Shown piece by piece: positions 1-64,000 of a DNA stretch of 64,000 nt; position 1 is the first letter of the stretch; every line of letters begins with the position of its first letter. The notes below the pieces were generated by a model, which was not told the DNA's origin, searched no databases, and was given only the letters and a program-made list of their open reading frames with translations. The DNA lies in assembly GCA_951213105.1 (NCBI GenBank), contig OX578146.1, forward strand, positions 111,826,927 through 111,890,926, in the 5' to 3' direction. The stretch comes from Amaurobius ferox. Lineage: Eukaryota; Arthropoda; Arachnida; Araneae; Amaurobiidae. A program made the position numbers and the translations under genes.

Positions 1-690
1 TGTGGATATTACATCCACTCTAATTGAAAAACTAAACTAATGGACCGAATTTCATACAATTTTGTAGGTATGTTTTTTGTGGGAAATCCTGATGTTCATT
101 AGATTATAGTACGATTCGTAATAAAAGAATCTGCCTTCTTTGCGAAATGGCCGCAGAAATTGCCTTTATCCACTCCAGCTAAAAACTAATGGAACAAATT
201 AAAAAAAAATTGGTGTATAATATTTCAATAACCTACAAGTGATTTATATACCAAATTTAACAAAATTTTGTATATAAATCATTTGTAGGTTATTCTAGTA
301 TGATTCGGGAAAAAGGAACGGGCTATTTTTGCGAAATGGCCCGCAAAAATCGTTATATATAAAAATAAAAGACTACGTGTGCTCAATTATATCAATTAAA
401 TTCCTATTTTATTTTTGACAACGAAAAGAATAAGACTAACCCCATTACTCTAGGACTAGCCGTTCTTGAGATATTCTAGTTTATTCGCGTTTTCGCTACG
501 CCATCTTTGACAATAAGTCCAGTAGTCAAATGAGAACCAAATTTAAGTTTAACGTGTAAATTCAATGTCATTTAAAATACTTATGGTTGTTATTTTGTGC
601 AGATAAACTCAAATTATTATTGAATAAATAAAGAGAACGAATATGAGTCTACAGGGAAAGACATGTGCTGTCCACATCAGAATTTTTAAC
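1..690 (+). repeat. Repeat family B, partial copy cut by window start
   Basis: This AT-rich repeat shares blocks in the same order with 55793-56386 and 19934-20560: a 'atccactctaa' block, a block with 'gcgaaatgg' and 'cgcaaaaat', a 'cgttcttgagatatt' block, and an end reading 'catgtgctgtccacatcag'. It holds no reading frame. The hairpin/microsatellite end seen in the complete copy at 55603 is missing because the window starts inside the element. It is a non-coding mobile repeat; its class is inferred from family A, which has the same ending. Confidence 0.65.
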
Positions 691-1074
691 AATATTACAA
701 CAATGATTTATAGAAGTGAACGGGGATTATTTTCAGGCCATTTCGAAAAAAATGTATGATCTATATTTAAAGATCCATCAAATTTTTGTTGAATAAAATG
801 TTCAACAAATTCAAGCTGTGTACCAAATTTTAACTCTCTAGGGCGTAGGAAAGTGCATTAAAAATGCCATCAAATAAGTATATCATGTAGAGTTATATAA
901 AATTTTAAAAAAATGAAAAATTGTTATCTACCAAATTTATTTTAAAATGTGAAGCCCCTCCAATATGCAAAACGTTTGAATAAATGGAAAGATATTTATT
1001 ATATAATATATCTCTCTTTTCTTTCTGGAAGATATCCCAAAATCAGAATTTAATTGTATTTGTTTTTCCCTATA
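691..1074. other. Unassigned AT-rich DNA
   Basis: I see no gene and no convincing repeat match to the rest of the window. The phrase 'taccaaattttaactctctag' type text near 825-845 resembles wording inside the family B region near 20480, so this may be further decayed repeat. Confidence 0.4.
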
Positions 1075-1446
1075 TTAAATAATTTTTAATTGAAAAACTA
1101 CTTAACATATTTTACTGAATTTTTTTATATATATTCTATGGGATAATGTGAACATTTCCTAAAAATTTCGAAGCAATTTGTGAAATTTAAATTTACTTAA
1201 ACAATGTTTGAAAAATTAGGTCCCATAGGGTTCAATGTATTTCATTTTTTCAACCCGTGTTCAATAAAAAACTAATTGTGTGATATTATTTATTTATATT
1301 CCCATAGGTCCTACAGACCGTCTGAACAACATACTAAAATTTCATTTTGATAAAGCCATTTTTACGGCAGTTATCGTGCTAACGGACAGACAGACAGAAT
1401 GAACAAAGTCATAAACACTTTTCAACTTTATTGTAAAGTGTTAAAA
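1075..1446 (-). repeat. Repeat family C, truncated inverted copy
   Basis: The reverse complement matches the first ~370 bp of the family C copies at 1602, 3107 and 44702: terminal hairpin (AACACTTT...AAAGTGTT), a short GTCT/CTGT microsatellite, then the blocks with 'ggacctatgggaatataaat' and 'attgaacccgggttg'. It lies head-to-head with the copy at 1602, 155 bp away. The rest of the body is missing on its far side, so it is 3'-truncated. Confidence 0.8.
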
Positions 1447-1601
1447 ACGGTTTATTTCAGCGTGTTTTCCAAAGCTTTTTCTACAAGTGTACCAAATTTC
1501 ATATTTTTATATGCAATAGTTTTTGCGGTACAAAGCAAAGAATCTCGAGAAACGAGAAATTTGTCAACCAGTGGCAGCGGCGGCAGCGGCGGCATCTACT
1601 T

Positions 1602-2940
1602 TTTTAACACTTTACAACAAAGTTGAAAAGTGTTTATGACTTTGTTCATTCTGTCTGTCTGTCTGTCTGTCTGTCCGTTAGCACGATAACTGCCGTAAAA
1701 ATGAGTTAACCAAAATGAAATTTTAGTATGTTGTTCAGACGGTCTGTAGGACCTATGGGAATATAAATGAATAATATCACCCAATTAGTTTTGGATTGAA
1801 CCCGGGTTGAAGAAATGTAATACATTGAGCCTTATGGGGCCTAATTTTTCAAACATTTTTAAGCGGATTTAAAATTCACAAATTGCTTCGAAAATTTTAG
1901 GTAGATAATATTCAAATTGTTCCATAAAATATATAAAAAAAAATTCAGCGAAATATGTTCAGTAGTTTTTTAAATAAAAATTAAAATTATAATTACACCC
2001 TTTATATGGATAAATCACGTGACCATTATATGAAGATATCACGGGACCATTATATGAAGATATCACGTGACCCACTTCAAAATAAAATACGGCATCCATC
2101 TTGTATCAAAATCGTGATTTTTAAAGTTCTTTTTAATTCATATTCAGTGCTGCATCCGTCCTAAAACCGCTTTATTTTTGCTTCAGTTCAGTGAATCAAT
2201 GTTATGAAACAAAGCAATTACAATATATTTGAGTTTAAATGATCATCCAACTTTGATTATTTCTACAACGAAGCCTACTTTTTACTTATGGAAAAGGTAA
2301 ACACCAAAATACGTAAAATTAGTTGTATAAGAATAGCTGCATTTCTTTAACTCAAAATTATTTAGCCCATCGAGTCTAAAATATAGCTGATATGAATGAA
2401 ACAATCATTGATTTTACAAAGAGAAGGACGATTTTTTTCGATGAAGTTTTAAGCAAAGAGTTTAATTACTTGTAGCTCCATGGTCTTAATTTTTAAATAA
2501 AATAAATTATTATAGTATTGTGATGAATGAAATGAATGGGAAATTGTTTATTAATGAAATGCTGCTTTTATAGAGAGAGCCAGGAGTGTTATTTTTTCTA
2601 TGACGTCATTTGAATGAATTTCAGTTGTTTTCGATAAAGTTTTCAAATACAATAAATTATTGTAGTTTTATGATAATTCTAAAATTATTACCGAGGAATG
2701 TATCGCATTTTAGTGATGTTTAAACCAGGAAATTTATATTTCAATGCCGTCATTTGAATGAAGTTCATTTTTTTCTATGAAGGTTTAAGTTTTCAAATAT
2801 AATAAATTAATGTAGTATTGTGATAAGTTTTAAAATATTACCGGATAATGTATTGCATTTTAGACATGTTTAAATAAAATTGCATTGAAGTTGGAAAGTG
2901 TTTCATAATCAATGCTTTAAGCATGATTGATCTTTCTTGT
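1602..2940 (+). repeat. Repeat family C, near full-length copy
   Basis: A 1.34 kb non-coding element. It opens with a hairpin (stem AACACTTT / AAAGTGTT with an inner CAAC/GTTG pair), followed about 40 bp later by a (TGTC)n microsatellite. Then comes a conserved AT-rich body and an end with a second hairpin-like dyad around 2906-2930 (AATCAATGCTT / AAGCATGATT) and 'gatctttcttgtt'. Copies at 3107-4255 and 44702-45996 share the whole order. There are no terminal inverted repeats, LTRs or coding sequence. The architecture resembles Helitron/Helentron-derived non-autonomous elements; this is inference. Confidence 0.8.
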
Positions 2941-3106
2941 TGAAATTTTAAAATAATTCTCGCAAAAGGGAAAGAAGTGAGGTCTCCCGTACTGAGATAA
3001 TAAATAGACAAACAGAAACACAACCGACAATTTTATTTATGGAAGGTATGACGTCATACGACGGAATTCATGATTTGTATTTCATTGCCTTCCATTTGGC
3101 TCATTT

Positions 3107-4255
3107 TTAACACTTTACAACATAGTTGAAAAGTGTTTATGACTTTGTTCATTCATTCATTCATTCTCTCTGTCTGTCCGTTAGCACTATAACTGCCGTA
3201 AAAATATCTTAATCAAAATGAAATTTTAGTATACTGTTCAGACGATCTGTGGGACCTATGGGAATATAAATGAATATCACCCAGTGAGTTTAGGATTGAA
3301 CCCGGGTTCACAAAATGAAATACATTGAAACCTATGGGACCTAATTTTTCAAACATTTTTTAAGCGGATTTAAAATTGACAAACTGCTTAGAAAGGTTTA
3401 GGAAATATGCAAATTATCTCATAAAATATATAAAAAAAATTTCAGCAAAATATATTCAGTAGTTTTCTAAATAAAAATTAAAATAATAATTACATCTTTT
3501 ATATGAAGAGATCACGTGACCATTATATGAAGAGATCGCGTGACACATTTCAAAATAAAATATGGCATCCATCTTGTGTCAAAATCGTGATTTTTAAAGT
3601 TCTTTTTAATTCATATTTAGTGTTGTATCCGCTTTGGTTTTGCTTAAATTCTGTGCATCTACATACTGAAACAACGCAATTACAATATATTTGAGTTTAA
3701 ATGATCATCCAACTTTGATTATTTTTACATCGAAGCCTAATTTTCACTTATGGAGAATGTAAATACCAAAAGATGTAGAATGAGTTGTATAAGAACTGCT
3801 GCATTTCTTTCCGTAAAGCAAAATTATTTAGCTCATGGAGTCTGCATTATAGCTGATATGAATGAAATATTCATTGATTTTACACAGAGAAGGACGATTT
3901 TTTCGTTAAAGTTTTAAGCATAGAGTTTTATTACTTGTACCTCCATGGTCTTAAGTTTTAAGTAAAATAAATTATTATAGCATTGTGATGAATGAAATGA
4001 ATGGAAAAACGTTTATGAATGAAATGCTGCTTTTATAGAGAGAGCCAGGCGTGTTATATTTCGATGACGTCATTTGAATAATTTTCATTTGTTTTCGATG
4101 AAGTTTTCAAATATAATAAATTATTGTAGTATTATGATAATTTAAAAAATATTACCGAGGAATGTATCGCATTTTAGAGATGTTTAAATAAAATTGCATT
4201 GAAGTTGGAAAATGTTTCATAATCAATGTTTTATGCATGACTGATCTTTCTTGTT
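3107..4255 (+). repeat. Repeat family C, second copy
   Basis: It has the same hairpin, a degenerate microsatellite (CATT/CTGT units near 3145-3175), body and terminal dyad as 1602-2940, and is about 190 bp shorter because a body segment is missing. It sits 166 bp after the first copy in the same orientation, so the pair forms a loose direct repeat. The tandem 'catatgaagagatcacgtgacc'-like text of the other copies appears here as two short repeats near 3502-3545. Confidence 0.8.
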
Positions 4256-6016
4256 TAATATAGAGAGATACTGTGAAGAAAGGTGGAAAGTGAAAAATGG
4301 TTAACATTTTTAAATAAATAAAGGTTAATAAAAATTAAATTATTATTATCTAAAAACTTCAGGAGTATCTAGCTATTGAAATGCAGCCAAACTTAATAGA
4401 AATAACCTGGATATGCATAGTATTAGACGTTTTAATAATGTGGGTTGCTTTTAAATTCTTAGCACCTTCTCATACTATAATATACTATAGAGGAAGTATT
4501 TTTTTCACGAAGATTTTCGAATTTGTAATTTTGATGCCAATATATATTTTAAGACCTCATGAACACGTTTTGACTATTTTTGGAGTGATGTCCGTCGGTC
4601 TGTCTGTCTGATATCTGTGGTCGATTTCTTGCGTATGATAGCAGCCACAAATATAAATCGATTTTCAAGGAACTTTATATCCGGCTTCATTATCAAAAAG
4701 TCTAGAACTGGATACAATTCTTATTTAAATTCGAACGAAAATTTCGAAATTTATTCGAAATTTTATATTTTTTTAACATGGCAGTAAAAGAAAAAACTTG
4801 ACAAAATCATGCAAAAAAAAGGTTTATTTACGGCTCAATGATCACGGGATTTAATAGTTTTAATCGTTGCTGTAAAAAATAGTCGCTATACAGTTTATTT
4901 TGTTTGTGACGTCATTAGCCCCCTTGGGGGCAAGTAACCCCCCCCCGGTGATACATTGCCATGTATAGCATCAATCGAAAGATTTTTTCAAGCCCTTAAA
5001 GTGAAGGGTGACACTCTGCGGTTGTAATCATTTGAATCCACTATACCGATTTTTGATTTTTTTTTTTTTTTTTTTTTTTGTAAAATTTAAAAAAAAAAAA
5101 AAAAAAATTTTTTTGGCATGAGAAAATCGAAAATCGAGTTGAGCCACACACCAGCTAATTTTTTGTATACGTCGTAGAAAGGGATTCAAGACGTAATGAA
5201 CAGGGGATGGTGAGACCGTGACCCCTAACTTTAATTATGAATACGATTATATAATAGCAACGCACAAATGTGTGCAGCTGCATTGAACAGCACCTTAACC
5301 GTTTGCTTACGGGTGGGACAGCGTCTATCCCAAACGAAAAACCTCTCAAGACAGGTATTTGACATACCCTATCCCAAACAGTTCGATCCCCCTTTGCATT
5401 TTACTAAATTATTTTTACCCCCTAAAATATTTTACTATTAAAATTTGAAAAAATAAATAATTAAAGCTACTTAAAAATGGATTCTGTTATGAGAAAATCG
5501 AATTGAGCAACATTCCAATTAATTTCTTTTTTAATTTAGGGTAAGGTACAAAATTAAACGGGGTCACCCAATTATCCAAAATATTATTTTTGAGTGAAAC
5601 ACTACACATACAAAATATCGTAAAAAGTAGCGGCGAGGTTTAATTCCTAAAATATTAATCCTAACCATATACTTGCGATTACAAAGTGTTTAAAATCAGA
5701 TGAAGAATTTTATGAAAACAGTTTCAAAAACGTGATATTTATGGGGAAATACAATGTCTAACTTTTATTACGCATGCTTCTTTGAAAAAAGTTCAAAATT
5801 GCCCAATATTCTTCATATATTCATTCTACTGCAAAATTTGTGGAAATCTAATTAATAAAAAAGTTCACCAAAAGTAAACTTTTTTCTAATTTTTACTTCA
5901 AAATCTCCTATGGTACTATGACAGAATTTTGAACGTTTTTCTTTTTAACTCAATCCGTGATAACCTACGAACACAGAATTTGATATTTTTAACCTATTTT
6001 TTAATTCCTCTATCTA
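4256..6016. other. Unassigned AT-rich DNA with homopolymer tracts
   Basis: No gene recognised. It contains a gtctgtctgtctg microsatellite near 4595-4610 preceded by a dyad ('actataatatactatag', 4484-4500). There is also a C/G dyad (gcccccttgggggc, near 4918), a C-run near 4940, and adjacent poly-T and poly-A runs at 5058-5107 that could form a hairpin. The 4330-4770 piece has the same hairpin-then-CTGT-microsatellite look as family C but no second copy in this window. Confidence 0.45.
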
Positions 6017-6019
6017 TTA

Positions 6020-7964
6020 AGGCCATATCACATTCAAGAACTTTTAGAACAACCTACTAATTCAGACAACTTTTCCACCAATTTTCTGGCAAAAAAGTTG
6101 GTGATAGGGTTGTCGGACAATTGAAGAAGTTAGGCTAAATGAAAAACTGCGAGTGAAAGCATTGTATTTTTATCACTTTTTTGGCGAGAAATATACAGTT
6201 GTGTATTTTGCAACATTGCGGTTAGGGTTACAGCAGAGTGTTTACAGCTTGGCAATTCGTCTGCTTTACATTACATGGATATTATAGATCGATTTTGCAT
6301 TGAAATCTATAAAATTTTAATTTAGCCTGATTTTTCGCCCAACTATGGGTTTCGGATTATTTTATAGCAGGTATTTAACCATATATATATATATAAAGGT
6401 ATTTATATAAACATATAACATATATACTAGTTGTAATTTTACTTACTCGTTGAATTGCTACAAATTAGTTTTTATTGATAGGTACTCGACATATTCTATA
6501 CAGCAAACACTACATCTATTGGAAACAAATAAGCAATTATCCAATATTTATGAAATACTTGAAGTTGAATGAGCTGCTAAATTTATATCAACCATTACGC
6601 TACAGATTAGTTTGCTTTCAATGATCATCATTCTTCATAGTTCACGTTCTGCAATTAACTACTATAAAATACATTTATTGTGTTCAAAATTTTTTTGATA
6701 CTTAACTTAAAATTATTTACATTTTAGAATCTTGGACATTTTTTTTAAACATTGTTTACAATTTAACAACCGATATTTAGACCTTGAAATTATTTTAATC
6801 ACAATGTCATGTATTGTCATGTACAAATTTATGATATGAAAATTTAAAAAGCGTAAATTTATATTTCTGATGAAATTCGAATTACGTTAATTTTCAAAGT
6901 TCAAAGTTTTTGTATCTAAAAAATTAGCACAGGAAGTAAAGTTTAAATGTTAAATGCTATCCTCAAAACTTTGAATGTTGAATACACAGGTTTAAAGCTA
7001 ATGAACAACTGTTCTTGATTATTAAACTCCTTTGTACCCATACATAAATTATGTTTCTTACATAATGACAGTGCTCATATTTTAGTTATTAACTTTATAA
7101 ATAAACAGTATTGCATGCATAACTTCAAGTAAATTGTAAACGTTTTAACATTACAATTTCGGAGATCACATACAAACAAAAATGTATACAGAATGTTATT
7201 CAAACACAAGAAAAATTTAGGAACAATACATGATAATTTCAAATCAAATTTTTACTATATAGGGCAATTTTTATAACGGGTTCAGAAATAAAATAGCATA
7301 TCTGATATAATAAAAAGATCGGCTGAAATATTGCAGTACACGTTTATTTCTCATCAATGCATTTAACATAATCCCAGAAGCGTTCAATATTGTGAATATA
7401 AATAGCATCAACATGTTATAAGTCAATTTATGATCATGCAACAGAATATAAACGAAAAATATACAAAACATACCTGTTTAAAAGTGTATTCCAATCGCTC
7501 ATCTTTAAAACTTTTAATAAATAAAATATTACATCGATATGCAAATCAAAATCGGCTTAATTCGTCATACCATGCTGGCAAACTTGTTGAATACGCTTCT
7601 TCCAGGAAAGAAATATAAATAATTCCATCTTAAATAGTATAAACTCATCTGAAAATATTGAACGATGGAGAAATTTCTACGTTCTTGTTTGGCCACGTTG
7701 CTCGTAGATTTCAGGCCATAAAGCAACTTTGCCAACCTGTTCACTACACTTGATATCTCCGCTGCTCATCGCTGATTGGCTGGTTGTTGAAAAATTGTCC
7801 CAAACGAACAACTTTTTCTGCTCGGTCCAGAAAAAGTTGTTCAGAGTTGTCCCAACTTTTTGCGCTTATCACACACACGTTTTCTCCCAACTCGGGGTAA
7901 AAATTGTTCAAAAAGTTGGTTGTCCGAAAAATTGTCTGAAAAGTTATTGAATGTGATACGGCCT
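6020..7964. mobile_element. Non-autonomous PIF/Harbinger-like DNA transposon
   Basis: The ends are inverted repeats: AGGCCATATCACATTCAA on the left and the reverse complement of AGGCCGTATCACATTCAA on the right. Weaker similarity (AACTTTT, ACAA, AAGTTGG blocks) continues for about 90 bp. Both ends are flanked by TTA (6017-6019 and 7965-7967). A 3 bp TTA/TWA duplication and a GGCC-type terminus are characteristic of PIF/Harbinger. The 1.9 kb interior is AT-rich and has no transposase or Myb-like ORF that I can recognise, so it would depend on a transposase supplied from elsewhere. Superfamily assignment rests on termini only. Confidence 0.7.
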
Positions 7965-8068
7965 TTAGTGTTAACTAAAAACATTTTTACGCTGGTATAT
8001 ATTTCCATGAACGGAAATAAATTGGAACTGTATTCTACGTAGCATGCTCAAAAATTGATTTTGAAGAG

Positions 8069-8110
8069 TTGCAACAGAATATATATATATATATATATAT
8101 TCTGTTGCAA
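8069..8110. repeat. Perfect 42 bp palindrome with (TA)n centre
   Basis: The arms ttgcaacaga and tctgttgcaa enclose 22 bp of alternating AT. The whole is self-complementary and could extrude as a cruciform. Confidence 0.95.
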
Positions 8111-8154
8111 TATATATATATATATATATTATATAAATAATTGAATAAAGAGGA

Positions 8155-8290
8155 TGAGTGTGTTTACGGGGTTGCAGAAGGTCAAGGGGGATTGCGATCC
8201 CTTTTCCTGGTTTAAGCATACTTTTAATCCTAGGAAACACTCCCAGAAACCACTGCACGCCCGAAACAACAATCAACAGTACGCAAGGGG
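8155..8290 (+). repeat. GC-rich repeat unit, copy 1 of 3
   Basis: This diverged copy shares a GGGGTTGTGACCCCC-like core, CCTGGTTTAAGCA, CTAGG, and ACACTCCCAG with the units at 8935-9035 (reverse) and 9285-9390. In translation all three show a recurring V-V/C-x-T/D-P-x-P pattern, so the unit may derive from a coding sequence, but no protein family is recognised. A (TA)n tract lies just upstream. Confidence 0.6.
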
Positions 8291-8760
8291 AAAATTACAG
8301 AATCTCGAAAGGTGAAAGCAAAATTACAATGAAGTCAAGAATAAAAAGAAGAAATTCAAACCAACCATATGTGAAGGGCAAAAGAGCGAGTACGAGTAGA
8401 AAATACGATCTGTGTGGGTTGCGAAGTCAAATATAGAGATAGCCAATTGCTTACAAATGCAGTAACACGGAATTGTGGTTACAGGTTATCTAAAGTGTGA
8501 GTGGAGTTGTATTTTAACAATTCTTCAAAATTAGCATAATTTTCTTCACTGTATTTTTTACAATGCGCATCATAATAGTGTTTGATGAATCGTGCAGGAT
8601 AAGATTGTTTTATAGTCCTATTTACTAATTTTTGTAAGCATTTATTAATCTGTTGCTATATTCAATTCTTTATATAATACATATATATATATCACACACA
8701 AGGCTTGGATAGAGCAGCAATTGCGCCTTACTATTTCTTGGATCTTTGTTTTACATTCGT

Positions 8761-8790
8761 GATTGTATATATATATATATATATACAATC
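8761..8790. repeat. Perfect 30 bp palindrome with (TA)n centre
   Basis: Arms gattgta and tacaatc enclose alternating TA. It is the second of three such structures between 8.0 and 10.7 kb. Confidence 0.95.
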
Positions 8791-8934
8791 GTAGTTTTTG
8801 AATTTTGTAGAGACGGGTTATAGGGTAGTTTCTTTTGTTAAAGCATAGAGAAATTGAACTGGTTTTTCGTGTATCTTTCAATTTGAATATTTGTATTTTT
8901 GCTGTGGGTTTTTGCTGTTCGGTATTGATGGTAT

Positions 8935-9035
8935 TAAAGCCATTCCATGTATAAGTATCGGCTTCCGGGAGTGTCGCCATGGCATAAAGCATTTGGTCAA
9001 CCGGAGAGTGGGGGTCACAACTCCTCCCGGCCACT
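8935..9035 (-). repeat. GC-rich repeat unit, copy 2 of 3
   Basis: The reverse strand reads GTTGTGACCCCCACTCTCC, GGTTGACCAAATGCTTT, GACACTCCCGGAAGCCGATA. It aligns well with the unit at 9285-9390 and less well with 8155-8290. Confidence 0.65.
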
Positions 9036-9218
9036 TGTGATACTTTTCGTCTTTCGCATTCTTCTATTGCTTTTCAGTTTTTAGGTATTCCTTTTGGTAA
9101 ATATATATATATATATATAATAAAAGTTTAAAAATCCAATGAAAGAATAGAGAGAATTTTCAACTCAAAAAACCAAAATATTAATTATTGAATTAATTAT
9201 TTTTTTATTATTTCTTTC

Positions 9219-9252
<34 letters not shown>

Positions 9253-9284
9253 TACCAGAAAAGTAGACAAGTAAATGGAAGCAA

Positions 9285-9390
9285 TATACCAAAGTATGGC
9301 TGGGGGGGTTGTGACCCCCACTCCCCGGTTAAGCAAGCTTTTCGTCTAGACAAGACACCCGGTAGCCGATATATTGCACAAGAAATGAAT
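9285..9390 (+). repeat. GC-rich repeat unit, copy 3 of 3
   Basis: It reads GTTGTGACCCCCACTCCCC, GGTTAAGCAAGCTTTT, CTAGACAAGACACCCGG, AGCCGATA. A (TA)n tract at 9222-9250 lies 35 bp upstream, as at copy 1. Function unknown. Confidence 0.65.
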
Positions 9391-9689
9391 ACCGAAGTAT
9401 CAAAATTTAAAAAGATGTAAAAAGAGGTACCAGAACATGAAAACGTGGAACAACCCACAAGACATGTAATCCAAAATCTGCATTAAAGTGTCTTAATTCC
9501 ACAATTTAAAAGGCAATAAGAATTAAAAAGCATAGATTATAAACACATAATCAGATACTGTACTATGACCTCAATACTTCATTCAGCAAGACGAATACGT
9601 ACCAATCTATCCACACGTCTATATTTATCATATAGGAAAGTATACACGGCATTAACCTGTGTAAGGAAGGCACTGACACCCAGTCGTGA

Positions 9690-10123
9690 TCAACTCTTTA
9701 CCGGTTCTGTATCTAAATATATACGGTAATTTTCAGTTACGGTTAAACCATAAAATCCGCATATGATGTTGCTCAGAAAACGCTTCGGAAATCCTTGTGT
9801 AATTGAACCATGGAGGAAGCCAATATCGCTGTTATAACGATCATTAATGTTACTGTTTATTCTTTTGCTTCGTATAAGTTGGCTCAATATTATGTTTCTG
9901 TACACATTCCGATGTAAACATGAATTCCAAGAAACAATGTAATTTATTTCAAATTTAAAATCTCTACGTTTATCGTAGAGTCGAAATCCAGTGGAACCAT
10001 CAGGTAGTTTGTATAGAGACAAATCTAGAATATTAAGACTTTTATCTTGGTTGTACGGAGTTTCTGTTAACGTTAAACATTTTGGATAAAATCCAAAATC
10101 CAATGAAAAATGTGCGTCATTGC
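9690..10123 (-). pseudogene. Reverse-transcriptase-family C-terminal fragment (relic)
   Basis: About 145 residues stay open on the reverse strand before a stop at 9690. Visible motifs in order are FYPK..L.LTET, ILDLSLY, LYDKRRDFKFE, ILSQLIR and a later QGFPKRFL...FYG. I recall this succession (YPKxLxL, LDLxL, YDKRDDF, SQLIR, QGF, FYG) from the region following the catalytic motif of an invertebrate reverse-transcriptase family; I cannot name the clade and no YxDD motif is present here. The upstream side is interrupted by a SINE inserted at 10138-10339, with the coding frame resuming beyond its target duplication (10340-10353). It is a dead fragment. Alternative: a chance open frame, which the ordered motifs make less likely. 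Confidence 0.45.
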
Positions 10124-10137
10124 AAGCAAAAAGGATG

Positions 10138-10339
10138 TTGTTGTTGTTGAGACCCAAACCGTCCGACCTACCAGAAAGGTGTAAGGTAACCGTCTGGACC
10201 GCCAGAAAGTGCCACCCAGTTTAAACCGGAACCCAGTGGGGGAGGCATCCACAGGGACCGTACCCTCCTTCCCCTACCACTAACCTCTCGGAAGGACTTA
10301 CGGACCCACATGTTTAACGTGATCGTACTCCGCATACGT
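10138..10339 (-). mobile_element. SINE, 5'-truncated, 14 bp target duplication
   Basis: On the reverse strand this is the SINE body seen at 13651-13871 and 52440-52729 (gatcacgttaaacatgtggg... through ggtctgggtctcaacaacaa), ending in a CAA-type tail. The direct repeat aagcaaaaaggatg flanks it exactly at 10124-10137 and 10340-10353, which marks target-primed reverse transcription. The tRNA/5S head is absent, so the copy is truncated just upstream of the body. It interrupts the reverse-transcriptase relic at 9690. Confidence 0.93.
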
Positions 10340-10353
10340 AAGCAAAAAGGATG

Positions 10354-10836
10354 TGTAATTTCTGGTATTTTATAACTTTCACACCTATATTACATATTTA
10401 TTTATAAATATATATATACATATACATATATTAGAAAGATATAATAACCAATTCAAGTAATTACGAAATATTGAAATCAACGAAGCAGTTAAACCACGAC
10501 CACAATGCCGAAGAAAGAAATATACAGCAGTGGCTTAATTTTGAAAATTAATTAGACTAGTAGTCTAGACTGTTCCGGTCTGTGCATCTAACTCTAATTA
10601 CTAATTAACCCAAACACATGCTTGTTTCAGAATTGGTAATAGTGAGCTACTATAAATGCCAATGCACAGACTATATATATATATATAGTCTGATAGGATG
10701 CAGATTTCTGGATGAGCCTTTGCAGCCTGTTTAACACCGCTGATTAAGCGAAGTCATACTTTATATAAAATATTGTTTTAACATATTATTGGTATATGGG
10801 AATAACTCAAATTTTTTTACTTTCAAATTAGTCAAT

Positions 10837-10839
<3 letters not shown>
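10354..10839. other. Unassigned AT-rich DNA with a palindrome at 10667-10692
   Basis: No gene seen. It contains short (TA)n tracts near 10405-10430 and a perfect 26 bp palindrome (cagacta...tagtctg around alternating TA) at 10667-10692. Confidence 0.6.

Positions 10840-10899
<60 letters not shown>
10840..10899. repeat. (TA)n microsatellite, ~58 bp
   Basis: This is an uninterrupted alternating TA run. Unlike the shorter tracts upstream, I see no inverted flanking arms. Confidence 0.97.
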
Positions 10900-10902
<3 letters not shown>

Positions 10903-11489
10903 AATGACACGTGACTGTCTCACAAGTACCGCCATCTGAAATTCTTCCTTTGATTCACTCCAGGGAAGACAGGAATGAAAAGCAAAACAAATGAATGGCT
11001 GTGCTCCAATCCAATTCTCTCTCATCGTTATTCTCGCAGTGAGTTTCGCCAGGGGAAATTCATTGACCATGGGATCTTCAATTTGTCTCTCTTAATGATT
11101 CTGCAGTTGCAGCACAGCGGGCTCCATTATATTCGTTTGAAAGTAAAAAAGAAGTTTGACAAACTACAGGGAAATATTACTCCCTATTATAGTAGCACAT
11201 GTAGTACAGTACTGTCCAATTTATCTCGAGCGGACGTCTACATATAGTACAGTACAGTTCAAAATATCTCGAGAGCACGTCATTCCCACCTATTCATGTT
11301 TTATATCTTTAACATTCCTTTGTATCGCAATCAGTAACAGAGCATATATCCTTTTACTCGTATAAAGCTTTTTGTTTGCAAATTGTTCTTTTAAAGTATT
11401 CTTTAATTCTTTAAAAATTATATAAGTTGGCAGAAGGTCAGTCAAGAAGCCTGGAAGGAATCGTCTGATCAACATTCTTAATTATCTTT

Positions 11490-11580
11490 GAGATGAGATT
11501 GAGGATGAGATTAAGAATGAGATTGAGGATGAGATTAAGAATGAGATTGAGGATGACATTGAGAATGAATGGAGATGAGA
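11490..11580. repeat. Minisatellite, 12/24 bp period
   Basis: Alternating 12-mers gagattgaggat and gagattaagaat repeat about seven times and degrade at the right edge. A reverse-strand open frame across it encodes a monotonous NLIL repeat and is not a gene. Confidence 0.9.
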
Positions 11581-11679
11581 TTTGAAGAATTGAATTGAGA
11601 CTTTTAAAGCTAGTAATGGTCATACAACATCCATGGCATCCATGCTACACACGTCTGTAGCAGATAATTCGCAATTTAA

Positions 11680-12015
11680 CCCTTTAAGCGTTGTTGACGA
11701 GTTGAACTCGTCATGCATTGCACTACCACTAAGCGGGTTTGACGTGATAGACTCGTCATGCACTTCTAAAGCAGAGACTCCTGCGTGTTTGACGGAAATA
11801 ACACGTCATATGATTTTTTTTATGAGATATTAACTGTGTTTACAAACCTTTACACTTGATGGCAGTAGTAGTCCTACAAACTAAATTTTATCAGAGACAG
11901 TATTTCATAAACGGGTGTAAAATAAAAACAGTTTTGTTGGGATTTCACATTCAAAGCAATGGCAGTTTCAAATGCTTTCAATCTAATTTCAGCAAAGCGT
12001 AAGTTATCTCACATC

Positions 12016-12063
<48 letters not shown>

Positions 12064-12378
12064 ACTAGGCGATGTTATACATCCAATAAAACTGGCAAGA
12101 CGCTTAGGAAAGAAACCAGGACATGGTGTCGAGACTGTGAAGTTGCTCTTTGTTATATTCCATGCTTTAAAATTTAGACACCAAGAGTTACTATTAGAAA
12201 TTGGAATTGTATGGTTTTTATTTACTTGTCTGTTACTATACATGTTTATTTGCTTATCTATTATTGTACAGTAAATAATTTCAACAAAACACCTTCTCAT
12301 TCAATGCGCAATCAATGGGAGAAAAAAAACTCCCCACTGTAGCGCGCGCGAAGAGAAATAAATGACACGCTTAAAGGG
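11680..12378 (+). mobile_element. Internally deleted piggyBac-like transposon
   Basis: Perfect 11 bp terminal inverted repeats (CCCTTTAAGCG at 11680-11690 and CGCTTAAAGGG at 12368-12378) are flanked by TTAA on both sides (11676-11679, 12379-12382), the hallmark duplication of piggyBac. Just inside the left end are repeated dyads related to GACGAGTTGAACTCGTC (11696-11712, then degraded versions near 11750 and 11790), plausible subterminal protein-binding sites. Most of the transposase gene is gone; only the C-terminal cysteine-rich domain remains (12058-12174), preceded by a ~38 bp poly-A run at 12020-12057. The element is 699 bp, MITE-sized, and must be moved in trans. Confidence 0.92.
12058..12174 (+). 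pseudogene. piggyBac transposase C-terminal cysteine-rich domain (relic)
   Basis: The frame after the poly-A run reads RRCYTSNKTGK, then TWCRDCEVALC and PCFK before a stop. Spaced Cys pairs of the type C..., C-x2-C, L-C-x3-P-C-F-K are the signature of the C-terminal DNA-binding finger in piggyBac transposases. The catalytic DDD domain and N-terminus are absent. The position next to the right TIR is as expected for an internally deleted copy. The start in the poly-A/AAA-rich frame upstream is not meaningful. Confidence 0.8.
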
Positions 12379-12382
12379 TTAA

Positions 12383-13470
12383 GACGACTATAAAATGCAG
12401 ACTACATATTTTCAGAGGACTATAAATGTCATTATAAGATCATAAAATGATTCTTTATAGCGAACATTTGATATATTTACATATAGTTACATATATTTTT
12501 GCACCTTTCTAATGGGCAATGTTGCAGAAAAGCTGTTAAAAAATATGATATTGATGACGAAACCAATAGATAAAAATCAATTCCCAGGTACAAATATGAA
12601 ATAAATTAATGAAACTCATAGCGCTATACGAAATATTGAGAAGCAAGGATAAAAGAGCGAAAATATCGAGACTTATTTTCAATAAAAGGATTATGATAAA
12701 AGAAAAAAAAAAGAACTTTCTAAAATTTTAAATTATATTCTAATAATCTATAGTCCAATACATAAATTTAAATTTTATACAAAAATCAACTTTGCGGTTT
12801 ACATATCTGCGACGGAAATCAAAGAGATACATGCATAAATACACAGATAGATAGTCTGACAAATTTTTTTTAGCTCATGCTAACAAAAATGACGAATTTC
12901 TGGTTTACTTCTCCCTAATAAGTATGATTTATTTTTTGAAACTTATATCTACAAAACCGCAATTAAGCCTTACAGATTTGATGTTAAACATTTTATGCTA
13001 AAGATTTGATGCTGCATTTAAAATAGCATTAAAAATGTGTGTGTATGTGTACTTTAGTGTGAAAGAAAAAATATATTTGCTTCTTGTAAAATGCCATGTG
13101 TTGTTCTTCATTCACAATGTACTTTCAGTGAAATCGAAACTGCAATGCAAATAAGAGGAAGTGCAAGTTATTGGCTGGGTAGTAAATAAGGCACGATATT
13201 CTAAATCAAGAGTTTCTAGATTCTTAAGGTAGGAGCGAAAGTGAAAAGTCAAAGAGATTTTGTTGATGTGTGAAGCTTCAACTTATAACATTTTAAGCAA
13301 CAAGATTGAGTATCCGTCCAAAAACTGATCAGGAAGACCAAAATCGATTTGCATTCTTATACAAAATAGCGTATCAAGAAACTGGCAGTTTCTTATGGCT
13401 TTTCAGTTCGCCAAATTAACCAAGAATTAAATAAGTCTGTACAGCAGAATCAATAATAAACTAGTTCACA
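12383..13470. other. Unassigned AT-rich DNA
   Basis: I see no gene, no TIR pair and no clear repeat. A small dyad (aaactggcagttt) lies near 13379-13391. Confidence 0.5.
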
Positions 13471-13483
13471 ACGTAAAATACAA

Positions 13484-13600
13484 GCCAACGGCCCTACCGT
13501 ACTGAAAACACCGGATCTCGTTAGATCACCGAAGTCAGGCAGCATCGGGTGCGGTTAGTACTTGGGTGGGTGACCACCTGGGAACACCGCGTGCTGTTGG
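13484..13600 (+). other. 5S rRNA-derived SINE head (not a functional rRNA gene)
   Basis: About 117 bp resembles arthropod 5S rRNA over its whole length: gccaacggcc start, gaaaacaccgg, gttagatcacc, ggttagtacttgggtgggtgacc, ctgggaacaccgcgtgctgttgg end. I classify it as SINE-derived because transcription would run straight into the SINE body, no T-run terminator follows, and the same fusion recurs at 13885. Confidence 0.9.
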
Positions 13601-13871
13601 AACATTTCGGACGCGGTAGCTCAGTGGTTTGCGCGCTGGATTTGCACGCTGCCACAACTGCCGCCGTGTTCATACTGAGTACGATCACGTTAAACATGTG
13701 GGTCCGTAAGTCCTTCCGAGAGGTTGGTGGTAGGGGAAGGAGGGTACGGTCCCTGTGGATGTCTCCCCCACTGGGTTTCGGTCTAAATTGGGTGGCACTT
13801 CCCGGCCGTCCAAACGGTTACCTTACACCTTTCTGGTAGGTCGGATGGTCTGGGTCTTAACAACAACAACA
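13484..13871 (+). mobile_element. 5S rRNA/tRNA chimeric SINE, copy 1 of tandem pair
   Basis: The first 117 bp are a near-complete 5S rRNA-like sequence including the internal promoter region (gaagtcaggcagcatcggg; gggtgggtgaccacctggga). Next comes a tRNA-like segment with a good A box (tagctcagtgg, 13617-13627) but no B box, then the SINE body and an (AAC)n tail. The target sequence acgtaaaatacaa sits immediately before it (13471-13483) and a one-base variant (acgtaaaatgcaa) immediately after (13872-13884). The 5S and tRNA heads would both recruit TFIIIC/Pol III if functional. It has no coding capacity; mobilisation must come from a LINE, plausibly one with a matching CAA tail such as that at 49508. 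Confidence 0.93.
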
Positions 13872-13884
13872 ACGTAAAATGCAA

Positions 13885-14269
13885 GCCAACGGCCCTACCG
13901 TGCTGAAAACACCGGTTCTCGTTAGATCACTGAAGTCAAGCAGCATCGGGCACAGTTAGTACTTGGGTGGGTGACCACCTGGGAACACCGCGTGCTGTTG
14001 GCACTTTTCAGCCGCGGTAGCCCGGTGGTTTGCACGCTGGATTTGCACGCTGCCACAACAGCCGCCGTGTTCATGCGGAGTACGATCACGTTAAACATGT
14101 GGGTCCGTAAGTCCTTCCGAGAGGTTGGTAATAGGGGAAGGCGGGTATGGTCCCTGTGGATGCCTCCCCCACTGGGTTCTAGTCTAAATTGGGTGGCACT
14201 TCCCGGCCGTCCAAACAGTTACCTTACACCTTTCTGGTAGGTCGGACGGTCTGGGTCTCAACAACAACA
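13885..14269 (+). mobile_element. 5S rRNA/tRNA chimeric SINE, copy 2 of tandem pair
   Basis: It has the same structure as the preceding copy. The 5S-like module (13885-14001) is slightly closer to a canonical 5S (cggttctcgttagatcac, gaagtcaagcagcatcggg). The tRNA-like A box is altered (tagcccggtgg), body and CAA tail follow, and a third copy of the target (acgtaaaatacaa, 14270-14282) closes the array. Two SINEs therefore share one target sequence present three times. Confidence 0.93.
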
Positions 14270-14282
14270 ACGTAAAATACAA

Positions 14283-17200
14283 CACAAATAAAGACGAAAG
14301 AGCATACGTATGTGTCAGAAACCATCTGGATTTCCTTCTTTAATGCAACAATAATCGACCTGAGGGCCCAGAAAACGTTCTAGACATATGTCTGCTAAAT
14401 TGATAATGGCTAAACGATAGATTTCAAAATAATGGCGCCACCTCATCTGACAAAAGAGGAATAAATCTAGAAAAATTGAAAAAAAGGGAGAAAATGAACA
14501 TGAGAAGCAAAATGCAGAGAGTATGAACACAATAAAACAAAAAATTGACGTGCATAAGCCATATCTCCACGAAATATAGAGTCATTGACAAATTATTAAT
14601 TAGATTATACTTGTTGCACCAAAGAATCGATACGATTTCCGAAATGTACACGTGTTTATTTGCCTTTATTTGTGTTGCATTTTACGGTGAAAACCAGTTC
14701 TTTATTATATAAGCCTGTCTCAAAACGTCCCTTTTATGGGAAACTATAAACATCAGCCAATGTAAGGTGCATAAATCTTATTTGAAAATCACCACTAACA
14801 TAGCGACAAAAACAAAAAAAATTGCAGTGTGTAAAAAGCCGTAAGGCATGAAAAGACCAATGGAGATGTTGTTTAGCAACGAAAAAAATTAATTTGCATG
14901 CACCTCATGTGTCCGAATATTTTTGGCATGGTCAAAGTGGATAATGTAGAGCAAACCAAAATGGCATAGGGTTTGTAATGGAATTGGTCTGCTTTGGTTT
15001 TATTCAAAAACAAGCAGGTTTCTTTCGTATCAAGACATCTAAATGACATTATGTATCAGCAATTGATATATAATTTTTCCTGCCTATCGCTGAATATATA
15101 TTTGGTAAAGACTGAATTTTCCAACATGATAACGCTTCCAACATGATAACGATCCTTTTCACAAAGCAAAATCTACGGCATCTTGATTCAAATATAAAAA
15201 GTATAACTCTTGCTCTGGCCATCTTAAAGCTCATTTAAATCCTTTAAAAAGCTAGTGGTATGTTGCACCTCGTAATATACTTACAAATAAAGTTCTGTTG
15301 TTGCTTAATTAAAATTTCAAACCTTGGAGAATTGGTACTATACTGACCCTACGGCTCTTTAGAACTCAATAATTTAAATGGCTAATCACGTTTAAGTACT
15401 AGTAAAATCAAAAGACAAGTCAACAAACTACTGACATAATTTTATAATAGCGCTTACTATTTCTTGGCCTGTTTCTATGTAGTTATAGCACAGTGCATGC
15501 AATTAATTTATACAGTTGACTGCATAATTTCGAACTTGTTTAATATCTGCCTCAACCAGCTGTTATAAATCCTGCCGTATGTTGTCTTTTTTTATTTTTG
15601 AATATTATGCGTATCATGTGTAACAATAAATGTTCTTACTCCTTAAAGAAGCTTATTGGCGGTTTAGAAAATTATTATATTCCGTATAGCGATTACCTGA
15701 AGACACTGTATTGTGATTTACCGCCAAATCCCTCCAATTTCTTATCAGTGAAAATACTTAAAACTGAATTGAAAATATTAATATTAGTGATTAAAGGCTT
15801 CTTTTCAACTTTTTAAATTTATATCTTTATCGAATTGAATTTTAAATTTACCTTTACAACATTATTTATATTTTCAAACATGAGCTTTACAAAAACGTGA
15901 GACCAAACTCTTGACATTGCAGGACCAGATCGATTTGATCAGTTAAATTTATCGCTAAAGTTTACTTTATTGTTTTCAAAAACGTCGACTGAATGATCAA
16001 ATTTATGTAGGTGGCATATACATTATTTCCACACCTTTACTGCATCGGCATACACACTGTCTGGCTGTTTAACTGGACACTTGCTATTGAGGACTGGTAT
16101 GTTGGCAACTTCCGACTCATAACTGACCGACGGGACTGAGAATTCTGGTCAACCCATTACTAGTAACTCATCTCTTGTGAATTCAACCAAGGACTGACCT
16201 TTTCAGCTGTGTAACATTTTCACACATGCCTCTACAATAAGCTTTCCTACTTGACTTCTGTGTTTCTTGCATGGTCGTTGCTTCTGTCCTCATCAGTAAG
16301 GCTGGTTTAAAGGCAGGAATTTGATTGGATATTGATTCTTCCATTACTGACGTCAATGGTTATGGTTGGGCCCGGAAATGTGGGCTGAACCTCTTCAGAT
16401 TCTGAGTCTCCGTTACGTGCTGGTTTCAAAGCAAATTAATGAATTCATGTGCCATAAATACTGTCCAAGTTTAATGTCAATGCAGACGCCGTTTCATTTT
16501 GTTGGTATTTAAATATGCTTTACTAAGTTGCCAGTATTATACTTTACTAGCTGATAGCACTCATGTTTATTGTTTATTTCTAACATTTATAAAACATTAA
16601 GCATGCTATTTACTTTTTGTAATAAAGTGTCAATGCGCAGTAGTTTTACATCTACAGCCTTTAAATTTGAATTATAATACATATTTAATTTTTATTATGA
16701 TAATCGAATATTCAATTCACTAATGACTCACGTTAGTATTTCTAAGGATGTCATCTTGATTCATCCGATTATTTCAGACGATCGCCCAATTGTTTACCAA
16801 TTCGTTAACTGTTAAATGCTAATAACTATATTAAATACTAATAAATAAACTGTTAAAAATAATAAACTGTTAAATACGACTATTTGTAGTGGTGCTTGAT
16901 AAGGATAACTGCCAAATAATCATATGCAATTTTCAGATATCTCTGAAGATATCTCAAAATTATATTTTCTTGATTGGTATTTTTATTATATACCAGATTA
17001 ATGACATTTATATGTGGTATGTGTTATTGTTTGAATTCTTCTCATTCTTACTAAGCTGCTCCGAACTCTATAAATTTCAACTGCAGTACAATTAGTATTC
17101 AATCATCAACAGAAATTTTGATTTTGTCTTGTTTATATAGTGTAATCCTTCTTTCGTTATTCTAACATATAACATATTCTTTTACAAGTTTTGTAGTAAC

Positions 17201-17640
17201 TATAAATTGTTATATTTATATACTTTACTTTACGTCCACCTAGATTACATTGAACTTTGTTTGAAAGTTACTATACTCTTAAAAGCATTGTCTGCTATGC
17301 TATAATTTGCTGTAGAACTACTCACTTTACTATGATTTCCTTAAAAGCACTGTTCTTTTAAATTGAATAATACGTTATTATTTAGTGCTTAGTCTATCTT
17401 TTGGGAAAGAGTTAGAAAGCTGGACTTCTAATCAACTTGATTTTCTTTCTTTTCACGTTTAAGAAATGTACAATTTAAAACATTAAGAATTACTACTAGT
17501 TTCTTAGTAATAAAACTACGTTTTATACACCGTGTATTTCACGAAAAGTGAGAGAAAGAATATATCATCAAAGGTTCGTCATTGAAGTGAAGTGAACTAT
17601 AAAAATAATTAAAAATAGAAGACAATTTAGCTATTATAGT
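14283..17640. other. Unassigned AT-rich DNA
   Basis: No gene recognised in 3.3 kb. A less AT-rich stretch at about 16060-16430 reads on the reverse strand as short open segments (ARNGDSESEEV, TITIDVSNGRINIQS, TDEDRSND) broken by stops, which looks like a decayed coding sequence of unknown family. The short open frame at 15598-15816 has no recognisable feature. Confidence 0.4.
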
Positions 17641-17751
17641 TTCAACCCCTCACCTCCCTGGAAGTGATCATTTTACAAAAATTAAAAGTATAAATTTTTA
17701 TATCCTTCCCTCCCCACAAATAGAAAAGTCAATTGCTAAATATTTTCCCAT

Positions 17752-18085
17752 GCTTATTTAGGGCAAAAGAAATTTACCCGGTACAATTTAATGAAAAATT
17801 CGCCAAGATATTCCAATGATTGTTATTAAGTATTTTTCGTTGGATTGAAAGGGAGCAGCAACAAATAAATTATTGAAAATTGAATGGTAATACATTTTAG
17901 CTGGCTTTTTTCATGTTTCAAATAGATTTGTTGATTCCCCTGCATACTAACTTTAATAGTAAGCAAAGCTATTCATATTTTCAGTCAAAGTAAAATGGAA
18001 CATGTCAAATATTTTAATTATCGATATCTCAGCGAATTTTTTTATCAAAAGGTACCGGGTAAATCACTTTTGCCCCAATTAAGCA
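17752..18085. repeat. Inverted repeat of ~85 bp arms (possible fold-back/MITE)
   Basis: Left arm from 17752 (gcttatttagggcaaaag...tttacccggtac...) and right arm ending about 18085 (...gtaccgggtaaatcacttttgccccaattaagc) are imperfect reverse complements. Similarity extends inward to 'ttcgc..agatat' on both sides. No target duplication could be fixed, so the outer limits are uncertain. Confidence 0.65.
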
Positions 18086-18299
18086 CAACGAAAATTTTAC
18101 CAACATTTTTTTTTTTGTATCGAAAACCGTATAAAAAATATAATTTTGCAATTTATAAAATTATCTGTTCTGATGAGTGTGAAACTACTATAGATAAATT
18201 CCGTTTGCTGATTTTCTTTATCGTATTTCACTTTGCTTCTACAACGAACAGTTGGGTTTATGTATTTTTCTTACACTCTTCGTGAAACACTCCGTAGAT

Positions 18300-19392
18300 T
18301 ACATAAATAGGGATAGTTTCCGTTGCCCCCCCCCCTTATCCCTTCAGCATCTTCCTACAGTTGCATAGTTTCTACAATCAATATCAACTGCAAGAGTTTG
18401 CTTTAATGTACTTAAACTATATTTCTACATAAACAGAAATGTTAGACATTGATCCGACATGGCAGTGAAAAAACTCGTATCTGGTTCGAAAATATTAAAG
18501 TCTCGGACCTGTGAAACTATTATTTCTTAGACATATTCAAAGTCATAAATCGAAAGATTCTACTCGCTTAGAAGTAAAACTACACGTTCTTTCTGCACTT
18601 CGAAAATTTAGAATATTTTTTCGTGAATGCTACGTTAATATCCATTTATAACTTATGAAAACATGGACCTCGTTCTTCCCAACCCAAAAGTTTTTTTTTT
18701 AACTTTGCCGAGACATTGCCCGAACTAACTTTTCAAAGAAATGTGTCCAGCTACTGGTTCCCTATCTGATTTATCCTGACGAAAAATGTTCTTTTCCGCC
18801 TTTAAAATCAATTGATACTTTATTCGAGCTTTTCAAGGTGTTGCCTGAAGAAGAGTTTATATTTCATATCTATAATATTTTCATACATTTTAAAAAATAT
18901 ATTTAGCTGTTTTGTTAATAACTTGTAAAGTATTAACTTATGATTTTCATTTTAAAATAACATTCAGAAATATAATAAAAATAAATATTATTTAAAAGCA
19001 ACTGGCAAATTGGTTCTCAAACGTACCTGCTTAAATAATGTTATGTTTGCACACATAGCATTAGACTGGAGGTTAAAGCCATTCTGGCTAGGGACTCCGT
19101 ACTGCTGCACATTATGGATGCGTTACCTATCATATTAATTTTACCATATACATTATCTTAAAAAATCATGACTTCATACGTGCGGGTCATGCAATATAAT
19201 ATAAAATGAGTTGGAATGCCTAGATCAAGCTAGATCTTGCGCTAGCCATTTTTAGGGGTATTTAGCTACAAGCATTTACATGTAGCCGCAGATACTAAAA
19301 CATAAGCCCCATATAATATAAGTCGCATATTAATTAATACAAAATCAGCGAAATTCTCTTATTTATTGAAGAAAATTAACTATAATCACTGT
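18300..19392. other. Unassigned AT-rich DNA
   Basis: A C-run near 18328-18340 and several A/T runs; I see no gene and no confident repeat. Confidence 0.45.
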
Positions 19393-20560
19393 CCTTACAA
19401 TAACATGGAATGGGGAAAGTATTGTAATAGGGTTGAAATCGAGTATTCGGCGGATTTCCACGTTTCGGGTAGTCTAGAAAACACAAATCAGACATTTTTG
19501 AAGTGACGCCTGCATGTACCAATTTCTATGTCTGTGCAATGTATACATCCAAGGTTCTTTAATATAGGGTTGGATACTCAGACCGGTAGCAAATGAAAAG
19601 TCGTCAGCTTGACGTAATGGGAATTAAGATTCGTTCAGGATCTAGAGTAAACTTTAAGAAGAGTTGCCAAAACACACTCATTATTACAGTTAAAAATTGT
19701 TTGTTAATTTTGCAGTGGCAACATCCAGGTTTAAACAACTTGCGAAAAGATTTTAAATTGTGCTGTGCACACAGGATCCAGTGACGTCCGAGGAAATTTA
19801 GTGACGTCGTTGAACAAATTTAGTCCCTCTTGAGAGCCCGAGAACAAAATACGCGAATTCTTAATTCCCATGTCGTCATATGCGCTTGAGCGAGGTAAAA
19901 ATAATACAGTCGTGCCCCGGGATGACATCCCTTGGTTCACATCCACTCTAACTCAAAAACTATTTGACGAAATGTTACAAAATTTGGCACTTGTGGGTTA
20001 ACCTACTACTGATTATATTTGGTACAATTCGGGGGAAAAATTAACTGTCCTTTTTTATGAAATGGTCCACAAAAATAGTCAAAATCTGAGATAAAAACTT
20101 CACTTATGTTGATTAAATGCTTGTTTTATGCATAATTTTTTACAATGAAAAGAATAAGATCTACTTCACTACTTTGGGATCAATTATTGAGATATTTCAT
20201 TTTTTTTTTATCAATTTAGAAACGCCGCAATTTTAAAATACGTCCATTGCCAAATAAAAACGAAAATTGAATTAAAACAGCAAATTCGATGTCATTTCAA
20301 ATAAATATCCTTGTTAATTTATGCAATTAAACAATTTATTATTTTATGCATTATGAAAGAAAGCAAGTAAAAGTAAAAAACATAGTTTTTGAAAGTGCGC
20401 ACTTTTATTATTTGAATGTAACTTATATGTATGAAATATTTATTAAAATTTATCTAACTTAAATGTGACACAACATACCAAATTTGAACTTCTTACCTAC
20501 TCGAGATTCTCGAGTTATTCCCCAAAAAGGAGTACATTCTTATAGCAGGCCAAGACGGGC
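19393..20560 (+). repeat. Repeat family B, diverged copy with nested insertion
   Basis: 19393-19554 matches the start of the family B copy at 55603 (gggaaagtattg..., tcgagt.ttc.gacgga, ctctagaacac, gcaatgtat.catcc). 19934-20560 matches its continuation (cacatccactctaactcaaaa, cgcaaaaat, gagatatt). About 380 bp of unrelated DNA lies between. The copy lacks the terminal microsatellite expansion and is more decayed than the one at 55603. Confidence 0.6.
19555..19933. repeat. Insertion inside family B, with inner inverted repeat
   Basis: It contains tgacgtaatgggaattaag near 19613 and the reverse complement of tgacgacatgggaattaag near 19860-19878. It may be a small fold-back element. The flanking hexamer acatcc occurs on both sides and could be a short duplication, but the boundary is ambiguous. 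Confidence 0.4.
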
Positions 20561-23405
20561 TTGCACATTAAGGTTCAAAATCCAAAAAATTATAATATAC
20601 TTCGAAAGACAGCGACATACTAAATTTGGACTTTAGCTGCTCCGGTGTATGAGTTTATCTCCAAAAACAAGTACATTCATTCCTATGGTGAGCCCAGGAC
20701 GTGCTAACTCGATAAGTTTAAAAATACAAAAGCTTAACGTGAACGAGATTATAAATATGAACTTTCAAGCTGCTGCTGTTATCGAGTTATTCCTCCAAAA
20801 TATTCGAAATTCATACATGCTATAATAACATTTATTCAGGATGGCTTTTCTCAACAGAAGAACACGAAACCCATCTCAAAAGTGGTTCAAAAGTGTAGTT
20901 AAAAAATTATAAAAACTATTTTAGAAATTATACGAAATATTGACTGAGTAAAGAAACTAGACCTATGCATAATATCGAGACTTTAGCATGTCTACTTTGC
21001 CTATGGTATAAAAGAAAGCAATGCAATTGATTCTTGAGAATGCATTTTTCTTGATGTGAATGTGTTCATTATGCGCGAAGTGCATACGCTCGCAGAGTGA
21101 GCAATCTATTGGTCGATTTGCCTGCTAAAAATAGTTCTTGCTAAAAAAAAATCACTGCAAAAATGTATCAGCTAAAAAGTTTGACGGCTAGCTGCGGACA
21201 CCGCAACTAGTAAAGATTTAAGCATGTTTTAAATATAAATTAGAAGATAAATTTTAAAAAAAATGTTCAAACTTAAATAAGTTTTACACACATTTTAGAA
21301 TTATTAATGACAATTTAAAATATGCCACCACGCCCTTATTAAATATTATGCTTAAACATTCTTAATTTTGTATTAAAATGGCATTCGGGAATTGTAGAAA
21401 TTTCGATTAATTAAATTTGTTTAATTTAAAAATGCTCTAAGATCGCAAGTTATAAGTTTATTTTAAATGCCGGATCCTGCACGTAGTTCAACAGGATCCG
21501 GCCGGAACACAGCTTATTGGCCACGTTAGATATCGGTTTCCTTTATTTTTATTCACTACGACCTTATTTAGCGTAATTTTTTTCAATTAATTACCATTTG
21601 CAATGTAACCATTGATTAAACTAAATCCTATTTTATATAGAATATATTTTTCGAAAATTTCCGGTATATTAGCAATATACAAAATATATTTTACTTTTAC
21701 TTTTTCGAAATCTCATATTTTGTGGGATGTTAGAATACTATTGTTGAGCTTAACTAAAATGAATGCTTTGAAAATGTACCACAAAATACAATGTCATATT
21801 AAAGTGTCTACAAATGATCAGTGAATGTTTGTTAAAGATGTCGATTCTCAGAATTGTGTTTGAAGTGTATTTTGTCCACACTGTCAAAGATATTTGATAT
21901 TTTATGATAATGAGATAGTTTCCCATCATCTCTAGTAGACGGCAATGTTGCACTTGTTTCTTAATTGTCATATTTATGTTTTCAGATCAAGAAATTGAAA
22001 AGAAATCAGAAGTGTCCCAAATCGTTACAATAAATAATAATAACAAAACTAAATGCATACATCAAAATTAAAAATTTTTATTTATTTGAATTATTTTCAT
22101 ATAAATCAATGTGACAGTGAATTTTAATAAACATAAATTGAAAGTAGAAACTATTCTTCCATAATACATAAAATAAATACATTTGAAATAGGGCACCAAA
22201 ATTCTTTTAGCTCTATGTACTAAATTTACAGTTGCGACATTGGGCACAAGCATTGATTATTTTAAATTTTATTTCTTAAAACATTCTATTTAACGTATGT
22301 GTGGAATGTATTTTGACAATAAACATGCACAAATAATTTGAATCAGAGATAATTTTAGATGCACATTTTTTCAGAAGTAGAAAAGCAAAAAGTATATTAA
22401 TTAAAATGTCAAGACATGTATAAAAAAAAATATGGTACCAAAATATTTGTATTTATACCTGAATTTCCTACAGAACTAGTATAAACGCATTAATTGCTAA
22501 ATATAAAAAGATATATTAAATTATATTTAGTAAATACATTGGTAAATATTTTGCACAGCCGCTTCTACTCCTCATCGAATCCGTGATTTTTTTATTTTTA
22601 TAATTAAATTGTATCCTTATAGTATTTTTTTATGTTTTTGACCTTCTCAGAAGACAAATTAACAATTTCCGCTATTTCTAATAAGCGCCGGTTTCTAAAA
22701 ATTTTATTGTGATAATCTGACAGAGTCTTGTCTCTATAAGATTTTATAATTTAGTCGGTCTTATCTTGTGTCCCACTCATTTTTAATAAAAAGAATGAAT
22801 TTAAAAATTTAAATAAAAAAATACCAAAATAAAAAGTGTACTCATTAAAAACAAATGGGCAAAAAAGAAAATAACTGTATTTAATTCACAAAACCGTAAT
22901 CAGCCCGCAATTGGTCAATACAATTGTCAATCATAGTGACTCCTCAAAGTTTGGCGAAAAAGTAGGACACTGCTCTGCAAGAAAAATGTTTGACCTCACA
23001 CTTCGACAAACACGTTAAATAGCTGTTCAGAGGATCAAAAATCAGTGATGAAAGTCTCTTTGACAAATATTCACTGATCGTTTGAAGACACCTTTAGATT
23101 TCATGTTACTATGAATTATGGAACTTGATTAGGCACAGCCTAAAAGATTTGAATTTTACTTACAAACAAACAAACACCAAATCAAATAAAATGTCGTATT
23201 AAAAAATGAATTCTGTGTGCCCACATCAGATTTTTTTAAGTATATATAAACCTTTTATGAAATTATCCAAAACTTTACATTGAAATATGGCATTAATATG
23301 CCAGTAAAATGTGGCAATTATTTTTTTAGTTCTTATGTTAATTTTTTTTAAATACTTGAAAGTTCTATAGATATTTTAATAGTATCCTAATGCGATATAT
23401 ATAGT
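20561..23405. other. Unassigned AT-rich DNA with a GC hairpin
   Basis: No gene recognised. It contains a GC-rich hairpin at 21469-21502 and an isolated end of family A (tgcccacatcagattttttt, near 23217-23237). It also contains reverse-strand open text near 22620-22790 that resembles a helix-turn-helix only vaguely. Confidence 0.45.
21469..21502. repeat. Hairpin with perfect 11 bp GC-rich stem
   Basis: Stem gccggatcctg (21469-21479) pairs exactly with caggatccggc (21492-21502) across a 12-base loop, in otherwise AT-rich DNA. No T-run follows, so nothing indicates a terminator; function unknown. Confidence 0.85.
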
Positions 23406-23971
23406 TGTGAATGCGCAATATTCCCTCATTGGCCCTCCCTCTTACATCTGTCTCGAAGGCCAGGAGAAGAAAACACACTCCATGGCGTAAGGATGACGTG
23501 TACCCAGGGTTTCCAGGATTACCCAGTTAGAAGAAAGTTTTCCAGATTTGGTTAATACGTTCGTAACATTTATCGCCAAATTGGCAACTTCCTGAAACTT
23601 CGAGAAACTTTACGAAATAACGATTAGTTTAGGAGATATGAAGAGATTTCCAGAAGTTTCTACAAAGATTATAAAAGGACGCATCCCACCGCTGCAGGGG
23701 AGTTGAGGAATTGACGTAATACGAGCTACAAATTAGACTGCATTTTTATCAATATTTTGAAAATAGTAGCTGCTGTTTTGCAAAATTATTTTCGTCAGTG
23801 CTTTCAGAATAATATCACTTATTCTGTGAAATTAGGGGAGCTTTTAAGTGCTGTTTGATTGTATATCGTTACTGCTTTGTGCTTGCGAATAAATGTAAGT
23901 TATTCAGAAACTTGGACTCCTTCTGGTATCCTGCATATACACCAACGATTCTAGAGGATACGTTCGTCACA
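23406..23971 (+). repeat. 5' LTR of decayed Gypsy element
   Basis: It begins TGTGAATGCGC and ends GTTCGTCACA. It shares with the 3' LTR the 'cccagg.ttccaggatt' block, 'ataaaagg' TATA-like box, 'gcaggggagtt', 'gtgctgtttgattgtatat', 'gaataaa' and 'aacttggactccttct.gtatcctgc'. The ataaaagg plus downstream gaataaa fit promoter and polyadenylation signals. Confidence 0.88.
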
Positions 23972-24029
23972 ATTAGTGGCAAAAAAGGGGTTTCTGGAAA
24001 CTTGACAAGCGCATATGGTAGTAACTAGA

Positions 24030-24334
24030 ACGCGGTAGAAGAACAGTTGAAAGAACTGATGGCTTTGATTAAAGCCGGACAAGACGAGATGATGTCTTTG
24101 ATTAAAGCCGGAAGAGACTTGATGAAAGCAGGACAAGACGAGATAAGAGAGGCTATGAAAGCAGGACAAGACGAGATGAAAGTCGGACAAGATGCGATGA
24201 AAGACGAGATGAAAGAGATACATGACAGCCCTACTGGAGGAAATTTTGGTTTCAGCAAGATGCTGAACAAAGTTCGTGAACTCTCCCTCTGGAGCAATGT
24301 GAAATCCGATATTGAACGCTGGTTCAAAGAATGA
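24030..24334 (+). pseudogene. Gag-like N-terminal fragment with KAGQDEMK heptad-type repeats
   Basis: The open frame reads EEQLKELMALIKAGQDEMM, then repeated KAGQDE / KAGRDL / KVGQDA units, ending with a short FSKMLNKVRELSLW.. tail and a stop. Highly charged repeats with a seven- to eight-residue spacing imply a coiled coil, as found in gag precursors of several Gypsy elements in arthropods. No capsid domain or zinc knuckle is left. It lies just inside the 5' LTR, as expected for gag. Confidence 0.65.
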
Positions 24335-24445
24335 ACGGAATGCGGCGATGAAAGGGACCAAAAAAAAAAACTCGTGAGCCTCTTCAGTGTTACAATGTCG
24401 GAGCTCTTTTCGAGAGAATTTCATTCAACGTTTTAGGGTCACTAC

Positions 24446-24770
24446 TCCGAACTTCAAACTATAACAAATACATCCTAATAGTAATGGACGACTTTACAAA
24501 GTGGCCAGAAGCTTACGCAAACCCTGACCAAGAGTCTACAACTATTAGTGAAGTTCTAACTCGAAACTGGATATGTCGTTGCGGCGTTCCCTCTCTCATC
24601 CATTCTGACCAGAGAATGAACTTAAGCTCTCGCATATTTACGGGACAGTGCAAACAACTCGGAATGGATAAAACTCAAACTACTCCTCTTCATCCTCAAT
24701 AGGACGGCATGAGAGAGAGATTCAACAGAACGATACTTAATCATCTCTCCATATTCGTATCCAAAAAAAA
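24446..24770 (+). pseudogene. Integrase catalytic core fragment (Ty3/Gypsy)
   Basis: Reads YILIVMDDFTKWPEAY (first catalytic Asp region), then CGVPSLIHSDQ (second Asp), LGMDKTQTTPLHPQ, an in-frame TAG, and DGM.ERFNRTI with the catalytic Glu. The canonical HPQ-S-DG context indicates a Ser-to-stop change. The frame is then broken by the family A insertion at 24771. Not functional. Confidence 0.88.
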
Positions 24771-25702
24771 TCTGATGTGGGCAACACATGACTTTCCTTA
24801 TATAATGTAATGAATTTAATACTTTTACAGTAAAAACATAGGTTTTTCTTATTCTAGATACTTATATTCTTTCCAAGATATTGAATTTTCGTCAATTAAT
24901 CGTCATTTTCATTGATTTGGCGTCATTTTTATCCTTTTGGCGAGATTTTCTTTAATATGGCAACATTTTAAAAAGTCGCCAAGTTGCCGACATTCCGCCA
25001 AATTCGTCGCCAAAATCTCGCCAAGCGTTATGGACGAAGAAATAAGTTGTTCTTACAGCAGATAAATGATTATTGGCGTTCAAATAAAAAATTATTACTC
25101 AAAATATCTTTTTTCATGAATAGAACGAGCTAGATCCACGAGAATGATGTCACCCAATTCATCGCATGGTATTACATATGAAAAGTGAACATGTTTCTCA
25201 ATAAGTAATATTTTTCTTTTCATTTTACATGACTTTTTAATAATTTTTTTTTAAAAATGTGCAATATCTCGAGAACGGTTCATGTTAGCGTTCTAAAATT
25301 TATGTCAATCGTTTTCTAATGAAAAATTACATAAGAAATGTCTATTTGCGTAACTTTATTAGTGGTTTTGTTTTTTTGACGATTTTTTCAAAATTTTATT
25401 CGAAAATTTGGGGGGGTTCTGAACATTCGATTACGTATAAAAACAATAAGCTTCCAGTGTTTAGGGATTGTGATTTTTGTACCAAATTTGGTTTGAATCA
25501 GTCCATTCGTTCGTCAGTTATCGTCTCCACAGATTCACTGATACACAGACACACACACACACACACACACAGACATCACTTCAAAAATGTTTGATTCGCG
25601 ATCAGGGATGCTTGAAACGTGCTCTCCCGTCGAAAACTCGAATTCGAATTTTTGACCCCGTCACAATACTTTCCTTATATATTATGTATATAAGGAAAGT
25701 AA
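24771..25702 (+). repeat. Repeat family A, complete copy nested in integrase
   Basis: Starts TCTGATGTGGGCAACACATG (internal hairpin ATGTG/CACAT), runs through the AT-rich body with the GTCGCCAAGTTGCCGAC dyad and a (CA)n tract at about 25541-25572, and ends with a long hairpin (ACTTTCCTTATATA / TATATAAGGAAAGT) followed by AA. The integrase frame upstream (..VSKK) and downstream (KQDWDRHLP..) lets the empty site be inferred as AAAAAAAA/TAAGC, i.e. insertion between A and T with no obvious duplication. This is compatible with Helitron-type insertion. An alternative reading is a 3 bp AAT duplication. Confidence 0.85.
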
Positions 25703-26187
25703 TAAGCAAGACTGGGACCGTCACCTACCTTTGTTCCTGCTGGTCTACAGAAGTGCTGTCCAAGAATCGATCGGTCATTCTCCATCAAAAATGCTGTTTG
25801 GCCGAGATCTACGATTACCATGTGACCTAATGTTTGGAAGACCATGTGATGCTCCTGCATCGCCTGATGAATATGTGCAAGATCTGTAGGCACGGTTGGC
25901 GGAGGTTAATCTTCCGCTCCTGAAAAGATCAAGATTACTACCGATGGAAGGAAGACCCGGTACGATACCAAATCTAATAAAGTACGATTACAGGAGGGCA
26001 GAAAAGTGTGGCTGTTCAATCCTCGGCGACGACCAGAATTTTCACCAAAACTACGTCACAACGGTAAAGGACCCTACGTCATCATGAAAAGAATAATCAG
26101 TGTCGTTTATCGAATCCAGAAATCGGCTGCAGCTAAGCCAAAAGTTGTCCATGTCGACAGATTAACTCCATATTTTGGACCACAGTA
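25703..26187 (+). pseudogene. Pol C-terminus fragment (integrase C-terminal part, Ty3/Gypsy)
   Basis: After the nested repeat the frame continues KQDWDRHLPLFLLVYRSAV, SIGHSPSKMLFGRDLRLPCD, SPDEYVQDL then TAG. A frameshift near 26000 then leads to VWLFNPRRRPEFSPKL, GKGPYVIMKR (GPY/F-like) and KPKVVHVDRLTPY before the stop. These are hallmark motifs of the post-catalytic integrase region in 412/mdg-type Gypsy elements. Nonsense and frameshift mutations make it inactive. Confidence 0.88.
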
Positions 26188-26229
26188 AATTGATACTATC
26201 CGAGACTCACAGTCTTAAAGTGAGAACAG

Positions 26230-26764
26230 TGTTGCGAACGTGCACTATTCCTTCCTTGGCGACTCCTCTTTCGTATGTCTCGAAGACCAAGTGAAGAAAA
26301 CACAGTTCATGACGACAGTATGACGTGACGATGACGTGAGCCCAGGGTTCCCAGGATTTCCTAGTTAGAAGACATTTGGCGACTTCCGGAAACTTTGAGA
26401 AAATCCATGAAATAACGATTAGTCTAGAAGATATGACGAAATTTCCAGAAATTTCTACAGAGGCTATAAAAGGGCTCATTCTCCGTTGCAGGGGAGTTAA
26501 CGAATTGACATGACATGAGCTACAGTGGAGTGTGATTTCTATTAATGTTTTAATAGTAGCTGCTGTTTTGTGAAATTATTTTTATCAATACTTTGACAAT
26601 AATATCGTTTATTCTGTGAAATCAATGGAGCACTAAGTGCTGTTTGATTGTATATTGTTCCTGTTTACCTTGTGCTTGTGAATAAACGTAAGTTATCTAG
26701 AAACTTGGACTCCTTCTTGTATCCTGCGTGTACACCCACGATTCTAGAGGATGAATTCGTAACA
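26230..26764 (+). repeat. 3' LTR of decayed Gypsy element
   Basis: Begins TGTTGCGAACG and ends TTCGTAACA, collinear with 23406-23971. A purine-rich stretch (aaagtgagaacag) just upstream is the likely remnant of the polypurine tract. A further LTR fragment of this family lies at 56721-56885 on the opposite strand. Confidence 0.88.
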
Positions 26765-27753
26765 ATATTTTCATAAAGAGGGTGAGGGCGATTCATTGTG
26801 ATTCATTTATATTCTTATTTCAGTTGGTTCGTTAAATGAAGATTTACATATTTTAGATTTAATTACTTGTAGGAAGTTGGGTTATAGCGAGAAAAGAATA
26901 TACAAATTTTAACAAATATTGAAAGTATTTTTTATATAACTATAAAAAAACTGTATGAAACAAAATAATTTACAATTAAAGTAAAAGCTGATTGAACTTT
27001 TCGGGGGTGGAAATAACAGCCCCTGGCAACGGTCTTGACTGAAGAGGTTGTTATTAAACTGAAATGGCACCATTGTCTATTAGTCCTCCCAGAATTTCTT
27101 TCAGGCATACATCCGGGGGAGAGGGGAGGAGCACCCTCCCCCCCCCCCCCCCCCCCCCGAGACGATTATTCTATCCCCCAGAGACATTTTATATTAACGT
27201 AGTTTCTATTTATGTGTCAGCATTTAGATATATTTATATAAAGCAAATGAGAAACTAGCCCCGCCCCCTGGCCAAAACGTTCTAAAGGACTGCCTACGGC
27301 CTCCTGCATACGAAATGGGAAATAGAACACATTTTAGTCTGTTAAATATACTTTGGAATCCAATGAAATTGGATATGGCTGATACCAGTTAACAATTCGA
27401 AGTAGGTATCAAATGAAAAAAAAAAATTGCAAGTCACCCACAATGAAATTTCAACAGAAATTGGCATTTTTAATGTATGTTTGGCATAATGTGATGATAG
27501 TGTTAACCTATCCCTAACTTATTTAAATAGCTTTGCTTCAGATATGATTTTAACTCCTCTTGAAAGGTGCATATTTTTAGTCCTCTTATACTTTTCATAA
27601 TGAGTTTCATTTATCGAATGGTACAACTTACAAAAAATGAATTATAATTGGAATAACATCATTGATATAAAACTTAATTTAGGTAAATCAACATTTTTTT
27701 CGACAGTTTAAATTTATTGACTTTTGAGCAGCTAGTGCCACCTACAGTTGTGT
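26765..27753. other. Unassigned AT-rich DNA with a C-run
   Basis: Contains a ~22 bp poly-C run near 27138-27159 within a GC-rich patch; I see no gene. Confidence 0.5.
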
Positions 27754-28711
27754 TTACTTTCCTTATATACATAATGTATAAGGAAAGTATTGTGACAGGG
27801 TTGATATTCGAATTTGAGTTTTCGACGGGAAAGCACATTTCAAGCATCCCTGATCACGAATCAAGCATTTTTGAGGTGATGTGTGAAAGTATGTGTGTGT
27901 GAAAGTATGTGTGTGTGAAAGTATGTGTGTGTGTCAGTGAGTCTGCGGAGACGATATCTCACGAACAAGTAGAGCGATTCGAATGAAATTTGGTACAAAA
28001 ATCACAATCCGTGAACACTGGAAGCCTATTATTTTTAAACGTAATTGAATGTTCAGAACCCCCCTAAATTTTCGAGTGAAATATTGAAAAAATCATCAAA
28101 AAATCAAAACTTTAATAAAGTTAAGCAAATAGATATTTCTTATGTAATTTTTCCTTAAAAAACGATTGACATAAACTTTAGAACGCCAGCATGAACCGTT
28201 CTCGAGATATTGCACATTTTTCAAATAAATTTATCAAAAAATCCCATAAATTAAAAAAAATATATAGTAACTGCTGAGAAACATGTTCACTTTTCATATG
28301 TATTGTCATGCGATAAATTTGGCGACATCATTCTCGTGAATCTATAGCTCGTTTCATTCATGAGAAAAGATACTTTGAGAAATACTTTTGTATTTGAACG
28401 CCAATAGTTATTTATCTGTTATAAGAATAACTTATTTCTCCGTCCATAACGCTTGGCGAGATTTTGGCGCCGAATTTAGCGGAATGTCGCCCACTTGGCG
28501 ACTTTTGTAAATATTGCCAAATTAACGAAAATCTCGCGAAATGGATAAAAATGACACTAAATCAATGAAAATGACGACTAATTGACGAAAATTCAGTATC
28601 TTGGAAAGAATATAAATATCTACTACAAGGAAAACGTATTTTTTTACTGTAAAAAATAGTAAATTCATTGCATTATACAAGGAAAGTCACGTGTTGCCCA
28701 CATCAGATTTT
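27754..28711 (-). repeat. Repeat family A, copy in reverse orientation
   Basis: The hairpin end (ttactttccttatatac...gtataaggaaagt) is at 27754 and the gene-free AT-rich body follows. It includes a degenerate (TG)n tract near 27890-27935 and the gtcgcccacttggcgac dyad near 28487. Its far end leads directly into the 67 bp tandem array below. Confidence 0.88.
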
Positions 28712-29050
28712 TTTACTGTAAAAGTAGTGAATTCATTGCGTTATATAAGGAAAGTCATGTGCTGCCCACATCAGATTTTTTTGCTGTAAAAGTAGTAAAT
28801 TCATTGCGTTATATAAAAAAGTCATGTGTTGCCCACATCAGATTTTTTTTCTGTAAAAGTAGTAAATTCATTGCGTTATATAAGGAAAGTCATGTGTTGC
28901 CCATGTCAGATTTTTTTACTGTAAAAGTAGTAAATTCATTGCGTTATATAAGGAAAGTCATGTGTTGCCCACATCAGATTTTTTGTACTGTAAAAGTAGT
29001 AAATTCATTGCGTTATATAAGGAAAGTCATGTAGTGCCCACATCAGATTT
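28646..29050. repeat. ~67 bp tandem array of the family A end, about six units
   Basis: The unit 'ctgtaaaagtagtaaattc attgcgttatataaggaaag tcatgtgttgcccacatcag' plus a T-run is repeated about six times with few differences. It equals the last ~67 bp of family A (reverse orientation). The repeated peptide seen in any frame is an artefact of the array. Confidence 0.93.
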
Positions 29051-29690
29051 TTATAATCAAAATTCTGGTTTAGCCAAAGAAACTAGGAATCTAGCCACTT
29101 TTCTCTATGAATCTAATTATAAGTTACTTCACTATTGGCAACCTTAGACCAGACTAGGCTTGGTCCGTGGATCGGACATGGTTTTTACTCATTGGTGAAA
29201 ACTCAGCCCATGCAACAAACATAATCTTTTAAGCCTAACCAAGGTATAAAAAAATTTCAGGAGTAGTTCTAAAATCTTTTATTAGAAATTTTAAAATATG
29301 CACTTCCACTTTAAAATAACTCTTTCCGACTATTTAATAAATTTTAAATTGGTGTCTGGCATACAGAATAATCGTAGTATCATTTGATTAATGGAGATTT
29401 GTATACCATATTGTCACTCACTAATTGCCGAAGAACAGAATTTGTGGAAATAATTAAAAACGGCAAAGCTGACCGAGCTGTTATTTTCAAATAATTCGCA
29501 TCACCTTTATAGGGTATAAGTCGTTTGACTATAACAGCGAATTAGATATTTATATAGAATGAAATAACAAGTGAATGGTTTCCTATCACATTTAAAAGTG
29601 TTCACTAAGGTGATCATATTGAAATTGTTTAATGATTAGCGAACTCTTTTTGACTAATCAGTTTGCAAACAGGTTAAAATCCCGATACAT
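29051..29690. other. Unassigned AT-rich DNA
   Basis: I see nothing recognisable apart from A/T-rich sequence. Confidence 0.5.
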
Positions 29691-29699
29691 TACTTCATC

Positions 29700-29965
29700 G
29701 AAATATTGCATCCATGTAGCTCCTCTCTTCTCTAACTTTTCAATATTCCGTTCAAACCGGAATGAATACATAGTGAAATGAACGTCCTTACTGAGCACTG
29801 ATTCTATATCTGAAACTCGCAACCATCATCATCGGAATTCATGGACTGTGGAATTTATATCCTCTTCCATCTGTCAACGCTAATGGTCGTTCTCTAAATG
29901 GAAAGCTATTAGTCCCACTAGCCTTTGGAACATTTTGAAGAGTTCCAAAGTCATGAAATGTCTAA
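29700..29965 (+). repeat. Repeat family F, copy 1
   Basis: Blocks in order are gttcaaaccggaatgaat, gaaatgaacg, a short (CAT)n, ggaatttatatcctcttcc, gtcaacgctaatgg, aaatggaaagctattagtc, ctagcc.ttggaacattttg, and gtc.tgaaatg. The same blocks in order occur at 53065-53300 (+), 56478-56717 (-) and partly at 58665-58790 (+). It is non-coding; no TIRs seen. Confidence 0.75.
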
Positions 29966-30880
29966 AAATAGTAAAATATGATATGAATCGATAATAAATG
30001 CAGTAAATACAAAACTGATAAATTATGTGACAGAGCTGGACAAAAAGATATCCCTTCATTGATGACCTAATTTGATGGCTTCCAAAGATAAATCTTACGA
30101 TCTATTTTGAAATAGATGGATTACTATTTTGAAATAGATGGATTATTGATAAATTAAAGTTGTCTATCATAAGCAAACATTGTTACATCCTGTTTAAGAA
30201 AAAAATTTATTTAGAAAATGTTGTAACATAAATGGAGCTATTTGTATCTATTCGTCTTATTCAAGTTAAAATTATATTTCAAAACAGTTTCTATCAGCAT
30301 CATTTAAAGATGTATTTTAAGAAAGGCATATTTATTGATATTGATATTAAGTTTAGCGATAGACATTACGTAACATGTTTTAACTATTATACAGCCATAT
30401 GCAGACGTCGATTTAAAATCATTGAAGTGATCCAGTGCATAAGTTACAAAGTTTTGCGATAAATCATTTTATTGATTAAAAGAGTAAAACTCTACTTGCT
30501 CTAACTTATTGCAAAATTTCGTCCCTATGTGGGTATAAATGGAAATTTGAATAAGTAACCACTTGTGTATAGATAGATCATCTCTGAAAAACGCCTTATC
30601 ATTTCAGAAATTTTTACATCCTATTAAAATATTTTTGCATTAGGGAACAACCAATCTCAGTGACTACATTTTTTGTGATCCGTGTCTGTGAGCAATGCTT
30701 CCTTAGATAAGATTCACTCTAATTCGCAACTTACCCAAGAAATATTATCTAAAAGTCTGGCAACAATATTCCAGTTTAAATAACATAATTGCATAATGAG
30801 TTTTAGCTTATTGGACCTACCATCTACCCATACATAAATAGACGTTAAGAGCTTTGAAAAGGATAAAACTTACAATTATA
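29966..30880. other. Unassigned AT-rich DNA
   Basis: No gene recognised. A short near-repeat (attttgaaatagatggatta, twice) lies near 30105-30145. Confidence 0.5.
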
Positions 30881-30882
30881 TA

Positions 30883-32394
30883 CTGACTTCCAAAAGTTAA
30901 GCACGCAATGCAAATTTTCATTTTTCGAAAGCGTATTTGAATTTGAGTGGCTGAAAATCGCTGCGGATGTAGATTGCAGTATGCAAACATCCCATGTTAC
31001 AGCCAATCACGATTGACTGTCCGGATATATGATAATTAGACAGTCGTTGAAGACGCCAGCATTCTGAAGGGTTTGGGGAGGTGCATTTAAATGCTGATAC
31101 GAAGTGTTTATAACTTTTGTAGGATTAATTTTTTGTGATATTCGTGCTGCTATGGCTGAAAAAAGACGAATGACAAATAGTGAGGTGCTGTCGGATGCAT
31201 TGAAGCAGGACAGTCAATCAAAGATGTTGCTATTTTCTTTTGCGTTGATCATTCAGTAATTTCTCGATTATGGAAGGAATTCCAAACAATTTAAACAGTT
31301 GTCCGGATGCCTGTTCCCGGTCGTCCAAGGGTTACTACTCCTCTGGTGATCGGTATATTGCTAGTAGCCAAGTGGAATCGACGACCGACCTCCACAACTG
31401 TTACATCCATGGTTGCACTTGGTAAGACAATATCTGCCAGTACTGCGCGCCGAAAGCTCCAAGTAAAGGGACTGTACGCCCGAGTACCACGTTTTTGTGT
31501 TCCACTAACCGTCCAAGCCAGAGGGGAAAGATTAAAGTGGTGTCGTCAACGTGTCAATTGGACTGTCTCAGATTGGTGCCACGTCCTGTTGACGGACGAG
31601 TCCAGATTTGTCCTGGAATCAGATGATAAGCGTGTAAGGATCTGGAGAGAACAAGGCACACGTAATCAGGCCAAGAACATAATCGAACATCACGCATTCA
31701 AAGGTGACAGCGTCATGGTGTGGGCTGGAATTTCAATGGGATATCACACAGAGTTGCACATTTTTAAAGGCGGTTCTGTGACTGCTGCGCAGAATCGGTA
31801 TGAAGTCCTAGACCCCATTGCGAGACTATATTCTTCAGCAGTTGGTCCTGCTTTCCTCCTTTTGGACGATAATGCCCGTCCCCATCAAGCTAACATCGCT
31901 GATGAATACCTGGAAATTAAGGACATTTCTCGTATGAAGTGGACGGCGTATTTCCCGGGCCTTAACCCCGTTGAAAGCCTTTGGGATGCCCTCGGGCGTG
32001 CTGTCTCTGCACTTTTACCTCCTCCAGCCAGTCTCAGAGAGTTGGAGACTGTCTTATTGGAGGAATGGCCATTGCTCGCAACTACGATGGTTGATCGCCT
32101 CATTGAAAGCATGAAAAATCGTTGTAAAGTTTGTGTGAATGTCCGGGGTGATCACATGCCATATTAATATAAGTCTTATTTGGTTTGTTTGCATCATTTT
32201 GTTAATGACCCAAATATGACGTCATCATATAACTTAGGAAAAGTAAATATTTTTTTCATCTTTGTACATAATTCTTATTTTCTTTAATGCATAAACACAT
32301 TTGTTACCTTCATGTACAATTTTGAGTTAATCAAAGCTATACTTTTCCATTTTTGTTAATTTTACCGTCAGTACTTAACTTTTGGATGCCCGTG
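30883..32394 (+). mobile_element. Tc1-like DNA transposon
   Basis: The ends share inverted TCCAAAAGTTAAG cores (30893-30901 region on the left; reverse complement at 32373-32385 on the right) and are flanked by TA dinucleotides (30881-30882 and 32395-32396), as for Tc1/mariner. At 1.5 kb it has the usual length for one transposase gene between short TIRs. The outermost bases of the two TIRs have diverged. Confidence 0.85.
31152..32167 (+). pseudogene. Tc1-type transposase (DD34E), disabled near the N-terminus
   Basis: A 286-residue frame (ATG at 31307) carries the catalytic triad: TDESRF (Asp97), LLDDNARPH (Asp188) and NPVESLWD (Glu223), with exactly 34 residues between the last two. A GRPR motif at residues 5-8 sits where Tc1 proteins link their two helix-turn-helix domains. 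The frame stays homologous upstream (GCIEAGQSIKDVA, HSVISRLWKEFQ) but contains a TAA at 31292-31294. The likely original start (ATG 31152, MAEKRRMTNSE) is in another frame, implying a small indel near 31195. The catalytic domain looks intact; the DNA-binding part is broken, so the copy is probably dead. Either strand-internal starts or suppression would be needed for function. Confidence 0.88.
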
Positions 32395-32673
32395 TATATA
32401 ACAGTGATAATATCTGACAAATTATGTCCTACAGCACACCTGGCATTGCATTTCAAGATGTATATATTATGTCTTACGTGAAGAGACGGCAAAGCCAACA
32501 TATTACTTTTCCGATAAAAAAAAGTCGAAATTATGTGACTGTGTCACCGTGATTCTAGCTATATTTAGTAAAGATGATTTCCTTCCATGTCACATTAGAC
32601 AAGCTAAAACAGCAAAAAAAAACACTGTATGCATATTCAGAAAGATACTAGTATTACAAATTCTGGACATTCT

Positions 32674-33627
32674 TGATATGTGATTCATCACACGTCAGGT
32701 ATTGACGCTATATAGACCGATCTCGTAAAGTGGAGTAAATAAAGAAATACATAATACCAGTAATTAAAATGAAGAGGCTTAATTTTAAACAATAACAAAG
32801 AATTTATTTCATTAAGATAAAACCTTATTTAATAACTATTAACATCTGGTAAATTTCATATACCAACATCTTTAGTGTAGTACATTAAGACAATCAAATC
32901 TCCTCATTCTATGATCATAATATGAGCATTACAATTATTAACCTATTAATGTACATTAACTCACTATTCTTACAAGCCTACGTCTTAATGGCCCAGGTTA
33001 ACCTTATTTAGGAGGGTCAGAGAGATAATAATAATCAAAGTGCAAAAATATGTGTAGAATTGTCCTACCTCGATCATCACTGCCGATGTCGGACTTTATG
33101 ACAGCGCGCTCCGGCTCTGTCCCGTGGGCTCGCTCTCTCCGAGATGCGTCGCTCTTGCGACCTCTTCTTTTCACTCACAAAATTCAAGTCCTCGATTTCA
33201 AAAACTTAAAGTCCAAAGTTGCTCTCTGTCTCTACCCCCTTAACAAGGCGCCCCTGTCCATAATTGGCTAAGTAAATTAAGGGCTACGCCCTTCAGGCTA
33301 TATTATTGGTCAAGGCCCCCCTGAAATATGAGATATGCAGTCTCCAGTTTTAAAATCGTTGAAAGTTCTCACGAGAATTTTCCCAAGGTTCGAGTGATAT
33401 TAATTGACTCTGGGGTCAAGAAGTTCAACCCCTTCCGTTTGTTGTAACACCTAACGCTGACATGAACTTGAGAAGCACCCTCTCTTTTCGAAATGAATGT
33501 CCGGTGCAGCTGCGTTCGAGGGAATGTTACAAAAATTGCCTCACTTCATGAGGGACCGTCTTCTTAGGTCCACTTCCTCTTTCAAAAGAGCAATGTTATA
33601 TTGGGAATTGAAAATTACAATATAACA
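32674..33627 (-). repeat. 3' LTR (954 bp)
   Basis: On the minus strand it runs TGTTATATTGTAATTTTC ... CACATATCA, i.e. TG...CA ends. It matches 43361-44314 with no length difference. The only mismatch I found is at 33146 (g) versus 43833 (c). A GC-richer patch (about 33060-33300) lies mid-LTR and carries a short open frame of no evident meaning in both copies. Confidence 0.96.
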
Positions 33628-33656
33628 ATTACCCTTCTTCCCCCCCCAAAATTTGG
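33628..33656 (-). other. Polypurine tract of the Gypsy element
   Basis: Read on the minus strand, GGGGGGGAAGAAGGGTAAT lies directly before the 3' LTR start (TGTTATATTG). A purine run in this position primes plus-strand DNA synthesis in LTR elements. Confidence 0.9.
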
Positions 33657-33955
33657 TGGGAAAAAAGCCAATTACAAAGTGCCAGCTCATAGTTGCTGCA
33701 GGCGTGTCCACTGTGTAGTCCAACAACTCGTCTTGCTCTCATCTGTATCTACTGTAAAAATGCACTATATACACATATACACAAATCATATTATCATATA
33801 TATACTCTTATATGCCATCAAAAGAACACGAAAATACTATACAAAAATACAATTCTCAATGTGTCTGCAAATGACGATATCTGTGTCGTTCAGTTGTACT
33901 TAATGTCGATTAAAAGTCTATTCATGTAAGCACAAGTTCGTCCACTGGTGATATG

Positions 33956-33992
<37 letters not shown>

Positions 33993-34844
33993 AATATAGT
34001 TCCACACAAGTTCAAGGTGTATATCTGTAAAATTGTTCACATATGATAACCAAAGTCACTTTGACCGTCAATTGGATATTTGTTGGGATCAGGGACTTAC
34101 GCATATGGTCCCTAATAATATCACTTTGTCCCCTTGTAGTTATGGTGGAAAGTGTAAAATATCTTTCCTTTGGAAAAAAAAAACACTGATATCACTGCAC
34201 ACTTGGAAACCGCTGAAATGTAAATCGCTCCACTGCTGGAACTCGTTGCAGAACTGGATCGCTGTCTAACTGGAATTCGCTGAACTGTAAGGCGATGAAC
34301 TGCTGGAACTCGCTGAAGGATTGGACCGCTGTCTAACTGGAATTCGCTGAACTGTAAGGCGCTGAACTGCTGGAGTCGCTGACCAAATGATAATCTTTGT
34401 GCACCAGGAATCGTTGAGCACTCGGAATCGCTGATCAACAGGAATTGCTGACCATTTGAGAATCGTTAGGCAACCGGATCTGTACGCTGTCTCATGTTTT
34501 GTTTAGGACAATCAATACATATACATTACACTCAAGCTTATTAAAATACTCTCTTCTCTTAAAACTCCCTTAAGTATCATTTTTTTATAAATTCAATTTC
34601 TATAATTTTAATTTGTCACCCGGCACACGAAACATTACAAAAAAAAACTCTCTTTTTTTTTTCTTCAAACTCCTTTTAAATTTGTTAACACTCTCAAAAA
34701 TTGCCCCATTGAAATTTCTACACTTTATCTACTTTAAATCCTTCCATATACTATATACATTTTTTACTTAAATTTGCTACTCTCTTCAAACTTAAATTTT
34801 TCAAATTCCTACTATTTATTTATTTTACATTTCTCTACCTTATG

Positions 34845-34875
<31 letters not shown>

Positions 34876-37144
34876 TTTTTACATTATATACACTTCTTAT
34901 CTAACATCCAATCCATCATGTGTTCTGAACCGGACATGCCATAAATATAACTCATGTACATATTTATAATAAAATACTTAAACAATTACACTATCCTCTC
35001 AAATACTATCAAAATAAGATTTATATAGGTTCAAAAATTTCCGCACAATACTTTAAAATTTTCCTACAAACTGAGATGACAGAAAAAAAAAACCCATGTA
35101 ATCATTTAATTATTATCCTACTGAAAATCTTATAACTCCCCTGCGATTCTATATTACACTATCCATAATTATACATTTTCTTTCACATATCCCCTGATTT
35201 AATCCAAATCTTATACTTGGATACGGAATTTCCCGAATTCCTTACATTATTCACTTTCCCACTTAATGAAACCATACTTAAATTTTTTGTAAATCTTATC
35301 ACTCACTGAAATTCTCTCAATGCCTACAAAATTACGAATTTTCTCTCAAAAACCACCTAACTCAATTCAAATCCCATACTTGAATACCAAAATGTACATT
35401 TTCTTTTCTTATATCCCCTGTAATTGAATGCAAAGTCTCCTGAATTAATTCATTTCTCCTTTTGTGTAACATATATTCTAGCATCTAAATTCCCTGTTCA
35501 AACAGAAAAATCTAGTCCCCAGAGAAAATCAAGTAGTGGTATACAAGGTCAACATGTCCTTCTGCCATTGTGTCATTTTCCCTGGAAAGCGGTCCCCTTT
35601 CTGGCCTGCGGCTAATACGGGCATTTCTTCGTGTAACTTCCCATGGCCAATTAGCTGTACAAATTTTTGAAGATGTCGTTTTGGCAAAATGATACAAATT
35701 TTCTCGTCTACGTTTCCGCCATGTTGTGTAAAGTGTTTAGGACGACGGGATGTGCGCGTAGCAGTGTGTGTGATTGTCTGTGTTTCGCGACTCCTATGGA
35801 TTACGCAAGGATTCATTTACCCCACGGATTAATTAAAATGCGGTTAGTGTCCTTTTGTTCTACCATTGTATTTTATTATTATATCATGTTTATTCCCGCG
35901 TTCTAGCGTTACCTTCGAAAGTTCGTCTCTCTCAAAAATTTTATATGTGCGACCCATTCAAAATATATGTAGAAACGCTTTTTTTTTTTTTCAAATGCTT
36001 TTTATTTAATCTACAATTCGCGTATGTTTATTAAAATTATCTATTCATTTTAAATTATAATTTGTGTATAATTTTCATTACCATTATCTTTTTTCTTTGA
36101 ACTGCCATTATGATTTTTAATTAAAATTCTCTATCCATTTTAAACTCTAATTTTAATTTTTAATTACCCATTGTTTAGTTATTTGAATTACAATTTTTAT
36201 TTTTAATTATGAATTATTTATTTATTTAAACTAGAAAAAAAAATTTGTTTTTCTTTTTTTCTTTTTTTTTTTTTTATTTACCAATTATCTAATTATTTTA
36301 AACTATAATTCTATAACTCCTATTTCCTCACGCGTATTCATCCAACAATGGTTGATCAATCCGCTAATTAAATGAAGAGCGCGTGGAGAAAGTTTACTTT
36401 TGTTTTAAAATTTCACTGTTCTTTGAAAAGAGTTTTTTTTTTTTTTTTTTTTTTAGAAATTCAAAATATCCCTTTATTTAATATTCCTAAATATCTTATC
36501 CATCGAAATTTTTATTGCCTGGAAATCAAAGTTCTCTTAAAAAAAAACCTTCTTTTTATAGAGTTATAACGACTTTTTATAGAATTCTAACGATGTCCCC
36601 CTTTTGCTTTTTTTTTTTTTTTTGAAATGTGACGTATCTTCTCTGTTATTTATGTTCTTTCCAAAATTTGAATTTAATATATCCACATCTTTAACCTATC
36701 AACCCTAAAATTTCTTTTGTCCTACAACGATACTTGTTATTTATTTTGTAACAATTATTTATTTTTTTAAATCACAATTTTTATTCATAATTCCCAATTA
36801 TTTATAGTTCCATATTTATTTAAACTTTCTTGTTCATTTAAACTTTCAACTACTTAATGTATGATTTATTTAAAATTTCCTCATTTTTTTTTTTTTTTTT
36901 CACAATTTGTTTACACTTTCTTAATTAATGTAATACTTATTTACATTTCTTTAATTTATAATTCAATGTTTATTTAAAATTTCCTTTATTTACAAGCCAA
37001 TATTTATTTAAAATTTGCGTTCCATCTTTCGCGTTGCATTTTGTGAATGGCGATTTTTCTTTGTTACTAACATTCTCAAAATTTTGAATCACGGTTTGTC
37101 CGCGTTCTTACCTATGTTTAAACTTCTTTCGTGTTTTAATTGAA
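33657..37144. other. Long non-coding region between pol and 3' LTR
   Basis: Env would be expected here, but I see no signal peptide/transmembrane frame or other gene. Contents: a T(~30) run at 33957-33988, a degenerate tandem repeat at 34200-34465, and (TA)n/T runs near 34845-34880. There is a more GC-balanced island at about 35540-35850 (see findings), followed by a strongly pyrimidine-biased AT-rich zone to 37100. The length is unusual for a Gypsy element without a third gene. Confidence 0.75.
34200..34465. repeat. Degenerate tandem repeat inside the Gypsy element
   Basis: Two ~78 bp units (gctgtctaactggaattcgc ... aactgctggaactcgctga) are followed by shorter variants. All are built from a 'ctggaa(c/t)tcgctgaa' submotif. 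It is internal to the retrotransposon, so it is copied with it. Confidence 0.85.
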
Positions 37145-40100
37145 TCAATTTAAATTTAAATTCTTTAAAGATCTCAAATCATATCTGTGTTTCGGCCTAA
37201 CCGGTGTTGGAAGAAGTACTGTGCGTGAACAATTTGTACTGCTTATATCGTCCCCTTGTGAATTTCCCGCTGATTCATCTTTCCCCTGAACGTTTTCCAT
37301 CTGTATACATCCCCCATCCACTTGTGTTGGTCCCTCTTGCGCATCTCGTTCTATTTCTCCCGCCTTTTCATTCGTGTTTGCTTCAATTCGTGTACCGTCC
37401 CCCTGTTCTGAAAGTTCCAAATTCTCGTGTGTTTCTAGCGTGCTATGTCTGCCTGATTCCCCCCCTGCTGAAAGAATGTTTGCGTTCGGAGAGTCTTTTG
37501 GAGGGATGATTGCATTCTCTCGTGCGCTCTGAGTTGTTTCGTTTTGTACTTGTGCGGTAACTGGTTTCGCGGATCCAAGAGTAAGAGTGTTTTCGTGCGT
37601 ATGGTGTGGTTTCGCGTTGTGTGCACTGGTTTGACAAGACTCTCTGTACTGTCCGTTTGCTATTTCCTCTTCCAACATGATAAACGGAATATTCTCATTT
37701 TGACCGTGGTCTTTCTTTAGTTCCGGTTTCGGTTCAGAGTTTTGTGCGTTTTTAGGAGTGGGGAGAAGAGGTGACTTGTATTTGTTTATGTAGGGCATTT
37801 TTAGATGTGGCTTGCGGTCGGGAAGAGTCCTTAATCTATTTATGTGGGCTTTTATGATTTTAGAATTTGGTTTGTCACACAGTTTTATTTCATATATAAA
37901 TCTATTTATTCTATTAATTACTCGATAAGGTCCCGTGTGGTTCCCCTTTTTATACCGATTATTATTGTTTTCCATGAACACCCTTGACCCGATTTCCAAA
38001 TCCCTGAATTTAGCTCTTTGGAGTTGTTGACTTTCTTGGCGTTCTTTCGCGAGAATTAAATTTTTATTTGCCTCCTTAAATGCGTTATTCATCACTGTTA
38101 TTTTTTTTGATATATAATCCTGATATGTTGTTTCTGTATTATTTTCTGTTACATTAGTTTCAAAAAAAGTTGGAAGGTCTCTTCCAAAAAAAAGAAAGTT
38201 TGGTGTTTCTTTGGTGCTTGAATGTACCGTCGCGTTGTACACAGCTACGTGGCATTGTACTGCAGTATCCCAGTATGGCGAATTCTCCGCTAATGTCGCT
38301 AAGGTGTGTTTCAATTGTTTGTTAGTAACCTCCACTATACCGTTAACCCATGGCGAACGTACCGATGCTATTCTGGCAACTATTCCGAGTTTCTCTGTCA
38401 TAATTTGATGTATATTAGATGTAAATTGAGAGCCTGCGTCCGATAACACTGTCTTAGGACATCCCCAATTCATAAAGTAATTTAAGAGTCTATCAGCAAC
38501 CGTAGTGGCCGTTATATCCGGGATAGGAAACATTTGTATATGTTTGGAGAAGTGGTCTACCACCGATAACACATATTTATTATTTGAAGTGCTAGTTTGA
38601 AACGGTCCGCAAATGTCTGTCGACAAAATTTGCACGGGCCCATCAGGTATAGGATTTCTTCCCAGGGGAACGGGCTGATTTTTTCCCTTTTTCTTTCTAC
38701 ACTGTTCGCAAGATGTAATAAAATTTTGTGTGTCACTGTACATACCCGTCCAAAAATATCTGTCCGATAAAAGTTTATAAGTTTTATCGATCCCTGCATG
38801 TGTTACATGTGTAATCGCTAAAATTTCTTTCTGTAAATTTCTGGGTATAACTATAGTTTTGTTCAAATTGTCTCTCCAAGGTCTGTCCTTCCAGTTTCCT
38901 ACGTGCATTAATAAATTAGTTTCCTCGTCAATATATAATGTGTCATAATGTTTACCCTCTTTAAAATTCCGGTTTTGTAAATTTTCTCTGATTATTTTTA
39001 ATTTTGGATCTTTAATTTGTTCCTCTAAAATTCTATCTAATGCCGGGATTTCTGTTATTGTGTTTATCTGTGCAATATAGACACTATCCTCATTCACATA
39101 TCCATTTCTTTTCACCGTGTTTTCTCCCTTAATTTGTTCTATCAGGTTAATTTCTCCCCTTGGATTCTCAATGTTTTGTTTTCCCTCATTCTGCTCTGTT
39201 TGTTTATTTTCAAAATCATCTCTACTTAAAAAATCCGCTAATAAATTATCTTTACCCGGGACGTGAATAAATTCATAATCATATTCAGATATCTCTAAAA
39301 GCCACCTCTGTAATACGCTGGGTGGGTTTTGTATTTTTAAATGCTGTCCCAAAGGTAAATGGTCAGAAAGCACAAAAAACTTTCGTCCGAAAAGAAAATT
39401 CCTAAAAAATTTCATTCCCTGATGCATAGCAAGTAATTCAATTTTCATGGCCGGGTATTTTTGCTCCTGTATCGATAATTTCCTGCTAAAATATGCAATC
39501 GGTTTTAAAATTCCCTCTCTGTATTGTAAAAGAGCGCCTCCTATGGACTGAATGCTGCCATCGATATTCAGATAAAAGTCTTTGTCAAAATCTGGCTGTA
39601 TAAGTAATGGTTTCTTGAAAAAACATTCTTGGAGTTCCTGGAATGCCTCCTCACATTTATTATCCCATTTAAATTTATTATCCTTTCTTGTTAAGTCTGA
39701 TAAAACCGCGGTTAATTGAGCATAATTTTTTATTGAATTTCTGTAAAAATTACAAATGCCTAAAAATCTTTTTAATTTTCTTAATGTTTTTGGTACTGGA
39801 AAAGAAGTGATTTTGTTTATATTTTCATCTGTTGGTGTAATGCCTTTTTGACTAATTTCAAATCCTAAATATGCTACTTTTTCTACAAAAAATTTACATT
39901 TGCTGGGTGTCAGAGTTAGGTTGTATTTTCTTAATTTATCGAATACTAATTTTAATTTATGTATTAATTCTGAATAAGAGTTAGCCGGGATTATTATGTC
40001 GTCGATGTAAGCTTGTATGTTTTCCTCTCTTAAGTCCGCTAAAATGGTGTCCATAACCTGTTGAAAAATTGGAGCGGAGCTTACATGTCCAAAAACGAGT

Positions 40101-41599
40101 CTTTCAAATTGGTAGTTGCCATAGGGCGTTGTAAAAGCAAATAATTCTTTTGTGTCTTCAGGTAAAACCAATTGGTTGAATGCACTATGAAAATCCAGTT
40201 TCGAATAGTATCTATGTCCGGCTAATTTAGTTATAATTTCATTTACACGGGGAATTTTGTAAGGAAAAAGAGTGGATATGTTATTAATTAATCTCAGATC
40301 TAAACATAAACGGTACTCTCCACTTGTTTTACGCACTAAAATCATCGGCGATGCAAAATTTGATTTTGTTCTGGCAATTATCCCTGCTTCTTCTAACTCT
40401 TTTAATTGATTTTTTGCGGTATCCTGCAGTGCGTACGGAACGTCGTATGGCCTGGAACGTATTGCGTGGTCATGTGCAAGCTTTATCACCGGTTTTACGA
40501 TGTCCGTCGCTCCTAAAGTTTTTAATGATTTTGAAAAAACGTCCGAATATTGCATTACAAATTTGAGGAAATCTTGTTTAATGTTTGGGTCCATGTGGTC
40601 AGTATTAAAATCTTCTGTTTTCAAATCTTTTTTTCTTTCTTCAATTATCTCCGGTTTAGCCTGTATTAAATTTATCATCTCTTCGTATTTATGTGTCCGT
40701 TCACTAATTTCTGGTTCTTTAATGTCCTGTTGTTGTATCGTAAAATCTGTCGTAATGTTTCCTAAAGCCATGTTTTTATTTAATGTAATTGTCGCATTCG
40801 TGTTATTCTGAACTTCAATTTTAATTTTGTTCTCATTCATGTGGTGTATTCCATAATTCATTACAATGTATGATTTTTCTTTGGGTTCGAACAAAACCTC
40901 TGTTCCATTTTCTAGACTTTCCTCACTATATACTACAACATTCTCCCTCGAATTCGGTTTGATTTCTACTTTTCTTAAAATTTTGGCTAGATTCGGTCTT
41001 TCCTGTATTATCTCATTTATTTGTCTATCAATTTGCCTATCAGAATTTAAAATTATTTCTATGTCGCCCATCTTCAGAATGTTCTTTTGTGTATTCAAAA
41101 TGGCTTGATTTTTCTGTAAAAAGTCAAAACCCAATACTCCCTTAAATTTTTGTGTAAATCTTGCTGTTGTGACAAAAAAAATATGTTTGAACTGTTTTCC
41201 CTGAATTTTAAATGGAATTTCCACAGTCTTTATATATTCAATACTATGTCCTGTTAAAGTTGATATTGTAACACTCCTTGACACATATTTAATTTTGACA
41301 TTATCTTTAATTTTATTGAACAATTCTAATGATAATACACTAACGCTCGCTCCAGAGTCTATCATGAGTTCGCTTTGTATATTTTTAAATTGAGCTATTA
41401 TTGTTGGCAATTCTGTTTTTTCAATTTGTTCTCCTACAGATGCAATCGTTTCCTCATGTTTTTCAGTACTTTCATCGTTATGTATCTCCAATTTCTTATT
41501 TTCTGTTTGTACAGGAATTTCAATTTTTCTCGGGAACTTTACCCTGTAATTTTTCTCTCTTTGTAAGTTATTATTTAAAGCTCCCACAATTAGTTTAAA
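37145..41599 (-). CDS. pol: Pol polyprotein: protease-RT-RNase H-integrase (Ty3/Gypsy)
   Basis: Makes the replication enzymes. The frame opens at 41599, right at the frameshift heptamer, and has no ATG start; it is read as a Gag-Pol fusion. Counting from the GTG codon at 41587: aspartic protease DSGA at 77-80 with a GFDFL flap-end motif near 153. Reverse transcriptase spans about 405-580 with catalytic YIDD at 527-530. RNase H has Asp675 (IDGS), Glu717 (IELLAM) and Asp742 (SDH). The integrase zinc finger is H927/H930/C960/C963; the first two His are only two residues apart, tighter than usual. The integrase catalytic Asp991, Asp1050 and Glu1086 have the expected 35-residue spacing. A GPY/F motif (TGPYRV) lies near 1218. 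A ~240-residue polar tail ends in HRYDLRSL. No stop or frameshift interrupts it. Confidence 0.97.
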   Translation of the reverse strand, partial: FKLIVGALNNNLQREKNYRVKFPRKIEIPVQTENKKLEIHNDESTEKHEETIASVGEQIEKTELPTIIAQFKNIQSELMIDSGASVSVLSLELFNKIKDNVKIKYVSRSVTISTLTGHSIEYIKTVEIPFKIQGKQFKHIFFVTTARFTQKFKGVLGFDFLQKNQAILNTQKNILKMGDIEIILNSDRQIDRQINEIIQERPNLAKILRKVEIKPNSRENVVVYSEESLENGTEVLFEPKEKSYIVMNYGIHHMNENKIKIEVQNNTNATITLNKNMALGNITTDFTIQQQDIKEPEISERTHKYEEMINLIQAKPEIIEERKKDLKTEDFNTDHMDPNIKQDFLKFVMQYSDVFSKSLKTLGATDIVKPVIKLAHDHAIRSRPYDVPYALQDTAKNQLKELEEAGIIARTKSNFASPMILVRKTSGEYRLCLDLRLINNISTLFPYKIPRVNEIITKLAGHRYYSKLDFHSAFNQLVLPEDTKELFAFTTPYGNYQFERLVFGHVSSAPIFQQVMDTILADLREENIQAYIDDIIIPANSYSELIHKLKLVFDKLRKYNLTLTPSKCKFFVEKVAYLGFEISQKGITPTDENINKITSFPVPKTLRKLKRFLGICNFYRNSIKNYAQLTAVLSDLTRKDNKFKWDNKCEEAFQELQECFFKKPLLIQPDFDKDFYLNIDGSIQSIGGALLQYREGILKPIAYFSRKLSIQEQKYPAMKIELLAMHQGMKFFRNFLFGRKFFVLSDHLPLGQHLKIQNPPSVLQRWLLEISEYDYEFIHVPGKDNLLADFLSRDDFENKQTEQNEGKQNIENPRGEINLIEQIKGENTVKRNGYVNEDSVYIAQINTITEIPALDRILEEQIKDPKLKIIRENLQNRNFKEGKHYDTLYIDEETNLLMHVGNWKDRPWRDNLNKTIVIPRNLQKEILAITHVTHAGIDKTYKLLSDRYFWTGMYSDTQNFITSCEQCRKKKGKNQPVPLGRNPIPDGPVQILSTDICGPFQTSTSNNKYVLSVVDHFSKHIQMFPIPDITATTVADRLLNYFMNWGCPKTVLSDAGSQFTSNIHQIMTEKLGIVARIASVRSPWVNGIVEVTNKQLKHTLATLAENSPYWDTAVQCHVAVYNATVHSSTKETPNFLFFGRDLPTFFETNVTENNTETTYQDYISKKITVMNNAFKEANKNLILAKERQESQQLQRAKFRDLEIGSRVFMENNNNRYKKGNHTGPYRVINRINRFIYEIKLCDKPNSKIIKAHINRLRTLPDRKPHLKMPYINKYKSPLLPTPKNAQNSEPKPELKKDHGQNENIPFIMLEEEIANGQYRESCQTSAHNAKPHHTHENTLTLGSAKPVTAQVQNETTQSARENAIIPPKDSPNANILSAGGESGRHSTLETHENLELSEQGDGTRIEANTNEKAGEIERDAQEGPTQVDGGCIQMENVQGKDESAGNSQGDDISSTNCSRTVLLPTPVRPKHRYDLRSLKNLNLN

Positions 41600-42747
41600 T
41601 TATCTCTTCTATTAGGGAAATTTCTGTATTCAAATCTTGTATTCATCTCTCTCCCATTGTTTCTTTGCCCGCCCGATTCTCTGATTCTGTTTTGGTTTGA
41701 CTCGTCCCTATTATATCGTTGTTCCCTAGAAAATCTACTTTGTGGAGGGGGTGCTGCATAGTAATTTCTGCTCTGTTGATAGTTTCCAAAGGCGTGGTTT
41801 GGCCTATAATCGTATGTGTCCGGCTGGGAGGAGTAAGTTCTGTGGTCATCATACGGCTGGGTTTGAAATGAGTGGGGAGGAGACTGTATTTGATTATGCC
41901 ACTGTGTCCTCGCGTTGTTTATGTTTTGACTCTGTGTTTGTTTAAAATGATCAGCTTTGTATATTCGGCATTCTCTCATGAAATGTCCCTGTTTATTACA
42001 GTAGTGACATGTTACGGGTTTTTTTGTTTGTGTCGTGGGAATTTGTACTTTTTCTTGGATTTTTAATGTGTTTATTTCTTGGGTAATTGAATTTAAAATA
42101 TGTGCGTTAAATTCCTGTTGCTCTTTGCGGAGCGTCTCAATTTCTTGTCTATATGTAGCACTATTTACATTTGCCGTTATCGCAGCTAAATTTGCCTGTT
42201 CCAAGTTTGTGGCTATTTTTACAGCTTCATCAAAATTTTGTGCATTAGTTTTTATTATTTCTTTCTGGAATTCAGGTGTTACCGCCTCTAAGAATTTACT
42301 TAACCTTAATTTATCCATAAGCTGTTGTGTCGCTTCACTGTGCTCTGTGTCGCCAATATAATTTAAAGTTAGTGTTGTTATTCTGTGCGCCAGCTGCTTA
42401 ATCGTTTCTCCCTGTGTCTGTTTTGCGGTCGTGAAAAGGATCTGATTTGTTGTAATGTTCGGTTTTTCTGTAAAGAACTCTAATAACCTATCCCTAAATT
42501 TTTCGAAAGATGTTTCCCTTCTTAATTCTTGTGACCCTATATAAAATTTTCTTGCATTCCCTCTTAACCGCGATTTCACAATTGCTAACTTTTTCTCCTC
42601 TGACCAATCCCCCAAGCTGCTTAAAGATTTGATCTGGTCAAAAAAAATTTCTACATCATTCTCTATGCCATTGCATTCCCCTAATAGGTGTATAAGTCCT
42701 GGTAACCTGCCCCTCGTTGCTGGATGATTTTCTCCGCTTTCCGTCAT
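41590..42747 (-). CDS. gag: Gag protein with one CCHC zinc knuckle (Ty3/Gypsy)
   Basis: A 385-residue protein from the ATG at 42747; an open GTG four codons upstream is not needed. The first ~190 residues have the helical Gag/capsid pattern (FFDQIKSLSSLGDWSEEKK, ARKFYIGS, FRDRLLEFF, TTLTLNYIG). A coiled-coil-like stretch (EIETLRKEQQEFNAHILNS) follows, then a C-x2-C-x4-H-x4-C knuckle at about residues 247-260 (CHYCNKQGHFMREC) for RNA binding. The C-terminus is rich in Asn, Gln, Arg, Tyr and Ser. It forms the particle that packages element RNA. The TAA stop (41592-41590) directly follows the frameshift heptamer, linking it to pol. Confidence 0.95.
   Translation of the reverse strand: MTESGENHPATRGRLPGLIHLLGECNGIENDVEIFFDQIKSLSSLGDWSEEKKLAIVKSRLRGNARKFYIGSQELRRETSFEKFRDRLLEFFTEKPNITTNQILFTTAKQTQGETIKQLAHRITTLTLNYIGDTEHSEATQQLMDKLRLSKFLEAVTPEFQKEIIKTNAQNFDEAVKIATNLEQANLAAITANVNSATYRQEIETLRKEQQEFNAHILNSITQEINTLKIQEKVQIPTTQTKKPVTCHYCNKQGHFMRECRIYKADHFKQTQSQNINNARTQWHNQIQSPPHSFQTQPYDDHRTYSSQPDTYDYRPNHAFGNYQQSRNYYAAPPPQSRFSREQRYNRDESNQNRIRESGGQRNNGREMNTRFEYRNFPNRRDNLN
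41593..41599 (-). promoter_or_regulatory. -1 ribosomal frameshift site U UUA AAC
   Basis: On the minus strand the gag codons read AAT TTA AAC TAA. TTTAAAC is a canonical X XXY YYZ slippery heptamer in the gag frame, immediately followed by the gag stop. Slipping back one base enters the pol frame, which opens exactly here because a TAA in that frame ends at 41600. No stimulatory pseudoknot was verified. Confidence 0.93.
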
Positions 42748-43230
42748 TCTAAATTTCACTTTCTCGCAAAAATTCTATATCTAAAATTATCTCCTGTTTT
42801 TACACCTCAAAATGTTCCCCCAAAATATTTAAATACAATATCACATAAATTCAAAAACATAATTCTAATCATTTCACTATCTACGCATGCAAATACTTCA
42901 ATCCTCATAATTAACTCCTCAAATATTACACAAATATTTATACAATTCAAAAATTTCTTAAAAGCTTCAAGTTCCCTAATAATTATATTTTCACATACAA
43001 TATGGCATGTCTCATTAAGAACACATAATGATTCACTATTTGCTTGCTTCTCATACTGTGAAATAAATTTTCTTAAATTTACCTATATTTATTTTAATTT
43101 TAAAATTCTTTCTTTAATTTAATCCTTATTTTACACACAAAAAAATTTTTTTATTCAATCTTTTCATTTCTCATTAATTCCAAATATATTTATTCTCTTC
43201 ATTAAAATTTAAATTCTGGCATATAACTGG

Positions 43231-43360
43231 TCTAAAACAGCAAAGTCGCCAGAAGGGTTAAATAATTTTGAATCGAGGTTTGATTGCTCATGAGCACCAA
43301 TATGATAAGGGTGCAATAATTTTGAGTCCAGGTTCGAAACTGGTTTAAACGGCACCAAAA
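43231..43360 (-). promoter_or_regulatory. Primer-binding region with duplicated PBS-like unit
   Basis: Directly after the 5' LTR (minus strand, 3 nt gap) lies TGGTGCCGTTTAAACCAG, complementary to a tRNA 3' end of the form ...GGCACCA. It is followed by TTTCGAACCTGGACTC, which resembles a tRNA T-arm complement, and AAAATTATT. A diverged repeat of the unit follows (TGGTGCTCATGAGCAATC, AAACCTCGATTC, AAAATTATT), then a third TGG start (TGGCGACTTTGCTG). Which tRNA primes is not determined. Confidence 0.75.
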
Positions 43361-44314
43361 TGATATGTGATTCATCACACGTCAGGTATTGACGCTATAT
43401 AGACCGATCTCGTAAAGTGGAGTAAATAAAGAAATACATAATACCAGTAATTAAAATGAAGAGGCTTAATTTTAAACAATAACAAAGAATTTATTTCATT
43501 AAGATAAAACCTTATTTAATAACTATTAACATCTGGTAAATTTCATATACCAACATCTTTAGTGTAGTACATTAAGACAATCAAATCTCCTCATTCTATG
43601 ATCATAATATGAGCATTACAATTATTAACCTATTAATGTACATTAACTCACTATTCTTACAAGCCTACGTCTTAATGGCCCAGGTTAACCTTATTTAGGA
43701 GGGTCAGAGAGATAATAATAATCAAAGTGCAAAAATATGTGTAGAATTGTCCTACCTCGATCATCACTGCCGATGTCGGACTTTATGACAGCGCGCTCCG
43801 GCTCTGTCCCGTGGGCTCGCTCTCTCCGAGATCCGTCGCTCTTGCGACCTCTTCTTTTCACTCACAAAATTCAAGTCCTCGATTTCAAAAACTTAAAGTC
43901 CAAAGTTGCTCTCTGTCTCTACCCCCTTAACAAGGCGCCCCTGTCCATAATTGGCTAAGTAAATTAAGGGCTACGCCCTTCAGGCTATATTATTGGTCAA
44001 GGCCCCCCTGAAATATGAGATATGCAGTCTCCAGTTTTAAAATCGTTGAAAGTTCTCACGAGAATTTTCCCAAGGTTCGAGTGATATTAATTGACTCTGG
44101 GGTCAAGAAGTTCAACCCCTTCCGTTTGTTGTAACACCTAACGCTGACATGAACTTGAGAAGCACCCTCTCTTTTCGAAATGAATGTCCGGTGCAGCTGC
44201 GTTCGAGGGAATGTTACAAAAATTGCCTCACTTCATGAGGGACCGTCTTCTTAGGTCCACTTCCTCTTTCAAAAGAGCAATGTTATATTGGGAATTGAAA
44301 ATTACAATATAACA
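43361..44314 (-). repeat. 5' LTR (954 bp)
   Basis: It has the same length and sequence as 32674-33627, apart from one base noted there. It is the presumed promoter of the minus-strand element. A target-site copy (ATTCT) follows at 44315-44319. Confidence 0.96.
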
Positions 44315-44319
44315 ATTCT

Positions 44320-44701
44320 GTCATACTTAACTGTTAATAGTTAAGTATTTTAGTGGATTTACTTTAACCCCAGTGCACGTTTTGCCACCGAACTCAAATG
44401 TGGAAAGAGAAAACTATCATTCTGAAACAAAACTATGAGCATTTTTACAATTTGTTCGGTTTAGAAGTTAAATCAGTTGAGAAGTTAAATGTTTCATTAT
44501 TAAATTTTTCGTGGTCAATAGAGAAATTTTATTAAATTTTTCGTGGTCAATAGAGAAATTTTAGTTCTCTTAGTGATCTCTGGAATTTATATCATCCACT
44601 TTTCCTTTAGAAAAAAATTGGTTATTAATATTCATTGAGCAATCGTTAGGCATATTTATAAATTGACGCTTTAATGCACCGCAAGAACAGTATTCGCTGG
44701 T
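44320..44701. other. Unassigned DNA with hairpin and 32 bp duplication
   Basis: A dyad acttaact...agttaagt lies at about 44326-44347. A ~32 bp direct duplication (attaaatttttcgtggtcaa...) lies at 44498-44564. No gene. Confidence 0.6.
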
Positions 44702-45996
44702 TTTTAACACTTTACAACAAAGTTGAAAAGTGTTTATGACTTTGTTCATTCTGTCTGTCTGTCTGTCTGTCTGTCCGTTAGCACGATAACTGCCGTAAAA
44801 ATGACTGAATCAAAATGAAATTTTAGTATGTTGTTCAGACGGTCTGTAGGACCTATGGGAATATAAATGAATAATATCACCCAATTAGTTTTGGATTGAA
44901 CCCGGGTTGAAAACATGAAATACATTGAGCCCTATGGGACCTAATTTTTCAAACATTTTTTAAGCGGATTTAAAATTTACAAATTGCTTCGAAAATTTTA
45001 GGTAATAGTCAAATTGTTCCATAAAATATATAAAAAAAATTCAGCGAAATATATTCAGTAGTTTTTTAAATAAAAATTAAAATAATAATTTCACATCTTA
45101 TATGAAACGATCACGTGACCATGATATGAAACGATCACATGACCCCCTTCAAAATGATATATGGCATCCATCTTGTTTCAAAATCGTGATTTTTTTAAAG
45201 TTCTTTTTAATTCATATTGAGTGTTGTATCCGTCCTAAAACTACTTTATTTTTGCTTAAATTATGTGCATCTACATACTAAAACAACACAATGACAATAT
45301 ATTTGAGTTTAAATTCTCATTCAAATTTGATTATTTCTACAACTAAGCCTATTTTTCACCTATGTAAAATGTAAACAGCAAAATATGTAGAATGAGTTGT
45401 ATTACAATTACTGTATTTCTTTAACACAAAATAATTCAGTCCATGGAGTCTGCATGGCTGATATGAATGAAATATTAATTGATTTTATAAACAGAAGGAC
45501 GATTTATTTCGATGAAGTTTTAAGCATAAAGTTTATGAATTGTAGCTCCATGGTCTTAATTTTTAAATAAAATAAATTATTATAGTATTGTGATGAATGA
45601 AATGAATGAAATCCTGCTTTTATAGAGAGATCCAGGCGTGTTATTTTTCCTATGACGTCATTTGAATTTATTTCAGTTGTTTTCGATGAAGTTTTCAAAT
45701 ATAATAAATTATCGTAGTATTATGATAGTTTTAAAAATATTACCGTGGAATGTATTGCATTTGAGATATTTAAACCAGGCAATTTATATTTCAATGCCGT
45801 CATTTGAATGAAGTTCATTTTTTTCAATGAAGGTTTAAGTTTTCAAATATAATAAATCAATGTAGTATTGTGATAAGTTTTAAAATATTACCGAGGAATG
45901 TATTGCATTTTCGACTTTTTTAAATAAAATTGCATTGAAGTTGGAAAGGGCTAATCAATGCATAATCAATGCTTTAAGCATGATTGATCTTTCTTG
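44702..45996 (+). repeat. Repeat family C, third copy
   Basis: Full order of the family: hairpin, (CTGT)n at 44748-44777, the 'cgatcacgtgacc' doublet near 45108-45140, AT-rich body, and end with the AATCAATGCTT/AAGCATGATT dyad near 45961-45985 and gatctttcttgtt. No coding capacity. Confidence 0.8.
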
Positions 45997-46119
45997 TTCG
46001 TAATGATGTTGTTATCAATAAAATATGTCACAGTTGCTACACCAGTGGATCATTTTAAGTATATCTTTACTTTTTCCTCCATTACATAAACTTTTCATTA
46101 ATTAATAATATAAACACCT

Positions 46120-46850
46120 TGATTTATCTATCTATTTATCTATCTATCTCTGGGTAATGCTTCGCGAAAATTTTGTTGACGAATTTGACGTGATATTGCC
46201 AATTTTTTTTTAAGTGTTGCGAAATTGACGAAAATGTCACCAAATCGATAAAAACGACGGCGAATTGAGGAAAATGACGCCAAATCAATGAAATTACTTG
46301 CGTTTAAAAGGGAATAGTATTATAATGATGTATTGATAGCGTTTGTCTGTCAAGTCCAACCATCCCACTTGGCAACAAATTTGGCGACTTTTTAAAATGT
46401 CTTCGAATTTATCGAATGTCACCAAATCTATAAAAATGTCGGCAAATCGATAAAAATGTCACCAAATTGATAAAAATGTCGCCAAATTTATAAATATGAC
46501 ACCAAATCAATGAAGTTAGTTCTGTTTTGAACGGGGATAGTATTGTAATGATATTATAGCAGCGTTTATCTGTCAGTTCAACTGTCCCACTTGGCGACAA
46601 TTTTGGCGAGTTTTTTTAAATGTCTCAAAATTGAACAAAATATCACAAAAATTAACGAATATATCACCAAATAGATGAAAATTTAATATCTTGGAATATA
46701 AGAATATATTATAAGAAAAAGCTATTGCTCTATTCGTCCGTCCGTGACGTTTGTCAAAAAATGTGTCCAAGAATTTGGCGGGATGTCGCAAATGCCGCCA
46801 AATTGATAAAAATGACACAAAAGGGAAGTTACTATTTTGCAAATTTTGAA
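46120..46850. repeat. (ATCT)n microsatellite and caccaaat/cgccaaat minisatellite
   Basis: 46125-46150 is (TATC)n. From 46180 a ~20 bp motif (caccaaatcgataaaaatgt) recurs many times with changes. A larger ~225 bp unit (ccaaatcaatgaa.tta...cttggcgaca..tttggcga) is duplicated at about 46275-46395 and 46502-46620. The motif matches the core of family A (cgccaaatggataaaaatgac), suggesting expansion of part of that family. Confidence 0.75.
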
Positions 46851-47327
46851 TTCCGTCATATGACGGGCATACGTTCTAATTTATTTTAATAAAAAATACG
46901 GTGAAATCTATAATTTATATTAATTTAACTTAAAAAATAGTAAAAAACGTACATAATTGGAAATGCGCCTAATGTAAATACCCAATCTTGACAAATTGCG
47001 CATAAAAACCGATGTTTTCTTCTGATTCTACGTATTTAGCGAAATTCGAAATCCGCATTCTCTTATAAAGATATTTTAAAATCAAAAATAAAAAAATTCT
47101 TTAATTTATGAGCATCTTGATCTATGTTTCGATTATCTCTTTCATCGTATATTTAGAAACCGACTTTAAAAATATTGCCCAAATACGAACAATGTTAACG
47201 ATCTTATTAATATTATTTTATATTAGTATTTACTATGTGTCCTAAATTTTGTTTCTTTATGATGTGATTATATTATAAATCATATATGATTTTCATTTAC
47301 ATGGAAATGTTTAATTTACGGAATATA
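46851..47327. other. Unassigned AT-rich DNA
   Basis: I see no gene or repeat. Confidence 0.5.
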
Positions 47328-47329
47328 TA

Positions 47330-48248
47330 CAGGGTGATTCCTAAAATCCAGATTCAGCTAAATAATTTCGGAAGAAACACAGCTAAAGCTATGGAAGTTA
47401 GATCTTGGTATAGTAAAATAACTATGCCCTATCGGTTAAAAATAACCGCAGCTCCCCCTATGTCAAAATTCGAAACTTAGAATTCCTATCTTGTAAGCCA
47501 TGAGCAATACGGGAAAAACTAATTAAAAATATTGTAGAGCATCCACGAATTAGTAAAAATGATATATGGTACAAAAGGATCGTATAATTAGAAGGCTGTA
47601 AACGCTGACTTTTCGATGCCGATTATTGTCGTTGTCGCAGCAAAAATATCTTGTAAGCTATGAGCAATACGGAGAAAACTAAATTAGAAACTTGTATAGA
47701 GCATCCACGAATTAGTAGAAATGATATATGGTACAAAAAGATGGTATAATTAGAAGGCTGTAAATGCTAACTTTTCGGAAGCCGATTGTTGCCATTGTCG
47801 CAGCAAAAATATCCTCTTATACTCCATCAATATATCAGCCTCATACTACAGGGAAAAATTTGCATCTGATTAAAAGTTATGTAAATACTGCTGTTGCATT
47901 GCGTACTACCAATGTACTCAATTTTTTCATGGCTGAGTATCATAAATCTTATGTTATCCTTACATTCTAATTACACTTTTCCTTCTTAATTACACCATCC
48001 TTTTGTACTATATGTCATATTCAACTAATTCGTGAATGCTCTACAAGTTTCTAATTTAGTTTTTCCCGTATTTCTCATAGCTTCCAAGATAGGAGAGCTA
48101 AGTTCCAAATTTTGCCACTAGGGGGCGCCACTGCACTTTCCTCTGATAGCGCATGGTTATTTTGCTGACCCAATATCTAACTTTCATTGTGGTAGCTGTG
48201 TTTTTTCTAAAATTATTTAACTGAATTAAAACTTCACGAATCACCCTG
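47330..48248. mobile_element. Long-TIR element in a TA target (mariner-type MITE)
   Basis: The ends are long imperfect inverted repeats (CAGGGTGATTC...; >100 bp, including ttcagctaaataattt and acacagcta) flanked by TA (47328-47329, 48249-48250). The left arm contains a ~175 bp internal tandem duplication (gagcaatacgg, agagcatccacgaattagta, atgatatatggtacaaaa, gaaggctgtaaa.gct). The right arm holds one inverted counterpart, so most of the element could fold on itself. No transposase is seen. TA duplication suggests Tc1/mariner mobilisation. Confidence 0.8.
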
Positions 48249-48566
48249 TATGTAAATGTTATACAGATTATTTTTTCATATATAGGGTAATTATAATTAA
48301 AGTTGCGATTTTAAAAAGCTGTAAAATAGGAATCACTGGCCAGAATAACTTGAAATTTAACACGAGTATACGTGAAGCAATGGAATTTTGTTTGGCGAAG
48401 GAAAAGAAATACTTCAAAAATGTACAGATAGACGGCGCTGTAGTTTCCAAACACGGGGTGTTGTTAGCCGAAAGAAACCAATAATCAACTAAAGAAAACG
48501 ATAATTTAATCAACATCACTTAATTTAATAATTGATGGAAACATCATGAAAACATGAAACAAACAC

Positions 48567-48701
48567 CTACGATATACGCAAGAAATGTTGACTATGCTGT
48601 CCACCGTGCTCGGCTACGAGTTGGAAGCGCAAAACAGCATGTTCCATAACAGATCGGAGTGTATCAGAGGTGATGCTGTAGATGTGGTGCTTAATACGTG
48701 C
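48567..48701 (-). pseudogene. Transposase C-terminus relic
   Basis: Reads ISDTLRS-like text: ITSDTLRSVMEHAVLRFQLV then AEHGGQHSQHFL and a stop. The same transposase group ends with a RF/RMQxxxxxxGGHxxH motif. It lies directly downstream of the N-terminal relic, so all catalytic residues have been deleted between them. Confidence 0.65.
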
Positions 48702-48706
48702 TTAAG

Positions 48707-48808
48707 TCAGCTAAGTTCGTCGCTCTTCCTGAGAGCAGTTAACGGACAGTCAGAGTTCTGGTAGAAAAGTTTTACAAGCAAAGCACAATCCTTCAGTGGC
48801 AGAGTCAT
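48707..48808 (-). pseudogene. Transposase N-terminus relic (helix-turn-helix, DUF4817-like)
   Basis: Reads MTLPLKDCALLVKLFYQNSD then CPLTALRKS before a stop. The LPLKDRALLVKLFY pattern is one I recall from the N-terminus of Tc1/mariner-related transposases with a DUF4817-type helix-turn-helix. Only 33 residues remain. Confidence 0.65.
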
Positions 48809-49144
48809 GACAAGGCACTGAATGAGAACTGCATGTGCTTGCTCGTCGTTTTCATTACAATTGTAATGTGCGGTGCTCATGCTCAGTATTAATTAGCATA
48901 CCTCCAGTTTAGAGGCGTGCTTCTACGCGCGACCTAGCGGTTAATTTTTTCGTTCTTCGTCAAGCAAATTCAAAGTTGAATTCATACATTGCCATTTATC
49001 GGTATATTTTCGAAGTAGTTTTTTTTTCGCCAAACACAATTCCATTGCTTCATATACACTCAGGTCAAATTTCAGGTCATTCCGACCAGTAGTTCTTACT
49101 TTATAGCGTTTTAAAATCGCAACTTTAATTATAATCCCCCTGTA

Positions 49145-49217
49145 TATGTAAAGCGCAATGACGCTCTATAAATTGCAAATACAAATGATTGGGAAGCTTT
49201 GAGAAAGAATAGTTAGT
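49145..49217. other. Short spacer
   Basis: Nothing recognised. Confidence 0.5.
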
Positions 49218-49507
49218 TATAATACTTGTTGTATATCATAAAAGTGTTCACGTACGCAACAAAAAAAATGCTTCTGTATTAAAAAAAAGTACAATAAGAT
49301 TGTATCTTGTGCTTTTTTTATAATACTTGTTGTATATCATAAAAGTGTTCACGTACGCAACAAAAAAAATGCTTCTGTATTAAAAAAAAGTACAATAAGA
49401 TTGTATCTTGTGCTTTTTTTATAATACTTGTTGTATATCATAAAAGTGTTCACGTACGCAACAAAAAAAATGCTTCTGTATTAAAAAAAAAGTACAATAA
49501 GATTGTA
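49218..49507. repeat. 101 bp tandem repeat, nearly three units
   Basis: Units start at 49218, 49319 and 49420 (tataatacttgttgtatatc...). They are almost identical apart from one extra A in the third. The third unit is cut at 49507 by the LINE insertion. Confidence 0.95.
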
Positions 49508-51281
49508 TCAGAGTAAAATTTAACAAGACTTTTTCTGACCGTGTCGAGCTTGGACAGGGCGTCCCTCAGGGTTAACTGTCCTCAGTCCAATGCTTTTCTC
49601 TCTTTATTTAGCAGGCATAGAGAAATTACCTCCCATTGGGGTGGGAATTGGCTTGTTTGCAGACGACATCATTCTCTGGTGCTCCGGCAACAATTTAATT
49701 GAAATGGAGAAGAATCTTAACAACACTCTTTCTGCATTCTCGAACTTTCCTTTGGAATCTAAACTCTTCTTCAACCCTGCCAAGTCCATTGCCACTTTTT
49801 TTACCACTAACAAAAGATTATACAATTATCAACCAAAACTAAAAATGGATAATCAGGATCTTGCTTATGAGAAGCATCCTAAATATCTGGGATTTATTTT
49901 AGATCCTGAATGGACAAGCAACAAGCACATCGAACATATTGTCTTAAAGGGCAGAAAAAGATTAAATATTCTTAAATACATTGCAGGCAAAGACTGGGGA
50001 GCCAATGCTGTCACTCTGAGAAATACATATATGACATTCATTAGGCCCATCTTTGAGTATGGTTTCCCTGTTTATTGCTGTGCCTCAGCCACCAACTTGG
50101 ATAAATTGGAGAGGGTTCAACTCAGTGCTGCTAGAATTATCACTGGACTGAGGCGTAGCTTCCCTAGAGAAGTAGTTCTCTATGAGGCTAATTTGCAACC
50201 TCTTCAAACTAGAAGAAAGACCAACCTTGCCAAATATTTTAACAAACTTGCTAGCTATGGTCAGCATAATAAAACCTCCCTTTACCTGAACAACTGGAGC
50301 AACAATCAAAGACTTAAGAAAAACAGTCCTTTTAGTCATGCTGAACATCTGCGCCTGCCTTTTGATGAGATCGAGCCCCACTCCTTAAAATCTTGTCTGA
50401 GTCCCTCAGAGGGACTCCCCAGAGTTCATTTCCACTTTGGCTTTTCTACCCCGGTCACCAAGAGGGATTTTATCCCAGCTCATCTTAGACATTTGGCCTT
50501 AGAGATCATTAATAAGATCCCTGATAATGCCATTAAAATCTATACGAACGGCAGCAAACTGGAGGACCACGCTGTTAGTGGCATCTACATCGAGAAACCA
50601 AGGGATAAATTGTCCATCAGCCTCCGCAACCCCGATTCCCCATCAGTCTTCAAAAGCGAACTAATTGCAGTTGAGCAAGGTCTTGAAGTTGCTCTCAACG
50701 AAAACGACTTTGGGGGCCTCTGGATCCTTTCGGACAGCCGCAGCTCTCTTCAGCACCTCCATAATTGGATTGCAGTTGGAGATCAAACTAGTATTTCCAT
50801 CCTTCTCAAACTCAAGCTCATTTCAGAGTCCCATGATGTTCATTTTCAGTGGATTCCATCCCACGTTGACATTTACGGCAATGAGCTAGCGGCCAAGGAG
50901 GGTTGTGGCCACTCTGGTCCTTCCTCTTCGGCCCTTACTTTTTCTGAACATGAATCCATAGTCAATTCTGAAATTTCGAAGGAGTGGAGGGTTCCTCCCA
51001 GCCATCACTGGTATGCGGGCAGAGAGCCGGGCTCTTCGTTCGTTCTCAATTGTGACAGAGCCTCTCGAACTGCAATATCCAGATTAGCAAGCGGCCTCAC
51101 AAAAGGTCTCTCGTTGTTTGAGGGCAGGAAGATTTTTGCAGTCTGCTCTAAATGTCAAGCTCAGCAGGCTTCTCCTGAACACATCCTGGACTGTCTGGGA
51201 CTTTCCAGAGAGGACATATACTTTTCCCCCCTTCTGGTCCTCGACTTCCTTAGGGTCAACGGTCAAATGGATCTTGTCTGA
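49508..51281 (+). pseudogene. LINE ORF2 C-terminal half: RT (partial)-RNase H-zinc finger
   Basis: Reading begins with KTFSDRVELGQGVPQG (RT), then a TAA at 49573 and a frame change equal to a two-base insertion. It then continues from ATG 49590 for 563 residues. Visible in that part: catalytic FADD at 23-26, KYLGFILD at 98-105, and an RNase H domain at about 315-440. The RNase H has Glu357, Asp382 and SHV around His425, but the first catalytic Asp is Asn320 (YTNGS) and the final Asp is Ala435 (NELAAKEG). A C-x2-C-x8-H-x3-C finger lies at 519-535, followed by SPLLVLDFLRVNG at the C-terminus. Endonuclease and most of RT are absent; the copy cannot be active. Confidence 0.93.
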
Positions 51282-51320
51282 CTTCGTCAGACAGCCGGAG
51301 GATAAGCCACAACAACAACG
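49508..51320 (+). mobile_element. 5'-truncated non-LTR retrotransposon (I/Jockey-like) with 13 bp TSD
   Basis: The 1.8 kb insertion is flanked by the exact 13 bp repeat caataagattgta (49495-49507 and 51321-51333). It starts inside the reverse-transcriptase gene and ends shortly after the stop codon with a CAA-type tail (ccacaacaacaacg). Loss of the 5' part and a target duplication of this size are typical of target-primed reverse transcription. The tail resembles that of the SINEs in this window. Confidence 0.95.
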
Positions 51321-51333
51321 CAATAAGATTGTA

Positions 51334-51827
51334 CAATAGTAAAAGTACAATAATAAAAGAAGTACAAAAAGCTTGTGTGACCTACATTAAAAATTTTAAG
51401 TTTGTATCAAAGCTTAGAATCAAATGCATCAAAGAACATAGGTAACACAGTTTCTTTACTGCTTCAGCTCATTAGTATTCAAGAATGTTCTATTGAACTA
51501 CCTGTTTTGCTATATACTACAATTATGTACACGGATGTACACGTATACTTCTCGTCCAACCACTCAAATGGCGGCTGTAAACCCTACGGTCAGTTGAGTG
51601 GTCTAGATGTTCGAAGTATGCTTCTCGTGGCTCTGGGAACACGATTCCTAGTTTTAAGACTAGCTTCACTTAATGGGTTTGATAACTACGGACATAGCCA
51701 TTGTTGTCTCGTTCTGTCTGAGCCCATTCGTTAAACTTAAAGTCACCTACGGAGCCTGACTGACATTCTTGGTCACAACAAATGTTTGTAAAATTGCTAT
51801 ACATAGCAAATTTTCAAGGATTACCTG
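51334..51827. other. Unassigned DNA
   Basis: A moderately GC stretch (51530-51780) has an open frame of 110 codons with no recognisable motif and a near-direct repeat of 'tacttctcgt'. No gene called. Confidence 0.45.
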
Positions 51828-52114
51828 TTGTTGTTGAGACCCCGACCGTCCGACCTACCAAAAAGGTGTAAGGTAACAGTTTGGACGACCGGGAAATGCC
51901 ACCCAATTTAGACTAGAACCCAGTGGTGGCGGCATCCACAGGGACCGTACCTTCCTTCCCCTACCACCAACCTCTCAAAAGGACTTACGGACCCACATAT
52001 TTAACGTGATCGTGCTCCGCGTAAAGACGGCGGCAGTTTTGGCAGCGGAGTGAATCGAATCCGGGGCTATCGAATGCAATTCCCGCCCGCTAATCACTGG
52101 ACTACCGCACCCCG
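51828..52114 (-). mobile_element. tRNA-headed SINE, copy a of a three-SINE train
   Basis: On the minus strand: tRNA-like head (A box tagtccagtga, B box ggattcgattc), SINE body, CAA tail. Flanked by the target sequence: aaggattacctg on its left (decayed) and ttgaatgcctg (52115-52125) on its right. Confidence 0.9.
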
Positions 52115-52125
52115 TTGAATGCCTG

Positions 52126-52428
52126 TTGTTGTTGTTGTTGAGACCCAGACCGTCCGACCTACCAAAAAGGTGTAAGGGAACTGTTTGGACGACCGGAAAG
52201 TGCCACCCAATTTAGACCGGAACCCAGTGGGGGAGGCATCCACAGGGACCGTACCCTCCTTCCCCTACCACCAACCTCTCGGAAGGACTTACGGACCACA
52301 TGTTTAACGTGATCGTACTCTACATGAACACGGCGGCAGTTGTGGCAGCGTGCAAATCCAGCGCGCAAACCACCGGGCTACCACGCCCGAAATGTGCCAA
52401 CAGCACGCGGTGTTCCCAGGTGGTCCCG
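52126..52428 (-). mobile_element. 5S/tRNA chimeric SINE, 5'-truncated, copy b of the train
   Basis: The head carries only the last ~28 bases of the 5S-like module (gaccacctgggaacaccgcg, tgctgttgg), fused to the tRNA-like segment (tagcccggtgg) and body, as in the copies at 13484 and 13885. Flanked by ttgaatgcctg and ttgaatacctg (52429-52439). Confidence 0.9.
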
Positions 52429-52439
52429 TTGAATACCTG

Positions 52440-52729
52440 TTGTTGTTGTTGAGACCCAGACCGTCCGACCTACCAGAAAGGTGTAAGGTAACTGTTTGGA
52501 CGACCGGGAAGTGCCACCCCATTTAGACCGGAACCCAGTGGGGGAGGCATCCACAGGGACCGTACCCTCCTTCCCCTACCACCAACCTCTCGGAAGGACT
52601 TACGGACCCACATGTTTAACGTGATCGTACTCCGCGTGAACACGGCGGCAGTTTTGGCAGCGGCTGGAATCGAACCCGGGCCTACCGAGTGCAACTCCAG
52701 CGCGCTAACCAATGGGCTACCGCGCCCCG
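52440..52729 (-). mobile_element. tRNA-headed SINE, copy c of the train
   Basis: Best preserved tRNA head: A box tagcccattgg (52709-52719, minus strand) and B box ggttcgattcc (52666-52676), both close to Pol III consensus, then body and CAA tail. Flanked by ttgaatacctg on both sides (52429-52439, 52730-52740). Confidence 0.93.
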
Positions 52730-52740
52730 TTGAATACCTG

Positions 52741-53064
52741 TGAAATAATTGGATATATCGCACTGAAGGCATTAAGAACTTCGAAACCATGAACATAATA
52801 AAAATATATAAAAAACTCGATTTATGTGATACCTTTTTAGATATGATTTTTTAGTCAGGAGTTAAAAAAACAATATAATGTATCAAAAATCAAAAATTGA
52901 TTCGTGCCCACCATTACGGACGTAAGCGTCCCCCCCCCCCCCCCCCTCCAAAAAAAAATGAAAAAATGCGTATAACCTTAAATTGCAAAACGCTTTCAAG
53001 TATGATTTCAGCAGCGAATGCTATGTCTCTACCTTTGCAACCTTGAGGTCAAACCAAATGAATG
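52741..53064. other. Unassigned DNA with poly-C run
   Basis: A ~17 bp C-run near 52930-52947 followed by an A-run; no gene. Confidence 0.5.
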
Positions 53065-53300
53065 AATGCTACAATGAATGTTCTCATTGGTCTCCCTTTT
53101 GGCACTATGCATTCATCATCAAAAACTGACTGGTGGAACTGTGGAATTCCTATCCTCTTCCATTCGTCAACGCTAATGGAAGCTTTCTAAATGGAAAGCT
53201 ATTAGTCGTGCTAGCCGTTAGAACATTTTCTGCTGTTCGTAAAGTCGTGGAATGCCCCCTGAAATAGCAAAATGGGTTGGAAATCGTAAATAAATGAACG
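53065..53300 (+). repeat. Repeat family F, copy 2
   Basis: Shares gtggaatt.ctatcctcttcc, gtcaacgctaatgg, aaatggaaagctattagtc, gctagccgtt.gaacatttt and gtcgtggaatg with 29700-29965. Confidence 0.75.
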
Positions 53301-53469
53301 AGATAAACGAGAAAATGGTATAACTGACAGGCAGAGAAAGCGATCTTTGAAATTGTTGTCCTGCTAATAAATAATTTTATTGATGTAGTTCCTAATAAAG
53401 AAAATATAATATTGAACTATGTATTGGAATAGGAATTTTGACATGAAAAGAATTCAATAAAGCGATATA

Positions 53470-53585
53470 TTCTTCTTCTTCGCCCAGACCGTTAGACCCA
53501 TCCGAAAGTGTAAGTTATCTATTTCGACGGCGGGGATATGTCATTCAATCTAGACCGGAATCCAGTGGGGGCGGCATCCACAGGT
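53470..53585 (-). repeat. Decayed SINE fragment cut by family A
   Basis: Reverse-strand SINE body remnants: cagaccgt, aaagtgtaag, tctagaccggaatccagtgg, ggcggcatccacagg. The sequence stops where family A starts at 53586 and does not resume afterwards. Confidence 0.75.
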
Positions 53586-54528
53586 GATGTGGGCAACACA
53601 TGACTTTCCTTATATAATGCAATGAATTTACTACTTTTACAATAAAAAATAGGGGGGTTTTATAGTAGATATTTATATTCTTTTCAAGATATTGAATTTT
53701 CGTCAATGAGTCATCATTTTCATTGATCTAGTGTCATTTTTATCCATTTGGCGAGATTTTCGTTAATTTGGCTTAAACAGTCAAAAAGACGTCAAGTTGG
53801 CGATATTCAGCCAAATTCGGCGCCAAAATCTCGCCAAGCGTTATGGACGGAGAAATAAGTTATTCTTATAGCGAATAAATAACTATTGGCGTTCAAATAC
53901 AAACGTATTACTCAAAGTATCTTTTCTCATGAATGAAACGTTCTAGATCCACGAGAATGATGTCACCAAATTTATCGCATGATATTACATATGAAAAGTG
54001 AACATGTTTCTCAACAGTTAATATATATTTTTTAATTTATAGGATTTTTTGATTAATTTATTTAAAACATGTGCAATATCTCGAGAACGGTTTATGCTAG
54101 CGTTCTAAAATTTATGCCAATCGTTTTCTAAGGAAAAATTACATAGGAAATGTCTATTTGCGTGACTTTATTAAAGGTTTTGATTTTTTGATGATTTTTT
54201 TCAAAATTTCACTCGAAAATTTAGGGGGGTTCTGAGCATCCAATTGAGAATAAAACAATAGGCTTCCGGTATTCATGGATTGTGATTTTTGTACCAAATT
54301 TTGTTCGAATCGCTTTATTTGTTCGTCAGTTATCGTCTCCACAGGCTCACTGACACACAGACACACACACACACACACACACACATACTTTCACACACAC
54401 ACACACATCACCTCAAAAATGTTTGATTCGTGATCAGGGATGCTTGAAACGTGCTCTCCGTGCTCGAATACGAATTTTCGACCCCGTCACAATACTTTCC
54501 TTATACATTATGTTTATAAGAAAAGTAA
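53586..54528 (+). repeat. Repeat family A copy
   Basis: Runs from tgatgtgggcaacacatgac to the terminal hairpin (actttccttatacat...tataagaaaagtaa), with the gccaaattcggcgccaaaat motif cluster near 53810 and a (CA)n tract at 54352-54410. The first TC of the usual start is missing. Confidence 0.85.
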
Positions 54529-55602
54529 CAATGCAATTAATGTTCAGAGGTAGATTAGTTGGAACTGAATTTTATGACTCATGTAGTGGGAGGGTGTTAG
54601 ATCACTAGAAATTGGAAATATGACTAGAAATTGAAGTCATATAAAAATATGACTTGAAATAAAAAGTATGAGGTGTTAAACTTGATAAATTGGCTTGTTA
54701 GAGGATCTAAAGGAGCGTAAATGAATTGTTTTATGTTAGGGAACACTGTATATTTTTATAGGGAGTCGTATAAAAAAAAGCAATATCGAATAGGAGGGGT
54801 GTATGGGTAATATGTGTCTGAGGATATTAGATGCGGATGGGAGGGTCGACGAGATATGTCCGTCGGTTCCTGTTTCCACATGCATGGACGCGTGTACTTG
54901 GCAGGCGTAGCGCATTAAGTGCGCGGGCTTTGCTAGTTTAATGTAAAACAAACCGATCTTGAAATATTTTATTTATAGTTACAGAAGACAATGTTGTATT
55001 ATATTTAATCGATGATTTTATTTATAGTTTTCGATTCTATTGTTGTAACTATGATAATCGAGTTACATTTTAAATTCCGAAATCGTTTATCGGATTTAAA
55101 CTTCTATTACAACTATTGATTTTTTTTATTAATAGCGGATTTTTAGATGAAAGTGTCTGAAAAAAAAATTAAAATAAGGTAACGTACAGTGATCGGAGAT
55201 GAAATCTTGTTTAACATACCGCCATTTCCATGTCAATAGATGTCAAAATGTGCGCCATTTTTATGCTTAAATTTGAAACGGTTTCTGATATGCAAAAGTT
55301 TTTATTAAGTGTGTGGATGTTACAGTTAGTGACCGCAGCTATTTTGGCTGTGCAAAGCATCTGTGGACATCCCTTGTATTAAATATGATTCATATGAATA
55401 GAATAAATTTCACAGTCGAATAATTTTGACGATGCATGCACTATTTGAGAATGTAAGAACGGTCATTTCTGTATCCATTCATTCCGGAAGATTGCAAAGC
55501 TATAATTAAATGAATTTCCATTTTACACCCGTCATTATTACATCATTACAATTATATCATTAAGTCTGAAGTCTACAAATGCAAAATATGTAGTGGTATA
55601 TT
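54529..55602. other. Mostly unassigned DNA; contains an unnamed ~140 bp repeat
   Basis: 54645-54790 (gacttgaaataaaaagtatg, aggtgttaaact, gaggatctaaaggagcgta, gttttatgttag, agggagtcgtat) has a diverged second copy at 63365-63500. A short piece near 55478-55500 (cattcattccgga) resembles the edge of family F. No gene seen. Confidence 0.5.
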
Positions 55603-56386
55603 ACTTTCCCTGCAATACATGGTAATATATAGAGAAAGTATTGGAATCGTGTCGAAAATCGCAAGTCGAGTTTCCGACGGATCTACAGGTTTTAGGACCT
55701 CTAGAACACGAAAAATCTATTTTTAGCGTGACGTTTGTGTGCGGGTCTGTGTGCGTGTCTGCGTGTTTCTGCGCGTGTTTTCGTATGTGCAATGTATGTA
55801 TCCACTCTAACTCAAAACTATTTGACCAAATTTCCTAAAATTTTATAAGATTACCTTGGTGCTGATTTGATTTTGGTATAATTCTGTACAAAAATAACCT
55901 GCGTTTTTGCAAAATGGATCGCAAAAATCGCATTTATGAACTCTATCTAAAAAGCTAACAGGCCAAATTTCACAAAATTTGGTAGATAAGTCACTTGTGG
56001 GTTACCCTGAGGCTGAATAGATTTTGGTACCATTCGAAAAAAGGAGCCTGCCTTTCTTTACGGAATGACGCTAAAAGATCTTTAAAAACTAAAATAAAAT
56101 ACTACGTATGCTGAAATGTATTAATTAAATGGCATGTTTTCTACGAATTTTTGACGACGAAAGTCATGAGATCAGTTCCATTACTTTAAGATTAACCGTT
56201 CTTGAGATATTTTTGTTTTTTCGAATTTTTACTTCGCTGCCTTTGGAAATATGTTCAGTGTAAATTCTGCGTAATTTCAAAAAATCATGCATGTTATTTT
56301 GTGTTAATGAACTCCATTTAATAGTTAGAAATAAAGAAACATTTAATTTGAATCTGTAGGGAAAGTCATGTGTTGCTCACATCAGA
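55603..56386 (+). repeat. Repeat family B, most complete copy
   Basis: Starts with a weak terminal dyad (actttccct...agaaagt), then gaatcgtgtcgaaaatcgca and a degenerate (TG/CG)n tract at 55736-55795. The atccactctaactcaaaact block and AT-rich body follow, and it ends agggaaagtcatgtgttgct, cacatcag. It has the same ending as family A, so A and B are likely related families. Confidence 0.75.
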
Positions 56387-56477
56387 TTTGTTTTATATTT
56401 TGTTCTGTAACATTATTTATCTATTCATTTATCTATATATTATTTATTTACGAACATCTAATTCCCATACCTCATTC

Positions 56478-56717
56478 TATTATTTTCAGACCATTCACGA
56501 CTTCTGGAACTCAACAAAATGTTCCAACGGCTAGCAGGACTATTAGCTTTCTGTTTGAAGAAGGACCATTATTATTAATAAACGGAATAGGATATAAATT
56601 CTGCAGGTCAGGAATTTCGATGATGATGATGATGATGGTGCAAAGTCTCATAGAGAGAATTGATGTTCAGAGGGAACTCTCACTTCAGTTTCCATTCATT
56701 CCGGATAAACCGGAAGA
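56478..56717 (-). repeat. Repeat family F, copy 3 (reverse)
   Basis: The reverse strand gives ccggaatgaatgg, a (CAT)n of seven units, gaatttatatcctattccg, gaaagctaatagtc, ctagccgttggaacattttg and gaagtcgtgaatgg, collinear with 29700-29965. A 150-codon open frame across this and the next feature is accidental. Confidence 0.75.
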
Positions 56718-56720
56718 GAG

Positions 56721-56885
56721 TGTTACAAGCGCATCCTCTAGAATCGTAGGTGTATATGCAGGATACAAGAACAAGTCCAAGTTACCGGATAACTGGACTT
56801 TATTCACAAGCACAACGTAGACAGGAACAGTACACAGAAAATAACACATAAATGCTCCACTACTTTCACAGAATAGGCGATATTA
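56721..56885 (-). repeat. Fragment of the 23406/26230 Gypsy LTR family
   Basis: The reverse strand reads ctattctgtgaaa..., tgtgcttgtgaataaa, aacttggac, gtatcctgcatatacacc, acgattctagaggatg and ends TTGTAACA, matching the last ~165 bp of those LTRs. The rest is lost where family A begins at 56886. Confidence 0.85.
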
Positions 56886-57817
56886 TTACTTTCCTTATAT
56901 ACAATAATGTATAAGGAAAGTACTGTGACGGGGTCAAAAATTCAAATTCGAGTTTTCGACGGGAGTGCACGTTTCAAGCATCCCTGATCACGAATTGAAC
57001 CTTTTTGAAGTGATGCCTGTGTGTGTGTGAAAGTATGTGTGTGTGTGTGTGTGTGGTCTGTGTTAGTGAGTCTGTGGAGACGATAACTGACGAACGAATG
57101 GACGGATTTGAATGAATTTTGGTACAAAAATTACAATCCGTAAACACTGGAAGCCTATTGTTTTTATACGCAATCGAATGTTCAGAATCCCCCTAAATTT
57201 TCGAGTAAAATTTTGAAAAAATCAACAAAAAATCAAACCTCTAATAAAGTTACGCAAATAGACATTTCTTATGTATTTTTTCATTAGAAAATGATTGACA
57301 TAAATTTTAGAACGTTAACACGAACCGTTCTAGAGATATTGCACATTTTTCAAAAAAATTATATAAAATAAAAAAAATATTTCCTATTAAGAAGCATGTT
57401 CACTTTTCATATGTAATACCATGCGATAAATTTGTGACATCATTCTCGTGGATCTAGCTCGTTCCATTCACGAGAAAAGATACTTTGAGTAATACTTTTG
57501 TATTTGAATGCCAATAGTCATTTATCTGCTGTAAGAATAACTTATTTCTCCGTCCATAACGCTTGGCAAGATTTTGGCGACGAATTTGGTGGGATGTCGC
57601 CAACTTGGCGACTTTTTGACTGTTTAAGCCAAATTAGCGAAAATCTCGCCAAATGGATAAATATGACACTAAATCAATGAAAATGATGACTAATTGACGA
57701 AAATTCAATATCTTGGAAAGAATATAAATATCTACTATAAAAAAACCCTATTTTTTATTGTAAAAGTAGTAAATTCATTGCATTATATAAGGAAAGTCAT
57801 GTGTTGCCCACATCAGA
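56886..57817 (-). repeat. Repeat family A copy (reverse)
   Basis: Hairpin end at 56886-56920, (TG)n at 57016-57055, body with gtcgccaacttggcgac dyad near 57596, other end ggaaagtcatgtgttgccca, catcaga. Flanks: on the minus strand AAAAA before TCTGATG and TAATA after GTAA. Confidence 0.9.
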
Positions 57818-58654
57818 TTTTTAAAAGATGAATTTGAAGATTAAGAAGGAAGCAAGGCTCCCTGACGCTGGTTCTGTATTTTTAAATTGGAATGACCTCT
57901 CCATATGAACTTTTCCATTCCGCTGAATCATGGAGGTTATGTCATCTCTAACTTCATGAACTGAATGCATTTTTCCTTTTAGTCTTGTGACCCTGCAATT
58001 GCATATATCTTGTAACAACGCTTTCGACGTGAGATATAGGCGTAAAAGTAGCGAAGAAGACCAAACTTTGAGAGGCTATTACTCCAGATCCGAGGTATAA
58101 TTCGAAAAACGTGTTTCAGATTTGGATTCAACATGGTCGAATACATGACTTTTTTCAGCCCTTGGGGTTGCATTCGGTGTTCCGATGTACTGGCGCTGCA
58201 CTTTTAGAGAGGAGATTGAGTTAATTAAGAAAATTTAGGCTATATTTCTGTACATGGCGGTATTAAAACAAATTTTGTGTGTTTAACCGTGCGCGAGTTA
58301 TATCCGTAAGAAAGTAAGAACAAGAAAATCCACGATTTATGAATTTTTTCAAACAAAATTTAAAGTTTTTGGATTTTTTTCTGCTTAATTTATAGGTCAA
58401 GTCCCACGTGGATGTAACCTTTCAAGTTTGCATCTTGAGCAATTTGGAATATGTAATTCATCCGTCAAGTCAGTCAATCAAATGTATGATAGCGATGAAA
58501 AAAGTGCATTCATATATTTAATGATTCCTATTATTATAACGAAACAGTTTTCAAAACTATGTCAAAAACTCATGTACTTCTGCATCTAAATATTGATTAC
58601 AGGTTCTTTCTAATATAAAATAACATAGAAGATAACCAACCATTTTATTCCAGC
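57818..58654. other. Unassigned DNA
   Basis: No gene recognised. A short block (catggcggtatta, near 58253) appears inverted near 55216 (cataccgccatt), a hint of another repeat. Confidence 0.45.
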
Positions 58655-58664
58655 TTTGCTGTAT

Positions 58665-58790
58665 CATCCGGTCAAACCGGAATGAATGATACTGAAATGA
58701 ACGTTTTTAATTCTCTACTATACTCTGTATATATTCGTCATCGAAATTATTTTGACTGTGTAAATTATATCCTCTTCCTATCTATCATGT
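58665..58790 (+). repeat. Repeat family F, partial copy 4
   Basis: Shares gtcaaaccggaatgaat, gaaatgaacgt, cgtcatcgaaatt and aattatatcctcttcc with copy 1; the second half is missing. Confidence 0.7.
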
Positions 58791-58897
58791 TTGTATAAAA
58801 AAAGACAACACTCAATCAGTGTATGTGTAGACCATCGAGGTGAAATGAAGGTCAAAATGTAAGGAAACACGCCAATTTAGCAAAAACTTTAAAACGA

Positions 58898-59113
58898 TAT
58901 AATAAAGATAACAAAGTTGTTTGGTATAGAAGGTCTTTAATAGTAGCGCCATCTATAACGTACATAAAATGACGTACTTAAGCAATTTCCATTGCCACTA
59001 ATGAAGGACGTAGTGACGTCCGAAAGCGCTTTGGATTTGTAATCTTATGTACGTTATAGATGATGCTACTATTAAAGACTTTTTTTACCAAACAGCTTGG
59101 TTGTCTTTATTAT
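58898..59113. mobile_element. MITE with ~65 bp terminal inverted repeats
   Basis: Left arm (aataaagataacaaagttgt, ttggta, tctttaatagtagc, atctataacgtacataa) and right arm are close reverse complements around a ~70 bp centre that holds another small gacgt-containing dyad. Total ~216 bp. Flanks are TATA-like, so a TA-type duplication is possible but not fixed. No coding. Confidence 0.8.
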
Positions 59114-59133
59114 ATGGTTTTAAAGTGAAAAAA

Positions 59134-60112
59134 TCTGATGTGTGGGCAGCACATGACTTTCCTTATATAATGCAATGAATTTACTACTTTTACAGAAAAC
59201 AAATAGGTTTTTCTTATAGTAGATACTAATATTCTTTCCAAGATATTGACTTTTCGACAATTGGTCGTCATTTTCATTGATTTAACGTAATTTTTATCCA
59301 TTTGGCAAGAATTTGGTTAATTTGCCAACATTTAAAAAACTTGCGAAGTTGGCGACATTCCGCCAAATTCGTCGCCAAAAGCTCGCCAAGCATTATGGAC
59401 GAAGAAATAAGTTATTCTTACAGCATATAAATAAATATTGGCGTTCAAATACAAAAGTGTTACTCAAAATATCTTTTTTCATGAATAGAACGAGCTAGAT
59501 CCACGAGAATGATGTCACCCAATTTATCGCATGGTATTACATATGAAAAGTGAACATGTTTCTCAATAGGAAATATATATTTTTTTTTATATGACTTTTT
59601 GAAAAAAATTTTGAAAAATATGCAATATCTCGAGAACGGTTCATGTTAGCGTTCTAACATTTATGTCAATCGTTTTCTAATGAAAAATTACATAAGAAAT
59701 GTCTATTTGCGTACCTTTATTAGTGGTTTCGATTTTTGACGATTTTTTCAAAATTTCATTCGAAAATTTAGGGAAGTTCTGAACATTCGATTGCATATAA
59801 AAACAATAGGCTTCCAGTGTTTACGGATTGTGATTTTTGTACCAAATTTGGTTCGAATAGGTCCATTCGTTCGTCAGTTATCGTCTCCAGAGACTCACTG
59901 ACACACACATACACACACACACACACACACATACTTTCACACACACACACACACGCATACTTTCACATACACACACACACAGACATCACTTCAAAAATGT
60001 TTGATTCGTGATCAGGGATGTTTGAAACGTGCTCTCCCGTCGAAAACTCGAATTCGAATTTTCGACCCCGTCACAATACATTCCTTATACATTATGCATA
60101 TAAGGAAAGTAA
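59134..60112 (+). repeat. Repeat family A copy, first of a tandem series
   Basis: Begins TCTGATGTG, contains two (CA)n tracts (59904-59982) and ends with the hairpin and GTAA at 60112. It joins directly to a second unit. Confidence 0.9.
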
Positions 60113-60838
60113 AAATAGATAATCATTTTAGTAGATATTTATATTCTTTCCAAGATATTGAATTTTCGTCAATGAGTCGTCATTTTCATTGATTTAGCGT
60201 TATTTTTATCCATTTGGCGAGTTTTTCGTTAATTTACCAACATTGGAAAAGTCGCCAAGTTGGCGACATTCCACCAAATTCGTCGCCAAAATCTCGCCAA
60301 GCGTTATGGACGGAGAAATAAATTATTCTTACTGCAGATAAATGACTATTGGCGTTCAAATACAAAAGTATTACTCAAAGTATCTTTTTTCATGAATGGA
60401 ACGAGCTAGATCCACGAGAATGATGTCACCCAATTTATCGCATGGTATTACATATGAAAAGTGAACATGTTTCTCAATAGGAAATATATATATTTTTTAT
60501 ATGATTTTTTGATAATTTTTTTGAAAAGTATGCAATATCTCGAGAACGGTTCATGTTAGCGTTCTAAAATTTATGTCAATCGTTTTCTAATGAAAAATTA
60601 CATAAGAAATGTCTATTTGTGTAACTTTATTAGTGGTTTTAATTTTTTGACGATTTTTTAAAATTTTCATTCGAAAATTTAGGGGAGTTCTGAACATTCA
60701 ATTGCATATAAAAACAATAGGCTTCCAGTGCTTACGGATTGTGATTTTTGTATAAAATGTGGTTCTAATCGGTTCATTCGTTCGTCAGTTATCGTCTCCA
60801 CAGACTCACTGACACACACACACACACACATAGACATA

Positions 60839-60887
<49 letters not shown>

Positions 60888-61021
60888 ACAGACATCACTT
60901 CAAAAATGTTTGATTCGTGATCAGGGATGCTTGAAACGTGCTCTTCCGTCGAAAACTCGAATTCAAATTTTCGACCCCGTCACAATACTTTCCTTATACA
61001 TTATGTATATAAGGAAAGTAA
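60113..61021 (+). repeat. Family A tandem unit 2 (lacks the first ~75 bp)
   Basis: Starts aaatagataatcattttagt at an internal point of the element and runs to the terminal hairpin. (CA)n at 60812-60890. The junction sequence is the same as at 61022, indicating tandem duplication of one unit rather than two separate insertions. Confidence 0.9.
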
Positions 61022-61863
61022 AAATAGATAATTATTATAGTAGATATTTATATTATTTCCAAGATATTGAATTTTCGTCAATGAGTCGTCATTTTCATTG
61101 ATTTAGCGTTATTTTTATCCATTTGGCGAGTTTTTCGTTAATTTAGCAGCATCGGAAAAGTCGCCAAGTTGACGACATCTCACCAAATTCGTCACCAAAA
61201 TCTCGCCAAGCGTTATGGACGGAGACATAAGTTATTCTTACAGCAGATAAATGACTATTTTCGTTCAAATACAAAAGTATTACTCAAAGTATCTTTTTTC
61301 ATGAATGGAACGAGCTAGATCCACGAGAATGATGTCACAAATTTATCGCATGGTATTACATATGAAAAGTGAACATGTTGATCAATAGAAAATATTTTTT
61401 TTTTTATTTTGCATGATTTTTTGATCATTTTTTTGAAAAATGTGCAATATCTTGAGAACGGTTCATGTTAGCGTTTTAAAATTTATTTCAATCGTTTTCT
61501 AATTAAAATTACGCAAGAAATGTCTATTTGCGTAACTTTATTAGAGGTTTTGATTCTTTAACGATTTTTTCAAAATTTCACTCAAAAATTTAGGGGGGGT
61601 TCTGATCATTCGAGTGCGTATAAAAACAATAGGCTTCCAGTGTTTACGGATTGTAATTTTTGTGCCAAATTTCATTCGAATCGGTCTATTCATTCGTCAG
61701 TTATCGTCTCCACAGACTCACTGACACACACAGACATCACTTTAAAAATGTTCGATTCGTGATCAGGGATGCTTGAAACGTGTTTTCCTGTCGAAAACTC
61801 GAATTCGAATTTTCGACACCGTCACAATACTTTCCTTATACATTATGCATATAAGGAAAGTAA
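61022..61863 (+). repeat. Family A tandem unit 3 (lacks the first ~75 bp)
   Basis: Same left junction as unit 2. Its (CA)n tract is nearly absent (cacacaca only near 61725), explaining the shorter length. Ends GGAAAGTAA at 61863, abutting the palindrome below. Confidence 0.9.
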
Positions 61864-62028
61864 TAAAGCGAAATATTAAGAATTTGCTCTGTTCGTAAAT
61901 GCCATACTTCATCATCAAATGCCATACTTCATCATACTAGATTAAACTATATAAATGAATTAAAAATATAGTCTACATAGAGTATGGCATTTACGAACAG
62001 AGCAAATTCTTAATATTTCGCTTTATTA
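61861..62028. repeat. Perfect 47 bp inverted repeat joining two family A copies
   Basis: 61861-61907 (taataaagcgaaatattaag...gccatac) is the exact reverse complement of 61982-62028. The 74 bp centre has a 20 bp direct duplication (atgccatacttcatcatc). Together with flanking family A arms in opposite orientation this forms a ~1.9 kb imperfect palindrome. Confidence 0.95.
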
Positions 62029-62956
62029 CTTTTCTTATATACATAATGTATAAGGAAAGTATTGTGACGGGGTCAAAAATTCGAATTCGAGTTTTCGACG
62101 GGAGAGCACGTTTCAAGCATCCCTGATCACGAATCGAACATTTTTGAAGTATTGTCTGTGTGTGTGTGTGTGTGTGAAAGTATGCGTGTGTGTGTGTGTG
62201 TCAGTGAGACTGTGGAGACGATAACTGACGAACGAATGGATCGATTTGAACGAAATTTGGTACAAAAATCACAATCCGTAAACACTGGAAGCCTATTGTT
62301 TTTATACGCAATCGAATATTCAGGATCCCCTTAAATTTTCGAATGAAATTTTGAAAAAATCGTCATAAAATCAAAACCACTAGTAAAGTTACGCAAATAG
62401 ACATTCCTTATGTAATTTTTCATTAGAAAACGATTGACATAAATTTTAGAACGCTAACATGAACCGTTCTTGAGATATTGCATACTTTTCAAAAAAATTA
62501 TCAAAAAGTCATATAAAAAATATATATATTTCCTATTGAGAAACATGTTCACTTTTCATATGTAATACCATGCGATAAATTGGGTGACATCATTCTCGAG
62601 GATCTAGCTCGTTCCATTCATGTAAAAAGATACTTTGAGTAATACTTTTGTATTTGAGCCGCAATAGTCATTTATCTGCTATAAGAATAACTTATATCTC
62701 CGTCCATAACGCTTGGCGAGATTTGGCGACGAATTTGGCGGAATGTCGCCAACTTGGCGACTTTTTTAAATGTTGCCAAATTAACGAAAATCTCGCCAAA
62801 TGGCTAAAAATGACGCTAAATCAATGAAAATGACGACTAATTGACGAAAATTGAATATCTTGGAAAGAATATGATTATCTACTATAAGAATAACCTATTT
62901 TTTTGCTGTAAAAGTAGTAAATTCATTAAGGAAAGTCATGTGCTGCCCACATCAGA
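62026..62956 (-). repeat. Repeat family A copy (reverse), right arm of large palindrome
   Basis: Hairpin end at 62026, (TG)n at 62156-62200, body, and end ggaaagtcatgtgctgccca, catcaga at 62956. Confidence 0.9.
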
Positions 62957-63510
62957 TTCTATATTATTGTATATAAGGAAAGTAATAAAGGGTTTATGTC
63001 TCAAGTCGAAGCCGTTACCACAACATGATGCAATTGCACCATCATGAGATTTTAATGCCTGAAGAAACTAAACGAAAAACTGTATCGAACTCATGGAGGT
63101 AGAAATAAGACTATCCCTTTACCTCCACAATTTAGCTGAATAGGAAAGTTAATATTGGAGATGCTTCCTCAAATTAAAGAGGCAGAATTTGGATATTTAA
63201 ACCACGAAGTTAGAGACTTGCTTCCTCCTTCATTTTAAAATTCATATTTTAAACAATGAAATGAATTCAAGATTGATTTATAGATAGATCAGTTTGAACT
63301 GAATTGTATAACCCATAAATTAGAGAGATTTAATCCCTTTTACCTCCATGGTATGACCAGTCATTAAAAACTTGATATAAAAAGTTTGAGGCACTAAACT
63401 TCGTGTTAAATTCGTTGTTAGTGGGTCTAAAGAAGCGTAGATTAATTGCGTTATGTTAGCGGAGGGTATAGTATATGTGTTTGGGTAGGGTATCATATAA
63501 TAAATTAAAA
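62957..63510. other. Mostly unassigned; orphan family A end and second copy of the 54645 repeat
   Basis: 62960-62990 holds an isolated family A terminal hairpin remnant (ttgtatataaggaaagtaat). 63365-63500 matches 54645-54790. No gene. Confidence 0.55.
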
Positions 63511-64000
63511 TCTGATGTGGGTAACACATGACTTTCCTTATATAATGTAATGAATTTACTACTTTTACAGTAAAAAAATAGGTTTTTCTTATAGTAGATA
63601 CTTATATTCTTTCCAAGATATTGAATTTTGGACGATTAGTCGTCATTTTCATTGATTTAGCGTCATTTTTATCCATTTAGCGAGATTTTCGTTAATTTGG
63701 CAACATTTTTTAAAAAGTCGCCAAGTTGGCGACATGTCGCTAAATTTGTCGCCAAAATCTCGCCAAGCATTATGGACGGAGAAATAAGTTATTCTTATAG
63801 CAGATAAATGACTATAGGAGTTCAAATAAAAAGTATTATTCAAAGTATCTTTTCTCATGAATGGAACGAGCTAGATCCACGAGAATGATGTCACCCAATT
63901 TATCGTTTATCAATATATATTATTGTTTCTCAATAGGAAATATTTTTTTTTTATTTTATATAATTTTTTGATAATTTTATTGAAAAATGTACAATATCTC
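63511..64000 (+). repeat. Repeat family A copy, cut by window end
   Basis: Begins TCTGATGTGGGTAACACATG after an A-run and continues with the body, including the gtcgccaagttggcgac dyad near 63717, until the window ends. Confidence 0.9.

Follow-up and report, generated by a model that had tools for sequence, protein, structure and literature searches.

SINEs with a 5S rRNA-derived head, and chimeras of 5S and tRNA-derived SINEs, are known in vertebrates and moths (PMC3272025, PMC8010984, PMC6337102, PMC3747384, PMC10886601). In Helicoverpa armigera, HaSE3 has a 5S head, while its body and tail are those of a tRNA-headed SINE from that genome, for which its authors proposed a template switch between the SINE RNA and the 5S RNA; the tail, common to HaSE1, has TGA repeats, with an RTE partner (PMC3272025, PMC8010984). 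Other lepidopteran 5S-derived SINE3 elements are PxSE4, PxSE5, CsSE2, and LaSE2 (PMC3272025, PMC8010984). In vertebrates, AmnSINE1/DeuSINE elements have a 5S-tRNA chimeric design (PMC6337102, PMC3747384).

The SINE described here, from the spider Amaurobius ferox (GCA_951213105.1, an assembly of 3.56 Gb), resembles HaSE3 in having a 5S head joined to a tRNA-SINE of the same genome. Besides the host, a spider rather than a moth, the available parts of the HaSE3 description set the two apart by their tails, TGA repeats in HaSE3 and (CAA)n in the spider. These parts mention no tRNA remnant, whereas the spider SINE keeps half of the tRNA head behind the 5S, and the stacking of copies found in the spider is absent from them. 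From AmnSINE1/DeuSINE, as far as the available descriptions go, the spider SINE differs in ending in (CAA)n, and its 5S-tRNA design presumably has an independent origin. The first-pass annotation had proposed an arthropod case of this design; it is real in the spider but is not the first, since HaSE3 of the moth is earlier.

The window, that is, the whole stretch of DNA analysed, comprises 64,000 nucleotides of contig OX578146.1, and all coordinates below refer to it unless stated otherwise. Two direct SINE copies on the plus strand, U1 (13484-13871) and U2 (13885-14270), share one layout, in which a 5S rRNA module and, after 6 nt of spacer, a tRNA-like piece precede a body of about 200 nt and the (CAA)n tail. 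In U1, the 5S module (13484-13602; RF00001 1-120, 88.2 bits) is followed by the spacer CATTTC at the 5S/tRNA boundary (13603-13608), placed by alignment and found also in a second 5S-tRNA family, then by a tRNA-like piece with the A-box region and without 27 nt that include the B box (13609-13654, from the alignment with tRNA-only copies), and by the shared body and (CAA)n tail (13655-13871). The corresponding parts of U2 are the 5S module (13885-14003; RF00001 1-120, 97.5 bits), the spacer CTTTTC with the B-box-less tRNA-like piece (14004-14055, from the alignment), and the shared body and (CAA)n tail (14056-14270). Both copies start exactly at 5S position 1, and their 5S modules are the only matches in the window above the RF00001 gathering threshold (38), each covering the full model 1-120. 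The 5S-like part had been recognised at first pass as a nearly complete 117 bp; its presence in both copies stands, but it is complete, with 119 nt. The tRNA-like segment, body and CAA tail proposed to follow the 5S were confirmed by alignment in U1 and U2. The 15-nt target sequence (CAACGTAAAATRCAA) is present three times around the two copies, and the target-site duplication of the dimer, CAACGTAAAATACAA, lies on the 5' side at 13469-13483, with one change between U1 and U2 at 13870-13884, and on the 3' side at 14268-14282, all on the plus strand.

Further copies were found on the minus strand. A trimer is formed by T1 (52440-52728), a tRNA-only copy with the A-box region and the B box; M (52126-52427), a 5S-fused copy truncated in its 5S part and showing the same 5S-tRNA junction; and T3 (51826-52113), again tRNA-only. 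Divergence rises from 5' to 3' along this trimer, from 3 of 201 body positions changed in T1, the least diverged, through 6 of 200 in the middle copy M, to 17 of 201 in T3, the most diverged; the window dimer is neutral on order (6 and 7 changes of 201). The 12-nt target CAGGYATTCAAC is found around T1, M and T3 three times, plus one changed copy. The corresponding duplication CAGGTATTCAAC is at 52729-52740 (minus strand), again at 52428-52439 and, changed, at about 52114-52125 and 51818-51826. Two 5'-truncated copies complete the set: R (10136-10336, minus strand), with body and tail and the duplication ACATCCTTTTTGCTT at 10124 and 10340, and O (53481-53590, minus strand), an old body fragment with a GAA tail. 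M, R, and O were absent from the first-pass annotation. GAA repeats instead of (CAA)n were observed in O and at one locus outside the window (L054), perhaps belonging to another subfamily. Five alignment columns before the body split the three 5S-fused from the two tRNA-only window copies; columns 123, 124, 146, and 198 separate the versions without exception, and column 139 has one exception.

The chimera is a family of many copies. In the genome search with U2, the best 40 of 5902 first-look candidates were scored, and all 40, spread over many contigs, span the junction; each match begins at 5S position 1 or 3, runs to the tail, and is at least 95% identical. Since the scored candidates are those most like the query, the result shows many copies with the junction, not every copy. 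The junction had been set beforehand as the point on which the first-pass idea of a real 5S-tRNA chimeric SINE would be judged, and its presence in all 40 scored matches makes it a family feature rather than a chance neighbourhood. With a tRNA-only query we obtained 551 candidates, 40 of them scored, a count not strictly comparable with 5902 because the queries differ. In a consensus built from 98 full-length 5S-fused monomers, the 5S is still complete. The head derived from a Pol III small RNA, the target-site duplications and the many dispersed copies are those of a SINE, and the 5S-derived head with the whole 5S retained (RF00001 1-120 in U1 and U2) is that of SINE3; we take the places of boxes A, IE, and C of the 5S promoter to be within this retained 5S. 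A 5S module followed by a tRNA-derived segment, as in the AmnSINE1-like design, is present in both spider families. No relatives were found elsewhere with a 24-mer of the body in viral contigs or a 31-mer in genome contigs (0 matches). The 70 protein matches of a six-frame SINE query (E <= 0.01) were rejected as relatives, all 70 aligning only in the 5S part, and a protein query with the other frame of the SINE had no matches. By eye, one database protein (P0123) looks like the translation of a 5S followed by another tRNA-like SINE sequence, and may represent one more fusion of 5S and tRNA.

The first-pass annotation had also claimed that the tRNA-only version has both boxes and that the 5S-fused copies lost the B box. 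The loss is borne out: T1 has an exact B box (GGTTCGATTCC), the same 27 nt with this box are missing at the same point from all three 5S-fused window copies in the alignment with tRNA-only copies, and none of the 98 full-length 5S-fused monomers from the genome contains it. The A-box segment attributed to the 5S-fused copies holds in part, as the A-box region aligns but a strict A box (TRGYNNARNNGG) is found in 1 of the 98; monomers were scored against the general A-box and B-box consensuses. The tRNA match of T1 is weak (RF00005 18.8 bits, with a gathering threshold of 29), and ARAGORN found no tRNA in this tRNA-only copy. The consensus head of the tRNA version, aligned with a true tRNA-Glu of the same genome, reaches a score of 14.1, against 7.1 for the best of 500 shuffles. 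Judging from sequence, replacement of the B box by the internal promoter of the 5S would fit these data. A 5S head allows this loss without demanding it, since a second family keeps its B box beside the 5S.

This second 5S-tRNA family (L117:76-450 and L118; G000 C14:99239375 and C10:69236094) shares the same 125 nt, with a 5S that differs at 7 of 119 positions from the consensus of the first family. What follows is unlike the first family: the tRNA-like head is another one (RF00005 24.5 bits, below gathering), its B box is intact, and the body differs as well. Its 40 scored copies, the best 40 of 3934 candidates, are all at least 97% identical over at least 312 of 317 bases. Among 18 copies, 16 have a tail made of a G/A run, mostly A, and 10 have duplications scoring at least 10; no second copy was found in any of the 18 loci within 80-150 bp of flank. 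The different tails of the two 5S-headed families probably mean different LINE machineries. A tRNA-Glu-like origin of the second head was rejected (score 0.1, with shuffles up to 5.1).

A diverged 5S (90.2 bits) is also found 13 nt upstream of a tRNA-Glu(CTC) at L135:107-310 (G000 C1:86028756-86028959). The order there is 5S, CATTATACCCAAC, and an intact tRNA-Glu(CTC) gene (65.2 bits) with a T run, and the locus is possibly a 5S-tRNA gene pair. Yarrowia has dicistronic tRNA-5S genes, with the tRNA first and then the 5S; these resemble the spider arrangement in having both units in one direction, but the order is opposite, being 5S and then tRNA-Glu in L135. CATT directly after the 5S is common to the first family, the second family, and L135, and as sequence it would suit the capture of a 5S transcript with a short 3' trailer. 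With RF00001, the best 47 of 104121 first-look candidates were scored; none of the 8 loci fetched was a true 5S gene, 6 having the junction of the first family and 2 that of the second. A genome-wide search for an arthropod-type 5S core pattern returned one exact match, the diverged 5S beside tRNA-Glu.

Head-to-tail arrays are formed by site-specific or telomeric non-LTR elements such as R1/R2, Waldo, and HeT-A/TART. The spider stacks are similar, with repeated use of one target giving direct arrays, but those elements use one repeated target or the chromosome end, whereas each spider array lies on its own sequence, repeated at the joints. The dimer query produced 51 rows from the best 40 of 10627 candidates, of which 41 cover at least 696 of the 812 query bases, some overlapping at one locus; 40 regions were fetched, two of them covering one locus. 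From these regions and the chains of single-copy queries we took the 46 arrays with both ends inside the fetched stretch, most of which derive from one query, itself a dimer (best 40 of 10627 candidates). In 31 of the 46, the array's own target-site duplication (score of at least 8) is present at every joint, against 10 of 1840 in a swapped control that paired each 5' flank with joints from other arrays. The remaining 15 do not have it at every joint by this score, and some of them meet short extra fragments or damage. A whole-genome pattern scan found 719 exact joints (tail, 8-34 nt, 5S start) and 0 with the reversed pattern; among the matches listed, the linkers vary between loci, by eye.

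Single-copy queries gave chains by adjacency at 7 of 30 5S-version loci and 6 of 30 tRNA-version loci, the window being included in each. The strict duplication score was passed by 3 of 30 (window dimer, L091, L092) and 2 of 30 (L039, L045), respectively. The window trimer just misses this score at its oldest end, the repeats of L090 and L093 are visible by eye, the chains of L041 and L043 are not clean, and L102 was left out of strict scoring. This last locus has tandem partial tRNA-SINE units (mostly positions 6-184) without gap or target duplication, a SINE fragment on its way to becoming a satellite. At L022, L060, L068, and L090 the stacks have three to five copies, and L022 has the order AC, AG, AG with divergence increasing from 5' to 3'. 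We also observed, by eye, promoterless elements of about 60 bp corresponding to the SINE 3' hairpin, with target duplications and also stacked (L101, L008, L003, L002, L104, and others); perhaps these are what 5' truncation has left of SINE or partner-LINE copies.

The stacked copies are separate insertions, since neighbours differ as much as unlinked copies: the first and last full 5S monomers have a mean distance of 6.3% within the 27 arrays that contain at least two such monomers, and 6.1% between arrays (p = 0.31). Copies of the 5S and tRNA versions, and of subfamilies that differ in age, also occur together in arrays (L066, L078, L090, L092, L057). Divergence from the consensus, our proxy for age, is ordered along the stacks. 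Measured against a common consensus, the 27 arrays have their less diverged copy at the 5' end in 21 cases and the more diverged one there in 4, with 2 ties (p = 0.0008); with subfamily consensuses, the less diverged copy is at the 5' end in 25, with 1 reverse and 1 tie (p = 2.5e-5). The young subfamily B (21 sampled copies) is on average 0.7% from its own consensus, against 3.0-3.5% in the others, and is at the 5' end in all 14 arrays having B and non-B as first and last full members. Among 62 adjacent pairs with a minimum length of 100 nt, for which truncated copies also counted, the upstream member is less diverged in 52, with 8 reversed and 2 equal. B is the upstream partner of another type 23 times and the downstream partner once, at L025. 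In 36 dimers, no direction could be read from how similar successive duplications are (5'-middle better in 13, worse in 17, equal in 6).

For the target sites, 58 loci outside the window were fetched with single-copy queries, 47 of them with a central single full-length copy. Duplications scoring at least 9 are present in 39 of these 47, with a mode of 13-15 nt. We derived the target motif from 76 sites, namely 38 singles (score of at least 10) and the 5' edges of 38 arrays; the target edge is uncertain by a few bases wherever the target itself starts like the tail. On the left, T/C is found at -4 in 61 sites and at -3 in 63, and C at -1 in 54; on the right of the nick, A, C, and A are found in 67, 64, and 55 sites. 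The motif is approximately YYNC|ACA, with 5.5 bits in total. At least one extra base lies between the duplication and the 5S start in 16 of 19 scored 5S-version singles. These extra bases, observed in L080-L108 and in arrays, number one to four, often G, in 15 of the 19, and eleven in one more; perhaps they are untemplated additions by the reverse transcriptase.

We think it probable that this is a LINE-dependent SINE in which a tRNA-headed element gained a 5S and that re-cutting of its site stacks new copies upstream. A tRNA-headed SINE would have gained a complete 5S module at its 5' end, most likely when the reverse transcriptase, having copied the SINE RNA to its 5' end, went on at the 3' end of a 5S transcript; we infer this jump from the junction itself, made of the whole 5S, CATTT(C), and the start of the tRNA head. 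Pol III would then start from the internal promoter of the 5S, a use suggested by the full-length window copies, which start at 5S +1, and the B box would have been lost. The LINE enzyme would nick targets of the YYNC|ACA type and prime on (CAA)n. In target-primed reverse transcription, as established for L1, the nick in the bottom strand marks the left edge of the future duplication. At the 5' edge of the insertion the site would stay intact, with the first duplicate still adjoining the bases to the left of the nick, while at the 3' edge the left half of the site would be replaced by the tail. Because an intact nick site would be left only at the 5' edge, its re-cutting would place the next copy upstream of the older one, and repeated re-cutting would build head-to-tail stacks with the target duplication at the joints. 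We give about even chances to the broader idea that insertion never consumes the target, so that stacks would be ordered age records, and that the 5S is a portable promoter cassette in at least two unrelated SINE families.

Other explanations have to be weighed against the re-cutting of targets. A SINE inserted by chance beside a 5S pseudogene, the trivial source of the junction, has nothing in its favour beyond the single window locus, has practically no probability left, and is already refuted, as the same junction is in the 40 scored matches and in the third window copy M. Stacks could be produced at the DNA level, by unequal crossing-over or slippage between target-site duplications; the unit multiplied by such exchange would be precisely SINE plus duplication, a few neighbours are close (0.8% in L024, 1.1% in L028, 2.7% in L068), and at L102 seven gapless partial units 97-98% like the query are a true local amplification. 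Yet neighbours in general are as different as unlinked copies (6.3% and 6.1%), the arrays mix both versions and subfamilies of different age, and the close pairs of L024 and L028 belong to subfamily B, whose mean divergence is 0.7%. DNA duplication is largely refuted for the sampled arrays, and we hold it improbable as a general source. A single integration that writes several copies, with the reverse transcriptase jumping between SINE RNAs, could join different RNAs into mixed arrays, and the B/B pairs in L024 and L028 fit in age with one event. It predicts joints without target duplication, but 31 of the 46 arrays have one at every joint, and neighbours differ in divergence. This explanation is refuted for arrays with duplications between members and would stand for joints without one; overall it is very improbable.

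Some other retrotransposons tether upstream of Pol III genes, and the enzyme could be drawn to the 5' end of resident SINEs as Pol III genes, with no re-cutting at all. New copies landing upstream of Pol III-type heads agree with this tethering. It is made less likely by the promoterless fragments of about 60 bp, seen by eye to be stacked on the same duplication (L101, L008, L003), together with the second 5S-headed family, which has another tail and no second copy at 18 loci, and we regard it as unlikely. Finally, many copies share a short target motif, and some sites might be hit twice by chance. A rough estimate puts the expected reuse at about 3%, taking about 7.7 million YYNCACA motifs and 250,000 SINE pieces, the latter extrapolated from 12 found in 169 kb of flanking sequence. 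The strict stack counts (3/30 and 2/30) are two to three times this value and the loose chain counts (7/30 and 6/30) about seven times, in small numbers. Since fewer single-query chains pass the strict score than adjacency suggests, we weighted chance reuse up and re-cutting down. Chance reuse alone gives no divergence order; it would do so if only the 5' side of the site were open, but that amounts to the re-cutting idea. We consider chance reuse doubtful. The reuse above the estimate could come from unequal attractiveness of the sites, from help by resident copies or, in part, from frequent chance.

As for the enzyme, the window contains a 5'-truncated Jockey/BS-like LINE (49539-51319, plus strand) that is a candidate source. 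The best relatives of its reading frame (49539-51281) are in the spiders Parasteatoda, Trichonephila, and Araneus, with up to 73% identity. It ends in ACAACAACAAC 27 nt after the stop codon, with a hairpin preceding the end, and the SINE 3' end also folds into a hairpin. With tails removed, comparison of the LINE and SINE 3' ends gave no similarity above shuffled sequences (best score 20; shuffles with a mean of 18.2 and a maximum of 26). A 13-nt repeat flanks the LINE, which is weak evidence as it lies in a local satellite. This satellite, observed at 49292-49510 with a period of about 102 bp (CAATAAGATTGTA at 49292, 49393, and 49495), is where the LINE is inserted. Among the matches listed, 7 of 120 related proteins have NNN or QQQQ runs, just behind the LINE end in five (P0050, P0094, P0104, P0110, P0112) and elsewhere in P0023 and P0036; in our reading, the five look like a translated CAA tail. 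A Jockey-type LINE as partner of the SINE may be taken as a lead. Elsewhere in the window, long open frames at 37145-42774 resemble, by eye, gag and pol of a Gypsy LTR element, and at 31295-32167 a Tc1/mariner transposase.

Among the titles and abstract openings listed in searches of the openly licensed literature there was no spider 5S SINE and nothing on stacks jointed by target duplications, which is a weak absence given the limits of the search. As far as this literature goes, a spider family keeping half of the tRNA head is new among 5S/tRNA chimeras, and the second 5S family with its B box and the stacks ordered by divergence are new as well. Two unrelated SINE families with one 5S module suggest that such a promoter can be taken up and transferred as a unit, with the B box lost or kept. 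In SINE-based phylogeny, a site that receives more than one insertion usually counts as a rare nuisance. Here one genome has hundreds of exact joints (719 by one strict pattern), and divergence is ordered along the sampled stacks. Together these findings make target reuse by target-primed reverse transcription testable and may offer a built-in clock for SINE subfamilies: if the proposed mechanism is true, the position in a stack would give the relative age of each SINE subfamily.
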